This document shows positions 1 through 39,466 of a stretch of 39,466 nt of DNA, piece by piece. The notes beneath the pieces are model-generated. The model searched no databases. It saw nothing but the letters and a program-made list of their open reading frames with translations, and was not told where the DNA came from. This DNA comes from Halodesulfovibrio sp. GTDB lineage: Bacteria; Desulfobacterota; Desulfovibrionia; Desulfovibrionales; Desulfovibrionaceae. The first letter of the stretch is position 1. Each line of letters starts with the position of its first letter. The stretch spans positions 1-39,466 of the forward strand of contig QKEJ01000128.1 of NCBI GenBank assembly GCA_003252375.1. Direction: 5' to 3'. Made by a program: the position numbers and the translations under genes.

Positions 1-1
1 C

Positions 2-586
2 GGTCTGCCCGGCAACGTGGCACTGGAAAAAGAGATGGAAAACCGTCTCAAGGGCGGAGGCCCCTTTGCCCTCATCTATGCCGACCTCGACAACTTCAAG
101 GCCTACAATGACTCTTACGGCTTCAAGCATGGCGACAGGATCATCCTGCTGCTCGCGGACATCCTTACCCGCGCCGTGCAGAAACACGGCCTGCACACCG
201 ACGTGGTGGCCCATATCGGCGGCGACGACTTCGTCTGCGTGCTTGACCGCGCCAAGGCCGAACGTATCTGTCTGGCGGTCACCCGCTGCTTCAAGCGCCT
301 TGTTCGGGGCTGCTACACCCCCCAGGACAGGGAACGGGGCTGGATCATGGCCCGCGGCCGCGAGGGCGTGGAACGGGAATTCCCTCTTGTTTCGGTCTCC
401 CTGGCTGTCCTGGACTGTCAGGGCAGCTGCTCCCTGCAGGAAATCGGAGAACGGGCCGCCCAGATGAAACACTTTGCCAAGTCCCTTCCCGGCAACGTCT
501 ATGTTCTGGACAGGCGCAACCCCGTCGGCGCCTCCAGCGGGACCGAATGCCACTACACAGGCAACGTCCCGGGGGACATGTCCTGA
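2..586 (+). CDS. GGDEF-domain protein, 3' part
   Basis: This is the C-terminal part of a GGDEF (diguanylate cyclase family) protein. The frame is open from base 2, so the true start lies outside the window. It begins just inside the domain with GLPGN, the usual segment after LT in GGDEF domains. It continues with YADLDNFKAYND, the Mg/substrate-binding strand, and then HIGGDDF, where GGDDF stands for the signature GG(D/E)EF loop. The second and third signature positions are both acidic, so cyclase activity is possible. I see no RxxD inhibitory site in the expected place ahead of the signature. The last 30 or so residues look disordered. Sensor or receiver domains that would name its job are upstream and unseen. 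Confidence 0.85.
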   Translation, partial: GLPGNVALEKEMENRLKGGGPFALIYADLDNFKAYNDSYGFKHGDRIILLLADILTRAVQKHGLHTDVVAHIGGDDFVCVLDRAKAERICLAVTRCFKRLVRGCYTPQDRERGWIMARGREGVEREFPLVSVSLAVLDCQGSCSLQEIGERAAQMKHFAKSLPGNVYVLDRRNPVGASSGTECHYTGNVPGDMS

Positions 587-611
587 TCTATCCCATGCAT
601 CCAAAACAAAA

Positions 612-640
612 CGAGCCGTCCGGATTCTCCGGACGGCTCG
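612..640 (-). terminator. Rho-independent terminator of the symporter gene
   Basis: A 12-bp perfect stem with a 5-base loop lies 26 bases past the symporter stop. Read on the minus strand it is followed by TTTTGTTTTG, a good U-tract. On the plus strand the tail is poor, so termination of the GGDEF gene here is less certain. Confidence 0.85.
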
Positions 641-665
641 ATGAGTTTGAGGCACCTGGGCTGGC

Positions 666-2024
666 TTAGAAGACCTTGAGTCCCCGCAGAAGCACAAGGA
701 CCACCAGCAGAGGGGTCACAAAGCACACAAGCGGATGCCATACCCGGACCAGCGCGGCGTTGGCAAGCGTCCCCGCGTTGGAAAGGGCTTCCTGCGCCCG
801 CTCCCGGCCCCAAATCCATCCGGTATAGAGGCAGATGCAGATACCGCCCACAGGCAGGATGACGTTGGAGCTAAGGAAGTCGTACAGGTCGAAGGCGTTT
901 TTCCCGAACAGCGTGACGTCCGCCATGGTGCTGAAGGAAAGAGTCGCAGGAACGCCGAAGACGGCCAGTGCGATGGTGGTCACAATGACGGCAGGCTTGC
1001 GCCCCAGAAGGCCGCTCCCCGCAAAGAGGGCCACGGGCACCTCGAACAGCGAAAGCATGGCGCCGATGGTGGCGACCCCTGTCAGCAGGAAGAACATGGT
1101 CATGAAGAACTGGCCAAACGGCAGTGAACTGAACACGGCGGGCATGGTCATGAACAGCAGGCCCGGACCGGCGGCGGGAGTGAACCCGTAGCTGAACACG
1201 GCGGGGAATATGGCAATGCCTGCCAGCAGGGAAACAAGGAGGTCCGCGAGCATGACACGGGCCGTAACGAACGGAATGTCCGCATCATCACGGAAATAGC
1301 TGCCGTAGGTCATCATGGTGCCCATGCCGATGGAGAGCTTGAAGAAGGCAAGCCCCATGGCGTTGAGCACCACGTCCACCGTCACCTTGGAAAAATCGGG
1401 TTTGAACAGGAAGGACAATCCCTCGCCAGCTCCCGGCAACATGAGCGAACGGACGCACACGGCCAGCAGCATGATGAACAAAACGGGCATGAGGATCTTG
1501 GTGGTCTTCTCAATACCCTTTGCGACCCCGCCGAGCAGAATGCTGCCCACCAGGATGAGCACCCCCCACTGCCAGAACAGGGAATGCCAGGGATTCGAAA
1601 CCATGGCCCCGAACGCGGCCTCGCCCACCTTGGGGTCCACGGCGTTCAACTCGCCGGAAGCGGCCTTGACGATGAAGGTGAACACCCAGCCCACTACATC
1701 CGTATAGAATGCCATGATCAGGAAGGCGGCCAACACGCCGGCGGCACCCACAAGGTACCAGTGGCTGCCGGGCGCAAGACGCTTCCACGTCCCTACCGCA
1801 TTGGACCGGGCGGAACGGCCAAGCATGATCTCGCCGATCATGATGGGCAGCCCCACCAGCAAGGTGGCCAGCAGATAAATAAGCAGGAATGCGGCACCGC
1901 CGCCATCACCTGTCATGTAGGGGAATTTCCAGATATTACCGAGCCCGACGGCAGACCCGAGAGTCGCCGTGAGCACACCAAGACGCGAGGCAAACCCCTC
2001 GCGGCGTTGCACTGCTGCAGTCAT
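666..2024 (-). CDS. Sodium:neurotransmitter symporter family transporter
   Basis: The 452-residue protein is an inner-membrane secondary transporter of the NSS (LeuT/TnaT/MhsT) family, which couples Na+ to uptake of amino acids or related compounds. The diagnostic N-terminal segment GSAVGLGNIWKFPY is at residues 23-36. This is the unwound TM1 that forms the Na+ and substrate sites. It is followed by a glycine-rich GDGGGAAF stretch. About 11-12 hydrophobic segments can be counted, and the length is normal for bacterial members. The substrate cannot be told from sequence. The start ATG is the one directly before the conserved cytoplasmic tail, and no strong Shine-Dalgarno is visible. It stands alone, with a long structured leader upstream and its own terminator. 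Confidence 0.93.
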   Translation of the reverse strand: MTAAVQRREGFASRLGVLTATLGSAVGLGNIWKFPYMTGDGGGAAFLLIYLLATLLVGLPIMIGEIMLGRSARSNAVGTWKRLAPGSHWYLVGAAGVLAAFLIMAFYTDVVGWVFTFIVKAASGELNAVDPKVGEAAFGAMVSNPWHSLFWQWGVLILVGSILLGGVAKGIEKTTKILMPVLFIMLLAVCVRSLMLPGAGEGLSFLFKPDFSKVTVDVVLNAMGLAFFKLSIGMGTMMTYGSYFRDDADIPFVTARVMLADLLVSLLAGIAIFPAVFSYGFTPAAGPGLLFMTMPAVFSSLPFGQFFMTMFFLLTGVATIGAMLSLFEVPVALFAGSGLLGRKPAVIVTTIALAVFGVPATLSFSTMADVTLFGKNAFDLYDFLSSNVILPVGGICICLYTGWIWGRERAQEALSNAGTLANAALVRVWHPLVCFVTPLLVVLVLLRGLKVF

Positions 2025-2327
2025 GCTTGCCTACCCGTAAAACACGAAGAATGCCCGCCGGGATCGACGGGGACATTTGCGAAACGTCCCCAGATAGGGA
2101 CACGTGGCCCCGCACGCCATGCGGCAGGAAAACACGATTGCCTTGCCGGTCCCACACAGGCACCGGAACACGTTGTGACGAATAGTCGCAGGCACATCTA
2201 GTATTTCGCACTTATTTTTTCAAGAAAAATGATGATATCACCATTTTTTCGTCGAAAAATACAATAATGTTCAATTTTGAGCAGACAAAATTGACAAATC
2301 AACTTGATTGAGAAAATTTCTAGGAAA
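2025..2327 (-). promoter_or_regulatory. Long leader and AT-rich upstream region of the symporter
   Basis: No gene is seen in this stretch. Next to the symporter start are roughly 170 GC-rich bases with a 10-bp hairpin at 2069-2078/2082-2091, which suggests a structured 5' leader. I could not match it to a known riboswitch class. From about 2200 to 2327 the DNA is very AT-rich and contains two dyads. One is the perfect inverted repeat TCAATTTT (2271-2278) with AAAATTGA (2287-2294). The other is a T-run/CG/A-run palindrome near 2244-2259. Promoters must lie here, but no single -35/-10 pair is convincing. Confidence 0.4.
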
Positions 2328-2363
2328 AATCAAGCCCCCCTGCAGATGCAGAGGGGCTTGATT
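2328..2363 (-). terminator. Hairpin terminator facing the symporter
   Basis: An 11-bp stem (2328-2338 with 2353-2363) has a second small stem inside its loop. On the minus strand it runs into TTTTTCC and further T-rich sequence, so it would end transcripts coming from the PP-loop gene about 190 bases away. On the plus strand there is no U-tract. Confidence 0.65.
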
Positions 2364-2549
2364 CATATCCCGGTCGGATCGTTGACGAAGCCACATGCAA
2401 AATCTTTTTTGCGAAGTATCAGGCAGCCGCCCTCGGGAGCAACTCAATCTCCCATGGTGACGACGGCGAGTCGCCCGTCTTTATTTGTATTGATTCTGCC
2501 TTCGTGTCAGCGTCTCACGCGTCCACCAGGTCACTATCTATATAGTCAC
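2364..2549. other. Structured intergenic segment without a recognised gene
   Basis: This stretch lies between the PP-loop gene stop and the terminator at 2328-2363. It holds several short hairpins: GCAAAA/TTTTGC near 2399-2412, GGGAG/CTCCC near 2435-2455, and a bulged GC-rich stem at 2462-2479 followed by TTTATTT on the plus strand. I found no open frame with a ribosome-binding site. It does not fold as a tRNA and lacks the core motifs of SRP RNA, RNase P RNA or tmRNA. It could be an untranslated 3' region or a small RNA on either strand. Confidence 0.35.
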
Positions 2550-3683
2550 TCAGCCGCGTTTGTCACGCATGTCGGCTCTGATTTCCTCACGCACATCCAC
2601 CCAGGCCGATTCGGTCCAGCCGGTGGCCGGTGTTCTATCCGGGGTAACGGCATGCACCACTTCTCCCTCCACGGGCCCGTGCTCGCCATCATTCTGCTGC
2701 TGGCGACGCAAATCCGTCGCACGGCACACCCGGACGCTAACGTCCTGCCCCGAGGCAACAGCCTTGGGAGAGAACGAGGCGACAAAGGCCGCCGCATGAC
2801 GGACCTCTTCCTCGGTCCAGGGCTGCCCTTCAAAGTGTCTTCCCACCCCGATGGGACCGGGGAATCCACGCAGACGGAACACGTAATCGTCGTCCGCGCA
2901 CACCTTGAGCAATGAAAGGTTATCCATCTGATTCCGGCCGATCATCGTCCAGCGGTTCCCCGCCCAATACTGACGGCCGATGTTGGAAAGCTTGAAGTCC
3001 CGCACGGAGGGAATCGGCGCGTGGCACAGAACCGGCCAGTACCGCCGGGCATTCTCCTTCTCCGCCAGCATGCAACCGCCGCCGGGGGTGGGAGTTTCCT
3101 TGAAACCGTACGCCCGCGCCATGGCCAGCTGTTCGGACCGGCCGCGCCCCTTTATGCCCAAAAGCCGTTCACGGTCCACCAGACCGTCCAGTTCCATGGG
3201 CGTGGGATCCAGATGCTTGGCACACAACGGGCGAAGCAGCATTTCGCGCACCTCGGCATCCCGGCGGATGACATTCAGCGTGTCCTGCCGCTGCGACATG
3301 GGACGCTGCCCCAGCACCTCACCGGAAATGATGAAGGTGGCCCCGTAATGCTCCATGCGCTCCCGCGCCTTGCGCATCATCAGGATCTTGCAGTCCACGC
3401 AGGGATTGAGCACCTTGCCGAACCCGTAGACGGGACGCTCGACCAGCAGACGAACGTAGTCTTCCGAAATGTCCACATTCTCGATGTCGATGCCGTAGAG
3501 CCCTTCCCAGTGCCGCCGCTTGTGCGGCTTGCCGAAAAAGGGCGAGACGAAGTGCAGGCACTTGACGCGAAGCCCCTGCTCCTGAATCACCTTGACGGCG
3601 AGAATGGAATCGAGCCCGCCGGAAAGCAGCGCCACGGCGTCAAACCGGGCCTGCGTCTTGTCTGTTGCTATGTCCGAAGTCAT
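2550..3683 (-). CDS. PP-loop ATPase, tRNA thiolation-like (MnmA/ThiI-related)
   Basis: The protein belongs to the adenine-nucleotide alpha-hydrolase (PP-loop) superfamily. These enzymes adenylate a carbonyl before sulfur or nitrogen transfer, as in tRNA 2- or 4-thiouridine synthesis. The PP-loop motif SGGLDS is at residues 21-26. Cysteine motifs follow: NPCVDC (C95, C98) and TPGGGC (C203). Both are typical of the ThiI/MnmA-like group common in anaerobes and sulfate reducers. The last 100 or so residues match no domain I can name. It is not a full MnmA, because the usual MnmA order of motifs is missing. The exact target is unknown. The ATG used has no clear Shine-Dalgarno sequence. It is divergent from recA and shares the 214-base gap with it. 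Confidence 0.75.
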   Translation of the reverse strand: MTSDIATDKTQARFDAVALLSGGLDSILAVKVIQEQGLRVKCLHFVSPFFGKPHKRRHWEGLYGIDIENVDISEDYVRLLVERPVYGFGKVLNPCVDCKILMMRKARERMEHYGATFIISGEVLGQRPMSQRQDTLNVIRRDAEVREMLLRPLCAKHLDPTPMELDGLVDRERLLGIKGRGRSEQLAMARAYGFKETPTPGGGCMLAEKENARRYWPVLCHAPIPSVRDFKLSNIGRQYWAGNRWTMIGRNQMDNLSLLKVCADDDYVFRLRGFPGPIGVGRHFEGQPWTEEEVRHAAAFVASFSPKAVASGQDVSVRVCRATDLRRQQQNDGEHGPVEGEVVHAVTPDRTPATGWTESAWVDVREEIRADMRDKRG

Positions 3684-3821
3684 GCGAGGCTGATAAGGCC
3701 CTTCAGACCAAAAAGCAAGCGCTGACCTCTCCTTTGCCGCTCTGCCGCAGCCGATGCACGATCACGGGAAGACTCCCACATGTCATCCGGGCTCCCAATA
3801 GCGTTTCCCCTCTTTCAGAAG

Positions 3822-3850
3822 TTGCCCAGCGGCCCGGCTTCTGCTATGGA
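3822..3850 (+). promoter_or_regulatory. Probable sigma-70 promoter of recA
   Basis: TTGCCC (3822-3827) and TATGGA (3845-3850) are separated by exactly 17 bases and lie 48 bases ahead of the recA start. A GGAG at 3883-3886 is the likely ribosome-binding site. No LexA box of the CTGT-N8-ACAG kind is visible in the gap. Confidence 0.5.
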
Positions 3851-3897
3851 TTCAGGGCTCAGAATGAACAATTATCCGCACCGGAGACCACAAGCCA

Positions 3898-4950
<1,053 letters not shown>

Positions 4951-4978
4951 CATTCCGCTCCGGCCACCGCAGATTACC

Positions 4979-5003
4979 GAACGCCGCCCGAGGGGCGGCG
5001 TTC
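4979..5003 (+). terminator. Hairpin after recA
   Basis: An 11-bp perfect GC-rich stem has a GAG loop, 28 bases past the recA stop. The downstream sequence is only moderately T-rich (CGTCTACTTCTC), so it may be a weak terminator or partial attenuator between recA and alaS. Confidence 0.55.
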
Positions 5004-5055
5004 GTCTACTTCTCGGCCCGGCCCGAGAGACAGCATATTTTCAAGGGAGACAACA

Positions 5056-7695
5056 GTGATAACCGCCAACGAAATACGAACCCGGTTCCTCAACTACTTC
5101 AAGGCCAACGGCCATGAAGTGGTTTCCTCCTCCTCGCTCATTCCCAATGACGACCCCACCCTGCTCTTCACCAACGCAGGCATGGTGCAGTTCAAGAAGA
5201 CCTTTCTGGGGCAGGAGAAGCGCAGTTATGTACGCGCAACCACCTCGCAGAAATGCCTGCGCGTCGGCGGCAAGCACAACGACCTTGAAAATGTGGGCCG
5301 CACCGCGCGCCACCACACCTTCTTTGAAATGCTGGGCAATTTCAGCTTCGGCAACTACTTCAAGAAAGACGCCATACGCTTTGCCTGGGGCTTCATTACC
5401 GAAGAACTGAAGCTGCCCAAGGACAAGCTCTACATCACCATTTTCAATGATGACGATGAGGCGAACGAACTCTGGCAGACCGAAGCCGGCGTCCCTGCCG
5501 ACCGCATTTTCAGGCTCGGGGAAAAGGACAACTTCTGGTCCATGGGCGATACCGGCCCCTGCGGCCCCTGCACCGAAATCCACGTGGACCAGGGCGAACA
5601 CATGACCTGCGGTCCCAACTGCGGCATCGGCACCTGTGACTGCGACCGGTTCCTGGAAATCTGGAACCTCGTGTTCATGCAGTTTGACCAGTCGGCCGAC
5701 GGCACCCGCACGCCCCTGCCCAACCCCTCCATCGACACCGGCATGGGCCTTGAGCGCATTGCCGCAGTCTGCCAGGGCGTGAACTCCAACTACGACACCG
5801 ATCTCTTTCAGGCCATCATCGGATACACCGCGCAACTGGCCGGTGTTGAGTACCGGAAACAGGGTGACGACATCGACACCGCCCTGCGCGTCATCGCGGA
5901 CCACAGCCGCGCCATCGCCTTCATGATCGCCGACGGCATCCTGCCCTCCAACGAGGGCCGGGGCTACGTCCTGCGCCGCCTCATCCGCCGCGCCTACCGG
6001 TTCGGCCGCCTGCTCGGCCTTTCCGGCACCTACCTGTACAAGACCGCCCTCAAGATCGTGGACATCATGGGCGACCACTACCCCGAGCTGCGTGAAAACG
6101 CCGACTTCATGGCCCGCGTGGTCACGGAGGAAGAAGAACGCTTCAACAAGACCCTCGACAAGGGCCTTGCCATGCTGGAAGACGAACTGTCCGATCTGGG
6201 CGCCAAGGGCCAGAACCGCGTCTCCGGCGAAACGGCCTTCCGCCTCTACGATACCTACGGCTTCCCCATCGACATCGTGAACGACGTTGCCGAGAAACGC
6301 GGCTTCACGGTTGACGAAGAGGGCTTCAAGGCCAACATGCAGGAACAGAAGAAGCGCGCCAAGGCTGCCTGGAAGGGCGGCGGCAAGGAAACCCTTGCAG
6401 CACGCTTCCAGTCGCTGCTCGAAGAAGGCATGCGCAGCGAATTCATCGGCTATGAATTCCTCAAGGGCGACGCCCGCATCGCCGTGCTCATGGACGCCGA
6501 AGCAGATGCCGCGGATACCCTGACCAAAGGGACCAAGGGGTACATCGTGACCAACCGCACCCCCTTCTACGGGGAGTCGGGCGGCCAGATGGGCGACCGT
6601 GGCGTCATCACCTCCGAAACCGGCAAGGCCAACGTCACCAACACCCTGAAGCCCAATGCCGAACTCACCGTGCATGAGGTGGAAGTGGTGGAAGGCGAGC
6701 TCTTCGAGAACCAGGCCGTGCACATGGACGTGGCGGAAGGCGAACGCGTGGCGTCCGCCCGCAACCACACCTGCACCCACCTGCTGCACGCCTCTCTGCG
6801 CCGCATCCTCGGCGACCACGTCAAGCAGTCCGGCTCCCTTGTGGGCCCCGACCGCCTGCGTTTCGACTTTACCCACATTGCAGCCCTGACCCCGGAAGAA
6901 CTGCTCGCCATCGAGAACGACGTGAACCGGGCAATCATGGCGGACACGGCCCTGGAAACCGAGGAAATGGCCTACAATGACGCCATCGCCAAGGGAGCCA
7001 TGGCCCTGTTCGGTGAAAAATACACCGAAAAGGTCCGTGTGGTGGCCGTGGAGGGCGAATCCGTGGAGCTGTGCGGCGGCACCCACCTGCGCTCCACCGG
7101 ACAGGCCGGTTCCTTCTTCATCCTCTCCGAAAGCGGTGTGGCTGCCGGCATCCGCCGCATTGAAGCCGCCACCGGCTGGAATGCCCTGAAGCTGGCCATG
7201 GACCAGCGGGCAGAACTGCAGGAGATTGCCGGGCTGGTCAAGGGCAAGCCCGGTCAGCTGACCACCCGCGTGCAGGGCCTGCAGCAGGAGCTGCGGACCC
7301 AGCGCAAGGAGATGGAACGCATGGCCGCCAAGGCTGCCTCCGGACAGGGCGGCGACCTCATGGACAACGTGACCGAGGTAAACGGCGTGAAGCTGCTTGC
7401 CGCCAAGGTGGACGCGCCCAACGTGAACGCCCTGCGCAATCTCATGGATGATGTCCGCTCGAAGATCGGTTCCGGCATCGCCTGCCTTGCCTCGGAAGAG
7501 GAAGGCAAGGTCACGCTGATCGTGGCCGTCACCAAGGACCTGACCGAACGGTTCAAGGCCGGAGCCCTGGTTGCGGCCATTGCCCCCGAAGTGGGCGGCA
7601 AGGGCGGCGGCCGCCCCGACATGGCGCAGGCCGGGGGCAACAACCCCGCCGGCATTGATGCCGCCTTCACCAAGCTGAAGGAACAACTGGCCTAG
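5056..7695 (+). CDS. alaS: Alanyl-tRNA synthetase
   Basis: Class II synthetase that charges tRNA-Ala in the cytoplasm and edits mis-charged Ser/Gly. The length of 879 residues is normal. The N-terminal catalytic domain starts at once ([15 protein letters not shown]) with motif 1 and the [10 protein letters not shown] segment. The editing domain carries the zinc ligands H571/H575 in NHTCTHLLH and C673/H677 in CGGTH. The C-terminal C-Ala domain ends with the glycine-rich [13 protein letters not shown]. Translation starts at GTG 5056, supported by AAGGGAG just upstream. Confidence 0.99.
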
Positions 7696-7719
7696 CCCGC
7701 CGGCACAAGCACAAAACAA

Positions 7720-7745
7720 AACGCCCCGCAATGCGGGGCGTTTTC
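7720..7745 (+). terminator. Terminator of alaS, probably bidirectional
   Basis: A 10-bp stem (7720-7729 with 7733-7742) has a 3-base loop, an A-run in front and TTTT behind. It can stop alaS on the plus strand and the amphi-Trp gene on the minus strand. Confidence 0.9.
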
Positions 7746-7803
7746 AGTATGGGCGCAAAAAGCGATCCGGACTGCGGACCGCCTTCACGCATCCTGTCCC
7801 GGA

Positions 7804-8061
7804 CTACTCGTCCGAGGTGTCATCGTCCTGTTCGGCGTCAGCCTGATCGGCCTTGGCGTACTTTACCTTCACGCGCAGGCGCATGCCGGCCTTGGTCTGC
7901 CGGAAGGACACGGAAAAGGTATCGTACTCGTCCACGGCAATACGCTTGCCGCCGATCTCCAGCATCCCCTTCTCGGCCTGCTCTGCCAGCGTGTGCAGCA
8001 TGGCAGGGACGTCAGTCCCGGCAATGGCCATCTCCACCTTGCGCTTTCCGCTATTCGTCAT
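7804..8061 (-). CDS. Small amphi-Trp domain protein
   Basis: An 85-residue acidic-tailed protein of the amphi-Trp family. This is a short domain, common in delta-proteobacteria and haloarchaea, of unproved function. Its core shows the alternating pattern GMLEIGGKRIAV...FSVSFRQT...RLRVKVKYAK, typical of a two-layer beta structure with a helix before it. The longer frame upstream is rejected. The ATG at 8061 has AAGGAG at the right distance, and the residues before it do not look like protein. The tail DQADAEQDDDTSDE is disordered. Neighbours (alaS, phoU) give no hint of function. Confidence 0.75.
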   Translation of the reverse strand: MTNSGKRKVEMAIAGTDVPAMLHTLAEQAEKGMLEIGGKRIAVDEYDTFSVSFRQTKAGMRLRVKVKYAKADQADAEQDDDTSDE

Positions 8062-8140
8062 GGTTCTCTCCTTGAAGCCGCGTCGTGCGGCGAGGCAGAG
8101 TATATGCCAACCTGCCACTTCTTGCCTAGGGGCAGGCACA

Positions 8141-8172
8141 AAAAAACACGGCGCATCGTCTGATGCGCCGTG
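8141..8172 (-). terminator. Terminator of the phoB-pstB-phoU unit
   Basis: An 11-bp stem (8147-8157 with 8162-8172) has a GTCT loop and a run of six T on the minus strand, 28 bases after the phoU stop. Confidence 0.9.
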
Positions 8173-8200
8173 CTTCGCGACATTCAACCAAGCCAGTACG

Positions 8201-8860
8201 CTACCGGCACAGACGATGCTTGATGCTTACCCCCTCCACGATGAACACGACGGCTTCGCCGATGTTCGTGGAGAGATCACCGATGCGCTCAAGGCTTCGG
8301 GAGGTAAGGATGGTGCTCACGGCGCGTTCCACAGCCGGAGCCTCCTTGCCCATGTAGTTGACGAGGTCCTTGATGACCTTCACGTCCTGTGCGTTGCACT
8401 GGCTGTCCCAGCTGCAGATTTCCCGGCTGAGATCAGGGTCACCCTCACGGAAGGCCGTGATGGCTGCGCGGAACATGTCCAGCGCGATATCGCTCAGTTC
8501 CTGGAGCTGCTCCGAGAACGGCAGCGGAGGCCTGGTCGCCAGGAACATGGCCTTTTCGGCAATGTTCACGGCTTCATCGCCCACGCGCTCAAGATTGACG
8601 GAAACCCGCATCATGCCGACGATGGCGCGCAGATCAACGGCCATGGGCTGATCCAGCGCCAGCAGACGAAGCGTCATGTCATCAATCTCGCACTCAAGCT
8701 TGTTGATGATGATATCACCGTCGATCACCTTCTGCGCCAGGTCCGAATCGCGGGTCAACAGGGCGCGGCAGGCGTCCTCGATGGCTTTCTGCGCATAGGC
8801 GGACATTTCCAGAACCTTGACGCGCATCTTTTCCAATTGTGCGTGAAAATGTGTTTCCAT
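8201..8860 (-). CDS. phoU: Phosphate-signalling protein PhoU
   Basis: PhoU links the state of the Pst phosphate transporter to the PhoR/PhoB two-component system and limits phosphate uptake. The 219 all-helical residues form the usual two three-helix bundles. The repeated metal-binding type motifs are visible, for example DGDIIINKLECEID in the first half and RIGDLSTNIGEAVVF near the end. AGGAG lies 5 bases before the ATG. It sits 8 bases after pstB, so the two are co-transcribed. Confidence 0.96.
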   Translation of the reverse strand: METHFHAQLEKMRVKVLEMSAYAQKAIEDACRALLTRDSDLAQKVIDGDIIINKLECEIDDMTLRLLALDQPMAVDLRAIVGMMRVSVNLERVGDEAVNIAEKAMFLATRPPLPFSEQLQELSDIALDMFRAAITAFREGDPDLSREICSWDSQCNAQDVKVIKDLVNYMGKEAPAVERAVSTILTSRSLERIGDLSTNIGEAVVFIVEGVSIKHRLCR

Positions 8861-8868
8861 ATGGTCTC

Positions 8869-9621
8869 CTAACCGAAACGGCCAGTAATGTAGTCTTCAG
8901 TTTGCTTGTTGCTCGGACGGGTAAACATCTTTTCGGTATCCCCGACCTCGATAAGACGCCCCATGTAGAAGAAGGCGGTCACATCGGAAACGCGGGCAGC
9001 CTGCTGCATGCTGTGCGTGACGATAATGATGGTGTATTTGCGCTTCAGGATGTGAATGAGTTCCTCGATCTTCTGGGTCGCGATGGGGTCTAGGGCGGAT
9101 GCCGGTTCGTCCATCAGCAGGATTTCCGGTTCAACGGCAAGAGCCCGTGCAATGCACAAACGCTGCTGCTGCCCGCCGGAAAGGCCCAGTGCGGATGAAT
9201 GCAGGCGATCCTTCACCTCTTCCCACAGGGCGGCATGCTTGAGGCTTTCCTCAACCTTGTCCTCCAGATAGGTCTTGTCCTTCACGCCATTCACCCGCAA
9301 CCCATAGGCGACGTTCTCGAAAATCGTCTTGGGGAAGGGGTTGGGCTTCTGGAACACCATGCCGACCCGGCGCCGCAGTTCCACCACATCCACCTTGGCA
9401 TCATAGATATTCATGCCTTCAAGCATGATATCCCCCTCAACGCGGGAAATGGGGATGAGGTCGTTCATGCGGTTCAGGCAGCGCAGGAACGTGGATTTGC
9501 CACATCCCGAAGGCCCGATCAGCGCGGTCACCTGATTTTTCTGGAATTCCAGATTCACATCGTGCAGTGCCTGAAAATCACCGTAATAGAAATTCAGGCT
9601 CTTGGAATACATTTTCATCAT
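8869..9621 (-). CDS. pstB: Phosphate ABC transporter ATP-binding protein PstB
   Basis: The cytoplasmic ATPase of the PstSCAB phosphate importer. Walker [10 protein letters not shown] is at 36-44. The ABC signature LSGGQ is at 147-151 and Walker B ILLMDEP at 167-173. The PstB-specific segments [15 protein letters not shown] and [20 protein letters not shown] are present. The length of 250 is normal. Three close ATGs (9621, 9618, 9612) compete. AGGAAG fits the second or third best, so the N-terminus may be one to three residues shorter. pstS, pstC and pstA are not in this window, so this copy is separated from the rest of its transporter. Confidence 0.97.
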
Positions 9622-9662
9622 AACTTCCTGTGTAGTGTGCCCATCCGTTCACTGGTGGAGGG

Positions 9663-10352
9663 TCATTCCTTGAAACGGTAGCCGACGCCCCGGATCGTTT
9701 CGATATACGCGGCGTATTCGCCGATCTTCTGGCGCAGGCGACGCACATGGGTATCCACGGTCCGGGCATAGCCTTCAAACTCGTAGCCCCACACCGTGTT
9801 CAGGAGCTGATCGCGGGTACGCACCCGCCCCTTGTTCTTGAGCAGCTCCGTCAGCAGCTTGAACTCGGTAGCGGTCAGCTGCGCCTCTTCGCCGTCAATC
9901 TCGACCCGGTGTGCATCGGTATCAATGCTCAGACCGTCCATGCGCAGATGGGAACGGGGTACGCTCTCATCCACTCCCATGGTTCTTCGGAGAACGGCGT
10001 GGATGCGGAGCACCAGCTCACGCGGGCTGAACGGCTTGACGATGTAGTCGTCCGCCCCCAGCTCCAGCCCGACAATGCGGTCCACTTCTTCTCCACGCGC
10101 CGTAAGCATGATGACCGGCGTGGAGGAAACCTCCGGAACACGACGCAATTCCTTGCACACGTCCAGCCCGCTCATGCCCGGGAGCATGAGGTCCAGCAGG
10201 ATGAGGTCCGGCCTGAAATCCATGGCCAGCGCCAACCCGTCGCGCCCGTTGGAAGCGGTGCGCACTTCGAAGCCCGCGGACTCGAACGTAAACGTGAGCA
10301 GCTGCAGAATGTCTTCATCGTCCTCAACAACGAGAATCTTTTCTTTGGTCAT
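9663..10352 (-). CDS. phoB: Phosphate regulon response regulator PhoB
   Basis: An OmpR/PhoB-type response regulator of 229 residues. The receiver domain (about 1-120) has acidic pocket D11/D12, phosphoacceptor D54, T84 and K107. A winged-helix DNA-binding domain (about 135-228) ends in RTVDTHVRRLRQKIG and RGVGYRFKE, close to PhoB proper. The start at 10352 is chosen over an upstream in-frame ATG because GGAGG lies 6 bases before it and MTKEKILVVEDDED is the family N-terminus. It leads the unit phoB-pstB-phoU. A repeat array matching Pho boxes lies just upstream, which suggests autoregulation. The cognate phoR kinase is not here. Confidence 0.95.
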   Translation of the reverse strand: MTKEKILVVEDDEDILQLLTFTFESAGFEVRTASNGRDGLALAMDFRPDLILLDLMLPGMSGLDVCKELRRVPEVSSTPVIMLTARGEEVDRIVGLELGADDYIVKPFSPRELVLRIHAVLRRTMGVDESVPRSHLRMDGLSIDTDAHRVEIDGEEAQLTATEFKLLTELLKNKGRVRTRDQLLNTVWGYEFEGYARTVDTHVRRLRQKIGEYAAYIETIRGVGYRFKE

Positions 10353-10394
10353 TCGTATCCTCCGATAGTACGCGAGCAGATTCATCATGAACGT

Positions 10395-10434
10395 GTGACA
10401 GCTTTATGCTTCTCACGTTACATAATGGTGACAG
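10395..10434 (-). promoter_or_regulatory. Pho-box-like array upstream of phoB
   Basis: Read on the minus strand, four 7-base units occur at an exact 11-base period: CTGTCAC, ATGTAAC, GAAGCAT, CTGTCAC, each separated by 4 bases. The outer two match the E. coli half-site CTGTCA(T/C) and lie exactly 33 bases apart. The inner two match weakly. The 11-base repeat is the known geometry of PhoB binding. The array ends 42 bases before the phoB start, so PhoB could control its own unit. Confidence 0.7.
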
Positions 10435-10514
10435 CATGACGCCACATGGCAACGACACAGTACTGAAAGCCTATACAATATGGGGGCATTGTTCAATTGA
10501 CGGGGCTCACGCCC

Positions 10515-10566
10515 ACGGTGACAAAAAAGGTCGGAAACTCATGTTTCCGACCTTTTTTGTCACCGT
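10515..10566. terminator. Long perfect inverted repeat, bidirectional terminator
   Basis: Two 24-base arms (10515-10538 and 10543-10566) pair perfectly around a TCAT loop. The arms contain an A6 run on the left and a T6 run on the right. Each strand therefore carries a GGTCGGAAAC/GTTTCCGACC hairpin followed by six T. It ends the RNase D-like gene on the minus strand and insulates phoB from it. Confidence 0.88.
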
Positions 10567-10598
10567 AGACCGTGCGGTGTGACAAGCAAGTTACATAT

Positions 10599-11207
10599 TC
10601 AGCGTGCCTTCAGGAATCCCAGGGAGTCCATGCACAGATGAATCTCCCGGCTGATCCAGGCATCGGTGGCAGCATACTGAATCTGCTGCGTCGTCAGTTC
10701 ACGACTTGCCCAGTTGGAGCACTGTGCTCCCTTGGATATCCTGTAGCCCAGCAGGTTTGCCGCGAGATTGCGGAGCCCGTGCGTTTCCAAGCCAATGGAA
10801 CGGGCGACCTCTCCGAGATCCAAGACCCCCGCATCTTCAAAAAAGGACAGCTTCTGCAAATCCTTAATGTCATCCCGAACGGCAACGCCGGTCTTTGTGA
10901 TGGACGGATCGGAAAGCAGTGCCTTCAGAGAATCCGTCAGGGGCAGCCAGTTAAGCTGGATGAGATAGACTATGTCGCTGCAGGCAAACTGCACCAGCGA
11001 CGGAAGGTTGATCTTCCCCTTTCTGAAGGTGGGACGAGTTTCGGTATCGAATCCGAGTACGGACTCCCGCCGCATGCGCTCCACGGCATCGGCAAGCTCC
11101 TCTTCGGTTCGAACCAGCTCGATGGTTCCCTCATACCTGTGCAGAGGCAGGTCGTTTATCTCATCCTTGGTAATTTTGCGTTTGTAATGCTCTGGAATAT
11201 TCTTCAT
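10599..11207 (-). CDS. RNase D-like 3'-5' exonuclease
   Basis: A 202-residue stand-alone DEDDy exonuclease domain. Motif I is FDTET (D54, E56). Motif II is around VRDDIKDL (D112 or D113). Motif III is YAATD (Y178, D182). These residues bind two metal ions and trim 3' ends of nucleic acid. The HRDC domains of true RNase D are absent, so the substrate (RNA or DNA) is not settled. Proteins of this size are often annotated only as 3'-5' exonuclease. No clear Shine-Dalgarno precedes the ATG, but no better start exists. It lies 112 bases downstream of the NapH-like gene on the same strand. Confidence 0.88.
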   Translation of the reverse strand: MKNIPEHYKRKITKDEINDLPLHRYEGTIELVRTEEELADAVERMRRESVLGFDTETRPTFRKGKINLPSLVQFACSDIVYLIQLNWLPLTDSLKALLSDPSITKTGVAVRDDIKDLQKLSFFEDAGVLDLGEVARSIGLETHGLRNLAANLLGYRISKGAQCSNWASRELTTQQIQYAATDAWISREIHLCMDSLGFLKAR

Positions 11208-11319
11208 GTGTTGTATAGGCGTTCTGAATGCAATGCCACGAAGGGCACCAAGGACGGTCGCTTTTCATACAATACCCGTCCAGCTGCGTAAAGCGTTTTC
11301 AGGACAGCTCTTCCGGGCC

Positions 11320-12666
11320 CTACATGCGGGCTACAGCCAGAAATACGGCGTGCAACACGGCAACCAGCACTACGAAGCTCCGTTCAACGCCCCTGCCGGA
11401 TTGCCCGCCGCAAGTCAGCTCCATGGCGCCATGCGCGCATACCATGGTGCAGTCGCGGCACAGGGAGCAGGACAATCCCGGCCTCCTCCGCTCCAGATCC
11501 TCCGCGCGCAGCGCATTGTAACGGCAGACACGGACGCAGGCACCACAGCCGGTGCAGCGGGCATTGATGCGCAACCGCCACGGCGCCAATCGGCCCAGCA
11601 CATTCCCCGCAAGCCCGAGCGGACAGAAGGTGGAGCAATGCACCATGGTCCCGGTACGGGAACTGGCAAACAGCATGATGCCCACTCCCAGCAGGCCGAA
11701 CAGGGCCGCCCCCCATGCGGCAACCCACACGGGCACGCCCGCAAGACGCAACCCCAGAGCCGCAAGCAGCACTCCCGATGCGATCAGCCAGCGCAGCCGT
11801 GCGCCCCATGCAGGAACCGACTCCGGCGCTCCCCTGTGCCGCCTGCTCAGACGGTCGTCCCATGCGCCGATATAGCACAGGTGACTGCACCACGCAGGCC
11901 CCACCAGCAGCACGGACACCGCAAACAGCATGAGCATGAAGAACCCGGCCCCCCGGTACAGGGGACCAGCAATGATGAGGGCGGGAACAGGCAGATGCAG
12001 GTCGCCTGTCATGAGCATACGCTCCACGCCGGCAAGCCCCAATATGAGCTGTCCGAAAAAAACGGCGGAAAAGAGAAACCAGGCCTGCGCCCGGGCCGTA
12101 CGCGCCGTGCGGCGGTCAAGTAGCCTGCCGCAGAGCACGGCGGCATAGACGGCAACAAGGACGATCTCCAGCAGGCCGCTGCCGGGCATGAATCTGTCGG
12201 CCAGCAGTATGGTCAGAGCCCCTGTCTTCATCCGGCATATCCAGAGCAGAACAGCCGTCAAGCCAAAGGCAAGCGCCTGCGGTACGGCATGCGCTGCCTG
12301 GCGGGCATAGCGCGCCTGCGCACGTTTCCCGAGCAGGAGCAGGCTCCCGGCAAGGGAGAACAGGGAAACGCCCCCAAGAATGGCGGCAAGACGCATCCAA
12401 TCCTGCCCGAGGCCCATGCGCACCTGCACCAGACCGATACCGGTATGCACCCAGAACAGGCTTGCGGCCAGCAGAACGGCTGCCACAACAAGACGGCCCC
12501 ATGCCTGCCTGCCAAGACCAAGCACCAGCACCACGCACACGCACGCCAGAAGCCAGGCATTGCCCGTTCTGAGCATGTGGGCGCCCAGCAGCACCAGTCC
12601 GGCAAGGGGCAGCGCCAGCCCGGCCAGTCCCAGCGGAGGCGGTGTCGATATAGGCGTCTTGTCCAT
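11320..12666 (-). CDS. NapH/CcoG-like membrane 4Fe-4S protein
   Basis: A 448-residue polytopic membrane protein with about 10 hydrophobic segments. It has a cytoplasmic ferredoxin-type region binding two 4Fe-4S clusters (C371, C374, C377, C381 and C400, C403, C406, C410). Two cysteine pairs in membrane-adjacent loops, WCSHLC and HCSTFC, resemble the paired motifs of the NapH/NosR/CcoG group, which pass electrons from quinol or ferredoxin to redox partners. The N-terminal half is unusually long and hydrophobic for NapH. It begins 41 bases after the siroheme/ferredoxin gene, with AGAGGA ahead of its ATG. The pair probably forms one operon, and this protein may deliver electrons to the upstream enzyme (inference). 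Confidence 0.8.
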   Translation of the reverse strand: MDKTPISTPPPLGLAGLALPLAGLVLLGAHMLRTGNAWLLACVCVVLVLGLGRQAWGRLVVAAVLLAASLFWVHTGIGLVQVRMGLGQDWMRLAAILGGVSLFSLAGSLLLLGKRAQARYARQAAHAVPQALAFGLTAVLLWICRMKTGALTILLADRFMPGSGLLEIVLVAVYAAVLCGRLLDRRTARTARAQAWFLFSAVFFGQLILGLAGVERMLMTGDLHLPVPALIIAGPLYRGAGFFMLMLFAVSVLLVGPAWCSHLCYIGAWDDRLSRRHRGAPESVPAWGARLRWLIASGVLLAALGLRLAGVPVWVAAWGAALFGLLGVGIMLFASSRTGTMVHCSTFCPLGLAGNVLGRLAPWRLRINARCTGCGACVRVCRYNALRAEDLERRRPGLSCSLCRDCTMVCAHGAMELTCGGQSGRGVERSFVVLVAVLHAVFLAVARM

Positions 12667-12707
12667 AGCGTTCCTCTGGCGTAACTCTGGCGCTCCCCAG
12701 GCGTTTC

Positions 12708-13355
12708 CTAGCTGTTTTCCAGCGCCTCGATCAGGGTCTCGCCCTGCTCTTCCATGAGGGTCCCGAATCGAAGTCCCTTGCGATACTGCTGCATGTAGAA
12801 ATCAAGACACTGCGCCACCATGGCCGGAAGACACTCTGCGGGATGGATGCCCACAACTTCGGTGGCAAGACGGGGATGTCTGCCCAGTTTGCCGCCCAGC
12901 ACCACCCGGAATCCGGATTGAGAACAGTCCAGCGCCCGTTCAGGGCATCGGGCCACGCAGAGCCCGCACCGCATGCATTGGGAATAATCGAAGATCGGCC
13001 CGTTGGTGTCCATGACGATAGCGCCGTCCGGGCAGGTCTTCTGGCACAGACGGCAGCTGGTGCACGGCTCAGGATCCAGCGCCGGAATACAGGCCCGGAT
13101 GATGCCCACGTCCGCCACGTGGGGACGGGAGCATCCGTTGGGACATGCGGCCACCGCAATGCGGAAAGCATGGTGATGCAGGATGGGCCCCACGACATGC
13201 GCCCGAAGGAAATCAGGCCAGCCGCTTTCGCCCACGGCTGACGCGATGCCCGCAACCAGCGAGGGCTCCATGGGCATGGCGAAACGGCAATTGGTCTGCG
13301 CTTCCACGCCGCGGCAGACGGCAATTTCATGAGAGGACGGGGATTGTGCAGACAT
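12708..13355 (-). CDS. Siroheme/4Fe-4S sulfite-reductase-like protein (assimilatory-type, AsrC-like)
   Basis: A 215-residue cytoplasmic redox protein with two parts. Residues 1-95 are a nitrite/sulfite-reductase half with cysteines C14 and C23 and the siroheme-cluster motif CPNGCSRP (C71, C75). Residues 96-145 are a 2x4Fe-4S ferredoxin insert (C98, C101, C104, C108 and C127, C130, C133, C137). This layout matches AsrC and the small low-spin assimilatory-type sulfite reductase known from Desulfovibrio. The first cysteine pair spacing (C-x8-C) is longer than the usual C-x5-C. The substrate could be sulfite or nitrite. AAGGAG fixes the start. It is the first gene of the operon with the NapH-like protein and has a CRP/FNR-type palindrome upstream. 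Confidence 0.8.
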   Translation of the reverse strand: MSAQSPSSHEIAVCRGVEAQTNCRFAMPMEPSLVAGIASAVGESGWPDFLRAHVVGPILHHHAFRIAVAACPNGCSRPHVADVGIIRACIPALDPEPCTSCRLCQKTCPDGAIVMDTNGPIFDYSQCMRCGLCVARCPERALDCSQSGFRVVLGGKLGRHPRLATEVVGIHPAECLPAMVAQCLDFYMQQYRKGLRFGTLMEEQGETLIEALENS

Positions 13356-13400
13356 GACGTCTCCTTGAGACAGAGAATAGGCTCGACAGGCAGGGGCCGT

Positions 13401-13418
13401 CTGTGACGCACGTCACAG
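13401..13418. promoter_or_regulatory. CRP/FNR-family operator (HcpR-like)
   Basis: CTGTGACGCACGTCACAG is a perfect 18-base palindrome with 8-base arms. It contains TGTGA-N6-TCACA, the spacing bound by CRP/FNR-family regulators. Motifs of this type have been proposed for HcpR, which controls nitrogen-oxide stress and redox genes in Desulfovibrio. It lies 46 bases upstream of the siroheme protein start. Activator or repressor action cannot be told. Confidence 0.65.
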
Positions 13419-13468
13419 CAGCCATGGCCGGACACAGGCAAAGCCCCCCCTTGCAACAAAGAAGGCTG

Positions 13469-14842
13469 CTACTTGCCGATGCAGAAGCTGTCGAAGATCA
13501 TATTGAGAATATCGTCGGGCGTTGTCTCGCCGGTAATATCCGTGAGAATAGCGCAGGCCGCTTCCAGACGCACGCCAAGAATGTCATAGGGGATGCTCAG
13601 GGCGATCTCGCCATGCAGGGCTTCCAGTTCGGACAGCGCCTCCCGAAGGGCCCTGCTCTGCCGCAGGTTGGGAACAAGATCACCGGCCTGCGGCTCCCCT
13701 GCTCCCTGTCTGGCCAGCACATGCTCCCGCGCCCGGGCTACAAGCCCCTCAAGCCCCTGCCCCAGCTTGGCCGATACGGAGACAGCAGCACATCCGGCAT
13801 GCTCCGCCGGAACTGGCCCGGTGGCCAGATCCGTCTTGTTGTAAACAAGCAGAACCCTCTCGGCTCCCACAGAGGCGATCAGCTCCTCTTCCGCCAGTCC
13901 CGGACCATGGCAGGCGTCCACCACCAGCAGAACAAGATCGGCCTGCGAGGCCAGATCCCGGCTGATGCGCACGCCTTCCTGCTCCACGATATCACCGGTT
14001 TCGCGCAATCCTGCCGTATCCACAAGCCGGACCGGCAGACCGTCGAAGCTGAGCTGCTCCTCCAGGAAGTCACGCGTGGTTCCGGGGATTTCGGTGACAA
14101 TGGCCCGGGTACGCCCCAGCAGGCCATTCATGAGGCTCGACTTGCCCGCGTTTACCTGACCGGCCAGCACCACAAGCACGCCCTCGCGCCAGCAACGGGC
14201 CCGGTCATAGTTCTGCAACAGGGAGGCTATGGCCTGTTCCACCGCACTGATGTCCTGCACGAACTCGTCGGGGCTCAGGCACTCGATGTCCTCCTCGGGA
14301 AAATCAACGGCCACGCACAGCTTCATGCGCACCGCCTCCAGCTGCGTACGCAGTTCGGCAATACGCCTGCCGAGCATGCCGTCCAGCTTCGCCTGCGCCA
14401 GACGCACCCCGCTCTGCACCGGTGCCGCGATCATCTCGGCCACGGCTTCGGCCTGCGTCAGATCCATACGTCCGTTCAGAAAAGCGCGCTTGGTGAACTC
14501 ACCGGGCTGGGCCGGACGCACGCCGCAGGCGAACACGGCCTCAAGCACCGCAGTGACGATGGCAGGCCCGCCATGGCAATGAATCTCGGCCACATCCTCG
14601 CCCGTATACGTGTGCGGCGCAGGCATGTGCACGGCCAGCACGTCGTCCAGCGCCGCTCCCAAGACATCTGTCACCGTGCCGTGATGCAGGACGCGGGGCC
14701 TGAATCCGCGGAAAGCGGCGGACGAGGAGCAGAAAAGACGGGCAAGAACGCCTGCGGCATCCGGTCCGCTGATGCGGATGATGCCTATGCCTCCCTGACC
14801 GAGGGGCGTGGCTAGGGCAGCGATGGTTTCTGTATGATGCAT
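13469..14842 (-). CDS. mnmE: tRNA modification GTPase MnmE
   Basis: MnmE works with MnmG to build the 5-carboxymethylaminomethyl group on wobble uridine 34 of tRNAs. The 457 residues have the family order. An N-terminal folate-binding domain ([21 protein letters not shown]) is followed by a helical domain and an embedded GTPase domain. The GTPase motifs are G1 GQVNAGKSS (228-236), GTTRD (254-258) and DTAG (275-278). The protein ends in the conserved CIGK with its catalytic cysteine C454. It is last in the rpmH-to-mnmE run but follows the terminator at 14894-14924, so it may also have its own promoter. Confidence 0.98.
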
Positions 14843-14893
14843 GACTGTTTTCTATCCCTGTCGCCCTCTGCGGGCAAGCCGCAGGACGATGCT

Positions 14894-14924
14894 AAAAAAA
14901 GGGAGGCTCCTTGGAGAGCCTCCC
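14894..14924 (-). terminator. Terminator after jag
   Basis: A 9-bp stem (14901-14909 with 14916-14924) has a 6-base loop and seven T on the minus strand, 32 bases past the jag stop. It would separate jag from mnmE, at least partly. Confidence 0.88.
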
Positions 14925-14955
14925 TGAACATGCGAGAGAACGGACACAGAGGCTG

Positions 14956-16278
14956 CTAGGCGCTCTTGCGTTTGCGTCCTATGATGACCCGCTTGAGAGG
15001 ACCATCGCCCTTGCTGCGGGTCTGGATATCGTCGTCTCCCTGCAGGGCAAGATGGACAATGCGACGATGGTAGGAACTGAGCGGACGCGTGGACTGCGGC
15101 TTGCCGAGCGTCTTTGCCTTGTCGGCCAGATGCAGGGCAATCTCGCGCAGCTTGTCATCCTGACGCTCACGGTAGTCACCGGTATCGAGCTGCACACGGA
15201 CGGCAACGCCCATGCGCTTGGCCACGATGCGGTTGGTCAGATACTGGAATGCGGCCAGCGTCTGCCCTTCACGGCCGATGAGCAGGCCGGAGTTGTCTCC
15301 GCTGGAAATGGTCACCTTGACCCGATTTTCCTCGATAGAGGCTTCCACGGGGGTTTCCCCGATGACCGGCGTGATGAGCTTGGCCACCACTTCGTTGACC
15401 ACGGCAACAAGCGCCTCCTGATCCAATTCCTCGAGATTGGCCTCGGGAATGGGATCGTGCGAGAACTCGTCCATCATGTCGTCATCAAAGCCCGAACCGA
15501 ATCCGGCTTCGTCAGCCTGCGCATCCCCGGCAGCCTGCCTGGAGTCGTCACGCTCGTCTGCAGTGCCCTCTTCCTTGCGGCCACGGCCACGGGAACCACG
15601 GGTGCGTCGACGTCCGCCACGACTGCGACGGCTGGACGACTTGCGTTCCTCATCACCGGAAGCGGTCTGCTGTTCAGAATCTTCGGCGGGGGTTTCCCCC
15701 TCATCCGACGCGGAAGCAGCCTCGTCAACCGGCTTGGGCTTGCGGGTGCCGCGGCCACGAGACCGATCCCCACGTCCGCCGGAACGTCCGCCGGTACGCT
15801 CGCCTTCAGCCTTGCGGGGCTGACGGCGCTCGTCCGAGCCACTGGCTGCGTCACGAGGTGTTTCGGTATCCGCAGCTTCGGCCTGGGCAGCGTCACGCGG
15901 TTCGACCTTGGGAGCACGGGGTTCGGACTTGCGGTCCCTGCGCTCGCCACCACGGGAGGCTTCCTTCGCCTCGCCCTGGTCACGGCTCCCACGACGATCG
16001 TCACGCCCCTTGCGTTCACGGTCGCCGGAGGAAGAACCACGCTTCCTGTCCCGGGAAGGAGCTTCAGCAGCCCCATCCACGGCTGCACTGTCAAAGGCAA
16101 CCTGCATGCGTCGGGCACGAATCTTTGCCTTCTTGGCACCTACCAGACCGAAAATCCCGGTCTTGGCATCATTGACTATTTCTATTTCAAGCTTCTCTCG
16201 TGCGCTATTGAAATAGCTGCACGCAGCTTCAATTGCGCCGTCCAGAGTCTTACCCTGGAACTCCTTGTATGCATCCAT
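14956..16278 (-). CDS. jag: RNA-binding protein Jag (KhpB), extended linker
   Basis: Jag/KhpB is an RNA-binding protein tied to cell envelope growth and encoded with YidC. The Jag_N domain is at residues 1-58 (EFQGKTLDGAIEAAC...TGIFGLVG). A KH domain with GREG as the GxxG loop and an R3H domain with RRIVH are in the last 160 residues. Between them lie about 200 residues of low-complexity Arg/Glu/Asp/Ser/Gly sequence with many RG and RR repeats. This makes the protein 440 residues, far longer than a typical Jag of 200-260. The linker is likely disordered and RNA-binding. The start has GAGGTG ahead and lies 41 bases past yidC. Confidence 0.95.
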   Translation of the reverse strand: MDAYKEFQGKTLDGAIEAACSYFNSAREKLEIEIVNDAKTGIFGLVGAKKAKIRARRMQVAFDSAAVDGAAEAPSRDRKRGSSSGDRERKGRDDRRGSRDQGEAKEASRGGERRDRKSEPRAPKVEPRDAAQAEAADTETPRDAASGSDERRQPRKAEGERTGGRSGGRGDRSRGRGTRKPKPVDEAASASDEGETPAEDSEQQTASGDEERKSSSRRSRGGRRRTRGSRGRGRKEEGTADERDDSRQAAGDAQADEAGFGSGFDDDMMDEFSHDPIPEANLEELDQEALVAVVNEVVAKLITPVIGETPVEASIEENRVKVTISSGDNSGLLIGREGQTLAAFQYLTNRIVAKRMGVAVRVQLDTGDYRERQDDKLREIALHLADKAKTLGKPQSTRPLSSYHRRIVHLALQGDDDIQTRSKGDGPLKRVIIGRKRKSA

Positions 16279-16319
16279 GCATTCACCTCAAAGGGTACTC
16301 GCGATTATTGGGCAAGGCA

Positions 16320-17933
16320 TTATGCCTTGCGGAGCATGAACCACTGCTGGGCGATGGAGAGTACGTTGTTGACCAACCAGTACACAACCAGACCGGCCGG
16401 GAAGTTCAGGAACATGAAGGTAAATACCAGCGGCATGAACATCATCATCTTCTTCTGAACGGGGTCACCGGTGCTGGGGGTCATTCTTTGCTGCAGCAGC
16501 ATGGTCAGCCCCATGACAATGGGGGTAATGTAATACGGGTCGGCGGCAGAAAGGTCTGCCAGCCAGATCATGTCCGTGAAAGGCAGATGCGTGATGAAAG
16601 AAGCATGACGCAGTTCGATGGAGTTCAACAGGGCCTGATACAGGCCGAAGAACACGGGAATCTGCACGACCATGGGCAGGCAGCCACCGGCGGGGTTCAC
16701 CTTGTACGTCTTGTACAGGGCCATGACCTCCTGGTTCTGCCGTTCGCGGTCATCCGCGTACTTTTCCCGGATCTTCTGCATCATGGGCTGAAGCTTCTTC
16801 ATCTGCTCCATGGACTTGTAGCTCTTGTGGGACAGGGGCCAGAAGACCAACTTGATCAGAATGGTCAGGATGATGATGGCCACGCCATAATTCCCCACAT
16901 ACGTATGGAAGAAGTTGATGGCTCCCAGCAAGGGCTTTGCCAGAATCGTGAACATGCCGAAGTCGATGGACGCGCCCAGCATATTGGGGGCGTTGTCCAG
17001 AACCTTGGCAACCTTGGGACCGTAGTAGTAGTTGGTCCCCACTTCCACTTCCGCTCCGGGGGCAAGACCGATGGCGTCCTTTTCGATGGCAATGCGGTAC
17101 ACACCGTGCTGGAGCTTGGCCTTGAAAGCCACGTCCTTGCTTTCGGGAGCCACGGCCGCGAGGAAGTAGTTACTTTCCACACCGGCCCAGAACAGGGGCA
17201 GTGTCTTGGCAATGCCCTTTTCGAGATCATCAGCACTTGCTTCGGAATCAAGCCCTTCGCTGTCCGAGAACCAGGCAACCTTGGTGGGGTTGTACCGGCT
17301 TTCGGCGGCACCCATGTGGCTGGCGCCGAGGGTCAGATCAAGACGGACACTGCGGGGATTTTCCCCCACATTCGCGATGCGGATCTTTTCCTTGATGACA
17401 TAGGTATCGGCAAAGAAGTGCATTTCGCGGACCAGACGGATTCCGTCCATCTCACCCGTGAACACAAGCAGGCCGCTCTCGGAACCTTCGAGATGCATGT
17501 CCTCCTGTCCGGCAAAGCTCCACTGCCCGTCCATCCAGGTACGCTTGCCGTCCAGCATGAGGCCCATGGCGCCAAGGTTGGCAGCAGCTTCGCCAACCAT
17601 GTCCACGGCAGGAGAATCCTTCGCAATCGTCTGCTTGTATCCGTTCAGCATGAAGCTCTTGATCACGCCCCCCTGCGAATGCAGGACTGCCGTGTAGAGC
17701 GGAGTGGCAACAGTGATGTTACGCCCTTCGGTGGGCTGAAAAACAGGAAATGCAGGCGTGTCTGCCTCCTGGGCAACGGCCTGCATGGATTCGGTCTTCG
17801 GTGCGACCGCTTCGGTCTGATGCTGTTCGGTCGGCTTGGGCAACCAGCCCATGTAATCGGCAAGGTAGTTCCAACCGACGGTGACCAGAAGGCACAGCAC
17901 AACTGCGATAATTACGCGCTTATTATCCATCAT
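16320..17933 (-). CDS. yidC: Membrane protein insertase YidC
   Basis: The inner-membrane insertase helps proteins fold into the membrane alone or with SecYEG. The 537 residues follow the Gram-negative plan. One N-terminal membrane segment (VIIAVVLCLLVTVGWNYLA) precedes a large periplasmic beta domain (about 60-330). Then comes the conserved five-helix core with NYGVAIIILTILIKLVFWPLS, followed by the cytoplasmic hairpin with MKKLQPMMQKIREKY. GAGG precedes the ATG, and a second ATG one codon later is equally possible. It sits between yidD and jag in the standard order. Confidence 0.98.
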   Translation of the reverse strand: MMDNKRVIIAVVLCLLVTVGWNYLADYMGWLPKPTEQHQTEAVAPKTESMQAVAQEADTPAFPVFQPTEGRNITVATPLYTAVLHSQGGVIKSFMLNGYKQTIAKDSPAVDMVGEAAANLGAMGLMLDGKRTWMDGQWSFAGQEDMHLEGSESGLLVFTGEMDGIRLVREMHFFADTYVIKEKIRIANVGENPRSVRLDLTLGASHMGAAESRYNPTKVAWFSDSEGLDSEASADDLEKGIAKTLPLFWAGVESNYFLAAVAPESKDVAFKAKLQHGVYRIAIEKDAIGLAPGAEVEVGTNYYYGPKVAKVLDNAPNMLGASIDFGMFTILAKPLLGAINFFHTYVGNYGVAIIILTILIKLVFWPLSHKSYKSMEQMKKLQPMMQKIREKYADDRERQNQEVMALYKTYKVNPAGGCLPMVVQIPVFFGLYQALLNSIELRHASFITHLPFTDMIWLADLSAADPYYITPIVMGLTMLLQQRMTPSTGDPVQKKMMMFMPLVFTFMFLNFPAGLVVYWLVNNVLSIAQQWFMLRKA

Positions 17934-17942
17934 GATGGGACC

Positions 17943-18200
17943 TCAATTACTCCTGAGCGAGGGGGATTGATGCCGACAAGGGGGAACGGGGTCGTATCCG
18001 CCGCGGCTGAGGGGATGACAACGCAGGAGACGCCACGCGGCAAGCAGGGAACCCTTGAAGGCTCCGTGTCGCGTAATGGCCTCGACAGCGTATTCCGAAC
18101 AGGTGGGAACGAAACGGCAGGCAGGCGGCAGGCACGGCGAAATGCACCGCTGGTAGAAGCGGATGGGTAGCACCAGCAGTGTTCGTGCTCCTTGTTTCAT
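17943..18200 (-). CDS. yidD: Membrane protein insertion efficiency factor YidD
   Basis: An 85-residue small protein of the YidD family, thought to assist YidC-dependent insertion at the inner membrane. The family hallmarks are visible: [10 protein letters not shown], the cysteine block [14 protein letters not shown], and [15 protein letters not shown]. The start codon overlaps the rnpA stop (ATGA), showing translational coupling. Its stop is 9 bases before yidC. Confidence 0.96.
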
Positions 18201-18568
18201 GGCGATTCGTCTCCCGTCTCCTGGGTAAGTACTTCGCGGAGATTGCGAATCAATGGCAACAATTCCTGCGAGACGAATTCGAGACTTACCCGCTCGGGGT
18301 TGAGACAGCGCTTCGGGACGACGACAAGATCGACGCCGTCACACAGTTCACGCTGGTTGAGCCGGAAAAATTCGCGAATCACGCGTTTGACGCGATTACG
18401 CACGACTGCCTTACCTGTTTTCTTGGTCACCGCCATCCCCATGCGCCAACTGGATGGACCGGATGAGTGCGGCAGGACAAACAGGATGAAATTTCGGGAA
18501 AAGTAACGGCGGCCTGTATTGTAACAGCTGACAAAATCAGGCCGCCGGATCAAACGATGCTCGCGCAA
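18197..18568 (-). CDS. rnpA: Ribonuclease P protein component
   Basis: The protein subunit of RNase P, which helps the catalytic RNA cut 5' leaders from pre-tRNAs. The 123 residues contain [11 protein letters not shown] at the N-terminus and the family signature [18 protein letters not shown]. The only sensible start is TTG at 18568, five bases after the rpmH stop. A stop codon lies a few codons upstream in this frame, so no ATG or GTG is available. A start this close to rpmH suggests coupled translation. The gene overlaps yidD by four bases. Confidence 0.95.
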
Positions 18569-18573
18569 GCGCT

Positions 18574-18708
18574 TTAGGCGGATAATCTCTTACGCCCCTT
18601 AGCACGACGGCGACGCAGCACGGCACGACCGCTCGCAGACTTGAGGCGAGCGCGAAAACCGCAGGTCCTGGCACGTCTGACTTTGCTCGGCTGATACGTT
18701 CTCTTCAT
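18574..18708 (-). CDS. rpmH: 50S ribosomal protein L34
   Basis: A 44-residue basic protein with the full L34 pattern: [14 protein letters not shown], then [28 protein letters not shown]. The ATG has AAGGAG five bases ahead. It is the first gene of the rpmH-rnpA-yidD-yidC-jag unit. dnaA, a frequent neighbour of rpmH in other bacteria, is not present here. Confidence 0.97.
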
Positions 18709-18738
18709 GAGGTACTCCTTTAAAAAAATGAACGGACC

Positions 18739-18767
18739 TTTTTACAGTGTAAAACGGCCCGCGTCAA
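18739..18767 (-). promoter_or_regulatory. Candidate promoter of the rpmH operon
   Basis: On the minus strand TTGACG (18767-18762) and TAAAAA (18744-18739) are spaced by 17 bases. They end 30 bases ahead of the rpmH start. The -35 is good and the -10 is weak. TTGTCA six bases further upstream offers an alternative. Confidence 0.4.
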
Positions 18768-18932
18768 GTTTGACAAGGGAAATAATCGCGCGAAACAGAG
18801 GAGCTCAGCAGTTGACCGGCTACATCCGGCCGCCACTCTGCACCGCAGCGAATCCATAGGTTGTTTTATCTTCGAATACAAGCAGAAATCCACGAAGGAT
18901 GCAAAATATATTCGCGGACCTGTGGGCAATGC

Positions 18933-18956
18933 AAAAAAGGCGGGCTACTGCCCGCC
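18933..18956 (-). terminator. Terminator of the FlgO-family gene
   Basis: A 7-bp stem GGCGGGC/GCCCGCC with a TACT loop (18939-18956) is followed on the minus strand by six T. It lies just past the stop of the FlgO-family gene. Confidence 0.8.
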
Positions 18957-18963
18957 CCGAATG

Positions 18964-19848
18964 TTATCGGATAACCTTGTCCGGCGGCCCGAGAACGGGC
19001 ATTCCGGCATCGGGCTCCGGCGCCTGCATCATGCGGTCGGGCGGCCCGAGCTGGGGCGAAGGCTCTGCAATCCCCGGAGCCATCCCGGCGACACCGGGCG
19101 TTCCGGATGCCCCGGCCCCTCCCTGGAAGGTGTTCCCCTGAAAGGTCGGCACCACGGGCGCTGCAGGCGCTGCCGCTCGTACCGGGGGCAAGGCAATCCC
19201 GTTGGCGGCAAAGGCATCCTGCCGCTTGTTCAGCGTCGTCCAGACAGGATCAACATCCACAACGGTGGACCGGCGTTCCTTACGTATCAGATTGCGCACC
19301 TCCCCCCTGTTGGGAAGATGATACTCATACGCGGCTACCACGGCCCCATCGTCAAGACGAATCAGCCGCAGGGAAAAATACACGGTTCCCGGTTCTTCCA
19401 CATAACTGCCCACCAGCACGGCCTGGGCCTCATAGCGGGTCTGCATCAGCCGGGCCAGTTCTCGGGTCAGCATGAACTCGCCCTCGTGGGGAATGATGGC
19501 CATGTCCTGCCGCATGCGCGATTCCACAATGCGGTAGCCATACTGGCTCAGACGCGAACCAACCTGCTGCATGACCATGCGTCCGAGCGTGGAGCTCGCC
19601 TTCAGATCATCCAGCTGAACCATGGAGGCCACGAGGATGGGACTTTCCTTGCTCACGCGTCCGGCGAAAACGGACTGCAGGGCATCGGCAGCCTGCTGGC
19701 TGGAGGAAACAACCACCGACCCGGAAGGATAGGCGGCAAGGGAGGCATCGGTCTGCACCGGCTGCTTGGGCAGCGCCCCCGGCCCGGCCAGGGCGGGAAC
19801 GGCACCGAGCAGGGCCACAGCGGACAGGGCAACAAGCATGCGTTTCAT
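18964..19848 (-). CDS. FlgO-family outer-membrane protein
   Basis: A secreted 294-residue protein with a classic signal peptide (MKRMLVALSAVALLGAVPALA, cut near residue 21). Residues about 45-190 resemble the FlgO domain, found in outer-membrane proteins needed for flagellar stability or motility in Vibrio. The recognisable stretch is SQYGYRIVESRMRQDM...LTRELARLMQTRYEAQAVLVGSY...FSLRLIRLDDGAVV. The last 90 or so residues are Pro/Gly/Ala-rich, with two LGPPD repeats, and probably disordered. It follows a lipoprotein gene by 9 bases and ends at a terminator, so the two form an operon. No other flagellar genes are near, so the flagellar role is inference. Confidence 0.75.
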   Translation of the reverse strand: MKRMLVALSAVALLGAVPALAGPGALPKQPVQTDASLAAYPSGSVVVSSSQQAADALQSVFAGRVSKESPILVASMVQLDDLKASSTLGRMVMQQVGSRLSQYGYRIVESRMRQDMAIIPHEGEFMLTRELARLMQTRYEAQAVLVGSYVEEPGTVYFSLRLIRLDDGAVVAAYEYHLPNRGEVRNLIRKERRSTVVDVDPVWTTLNKRQDAFAANGIALPPVRAAAPAAPVVPTFQGNTFQGGAGASGTPGVAGMAPGIAEPSPQLGPPDRMMQAPEPDAGMPVLGPPDKVIR

Positions 19849-19857
19849 CTCTGCCTC

Positions 19858-20568
19858 CTACTGGCGCGTCACACGCACGGGACGGGATTTGAATTCCTGT
19901 ACGTAATGGCCGCGTGACTCGGGGTCCACAAACTGATCGAAATCGGGATCATTGATGTAGTACACGGACGAGGTGTGCACCACGTACCGGTTGTTATACG
20001 ACATGGAAACGGTGATGAGCATTTCCCGGTTGGAGGTGGAGGCCACGGAACCGCTGGCAAAGTCCGCCAGCACCCCGGCGCCTATGGCCGCAGGAATCCA
20101 CTCGGAAATGGAGCTCAGAGCCCGGGCCACGCTCACGCCGGTGCTGATGGCCGTCATGGTTCCCAGCGGCGGGCGCTGCATGCGGTCCTTGTGCTGAATG
20201 GCCAGCACATCATATTCCACCTCAACCACATCGGGCTCGCGCTCCAGCGAAACCTGCATGCCGCGGGAAACCAGTTCGGAAGTAAGAAGCTTGTAGAACC
20301 CTATGGAAAAGGGACGGCTGTTGGGCGGCTCCAGGTACAGCGGCTTCATGAGCAGGTCGTCCCTGTCCTCGATGGCCTTGAGAATACCATCCGCCACATC
20401 CGACGCCAGCACATGCCAATGCCCGGCCGACTGCATCTTGTACTGCGGTTCGGCCTTGTATGTGGTTGCCACGGGCAATTGCGACCGATACGCCTCGCAG
20501 CCTGCCAATGGCAGGGCCAGCAACGCCAGCAGCACAATCAGGCGGCACCATGGTCCTGTATCTTGCAT
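19858..20568 (-). CDS. Putative lipoprotein, partner of the FlgO-family protein
   Basis: A 236-residue predicted lipoprotein. The start at 20568 is chosen because AGGGGA lies 7 bases before it. This gives a short signal MQDTGPWCRLIVLLALLALPLAGC with lipobox LAGC and the lipidated cysteine at residue 24. The mature part has FSIGFYKLLTSELVSRGMQV, a pattern like other FlgO/CsgG-type envelope proteins. A glycine/alanine-rich central helix follows, then a beta-rich tail (MSYNNRYVVHTSSVYYIND). I do not recognise a precise family. It lies 9 bases before the FlgO-family gene, so an envelope complex of the two is plausible. Confidence 0.65.
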   Translation of the reverse strand: MQDTGPWCRLIVLLALLALPLAGCEAYRSQLPVATTYKAEPQYKMQSAGHWHVLASDVADGILKAIEDRDDLLMKPLYLEPPNSRPFSIGFYKLLTSELVSRGMQVSLEREPDVVEVEYDVLAIQHKDRMQRPPLGTMTAISTGVSVARALSSISEWIPAAIGAGVLADFASGSVASTSNREMLITVSMSYNNRYVVHTSSVYYINDPDFDQFVDPESRGHYVQEFKSRPVRVTRQ

Positions 20569-20645
20569 GGCACGATCCCCTACTACGTTCATGGACAACT
20601 AATGCGCAACCGGAGAGGGCCACCCCCTTCCGGTCCTTCAACCAC

Positions 20646-20673
20646 TATTCGTCCAAATGACCGCATTACTTTA
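20646..20673 (-). promoter_or_regulatory. Weak sigma-28-like promoter before the lipoprotein
   Basis: On the minus strand TAAAGTAA (20673-20666) and GACGAATA (20653-20646) are 12 bases apart. The flagellar sigma-28 consensus is TAAAGTTT-N11-GCCGATAA. The -35 fits (6/8), the -10 fits 5/8 and the spacer is one base long. It lies 77 bases upstream of the lipoprotein start. Confidence 0.25.
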
Positions 20674-20706
20674 GGGTTGGCAGTGCACGGCCGGAAGCCC
20701 CCTGTC

Positions 20707-21054
20707 CTATTCGAGCACCTCGAAAAGCTCCCACAGGGCCTTCACCAGACGGCTTCTGCGGGATTCAATCACGGCGTCGCCTGCCTGATCACGAATGCAC
20801 TGCTCCAGACGGCTCGCCGCCTGGCTGACACAAAGCGCCCCCACATTGGCCGCATCACTCTTCAGCCGGTGCGCCTTGGCGCGCAGGGTATCCGGATTGC
20901 CGCCCACAGCGGCGGTAAAGAAATCCGTCCACTCCCCCAGCTCCTTGCGCATCAGCTCAAGCAGGGCTGCATAGGACTCCATGTCTATCCCCAGCGCAGC
21001 GACCGCTCCTTCGCGGTCCAGCACCTCGCACCCACCAGACACATCATCTACCAT
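20707..21054 (-). CDS. Orphan HPt phosphotransfer protein
   Basis: A 115-residue, almost entirely helical protein of the Hpt family, which relays phosphate between a hybrid kinase and a response regulator. The active-site helix reads AKAHRLKSDAANVGA, with the phosphorylatable histidine in the usual HxLKxxA context. The start at 21054 has AAGGAG six bases ahead, so the longer frame is rejected. It lies just after the groEL terminator and has no kinase or regulator beside it. The hybrid kinase at 23436-25916 has no HPt domain of its own and is the nearest candidate partner (inference). Confidence 0.85.
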   Translation of the reverse strand: MVDDVSGGCEVLDREGAVAALGIDMESYAALLELMRKELGEWTDFFTAAVGGNPDTLRAKAHRLKSDAANVGALCVSQAASRLEQCIRDQAGDAVIESRRSRLVKALWELFEVLE

Positions 21055-21109
21055 AATGCTCTCCTTGCCCCGCAGTACACCCTGCGGAGCGTACAACAGG
21101 ACTCCGGAC

Positions 21110-21138
21110 AAAAAAAGGGGCCGGACGAATCCGGCCCC
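21110..21138 (-). terminator. Terminator of groES-groEL
   Basis: A 9-bp stem GGGGCCGGA/TCCGGCCCC (21117-21125 with 21130-21138) has a CGAA tetraloop and seven T on the minus strand. It lies 25 bases after the groEL stop. Confidence 0.92.
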
Positions 21139-21162
21139 AGAGTCTTACACGGTCGGGCAGAC

Positions 21163-22827
<1,665 letters not shown>

Positions 22828-22844
22828 CTATGTAATATGGGAAG

Positions 22845-23129
22845 TTAGGCGATGATGGCGAGAATGTCGTCTTCGCGCATGACGAGGAAGTCAGTGCCGT
22901 CGATCTTGATTTCGGTACCAGCGTACTTGTTGAAGAGAACGACGTTGCCAACGGCAACGGTCATGGAGATGGTGTTGCCATTTTCAACCTTGCCGGGGCC
23001 AACGGCCACGATTTCACCACGGGAAGGCTTTTCCTTGGCGGTGTCGGGAATGTACAGACCACCGGCGGTCATTTCTTCGGCTTCCAGACGCTTAACCAGA
23101 ACGCGATCGCTCAAAGGCTTCAGATTCAT
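22845..23129 (-). CDS. groES: Co-chaperonin GroES
   Basis: The 10-kDa lid of the GroEL chamber, 94 residues. N-terminal [19 protein letters not shown], the mobile loop with [20 protein letters not shown], and the closing DDILAII are all standard. GGAGG precedes the ATG at 23129. An in-frame ATG six codons earlier is rejected for lack of a ribosome-binding site. The operon has a CIRCE operator and a sigma-70-like promoter upstream. Confidence 0.98.
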
Positions 23130-23169
23130 GCTATAACCCTCCAACATTGTTCATTTCTACTATTTCCTG

Positions 23170-23196
23170 TTAGCAATCCCGATCGACGAGTGCCAA
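23170..23196 (-). promoter_or_regulatory. CIRCE operator (HrcA site) of groESL
   Basis: Read on the minus strand, TTGGCACTC-N9-GATTGCTAA matches the CIRCE consensus TTAGCACTC-N9-GAGTGCTAA at 16 of 18 positions, with the exact nine-base spacer. HrcA bound here represses groESL until heat or protein stress titrates it. The element lies 41 bases ahead of groES, inside the transcribed leader of the promoter at 23208-23236. Confidence 0.92.
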
Positions 23197-23207
23197 CAAC
23201 GAGCGGC

Positions 23208-23236
23208 TATGTACCCTCTCCCGGCTTCTCTTGCAA
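23208..23236 (-). promoter_or_regulatory. Sigma-70-like promoter of groESL
   Basis: On the minus strand TTGCAA (23236-23231) and TACATA (23213-23208) are 17 bases apart. A start about seven bases further on would put the CIRCE element near +10, the usual place. Confidence 0.55.
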
Positions 23237-23435
23237 CTCGAGAATCGGGCTCCGCGCCCGGCGCAGGGGCAACCGCAAACTATGCACATGAAAGACCCGC
23301 TGAAACAAGCGGGCGGAGCAGCGCGGGGAAAAGCTTCCCTCAACGCTGACGGGATAATAAGGCACATTTGAATCTTGAAAAGGGGGAAGACGTATTTTTT
23401 TTAATTTTTTTTGATAAATTCAAAAAATTCAATAG
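23237..23435 (-). other. Gap between the hybrid kinase and groES promoter
   Basis: No gene is seen. A weak hairpin CCCGCT/AGCGGG (23296-23313), followed by TCTTT on the minus strand, may end the kinase transcript. From about 23385 to 23435 the DNA is almost pure A/T, right after the kinase stop, without a GC stem. Confidence 0.35.
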
Positions 23436-25916
23436 CTAAATCGATGAAAGTTCCTGCAAGAGCACCCCCTTGTGCAACGGCTTGGTCAAAAAGCCGGTAC
23501 ACCCGGCCTCAAAGGCCTTGCGCTTCTCTTCCGCAAGGGCGTGCGCCGTAAGCGCAATGATCGGCACCGGAGGGACACCCCGCTCCTTTTCCAGCTCCCG
23601 AATCCGCGAGGTTGCCGCCAATCCGTCCATTACCGGCATCTCAATGTCCATGAGCACAGCATCAAACCGTTCCCGTTCGTACCGGGCCACGCCCTCGCGC
23701 CCATTTCCGGCCATCACCAGTTCATGAGGGGTACGCTTGAGAAAAAGATCCACGATAAGGCGGTTATTCGGAGAATCGTCCACAAGCAATATACGCAGGG
23801 AGCGGGTCACCTGCTCCACGCTGTCGTCCTCCTGCTCCAGACCGGACTGACTGGAAAAAACCGCCACAAGGGCTGATTCAAGCTGGGGGGGGCCGATGGG
23901 CTTTACCAGTCGCGAGATGGACATCCCCTGCGGCAGCACGGGGTCCTTGGCCTCACCGGCGCACACGCGGCGCAGCAACACGCACCGGCGCACGCCCTCC
24001 TCCACCAGTTCTCCCATGTATCGCTCCGCCGCATGCAGTTCTGCCCCATCCTCCGACGGAAGCACCGTAACGACGACGTCTACGGGCATCCCCGTGGTAA
24101 CCAGGCCGCGGATATGTTCACCCACACCCGCGCAATCGGACAGCATGTCCACGGCGGCCCCCATGCCCTGCAGATACTCGCCGAGCAGCGAACGTGACAG
24201 CGCGTGCGGCTCGACAACCAGAACACGCCTGCCCGCCACGACAAAGGAGGCTTCGCGCCGCACCAGCGGCGCCTTGCGCACCTCCAGCAGGGCGGTGAAC
24301 GAAAAGACGGCTCCCTTGCCTGCCTCGCTCTGCACCCAGATCTGCCCGCCCATCAGGGAGACCAGATGACGGCAGATGGCAAGGCCGAGACCTGTTCCGC
24401 CGAACTTGCGCGTGGTGGAAGAATCCGCCTGGGAAAACACCTCGAAGATTCTGGTCTGATGCTCCTGCGGAACCCCTACCCCCGTATCTCGGACGGAAAA
24501 AAGCAGATTTCCGGGATCCGGGGTACGGGGATTGCGCGTTACCTCCAGCACCACTTCCCCCTGCTCCGTGAACTTCACGGCATTGCCCAGAAGGTTGATG
24601 AGCACCTGCCGCAACCGCGTGGGATCCCCAACCAGCCGGGTGGGCACCTCGGGGGCGATACGCCATACGAGTTCCACCCCCTTTTCATGAGCGCGCAAGG
24701 CCATGGACCGGGTAACCTTGTCCACAATCTCCAGAAGATCGAAGTCGATATGCTCCATGCTGAACTGCCCCGACTCCACCTTGGAAATATCGAGAATATC
24801 GTTGATGATGCTCAAGAGCCCGTCCCCCGCCGACTGCAGCACGGCAAGGTTCTCCTTCTGCTCGGCGTTCAGATCACCTTCGGCAAGCAGCTCCGCCATG
24901 CCGAGGATGACATTCATGGGCGTGCGGATCTCGTGGCTCATGGTGGCAAGGAACTGGCTTTTCGACCGGGTTGCAGACTCTGCCAATTCCTTGGCCTTCT
25001 GCAGCTTGCGGATGACGACCTGCAACTCCTCATTCTTTTCGTCGAGCTGGCGCGTCCGCTCCTCCACCTTGTCTTCCAGCGACCAGCTGTACTCCTCGAT
25101 CTGCCGGTTGGCATCCTGAAGACTCAGGGAAAGGCGCTCGGACTCCTTGCGCATGACCAGCAGGTTGGCAAGCATGGCATTGAAGGCCTCCGCCAGCACG
25201 GTCAGCTCGTTGCGCCCCTGCGTGGAGACTGAAACGTTCATGTGCTCAAGGTTGTTCAGGCTGACCAGCGACGTGGCCTGTGTCAGCTCCTCCAGGGGGC
25301 GGGAAAGAATGCTCCGGGCGAACCAGAGAAAGATGATCCACAGGGCGGCCGCCTTGATGAAGGCGTTGACCAGAATGATGAACAGGTCGTTCCACACTTC
25401 CGACAGCACGATACTGCGGCTGGAATACAGGGTCATGGCCCCTATGGTGTAGGGTTCGCCCCCCCGCTCCCTGTAGATGACGGGAATGGTGTGCCAGAAC
25501 AGGTTATCCTTCTCCCCGTTGCCCTCTATGCGCAGCACCACGCCGGTTTCACCAAAGGCCGGCGGAGTGAACGGAAGCGGTTCAACCATGTCCCGCGCCT
25601 CAAAGGTGCCCTGAAATTCGGTCTCCACCCGCACACCGATCACGGCGGGACTTTCCAGCATGCCGTTGACGATGGTGCGCACCTGCTCCTCATCCACATT
25701 GTAGATGGCCGTGGCAAGCCCTTCCCCCACAACAGTCTCCATGGACGAGATCGCCTTTACCACCTTTTCCCTGGCAGAAAGGTACTCACTTCCCAGCTGG
25801 ACAATGGTCAGCAGGCACGTGACGATGACGTACAGCAGAAAGACCCTGCGCAGAAGCAGCGTGGCAATGGAGTTGTGCAGGGGGACAAAGAAGGGGCTGC
25901 GCGTTCTTTCCGCCAT
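23436..25916 (-). CDS. Hybrid sensor histidine kinase with a degenerate and a true receiver
   Basis: An 826-residue inner-membrane sensor. TM1 is about 23-42, a periplasmic sensor of about 130 residues follows, and TM2 is about 176-201. Then come HAMP (about 202-255), a coiled coil (255-318) and HisKA with H328 in TMSHEIRTP. The ATPase domain has N445 in NLLGNAVKF and DTGVG at 477-481. Next is a receiver-like domain (563-690) that keeps the VKP lysine (K672) but lacks the acidic pair and the acceptor aspartate. A true receiver ends the protein (708-826; D713/D714, acceptor D757, K812). The start at 25916 is chosen for GAGG eight bases ahead and lies 11 bases past the solute-binding gene, so the two are co-transcribed. 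The solute-binding proteins upstream may feed it signal (inference). Confidence 0.93.
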
Positions 25917-25927
25917 CGGGATGGTCC

Positions 25928-26680
25928 TCAAGGGGCAAAGGCATAATGGGGATAGGGGAATCCCCATTTGTTAAAGATGACCTGCAATTCGCCGCTCTCA
26001 TGCAAACTGCGCATGCCCTGTGCGTACATCGCCTCGATCTTCCTGCCGCGCGACGAATTCAGCAGAACGGGATAGTACTGGCGCCACCCGGCCTCACGAA
26101 TCGTGTACTCGCTTCTGTCGAACGGGATATGGTTCTGTTCGAGAGACTCCTTGATGAGGCTCAGGTCATCCACATAATAATCGGCCCGCCCGAGCAACAC
26201 CATGCCAAGGGCCGCCTGCGCCGTCTTGACCTGCTTCATCACCACACTCGAAGGGAAATTCTTGCTCGAGTAATACCCGAGACGAAACACCACGGAATGG
26301 TTGGCAAGACTCTCAACCCCGGCCCAGGGCCCGCAGCGCTTCGTGTTGAAAAAGACGTGAAAGCTGCCTTCGTACATGGGATATCGGGCCAGAAACAACG
26401 GAGACACCGCCCTGTCCCGGCAGGTCATCATATCCGCCCGGCCTGCGCGGACCAGGTCATTGCCGCGCTGCGAAGGAACATACAGCCGCTTCAGGGATAT
26501 CCCCTGCTCGGTAAAGATGCGTTGAAGAATCTCGTGATAGAGCCCGGTCCCATCCCTGTTGGTGAACCGCTCCCACGCAGGGCCGACAACGACAATCTCA
26601 CCGAGGTCTTCGGCACACAGCTGCATCGGCATCAGGAGCATAACCAGACAAAAAAGCAGTCTCCGCATCATTGTCCCCAT
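25928..26680 (-). CDS. Periplasmic solute-binding protein, SBP family 3-like (copy 1)
   Basis: A 250-residue exported protein of the amino-acid-type (family 3) binding fold. The signal peptide ends at LCA (about residue 23). The two-lobe pattern is seen in [15 protein letters not shown], then [12 protein letters not shown], the hinge region [18 protein letters not shown], and the closing [10 protein letters not shown]. It is a close paralog of the next gene upstream, about half identical by eye. No permease or ATPase is beside it. It sits 11 bases before the hybrid kinase, so it is more likely a sensor accessory than a transporter part (inference). GGGAG lies six bases before the ATG. Confidence 0.85.
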
Positions 26681-26768
26681 TGGAAACTCCCGAACCCGGC
26701 CGGGGATTCAGACGCGATCATTCCCTGGACTCCACAACACACAACCATGGCCAGCCCCCCACAATGCA

Positions 26769-27518
26769 TCATTTCCCTTCCTCCGCAAAACGGTAAGGCG
26801 GGAAGGGGAATCCCCACTTGGCAAAGATGTCCTGCAACCGCCCACTCCGCGCGAGCATCTCAATACCCTGATCATACAACTCGCGTATGGCGTCACCGCG
26901 TTCCGAACGCAACAGGACAGGATAATAGTTTCTGTATCCGGCCATGCGCATATCAAAGGCATTCCGGTCATAGGGAATCTTGTTCTCTTTCATGGACGTC
27001 TCTATGAACGCCATGTCGTCCACGTAAAAATCGGCCCGGCCAAGCAGCACCATGCCCAGAGCGGCGCTGCCGGTCTTCACCTCACGAAACTGGACGGGGA
27101 CGGGGAAATTGTTTTCCGCATAGTAGCCTAGACGCCAGACAATCACCTTGTCGCGCAGGCTTTCCACCCCCTTCCACTCGCCTATGCGCTCCTTGTTGAA
27201 AAAGACGTAATAGCGCCCGGCAAACATGGGGTGGTGCGCCAACTGCAACGGAGAAGCCGCCTCGTCGTGACAGGTCATCATATCGGCCCTTCCCGAGCGC
27301 ACAAGATCATAGGCACGCTCGGAAGGAACATAAATACGCCTAACAGGGATGCCATACAGTCCAAAGACCGCATGCAATATTTCGTGATACAATCCCGTGC
27401 CGTCCCTGTTGGTGAATCTGTCCCATGAAGGCCCAACGGCAATGACCTCCTTGATGTCTTCAGCATACACACAGGTAGACGACAGCAGGATCAGCAGGAT
27501 GCAAATGATGGATTTCAC
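26769..27518 (-). CDS. Periplasmic solute-binding protein, SBP family 3-like (copy 2)
   Basis: A 249-residue paralog of the gene downstream. It shares the blocks [32 protein letters not shown](F/Y)YVDD, YYPVLL and KWGFP(F/Y)P. GTG 27518 is chosen as the start because GGGAGG sits eight bases ahead and the product then begins with a clean signal peptide (MKSIICILLILLSSTCVYA). The GTG three codons earlier overlaps the ribosome-binding site. The leader contains a long stem that pairs with this ribosome-binding site. It follows the cyclodipeptide-synthase-like gene by 96 bases. The ligand is unknown. Confidence 0.83.
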   Translation of the reverse strand: MKSIICILLILLSSTCVYAEDIKEVIAVGPSWDRFTNRDGTGLYHEILHAVFGLYGIPVRRIYVPSERAYDLVRSGRADMMTCHDEAASPLQLAHHPMFAGRYYVFFNKERIGEWKGVESLRDKVIVWRLGYYAENNFPVPVQFREVKTGSAALGMVLLGRADFYVDDMAFIETSMKENKIPYDRNAFDMRMAGYRNYYPVLLRSERGDAIRELYDQGIEMLARSGRLQDIFAKWGFPFPPYRFAEEGK

Positions 27519-27576
27519 GTTGCTCACCTCCCGATATGCCGAATCAGCTTACATCATCAATCGAGAGGTGGGCAAC
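27519..27576 (-). promoter_or_regulatory. RBS-masking hairpin before solute-binding copy 2
   Basis: Arms 27576-27561 and 27534-27519 (minus-strand order) pair at 15 of 16 positions, counting one G-U, around a 26-base loop. The downstream arm contains the GGGAGG ribosome-binding site and ends directly at the GTG start. If the arms pair in the mRNA, translation would be blocked. The dyad could instead be a DNA operator. No terminator is seen between the two genes. Confidence 0.6.
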
Positions 27577-27614
27577 GGATTGTTTGTGTAAGATCGACAG
27601 AATGCGCTTCAATC

Positions 27615-28391
27615 TTACTTGCGGCTGATGCGAATCCGCAACCAACGGCACAATTCTCCTGTCATACGCTCATAAAAAAGCATGAGAGGATCAAGCCGGT
27701 TGGTATGGGGATAGACGAAGTGATGTTCCGGGCACAATCGGGGGATCATGCGTAACTGAATGGCGTGCTCCTCCAACAGGTATTCCCTGCTCAATGCGGC
27801 TATTCGCTCACGCTCCACCTCCGGCGTGCACTCATCGCAGGCAGACATGACGAAATGGCCGACCATCTCGTCCACAAGCGTGTTCGCATACACATCACGA
27901 AGGCACAGATCATCCAGGGCGCACCGGTTAGGAAGGTATTCCGGCGCGCAGAGAAGCTCGCTCCAATAAACCACATGGCACGGTATATCCAGGCCGTCCC
28001 ACGCACGCCGGTTGTCGGCAACCCAGTCCCTGCCGACCTCGATGGACTGCTCGTAGGCCTGAAGCTTGGAAAGATTCGGATCGCCAATGGAAAGCGTGTG
28101 CCGGTGCAGCAGGTCCGAGACAATGATGGTGCATTCCACAAAGCTTTTTTCCACCAGCCGTACGATGGACTCGAACTTGGCCCCTTCATGGTATTCCTGT
28201 CCCAGACTGACCGGAATGTAGCAATGGTTGGCATGCAGTGATGCCCTGTCAAAGGTCAGGTTACGGAACTTGGCGACGTATCGCTCGCCGCCCTCTGCAT
28301 TGGGTTCTTTAGTACCGGAGCGGGAGGGCCGGACCGGACTGTCCTGTTCTCGAATGGACGCGGGTTGTGGACGATGGTTTTCTTGCAACAT
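27615..28391 (-). CDS. Probable tRNA-dependent cyclodipeptide synthase (XYP type)
   Basis: The 258-residue protein fits the cyclodipeptide synthase family, which takes two aminoacyl-tRNAs and makes a diketopiperazine. After a disordered 45-residue N-terminus, YIPVSLGQEYHEG holds S62 at the place of the AlbC nucleophile S37. The Y204/E208 pair (YLLEE) matches AlbC Y178/E182, and Y227-P228 matches Y202 and the XYP-type proline. The distance S62 to Y204 is 142 (AlbC 141), and S62 to Y227 is 165 (AlbC 165, from recalled numbering). SDLLHRHT also resembles the DTLQRHT block of XYP members. Q65 at the X position rules out the NYQ type. AAGGAG lies six bases before the ATG. No oxidase, P450 or methyltransferase is nearby. 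Product unknown. A search with the CDPS profile would settle it. Confidence 0.8.
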   Translation of the reverse strand: MLQENHRPQPASIREQDSPVRPSRSGTKEPNAEGGERYVAKFRNLTFDRASLHANHCYIPVSLGQEYHEGAKFESIVRLVEKSFVECTIIVSDLLHRHTLSIGDPNLSKLQAYEQSIEVGRDWVADNRRAWDGLDIPCHVVYWSELLCAPEYLPNRCALDDLCLRDVYANTLVDEMVGHFVMSACDECTPEVERERIAALSREYLLEEHAIQLRMIPRLCPEHHFVYPHTNRLDPLMLFYERMTGELCRWLRIRISRK

Positions 28392-28428
28392 GACATACTC
28401 CTTCTGTTAAAGGTATATTGTATGTCAT
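28390..28428 (-). promoter_or_regulatory. Inverted repeat around the cyclodipeptide synthase RBS
   Basis: On the minus strand ATGACATAC (28428-28420) and GTATGTCAT (28398-28390) pair perfectly around 21 bases. The downstream arm overlaps the last base of the ribosome-binding site and two bases of the start codon, and AAGGA is in the loop. It could act as an RNA hairpin or as an operator. TACAAT within this segment is a possible -10, but I see no matching -35. Confidence 0.45.
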
Positions 28429-28490
28429 ATTCACTATCGCATGCACCGCACCCCATAAACAGGTTTTCACCTATTGCGACACAAAACAGT

Positions 28491-30464
28491 CTATTCCCTG
28501 CAGGCCTCCAATTCTGCTATGCGCGCATCCATGGCTTCCCACTGCTCAAGTGCTTCCAGCAGCAGCATTTCCAGCTCCTCTATGCGTACCGTGGCGGAGG
28601 CAAAACCCTCTGGATCCCTTGTGTAAAAATCCGGATCGGACAACGCCGTCTCGAGCTGCCGCTGCTCTTTCTCCAGTCCGGCCGTCGCTTCCGGCATGGC
28701 GTCCCGCTCATCGCGCAACCGGGCAAGTTCACGCTGCTCGTTGAACGTCAGCTTCCGTCTGCGCTGTCCGGCATCACCACCGGTCTCCGCAGTGCCGGAA
28801 GCAGCCCCCTCCTCCTTCCGGGAACGAGGCTCCCGCTCAGCCCCCCTCTCGGGAGTACGAACCGGTCGCTGACGCACCCAGTCATCATAGCCGCCTACAT
28901 ACTCGACAACGCGGCCCCCGCCTTCAAAGGCAAGTGTGGACGTCACGACATTATTCAGGAATTCCCTGTCATGGCTGACCACCAGTACGGTCCCCGCGTA
29001 GGAGCCGAGCAGCTCCTCCAACAGGTCCAGAGTTTCCATATCCAGATCGTTGGTGGGTTCGTCAAAGACAAGAACATTGGAAGGCTTGGTGAAGAGACGA
29101 GCCAGCAAGAGACGATTGCGCTCTCCGCCGGAAAGACAGTTCACCGGCATATGGATTCGCTGCGGATCGAACAGAAATTCCTTGAGATATCCCACAACGT
29201 GCTTGCGTTTTCCGCCAATCTCCACGGTGTCGTTACCGTCCGCCACGTTATCACGAACCGACTTGCTGTCGTCGAGCTCCGCACGCAGCTGATCGAAATA
29301 GGCAACCTCCAGCCTGGTGCCGTGACGCACCGTTCCCACCTGCGGCTCAAGCCTTCCCAGCAGGAGCTTGAGCATGGTGGTCTTCCCAACGCCATTGGGA
29401 CCGAGCAGACCAACCTTGTCGCCCCGGCTGATGACAAACGATGCATCCTGAATGACGGGAGATGCAGCCCCGGGATAGGTGTAGCTCAGCCCCTGAACCT
29501 CGACGACCAGCTTGCCGGATCGTTCCGCATCCTGCACCTGCATGGAGACCGATCCCATGCGCTCCCTCCGCTTGGCCCTCTCCTCGCGCAGGGCATACAA
29601 CTCACGCACTCTGCCCATGTTGCGGGTCCTGCGCGCCTTGATGCCCTTGCGAATCCACACTTCCTCTTCGGCAAGCTTCTGGTCCAGCCGGGCCCACTCC
29701 TGCTGCTCGGCGTGGAGCTGATCGTCCTTGCGCTCAAGAAAGGTATCGTAATCGCACGACCAGTCGGCCAGATGCCCCCGGTCCAGCTCAACAATGCGAT
29801 TGGCCACCTTGCGCAGAAACATGCGGTCATGGGTCACAAGCACCAGCGTCCGTACATACCGCAACAGGAACTCCTCAAGCCAGTCGATGGATTCAATGTC
29901 CAGGTGGTTCGTGGGTTCGTCCAGAAGCAGCATATCGGGCTCCGAAGCCAAGGCCCGCGCCAGCATGACCCGGCGTTTCATCCCACCGGAAAGGCTTGAA
30001 AATTCCACATCAGCCTGCAGCTTGAGATGATTGATGACGCTCTGCACCGTCTGGTGCGCCCCCCAGCCGTGCAGGGCGTCCAGCGTCTGCTGGGCTGCCT
30101 GCAATCGTTCCGAGGCTTCATGGGTGGGGGTGCCCTCCTCCATCTCCAGCAATGCCTGATGATAGGCCGCAAGCGCCTCGCCCGTCCTGCCCATGCCCTG
30201 GGCGATAACCGCATAGACATGACCGGAAATGCCCTGCGGCACATCCTGCGGCAACATGGCGACGCGCAACCCCTGCTGGCGTGCCACCGTTCCGTCATCC
30301 AACGGAATATCGCCGTGCATTACCTTAAGGAAAGTCGACTTGCCGGCGCCATTGCGGCCGAGCAAACAGACGCGCTGCCCTTCCTCGATATGCATGGTCA
30401 CATCATCAAGCAATTGGGGACCACCCAAATTGAGTCTGGCCCCCTGGATACTGATCAAAGCCAT
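28491..30464 (-). CDS. ABC-F family ATPase, Uup-like
   Basis: A 657-residue soluble protein with two ABC ATPase domains and no membrane segments, typical of ABC-F translation factors. Domain 1 has GRNGAGKST and the signature LSGGMKRRV, and domain 2 has GPNGVGKTT and LSGGERNRL. Both have Walker B DEPTN. The linker between them is the charged P-site tRNA interaction motif. The last 90 or so residues form an antiparallel coiled coil like the Uup C-terminal domain. The start at 30464 has AAGGA and removes 29 unlikely residues. Whether it acts on stalled ribosomes, as Uup is thought to, or gives antibiotic protection cannot be read from sequence. It lies 99 bases upstream of the cyclodipeptide-synthase-like gene, with no terminator seen. 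Confidence 0.93.
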   Translation of the reverse strand: MALISIQGARLNLGGPQLLDDVTMHIEEGQRVCLLGRNGAGKSTFLKVMHGDIPLDDGTVARQQGLRVAMLPQDVPQGISGHVYAVIAQGMGRTGEALAAYHQALLEMEEGTPTHEASERLQAAQQTLDALHGWGAHQTVQSVINHLKLQADVEFSSLSGGMKRRVMLARALASEPDMLLLDEPTNHLDIESIDWLEEFLLRYVRTLVLVTHDRMFLRKVANRIVELDRGHLADWSCDYDTFLERKDDQLHAEQQEWARLDQKLAEEEVWIRKGIKARRTRNMGRVRELYALREERAKRRERMGSVSMQVQDAERSGKLVVEVQGLSYTYPGAASPVIQDASFVISRGDKVGLLGPNGVGKTTMLKLLLGRLEPQVGTVRHGTRLEVAYFDQLRAELDDSKSVRDNVADGNDTVEIGGKRKHVVGYLKEFLFDPQRIHMPVNCLSGGERNRLLLARLFTKPSNVLVFDEPTNDLDMETLDLLEELLGSYAGTVLVVSHDREFLNNVVTSTLAFEGGGRVVEYVGGYDDWVRQRPVRTPERGAEREPRSRKEEGAASGTAETGGDAGQRRRKLTFNEQRELARLRDERDAMPEATAGLEKEQRQLETALSDPDFYTRDPEGFASATVRIEELEMLLLEALEQWEAMDARIAELEACRE

Positions 30465-30694
30465 CTGAACATCCTTGTTTCCTGAGTTGGCTCCTTGTAT
30501 CCACAGTACCCGGAAACGGCAAGCCGTGGGGAGACAGGCAGCCGGACGCACAAGACGGTGTAAGTAAACAACAACTTACTCCGCATAACATACACAACAT
30601 TCTCATTGCCTTTCCAAATCATTACAACTAAGGGTATTCTTGTCGTACTGGACCGTAAACACATCTTTTCAAATAAATATTAAAGATTAAAGTT

Positions 30695-32566
30695 ATGAAG
30701 AATAGCACAAAAACCATACTCATTGACGCCGCACTATGTAGTGCAGCAGCCGCAGGCAGCAGCATACTCGGGGCGTTTGCTGCTGAGGCTGTACAACTGA
30801 ACAGTCCGCTCATGGTGCCTGCAATCGTCTTTGCAGGAACAGCAGTTGCCACATGTACGTTCCTGGCCCGGCATGTGGCACGACCATGGCGAATGCTTGC
30901 TGCAGCCGTCGGAAAAGACAGCATCGGCCCCGTAGCCATGGCTGCCGACGCTGCTCAGGCCATCCGCTCCATGCAGGATGAGACCTGCCGCACCAGCAAC
31001 TTTTTCAACGCCGCTCTTGGAGCCCTGTCTGGAGCAGCCCCCTTTGTACTCACGGGCCCTGACGGCACCGTGACCCTCATGGATGATGCCGTTCCGACCC
31101 TTCTGGAGCTGGGAGCTCCGTGCGACGACTTTCTCTGCAAGCCGGCCTCCCTTCTTTTTGACCGGACCGGCAACACGGGCCTTTTCGTCCCCTCACGCAC
31201 GGACATGCGTCCTTCTTCCAAAGAAATACACATCGGCAGGGGCGAACAGACACGCGTTGTCCTCTGCACCCATACGCCGCTCAGGGATGCCGACGGCAAC
31301 ATGCTGGGGCACTGTATCTGCCTGCGCGATCTCACGGATCAGCGCAGGCAGGAAAAGATGGCAGTTGAGGAAAAGGTGCGCACTGCAGATCTGATCACCC
31401 GCATTCTCGAAGCCGCCGAGCAGGTGGACAGGGCTTCCGAGGATCTGGCCGGACGTATTCAGAACGCCAACTCCGGTGCGTCGCAGCAACAGCAACGCAC
31501 AACCGAAACAGCCACGGCCATGGAACAGATGAACGCCACGGTCATGGAGGTCGCCCGCAGTGCCGGTGATGCGGCCGAACTTGCCGCCCACACCCGCAGC
31601 CAGTCCTCCAACGGTGCACAGCAGATGCACACCCTTGAATCGGACATCACCAGCGTGGGAGGCGTCATTACGCATCTCGGAGAACGCATTACCGACCTGG
31701 GAACCCGTGCCCAGGACATCGGGCTGGTCATGAACGTCATCAATGACATTGCGGACCAGACCAATCTGCTGGCGCTCAACGCGGCCATCGAGGCGGCACG
31801 AGCCGGTGATGCCGGCCGCGGATTCGCCGTGGTGGCCGATGAGGTGCGCAAACTGGCTGAAAAGACCATGCATGCCACCAACGAAGTAGGCGACGCCATC
31901 CGCTCCATTCAGGAGAGCTCCAAAGCCGCGGAAGCGGAAATGCGCCAGGCCCTCGAAGCCGTGGATACCGTCACCGCCAGTGCGCAGGCTTCAGGCGAGG
32001 CATTGAGGGATATCGTGCAGCTGGCGGACAGGACCAGCGAACAGGTACAGTCCATTGCCACCGCAGCCGAGGAACAGTCCGCCACATCAGAGCAGATCAA
32101 CCGGGCCGTCGATGAAATTACCAGCATCGCCACGGATACCATGGATACCATGAACAAGTCGGCAACGGACGTCTTCAGCCTCACCGGACGCGCCAGCGAC
32201 CTCAAACTGCTGATTGAAAGCATGCGGGACGGGGAATGCGCCGCGCAGGAAACGGGTTCCGCCCAGCCATGCTGGGTGCACAAGGATTGCGGCAGGGAAA
32301 AAGGCGGCAAGCGTGAGCAGGAGATGGGCATCTGCCCCGCATGGCCGAACCATGGATTCAGCTGCGCCTCCGTGACGGGGACCTATTGCGGCGGCGAGAT
32401 TCAGGAGACCTTTGCCAAGAAAATCGCCAACTGTGCAAAATGCGACTACTTCAAGAGCGCACACTATGACAGGGAAAGCATCCATTCCGCATTCCAGCAT
32501 GATCAGACCGCTCAGCTGAAGCCCCTCAAGCCGCAGCGTTCCAAGGGCAGGTCACTCAAGGCCTAG
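30695..32566 (+). CDS. Methyl-accepting chemotaxis protein with C-terminal two-CW module
   Basis: A 623-residue chemoreceptor. Two N-terminal membrane segments (about 8-32 and 37-60) are separated by only a few residues, so there is almost no periplasmic domain and sensing must be internal. A PAS-like domain spans about 100-215. The signalling domain follows, with its hairpin tip near 347-391 ([16 protein letters not shown]...[15 protein letters not shown]). After it, about 526-588, comes a cysteine-rich module ([28 protein letters not shown]) that fits the two-CW domain seen in delta-proteobacterial receptors and probably binds metal or an Fe-S centre. The second CW is CA here. No methylesterase pentapeptide is present. 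The start has no strong ribosome-binding site. It is divergent from the ABC-F gene. Confidence 0.93.
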
Positions 32567-32661
32567 CGTCGCACACAGGGAAGAAGCCCTGCTGTGGCAG
32601 GTTGCGGTTGCACTGCCCATGCGGAACGGCTATGCTGTTTGGCAATCCAAGGAGCTGTCCG

Positions 32662-33048
32662 ATGGGAACGACGGGAACAAAAGCCTCTCAGGCATTTATT
32701 ACATGGCTGGAATCAAAGGCAAAGGCTGTTAAGGATCTGGAGACCAAGGCCGCCAAGGCCTTGCATGAAAAACAGGATCAGGCTCGCTACAAACACCTGA
32801 TGTTGGAAAAAACGACCCTGCTCGCCCAGCTTGCGGAAGAGGCAGCCCCGCTGGTCGCACAACTTCCGGAGCCGGAACGCGGCCCCATAAGCGACAGGCT
32901 TTCACGCTTTTCCAACAGCGCCAGTACTGCGAAGCGCATAGGGTCCGTCTTCTACATGTCCGCCCTGTTGTATCCGGACGACCATGTTGCCGGACAGATG
33001 AACGACCTTGAAGCCTTCATAGCCTCCCTCCGCCCCTCACAGGATTAG
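32662..33048 (+). CDS. Small helical protein of unknown function
   Basis: A 128-residue protein, almost all helix, with a charged stretch (about 15-55: WLESKAKAVKDLETKAAKAL) that may form a coiled coil. No signal peptide or membrane segment is seen. The start at 32662 is chosen because AAGGAG lies seven bases ahead, and residues of the longer frame look non-coding. It follows the chemoreceptor by 95 bases and ends at a terminator. I do not recognise the family. Confidence 0.65.
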   Translation: MGTTGTKASQAFITWLESKAKAVKDLETKAAKALHEKQDQARYKHLMLEKTTLLAQLAEEAAPLVAQLPEPERGPISDRLSRFSNSASTAKRIGSVFYMSALLYPDDHVAGQMNDLEAFIASLRPSQD

Positions 33049-33071
33049 GCGCACGGAGCCACAGAACGCAT

Positions 33072-33099
33072 AAAAGCCGGGAGCACGCTCCCGGCTTTT
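33072..33099. terminator. Bidirectional terminator
   Basis: An 8-bp stem GCCGGGAG/CTCCCGGC (33076-33083 with 33088-33095) lies between AAAA and TTTTT. It serves the small helical gene on the plus strand and yajQ on the minus strand. Confidence 0.88.
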
Positions 33100-33121
33100 T
33101 CATGTCTATGGGGTGGCTCCC

Positions 33122-33613
33122 CTAGGACTTCATGTTCACGAATTGGAACGGCACGTCGTAATCGCCGCTCTTGAGCAGGGCGATCACTTCCTGCAGATCG
33201 TCGATCTTCTTGCCGGTCACCCGCACCTGATCGTCCTGAATGGCGGCCTGCACCTTCAGTTTGCTGGCCTTGATCTGCTTCACGACCTTCTGGGCCTGTT
33301 CCTTGGAGATGCCTTCCATCACGTGTACTTCGCGCTTCACGGCTCCCTTGGAGGTGGGCTCGATATCCTTGAAGTCGAGCACCTTGGGATCGATCTTGCG
33401 CTTGATGCAGTGCGCCTGCAGCATTTCCGCCACCGCACGGATCTTCATTTCATCAGCCGTGACAATGCTGACGCGCTTGGTCCCCTTGTCGAGGGTGATT
33501 TCCGTGTTGGAACCTCGGAAGTCGAAGCGGGTTTCCACTTCCTTCTTCACGTTGTTCACGGCATTGTCCAGTTCCTGCGCATCTATTTTGTTCACCACGT
33601 CAAAGGATGGCAT
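33122..33613 (-). CDS. yajQ: YajQ-family nucleotide-binding protein
   Basis: A 163-residue YajQ protein. The family binds nucleic acids, and some members bind cyclic di-GMP. The N-terminus [21 protein letters not shown], the central FRGSNTEI and [11 protein letters not shown], and the end [14 protein letters not shown] are all diagnostic, and the length is standard. The start at 33613 has GGAGG seven bases ahead, so the eight-residue longer frame is rejected. Confidence 0.96.
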
Positions 33614-33699
33614 GGGCGTTCCTCCATTTGGAATCATGGGTAAAGTTTCATGGGCTTGTACCAGACCATGGGCAAGGCTTCAAGTTCTGCCGGTCCCGG

Positions 33700-35148
33700 T
33701 CAGGAATCGTCTTCCGGGGATTCCCGGCCCTCCTGCGCTGCATAGCGCGGCCCTCGCCGGGCGGGGGCCTGTTTGGGCACGGCGCGCGAAGCAGGCTTCA
33801 TCTCCGCCACGACACGCTCCTGCGTCACGGGAGCCTTGAGTTGCGGACGCGAAACCACCCGTACCTGCGCCGCAGGATTGGGGGCCGGCTGACGAGGGGG
33901 GCGCTGGTTCTTGAGCGGCGCCGCCGGTTCCTGTTCCACCTGCGTGGGCATGAAGACGCGGGCCACACGCTTGGGACGCGGCATGCGCCGGAGCTTGGCC
34001 GGGCGCGCATCGGCGCTGCGCTGCTGCTCGCTGTAATTGAACTGGGGCAGGAGGCAGCGCTGCAGAGGCTCCTCCAGGGCACGCTCCAGCGTCCGTACCA
34101 TGGGTTCATCGTCGGGCGTGGCAAAGGTTATGGCCCGTCCGGAACGCGAGGCCCTGCCGGTACGTCCTATCCGATGGACATAGGAGTCCACCGTGGGGGG
34201 AAAATCGTAATTCAGGACATGCGAGATGGACGAGATATCAAGACCGCGCGCAGCGATGTCCGTGGCCACCAGAATGGTGTAGGTGCCTCGCCTGAACCCG
34301 TCCAGTGCGGCCTGTCTGCGCCGCTGGGAGAGGTTGCCCTGCATGCAGGTGACGTTGAACCCCACCTTGCCCAGTTGCTGCCACAGTCGCCGGGCCCCGT
34401 GCCGCGTCCGGGTGAAAATCAGCATGGATTCGTATTCAAGGGAACGCAGCATGCTTTTGAGCAGCGGGGTTTTGAGATGCGACGCCACGGGATACAGCAC
34501 GTGCGAAACCGTCTCGGCGGGTGTGGCGATATCCACCTCAACCAGAACGGGGTCTCGCATGCATCCGTCGGCCAGCGCCCGCACGGGATCGGGCATGGTG
34601 GCCGAAAACATCATGGTCTGTCTGCGCCGGGCCGTACATCGAAGGATCTCATGCACGTCGTCCAGAAAGCCCATGTCGAACATCATGTCCGCCTCATCCA
34701 GGACCAGCGCTTCCACATGGGAGAGGTCGACCGTTCCCTGACGGACATGGTCAAGCAACCGGCCGGGGCAGGCGACAAGAATATCCGCCCCACCCCGCAT
34801 CTGCAGCACCTGTCCGTGAAACCCCACGCCGCCATAGATGGCCACGCTGCGAATGCGTGTCCGCCGCCCGAGCTGGCGGATGTCGTTATGAATCTGCTCC
34901 GCCAGTTCACGGGTGGGCGCAATGACCAGCCCCCGCACCGCGGACCGCGGTGCGGCAAGCAACCTATCCAGGAGGGGAAGCACAAAGGCTGCGGTCTTGC
35001 CGGTCCCCGTCTGGGCGAGCCCCAGAACATCCCGGCCCTCCATGGCTGGCGGAATGGCCCGCTCCTGTATGGGAGTCGGAGCCAAAAACCCCAGTTCGGC
35101 TATGGTCTCAAGCAGGGAGGGATGCAGGGAAAAGTGCGCAAAACCCAC
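33700..35148 (-). CDS. DEAD-box RNA helicase, RhlE-like
   Basis: A 482-residue ATP-dependent RNA helicase. The Q motif (GFLAPTPIQ), motif I AQTGTGKT, Ia PTRELAEQI, II DEAD (VLDEADMMFD), III SAT and VI HRIGRTGRA are all present in order. The tail from about residue 350 is basic and proline/glutamine-rich, as in RhlE and CsdA-type helicases, and probably holds RNA. GTG 35148 is chosen as the start because AAAGGA sits six bases ahead and GFAHFSLHPSLLETI is the usual N-terminus. The upstream ATG frame adds an unlikely stretch. Role is probably ribosome assembly or RNA turnover. Confidence 0.95.
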   Translation of the reverse strand: MGFAHFSLHPSLLETIAELGFLAPTPIQERAIPPAMEGRDVLGLAQTGTGKTAAFVLPLLDRLLAAPRSAVRGLVIAPTRELAEQIHNDIRQLGRRTRIRSVAIYGGVGFHGQVLQMRGGADILVACPGRLLDHVRQGTVDLSHVEALVLDEADMMFDMGFLDDVHEILRCTARRRQTMMFSATMPDPVRALADGCMRDPVLVEVDIATPAETVSHVLYPVASHLKTPLLKSMLRSLEYESMLIFTRTRHGARRLWQQLGKVGFNVTCMQGNLSQRRRQAALDGFRRGTYTILVATDIAARGLDISSISHVLNYDFPPTVDSYVHRIGRTGRASRSGRAITFATPDDEPMVRTLERALEEPLQRCLLPQFNYSEQQRSADARPAKLRRMPRPKRVARVFMPTQVEQEPAAPLKNQRPPRQPAPNPAAQVRVVSRPQLKAPVTQERVVAEMKPASRAVPKQAPARRGPRYAAQEGRESPEDDS

Positions 35149-35378
35149 GATGTTTCCTTTCACTGGAGCAACAGGCTGGACTCGCAACATGCGAAACGGC
35201 AGCCTCGCTGCCACCAATACGCGTCACGGCATCCATCACTCTACGCGGAGCCGCCCCGTTGCGCAATCTCCGGTGCGCCTCCATGCGGACAACGGGAAAA
35301 CGGCACAACTGGACAACTAGACAGGGACAGCCGGGTATGGAAGATTGCCCGAACATAACAAGGAGCACCTGCAGGCCC

Positions 35379-36329
35379 ATGAACGATATTCTCATGCTTT
35401 TCGACCTCGAACCGGCCCGAGTTCCCGCAACAGTCCCGCCGCCGCATATTCCCGGCAGCCCCGAACGCTGCCTTGAGCGACTCGTACGGGAGGACGCGCA
35501 AGGCAACCTGTGGCTGTTGGAGCGTCTGGCCCCGCTCCAGCGGGAACGCCGGGAGAGCATTGCAGCCCTCCTCTCCGGACTGGATGCCGCCGGCGCCCCC
35601 CATGTACGCCCCTTCCGTCAGTGCACGAACGGCACCAGCGTTGCGGACCACGGCAGTGGCGCATGGCAATGCTCCCCATTTATCACCGGGATAGAATTGC
35701 CGAGACCCGACTACATCGACGACGCCTGGCGGGGCACGTGCACAGGCGAATTCATTGCCGGACTCCAACGGGCGGGCGGCACCCTCGCCACCATCCCCGA
35801 GGCCGGCACGCCGCCCCTTCCAGACTATATTGCCTCTCTGGCCAACACCATTCAGGCGCGGCAACCCGACGTGTACAACCGCATCCACCCCATGCTGCCC
35901 CATTTCGCACCGCTCTTCGCCATGCTGCCGTCCCTGCCCACGGCCATTGCACATGGCGACTGCCACCCCCTCAACATCATCTGGGGCAGACACGCCATCA
36001 ACGGCATCATCGACTGGGAATTCACGGGACGCAAACCCGTCCTGTACGACGCGGCCAACTGCATCGGCTGTGTCGGCTTCGAGCACCCGGACTGGCTTGT
36101 GCGCGGCTTCATTCCGGCACTCATCCGCACCCTGTCCGAACATGGCATTCTCGATGATGCAACCGCCCCGATGCTGCTGCCCTTCACCTGCGCCCTGCGC
36201 TTTGCATGGCTCTCTGAATGGCTGCGACGGGACGACCAGGAGATGATCTGCATGGAACTCGACTACATGGATATCCTCATCCGCCACGGCAAGGCCATTG
36301 AACAGGCCTGGGAGGCCTGCCGCATCTGA
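35379..36329 (+). CDS. Aminoglycoside-phosphotransferase-fold kinase
   Basis: A 316-residue protein of the APH/choline-kinase fold. The catalytic loop HGDCHPLN (H192, D194) and the metal-binding IDWEF (D212) are clear. A long frame upstream is rejected because the region before the ATG is intergenic and overlaps the helicase start on the other strand. AAGGAG is present but 13 bases away, which is long. The substrate is unknown; homoserine, choline, sugars or an antibiotic are all possible for this fold. The family also includes many house-keeping kinases, so no resistance role should be assumed. Confidence 0.85.
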   Translation: MNDILMLFDLEPARVPATVPPPHIPGSPERCLERLVREDAQGNLWLLERLAPLQRERRESIAALLSGLDAAGAPHVRPFRQCTNGTSVADHGSGAWQCSPFITGIELPRPDYIDDAWRGTCTGEFIAGLQRAGGTLATIPEAGTPPLPDYIASLANTIQARQPDVYNRIHPMLPHFAPLFAMLPSLPTAIAHGDCHPLNIIWGRHAINGIIDWEFTGRKPVLYDAANCIGCVGFEHPDWLVRGFIPALIRTLSEHGILDDATAPMLLPFTCALRFAWLSEWLRRDDQEMICMELDYMDILIRHGKAIEQAWEACRI

Positions 36330-36345
36330 AAGGCGCGCACTTCTC

Positions 36346-36368
36346 AAGGGGATTATTTCCCCTTTCCT
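36346..36368 (+). terminator. Weak terminator after the kinase gene
   Basis: A 7-bp stem AAGGGGA/TCCCCTT (36346-36352 with 36358-36364) has a TTATT loop and is followed by a pyrimidine-rich tract rather than a pure T-run. It lies 16 bases after the stop. Confidence 0.4.
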
Positions 36369-36374
36369 CTCCCT

Positions 36375-36397
36375 TTTTCCGGAAAACTGCCTATAGT
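36375..36397 (+). promoter_or_regulatory. Possible msrA promoter with palindrome
   Basis: TTTTCCGGAAAA is a perfect 12-base palindrome at 36375-36386. TATAGT at 36392-36397 fits a -10 box. No standard -35 lies 17 bases upstream, so an activator bound at the palindrome is conceivable. Confidence 0.3.
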
Positions 36398-36481
36398 ATT
36401 GGGAAATGCCCAGCATGGCCGCGTGCACAGCAGACCGCAACAGAGCCCCTGCAACAATCCGCGCACGCAAGGGAGGACCCC

Positions 36482-37099
36482 ATGAGCATGACACTCCATT
36501 TCGGCATAACCCTGCTTCTGATCGGGGGGCTGATTGCCCCCGTTATCGTACCGGTCCGGGCTCAGGCAGCCGACGCCACGCAGACAGCCACCTTTGCAGG
36601 GGGCTGCTTCTGGTGCCTCGAAAGCGACTTTGACAAGGTTGACGGCGTTCTCGAGACCATTTCGGGCTATACGGGAGGGCACAGGGACAACCCCACGTAC
36701 AAGGAAGTCTCTGCCGGCTCCACCGGGCACAAGGAGGCCCTGCAGGTTCGATACGATCCGACAAAAGTCTCCTATGAAGACCTGCTGCACGTTTTCTGGA
36801 AAAACATTGATCCGCTGGACCCCTATGGGCAATTCTGCGACAAGGGTGAACAGTACCGCTCCGCCATCTTCTACCACGATGCGGAACAGAGGACCCTTGC
36901 CGAGGCGTCCAAGCAGGCCCTCACCGCCTCCGGACAATTCGACAGCCCGATCACGACCGAAATCGTGCCCGCCGGGGCCTTCTGGCCGGCAGAGGAATAT
37001 CACCAGGACTACTATCTCAAGAACCCGATACGGTATAAATTCTACCGCTACAACTGCGGCCGCGACCAGCGCCTGAAATCACTCTGGGGTGACAAATAG
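36482..37099 (+). CDS. msrA: Peptide-methionine (S)-S-oxide reductase MsrA, exported
   Basis: MsrA repairs oxidised methionine (S-sulfoxide) in proteins. The active-site motif GCFWC is at 41-45 with catalytic C42, and the family segments SGYTGGH, YKEVSAGSTGHKE, DPYGQFCDKGEQYRSAIF and EEYHQDYY follow. A signal peptide (about 1-30, ending AQAAD) sends it to the periplasm, unlike the usual cytosolic MsrA. The resolving cysteine is in YRYNCGRD. GGGAGG sits five bases before the ATG. It probably guards periplasmic proteins during oxygen exposure. Confidence 0.97.
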   Translation: MSMTLHFGITLLLIGGLIAPVIVPVRAQAADATQTATFAGGCFWCLESDFDKVDGVLETISGYTGGHRDNPTYKEVSAGSTGHKEALQVRYDPTKVSYEDLLHVFWKNIDPLDPYGQFCDKGEQYRSAIFYHDAEQRTLAEASKQALTASGQFDSPITTEIVPAGAFWPAEEYHQDYYLKNPIRYKFYRYNCGRDQRLKSLWGDK

Positions 37100-37130
37100 C
37101 CTCGGACAGCAACGTTTCTCCGGACAGACC

Positions 37131-37565
37131 ATGAAGCACACCTACCTCCTCGCACCCGGAACCTGGAAGGCCACGGGCACCTTTACGGACAGCAGCGGGA
37201 TCACGCACCCTGTTTCCGGAACCAGTGTCATCACCCATGATCGGGGCATCTGGTACAACAGAACGGCAATGATCATCCACACGCAGCCTCCCTCGGATGT
37301 GGAGTGCGTGTATGAAATAATTCCCCTCGCACCAGGGCAGACCACCACGACTTGGACAGCGGAAACCCTTCCGCTCGGGCGCATGCACGGCCATTTCGCC
37401 ATTGTGGACAACACCATTCTTTCCAGCGCCCCTGCCGGAGAGGGAATCAACATGGAGACACTGCGCTACATGGATGACAACACGTACGAGAACCGGGGAG
37501 CCCTGCTCATGGACGGCACCATGCTTTCTTCCTGGAAAGCCGTACTTACCCGAGTCGCCCAGTAA
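37131..37565 (+). CDS. Beta-rich protein of unknown function
   Basis: A 144-residue protein with many short strands and turns (YLLAPGTWKATGTFTDSSG, GIWYNRTAMIIH, TWTAETLPLGRMHGHFAIVD). It has no signal peptide or membrane segment and looks like a small beta barrel, perhaps lipocalin- or nitrobindin-like (inference). The ATG at 37131 is preferred, but no good ribosome-binding site is present. GTG 37089, overlapping the msrA end, is the alternative and would add 14 residues. It lies between msrA and glk on the same strand and may be co-transcribed with both. Confidence 0.6.
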   Translation: MKHTYLLAPGTWKATGTFTDSSGITHPVSGTSVITHDRGIWYNRTAMIIHTQPPSDVECVYEIIPLAPGQTTTTWTAETLPLGRMHGHFAIVDNTILSSAPAGEGINMETLRYMDDNTYENRGALLMDGTMLSSWKAVLTRVAQ

Positions 37566-37606
37566 CCGTAACCGGCAGGCCCCCCTGCTCCAAGGCGGAA
37601 CCGGAC

Positions 37607-38581
37607 ATGAAACGCATCCTTGCAGCCGACATCGGCGGCACCAACAGCCGATTTGCAGCCTTCACGCTGGAGGCCGGTGCCCTGCGCCATGGGCAGAGTG
37701 TCTGGCTGCCCACCAGCCAGTCAACCAGCTTTGCCCACCTGCTGGAGCAACTGGGTGAAGCCGACTTTCCCTGCATGCCCCACCTGGCCGACATGGTGGT
37801 TCTTGCCGTTGCCGGGCCTGTAGAAGATGGACGCCGGGCTGAACTGGCGAATATTCCATGGGACATAGATCTTGATGATCTGTCCCCGGACAAGGGGTGC
37901 ACCACCGCCATACTCATAAACGATTTCATGGCCCAGGCGTATGCATGCCTCAGCCCTGCGTCAACCGGCACGGTATGCATACTCCCCGGAACCCCGATAC
38001 CCGATACTCCCAAAGCCATCATGGGGGCCGGTACGGGATTCGGTCATGCCCTCATTCTGGAGCCATCGCCGGGCACCGTTGTGGCCATCCCCTCGGAAGG
38101 CGGGCACGCCCTCTTCCCGTTCGTGAACAACGAGGAAATGGAGTTTGCCCAATTCCTCATGGCCGAAACGGGACGCTCCAGGGTGGTGGGAGACATGGTT
38201 GTCTCCGGTACCGGCATACGCACCCTGCACGCATTTTTCACCGGCGAACGCATCTCCGCCCGGGAGGTCACAGCCAGACTGACGCCCGATTCGCCCGTCC
38301 TCTCCTGGTTTGCCCGATTCTTCGGCAGAGCCTGCCATGATTTCGTACTGAAGACCCTGGCCCGTGGCGGTCTCTATCTCACGGGCGGCGTGGCATCCGG
38401 AAACCCCGCTATTGTCCGGCACCCGGCCTTTGCAGAAGAGTTCCTCGATAGCGACCGCTACAGACACATGCTCTCGACCATCCCCGTACAGCTCAACATC
38501 AACGAGGAATTCGGCCTCTGGGGAGCAGCCCAGCTCGGTGCCATGCGCCTTGCCGACGCCGCAGGGAACCACCGGACATGA
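37607..38581 (+). CDS. glk: Glucokinase
   Basis: A 324-residue Glk-family sugar kinase that phosphorylates glucose with ATP. The N-terminal phosphate loop AADIGGTNSRFA, the VAGPVEDGRRAELANIPWDID segment, ND in INDFMAQA (catalytic aspartate), GAGTGFGHALI, the SEGGHALF motif and LTGGVASGNP are all in order. The C-terminal end is normal. It follows the unknown beta-rich gene by 41 bases, and the next gene overlaps its stop, so they are translationally coupled. Confidence 0.95.
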   Translation: MKRILAADIGGTNSRFAAFTLEAGALRHGQSVWLPTSQSTSFAHLLEQLGEADFPCMPHLADMVVLAVAGPVEDGRRAELANIPWDIDLDDLSPDKGCTTAILINDFMAQAYACLSPASTGTVCILPGTPIPDTPKAIMGAGTGFGHALILEPSPGTVVAIPSEGGHALFPFVNNEEMEFAQFLMAETGRSRVVGDMVVSGTGIRTLHAFFTGERISAREVTARLTPDSPVLSWFARFFGRACHDFVLKTLARGGLYLTGGVASGNPAIVRHPAFAEEFLDSDRYRHMLSTIPVQLNINEEFGLWGAAQLGAMRLADAAGNHRT

Positions 38582-39324
38582 CCCCTGTGCAAACGCCACA
38601 CAAGACACCTTCCCAGACGTCCGGCAGGAAAAAAGTCATTCTGCTGCTCCTGCTGGCAGCCGCCGTGGCGCTCTTTTTCATCCTCGAACTCGACCAGTAC
38701 CTCACGCTCTCCTATATCAAGAGTCAGCAGGAAGCGTTGCAAAGCTTCACCCGCCAGCACACGTTCCTCACCCTGCTGGCCTACGCCGGTGCCTACATTG
38801 CCGCCTCGGCCCTTTCGCTTCCCGGAGCCGCTGTCATGACACTCGCAGGAGGTGCCCTGTTCGGCTTCTGGCCCGCGCTTGTTGTCATCTCCTTTGCCTC
38901 CAGCATCGGCGCCACCCTTGCCTGCCTTGTCTCCCGCTATGTCCTGCGAAGCTGGGTACAGCAACGGTTTGCCACGCCTCTATCCCGGATCGATTCAGGC
39001 ATCACCACCGAAGGCCCCTTCTACCTTTTCACCCTTCGGCTCGTTCCCGTGTTTCCGTTCTTTCTCGTCAACCTCGGCATGGGACTCACCTCCCTTCCGC
39101 TGCGCACATTCTACTGGATATCACAGCTGGGCATGCTGCCCGGAACCGCTGTATACGTGAATGCAGGCAGGGAACTGGGACAGCTGGAAAGCCTTTCGGG
39201 CATCCTTTCCCCTTCGCTGCTGGCTTCCTTTGCCCTGCTCGGACTCTTTCCCCTTGGTGCCCGACTGCTCGCAAAGCGACTGCGGGCTAAACGGCACGCC
39301 GGTCCGGCTTCACGTCACCTCTAG
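38578..39324 (+). CDS. TVP38/TMEM64 (DedA-related) family membrane protein
   Basis: A 248-residue polytopic membrane protein. One N-terminal segment (VILLLLLAAAVALFFI) and four or five more fit the SNARE-associated/VTT fold of TVP38/TMEM64. The conserved stretch SLPGAAVMTLAGGALFGFWPA and the LRLVPVFPFFLVNLGMGLT motif, with its arginine and prolines, are present. The family is linked to lipid scrambling or transport. The ATG overlaps the glk stop as ATGA. A disulfide-reductase-like gene follows by 18 bases, a pairing seen in other bacteria, so a joint redox-membrane function is possible (inference). Confidence 0.93.
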   Translation: MTPVQTPHKTPSQTSGRKKVILLLLLAAAVALFFILELDQYLTLSYIKSQQEALQSFTRQHTFLTLLAYAGAYIAASALSLPGAAVMTLAGGALFGFWPALVVISFASSIGATLACLVSRYVLRSWVQQRFATPLSRIDSGITTEGPFYLFTLRLVPVFPFFLVNLGMGLTSLPLRTFYWISQLGMLPGTAVYVNAGRELGQLESLSGILSPSLLASFALLGLFPLGARLLAKRLRAKRHAGPASRHL

Positions 39325-39342
39325 TCCCGTGGAGGGATATGC

Positions 39343-39466
39343 ATGGCAACCTACGACTATGACATGATCGTGCTCGGAGCCGGGGCCGCCGGACTGACCG
39401 TCACCGCCGGAGCAGCGCGGCTTGGCGTCAGGGTGCTCCTGGTGGAACGGGAGCCGCTTCTCGGTG
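39343..39466 (+). CDS. FAD-dependent pyridine nucleotide-disulfide oxidoreductase, 5' part
   Basis: Only the first 41 codons are in the window. They read ATYDYDMIVLGAGAAGLT with the dinucleotide-binding GxGxxG motif, then VLLVEREPLLG. This fits the FAD domain of mercuric-reductase/dihydrolipoamide-dehydrogenase-like proteins, often encoded beside a TVP38 protein. GGAGG lies seven bases before the ATG. The redox-active cysteine pair would follow just beyond the window, so the exact family is not settled. Confidence 0.8.
   Translation, partial: MATYDYDMIVLGAGAAGLTVTAGAARLGVRVLLVEREPLLG

Follow-up and report, generated by a model that had tools for sequence, protein, structure and literature searches.

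Does a bacterium that carries a cyclodipeptide synthase (CDPS) gene at the head of a row of sensor genes sense the cyclic dipeptide that it makes? The question is raised by a stretch of 39,466 nucleotides from Halodesulfovibrio sp. (contig QKEJ01000128.1), the whole of which is called the window here. Whether diketopiperazines (DKPs) act as bacterial signals is a long-standing topic of discussion, and to our knowledge a DKP synthase genetically linked to a receptor has so far been lacking. A sequence-only reading had picked out one open reading frame (ORF) of the window as a CDPS and guessed that its product might serve as a signal. Downstream of this gene and on the same strand lie genes for two solute-binding proteins (SBP1 and SBP2) and a hybrid histidine kinase, followed by a terminator-like hairpin and groES-groEL. 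The features that the argument needs are listed below.

27615..28391, minus strand: CDPS of the XYP subfamily, 258 aa, assigned by homology, fold, catalytic residues and tRNA-contact strands
27522..27573, minus strand: 13-bp covarying hairpin at the CDPS-SBP1 junction, with the SBP1 Shine-Dalgarno sequence in its 3' arm
26769..27527, minus strand: SBP1, a solute-binding protein that looks secreted and is of the SBP_bac_3 type, adjacent to the CDPS gene in all four carriers of the genus
25928..26680, minus strand: SBP2, a second, diverged solute-binding protein of the same family as SBP1
23436..25916, minus strand: hybrid histidine kinase with a transmembrane segment, periplasmic domain, transmembrane segment, HAMP, HisKA, HATPase and REC, from Pfam and hydropathy
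23295..23314, minus strand: terminator-like hairpin CCCGC...GCGGG, then T-rich, in the kinase-groES gap and similar in four genomes

The ORF at 27615-28391 proved real and lies on the minus strand, which had been left unstated; the plus-strand frame there has stops, and the ATG of the CDPS gene is directly preceded by a strong Shine-Dalgarno sequence, AGAAGGAG. A phmmer search against PDB sequences returned seven distinct sequences at E <= 1, all seven of them CDPSs (six by molecule name; 5mlp, whose molecule name is 'Uncharacterized protein', by its entry title 'CDPS from Rickettsiella grylli'). The best match was the Fluoribacter dumoffii enzyme (Fdum-CDPS, 5ocd) at an E-value of 3.8e-21, which improved to 1.6e-26 when a profile built from the four CDPS homologs was used. 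An AF2 model with a pLDDT of 80.5, computed from an alignment of four sequences, showed the Rossmann-like fold of the CDPS/class-I aminoacyl-tRNA synthetase type. In a Foldseek search with this model, ranks 1-44 were CDPSs and ranks 45-50 comprised five tRNA synthetase chains and one CDPS. The first rank fell to 5ocd, with a TM-score to target of 0.85-0.86 for its eight listed chains. Identity to solved CDPSs is 22-24% for the best 16 Foldseek chains. Fdum-CDPS itself is 22-23% identical in the structural alignment; the two enzymes share the catalytic Ser, Tyr and Glu within the aligned part as well as a Pro two residues ahead of the catalytic Ser.

The search with the Pfam CDPS model (PF16715), which the sequence-only reading had proposed as a check, gave a weak match (16 bits, E 0.01) under the curated cut-off of 27, at which the check would have looked negative; at E <= 0.001 PF16715 has no match anywhere in the genome of the window. 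The NCBIfam model TIGR04539 scored 30.4 bits against a cut-off of 45 (E 2.6e-7). Both cut-offs are thresholds for annotation and no biochemical feature. Annotation software would probably miss the gene, and since it falls under the cut-offs of both models tried, such loci may be under-counted.

S62, Y204, E208 and Y227 of the window enzyme are the counterparts of the S. noursei residues S37, Y178, E182 and Y202, a correspondence that derives from sequence alignment and spacing and not from coordinate superposition. S62 and Y204 are 142 residues apart and S62 and Y227 are 165 apart, as had been counted before; the positions printed for the catalytic residues of the S. noursei enzyme (S37, Y178 and Y202; PMC13062777) give 141 and 165. 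The same source defines XYP enzymes by any residue at position 40 together with P203, against N40-H203 for NYH enzymes, and has XYP CDPSs contact the tRNA acceptor stem via the basic strands beta2 and beta7 (PMC13062777). In S. noursei numbering, Q65 of the window enzyme stands at position 40 and P228 at position 203, and two strands of the model (about 38-43 and 250-257) carry K41, R43, R252, R254 and R257, all invariant in the four homologs. S62, Q65, Y204, E208, Y227 and P228 are invariant in all four homologs and in a Legionellales relative (P0003). As far as the sequence tells, the catalytic residues are intact. The CDPS identity of this ORF, borne out by sequence, profile, fold and catalytic residues, is near certain, and the assignment to the XYP type likewise held up, with P228 at the P203 site, Q65 and the two basic tRNA-contact strands added to the sequence, profile and fold. 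The enzyme is also under purifying selection, as the closest pair of homologs has a dN of 0.20 against a dS of 1.33, at pairwise identities of 58-71% among the four genomes; outside groES, most pairs have a dS that is infinite or close to saturation. Fdum-CDPS uses two Gly-tRNA as substrates (PMC12945691). For the product of the window enzyme our weak guess is a DKP in which one or both positions hold a small residue such as Gly or Ala.

The genes downstream of the CDPS gene have the makings of a receptor. SBP1, for which a GTG at 27518 is a more likely start than that of the listed ORF, and SBP2 both have signal-peptide-like N-termini by hydropathy. Their matches to SBP_bac_3 are weak and under the cut-off (E 0.001 and 0.017, respectively), and an SBP model gave strong Foldseek E-values, yet TM-scores to target of mostly about 0.5 at an rmsd of about 7. 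The kinase ORF is listed from 25967; its homologs put the start at 25916, 11 nt past the SBP2 stop. HAMP, HisKA, HATPase_c and Response_reg all score over their Pfam cut-offs, and the periplasmic part has a weak match to CHASE5 (E 0.0055, under the cut-off). A secreted-looking SBP adjoins a membrane hybrid histidine kinase, as in a LuxPQ-like receptor. No permease was found among ten neighbour proteins with Pfam at E <= 0.001, a threshold at which four of the ten (SBP1, SBP2, 32602-33048 and 35241-36494) have no match at all. The earlier observation that no tailoring enzyme is nearby was also sustained, both in the ORFs read over 22-34 kb and in the ten Pfam-scanned neighbours.

The CDPS gene, the two SBP genes and the kinase gene probably form an operon. 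The gaps around the CDPS gene measure 87-202 nt before it and 87-99 nt after it in the four genomes, and ahead of it a promoter scan of the minus strand detected no sigma-70-type site. The terminator-like hairpin at 23295-23314 draws its weight from the similarity among four genomes, because the scan itself, with five terminator-like sites against a shuffle mean of 6.3, shows no excess.

Within the genus, the order ABC-F, CDPS, SBP1, SBP2, kinase, groES, groEL is identical in all four CDPS-bearing genomes (that of the window, G000, and G003, G005 and G006). The CDPS gene is present in 4 of 10 genomes and an adjacent SBP1 relative in the same four; in the other six, a gap of about 0.5-0.64 kb separates the ABC-F match from the groES match and contains none of the four genes. 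This joint presence and absence counts once, as the carriers, possibly a single clade, may reflect one event. The host had been described as sulfate-reducer-like, in line with its dsrA match of 640 bits, where the cut-off is 393 and none of 14 control genomes reached it. A methyl-accepting chemotaxis protein (MCP) gene at 30695-32566, divergent and adjoining the ABC-F gene, has a relative at that place in the other three CDPS genomes and no match in the corresponding stretches of the six CDPS-less genomes of the genus.

The junction between the CDPS and SBP1 genes carries the 13-bp hairpin. Over the four genomes together, 51 of its 52 cells are paired and 7 of the 13 pairs are changed on both sides, statistics that come from four sequences, which are few, and from a structure derived from those same sequences. 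Its covariation score was reached by none of 500 shuffles and its count of pairs changed on both sides by two of 500; further pair types are not above the shuffles (176 of 500 as high), and slid versions of the hairpin are 42-50% paired. A model of the hairpin (R1) found one strong copy per CDPS genome at 71-80 bits, in a genome search that scored the best 150 first-look candidates per genome, and none in the 14 CDPS-less stretches searched. Weak matches in G001, G002 and G009 (E 8.2e-5, 0.016 and 0.061) were taken as chance, and weak opposite-strand matches at the same places as the hairpin's own mirror. In G005 a T run follows the stem in a terminator-like manner, which makes transcription attenuation at the junction possible. 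Rfam, run over 22800-28600 with E up to 1, had no match at the junction hairpin; the matches listed (23333-23415 and 24788-24915, plus strand) are far under the gathering scores.

Our main reading is that the locus pairs a DKP synthase with its own periplasmic sensor in a LuxPQ-like layout with a signalling role, to which, arguing from the analyses above, we give a probability of roughly 40%. The CDPS would take two aminoacyl-tRNAs, load the first aminoacyl group on S62 and release a plain DKP, which would exit the cell through diffusion or general efflux. SBP1 and/or SBP2 would bind the DKP in the periplasm, and these proteins, with no transporter encoded beside them, would contact the periplasmic domain of the kinase and alter the output of its phosphorelay, in a manner resembling the action of AI-2/LuxP on LuxQ. 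The four genes would be co-transcribed with the CDPS gene at the head. That the SBPs and the kinase sense a DKP we infer from gene context; the signal role that the sequence-only reading had guessed gains indirect support from the SBP and kinase genes directly downstream in all four carriers. A stronger version, in which the locus is dedicated to DKP signalling, with the CDPS genetically fixed to its own receptor after the synthase and the hairpin over the ribosome-binding site were added to an older SBP-kinase sensor, we put forward tentatively and with some doubt.

Such receptors have models. LuxQ and TorS are hybrid kinases, as the window kinase is. Binding-protein-to-kinase precedents include LuxP-LuxQ, TorT-TorS and XylFII-LytS (PMC6321045), and LuxP/LuxQ and TorT/TorS share with the window the combination of a solute-binding protein and a membrane histidine kinase (PMC6321045). 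The window differs from these two in having two SBP_bac_3-type proteins and a linked tRNA-dependent synthase, and its ligand is putative.

The sensor genes also occur by themselves, and the explanation that competes best builds on this: the CDPS may make a DKP that is a secondary metabolite with another use, while the compound detected by SBP1/SBP2 and the kinase comes from the environment, be it an amino acid, a peptide or something else, co-transcription being all that joins synthase and sensor. We consider this a possible, if doubtful, account of the locus. At E <= 1e-10 an SBP profile (A2) matched 43 of the family's 277 genomes, and SBP loci were examined in 31 of these (30 short loci and 16 longer stretches), with the other 12 genomes outside the set. 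An SBP together with a kinase that has a homologous sensor region was found in nine genomes, namely the four CDPS carriers and five others from four other genera (G030, G118, G202, G022 and G011), and no CDPS match appeared in the stretches fetched from those five. In G118 an ABC-F relative stands ahead of the SBP-SBP-kinase row with no CDPS match between. SBPs are common in genus g5 without that kinase in the loci examined, and in G311 a kinase core adjoins an SBP without the homologous sensor region. Their co-occurrence in five genomes of four other genera makes the SBPs and the kinase look like partners. It also means that a sensor operon which elsewhere exists on its own has either gained the synthase or lost it, and that the ancestral ligand need not be a DKP. 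This is the strongest counter-evidence to DKP sensing, and the ligand may be something else; the SBP fold and the weak profile matches indicate an amino-acid SBP family. Against an environmental ligand, the CDPS gene still heads the row after divergence to 58-71% identity.

Features of the SBPs themselves do not help to choose the ligand. In a tree of 26 rows, the eight CDPS-linked SBPs group with a support of 90/84, which is below the program's own star, and SBP2 has a long stem of 0.45 with a support of 100/100. Duplication as a sign of a new ligand was dropped, since G030 and G118, where no CDPS is linked, likewise carry SBPs in tandem, one copy being the more diverged. A profile alignment places Pro, in all eight CDPS-linked SBPs, in the column of the GlnP SBD2 Arg that presumably holds the carboxylate of the amino acid. 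This would speak for a DKP and against an environmental amino acid, and it was rejected as a sign of either because Arg is found in none of the 26 rows, including the 18 not linked to a CDPS, so that its absence is not distinctive. Three CDPS-less loci have a receiver-domain gene or region after the kinase (L067 12784-13191, L069 13145-13531 and L066 about 14478-14852; seen with Pfam in L067 and with tblastn in all three), which may be the response regulator missing from the window.

We regard it as unlikely that the CDPS gene is a mere passenger, inserted at a permissive site between the ABC-F and sensor genes with no functional tie to either. A single insertion event would suffice for this, and the gaps on both sides of the gene have room for separate promoters. 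The order's other CDPSs also speak for a passenger, being unlinked to SBPs in the stretches fetched. TIGR04539 found CDPSs in 8 of the 348 genomes of the order, these being the four genus carriers and G076, G281, G225 and G121, whereas the CDPS profile A1 found 4 of 348, and 1 of 395 in a phylum sample (the window's own); PF16715 found 1 of 395 in that sample, a weak partial match in G121. The CDPSs of G076, G281, G225 and G121 belong to the same family in relatives of the host, as does that of Desulfovibrio aespoeensis, whose gene shares a predicted operon with that of a Mur ligase (PMC2922099). The four from the order's genomes differ from the window enzyme in forming a separate branch that A1 misses and TIGR04539 finds, and no SBP1 or SBP2 match was seen in the stretches fetched around them, which for G076 is a contig of just 4.8 kb. 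On one contig of G281 lie a CDPS (1.315 Mb) and, 0.79 Mb from it, an SBP of the SBP1/SBP2 family (2.106 Mb), which speaks against a general tie between CDPSs and SBPs. G225 has a kinase-like ORF near its CDPS gene, pointing towards it from the other side with one ORF between. The CDPS-like ORF of G121 (L034 9888-11488) ends early, and an ORF that looks by eye like a transposase or integrase lies 50 nt downstream.

Three observations argue against a passenger. The gene order is kept in four of four genomes. The hairpin covers the SBP1 ribosome-binding site in all four, and model R1 finds none in the CDPS-less loci searched. Finally, another CDPS relative, a distant one, likewise lies beside a kinase. 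Scans for relatives outside the genus, of genome contigs by pattern with P0001 and profile A1 and of viral contigs with A1, yielded none by tblastn, and phages gave no match. Tblastn against plasmids returned four records, all p-ren of Candidatus Endohaliclona renieramycinifaciens (Legionellales), at 32% identity over 72% of the query. The relative (MK748464.1 4521-5333; L095 4896-5708) is annotated 'hypothetical protein', matches 5ocd at 2.3e-52, is not listed by the Pfam CDPS model and lies about 3.4 kb from renA on this renieramycin plasmid. At 37 nt from it is a gene annotated as a putative sensor histidine kinase (MK748464.1 2693-4483; L095 5746-7536), a neighbour seen in one p-ren record, with the same CDPS gene also on the other three plasmids. 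In the p-ren kinase a PQ-loop membrane part is combined with PAS domains; the significant likeness of this kinase to the window kinase is confined to the kinase core, and the sensor parts are unrelated. Should the dedicated-locus version be right, the window and the Legionellales plasmid together would suggest that the pairing of a CDPS with a sensor kinase arose repeatedly, with unrelated kinases.

That the CDPS fold is re-used for another tRNA-dependent reaction, such as linear-dipeptide formation or transfer to a different acceptor, is very improbable: activity is unreadable from sequence, identity to solved enzymes is low (22-24%) and four XYP CDPSs are tabled with '-' for the product (PMC5816076), but all four catalytic residues, including the cyclisation residue Y227, and the XYP Pro are invariant in the four homologs and P0003.

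Returning to a DKP synthase with its own sensor, a reported parallel is that PAS domains were noted among CDPS neighbours, with a quorum-sensing role suggested (PMC5767969); the main text of that paper has neither 'histidine kinase' nor 'two-component' nor 'solute'. Compared with the PAS-gene loci given there, the window unit consists of periplasmic SBPs and a hybrid kinase and is conserved across species. In literature covered by titles and abstract starts, with most subscription journals outside, we found no description of a CDPS, SBP and histidine kinase arrangement. If the main reading is true, the bacterium may both make and sense a cyclic dipeptide, and DKP signalling could be put to a direct test with four genes, those for the enzyme, both SBPs and the kinase.

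Past the kinase gene, the region upstream of groES (22845-23440 of the window) contains blocks conserved in the four genomes, among them an inverted repeat, GGCACTC...GAGTGCTAA, which we take to be CIRCE-like. The repeat is exact in G005 and G006 and one or two bases off in the window and G003.
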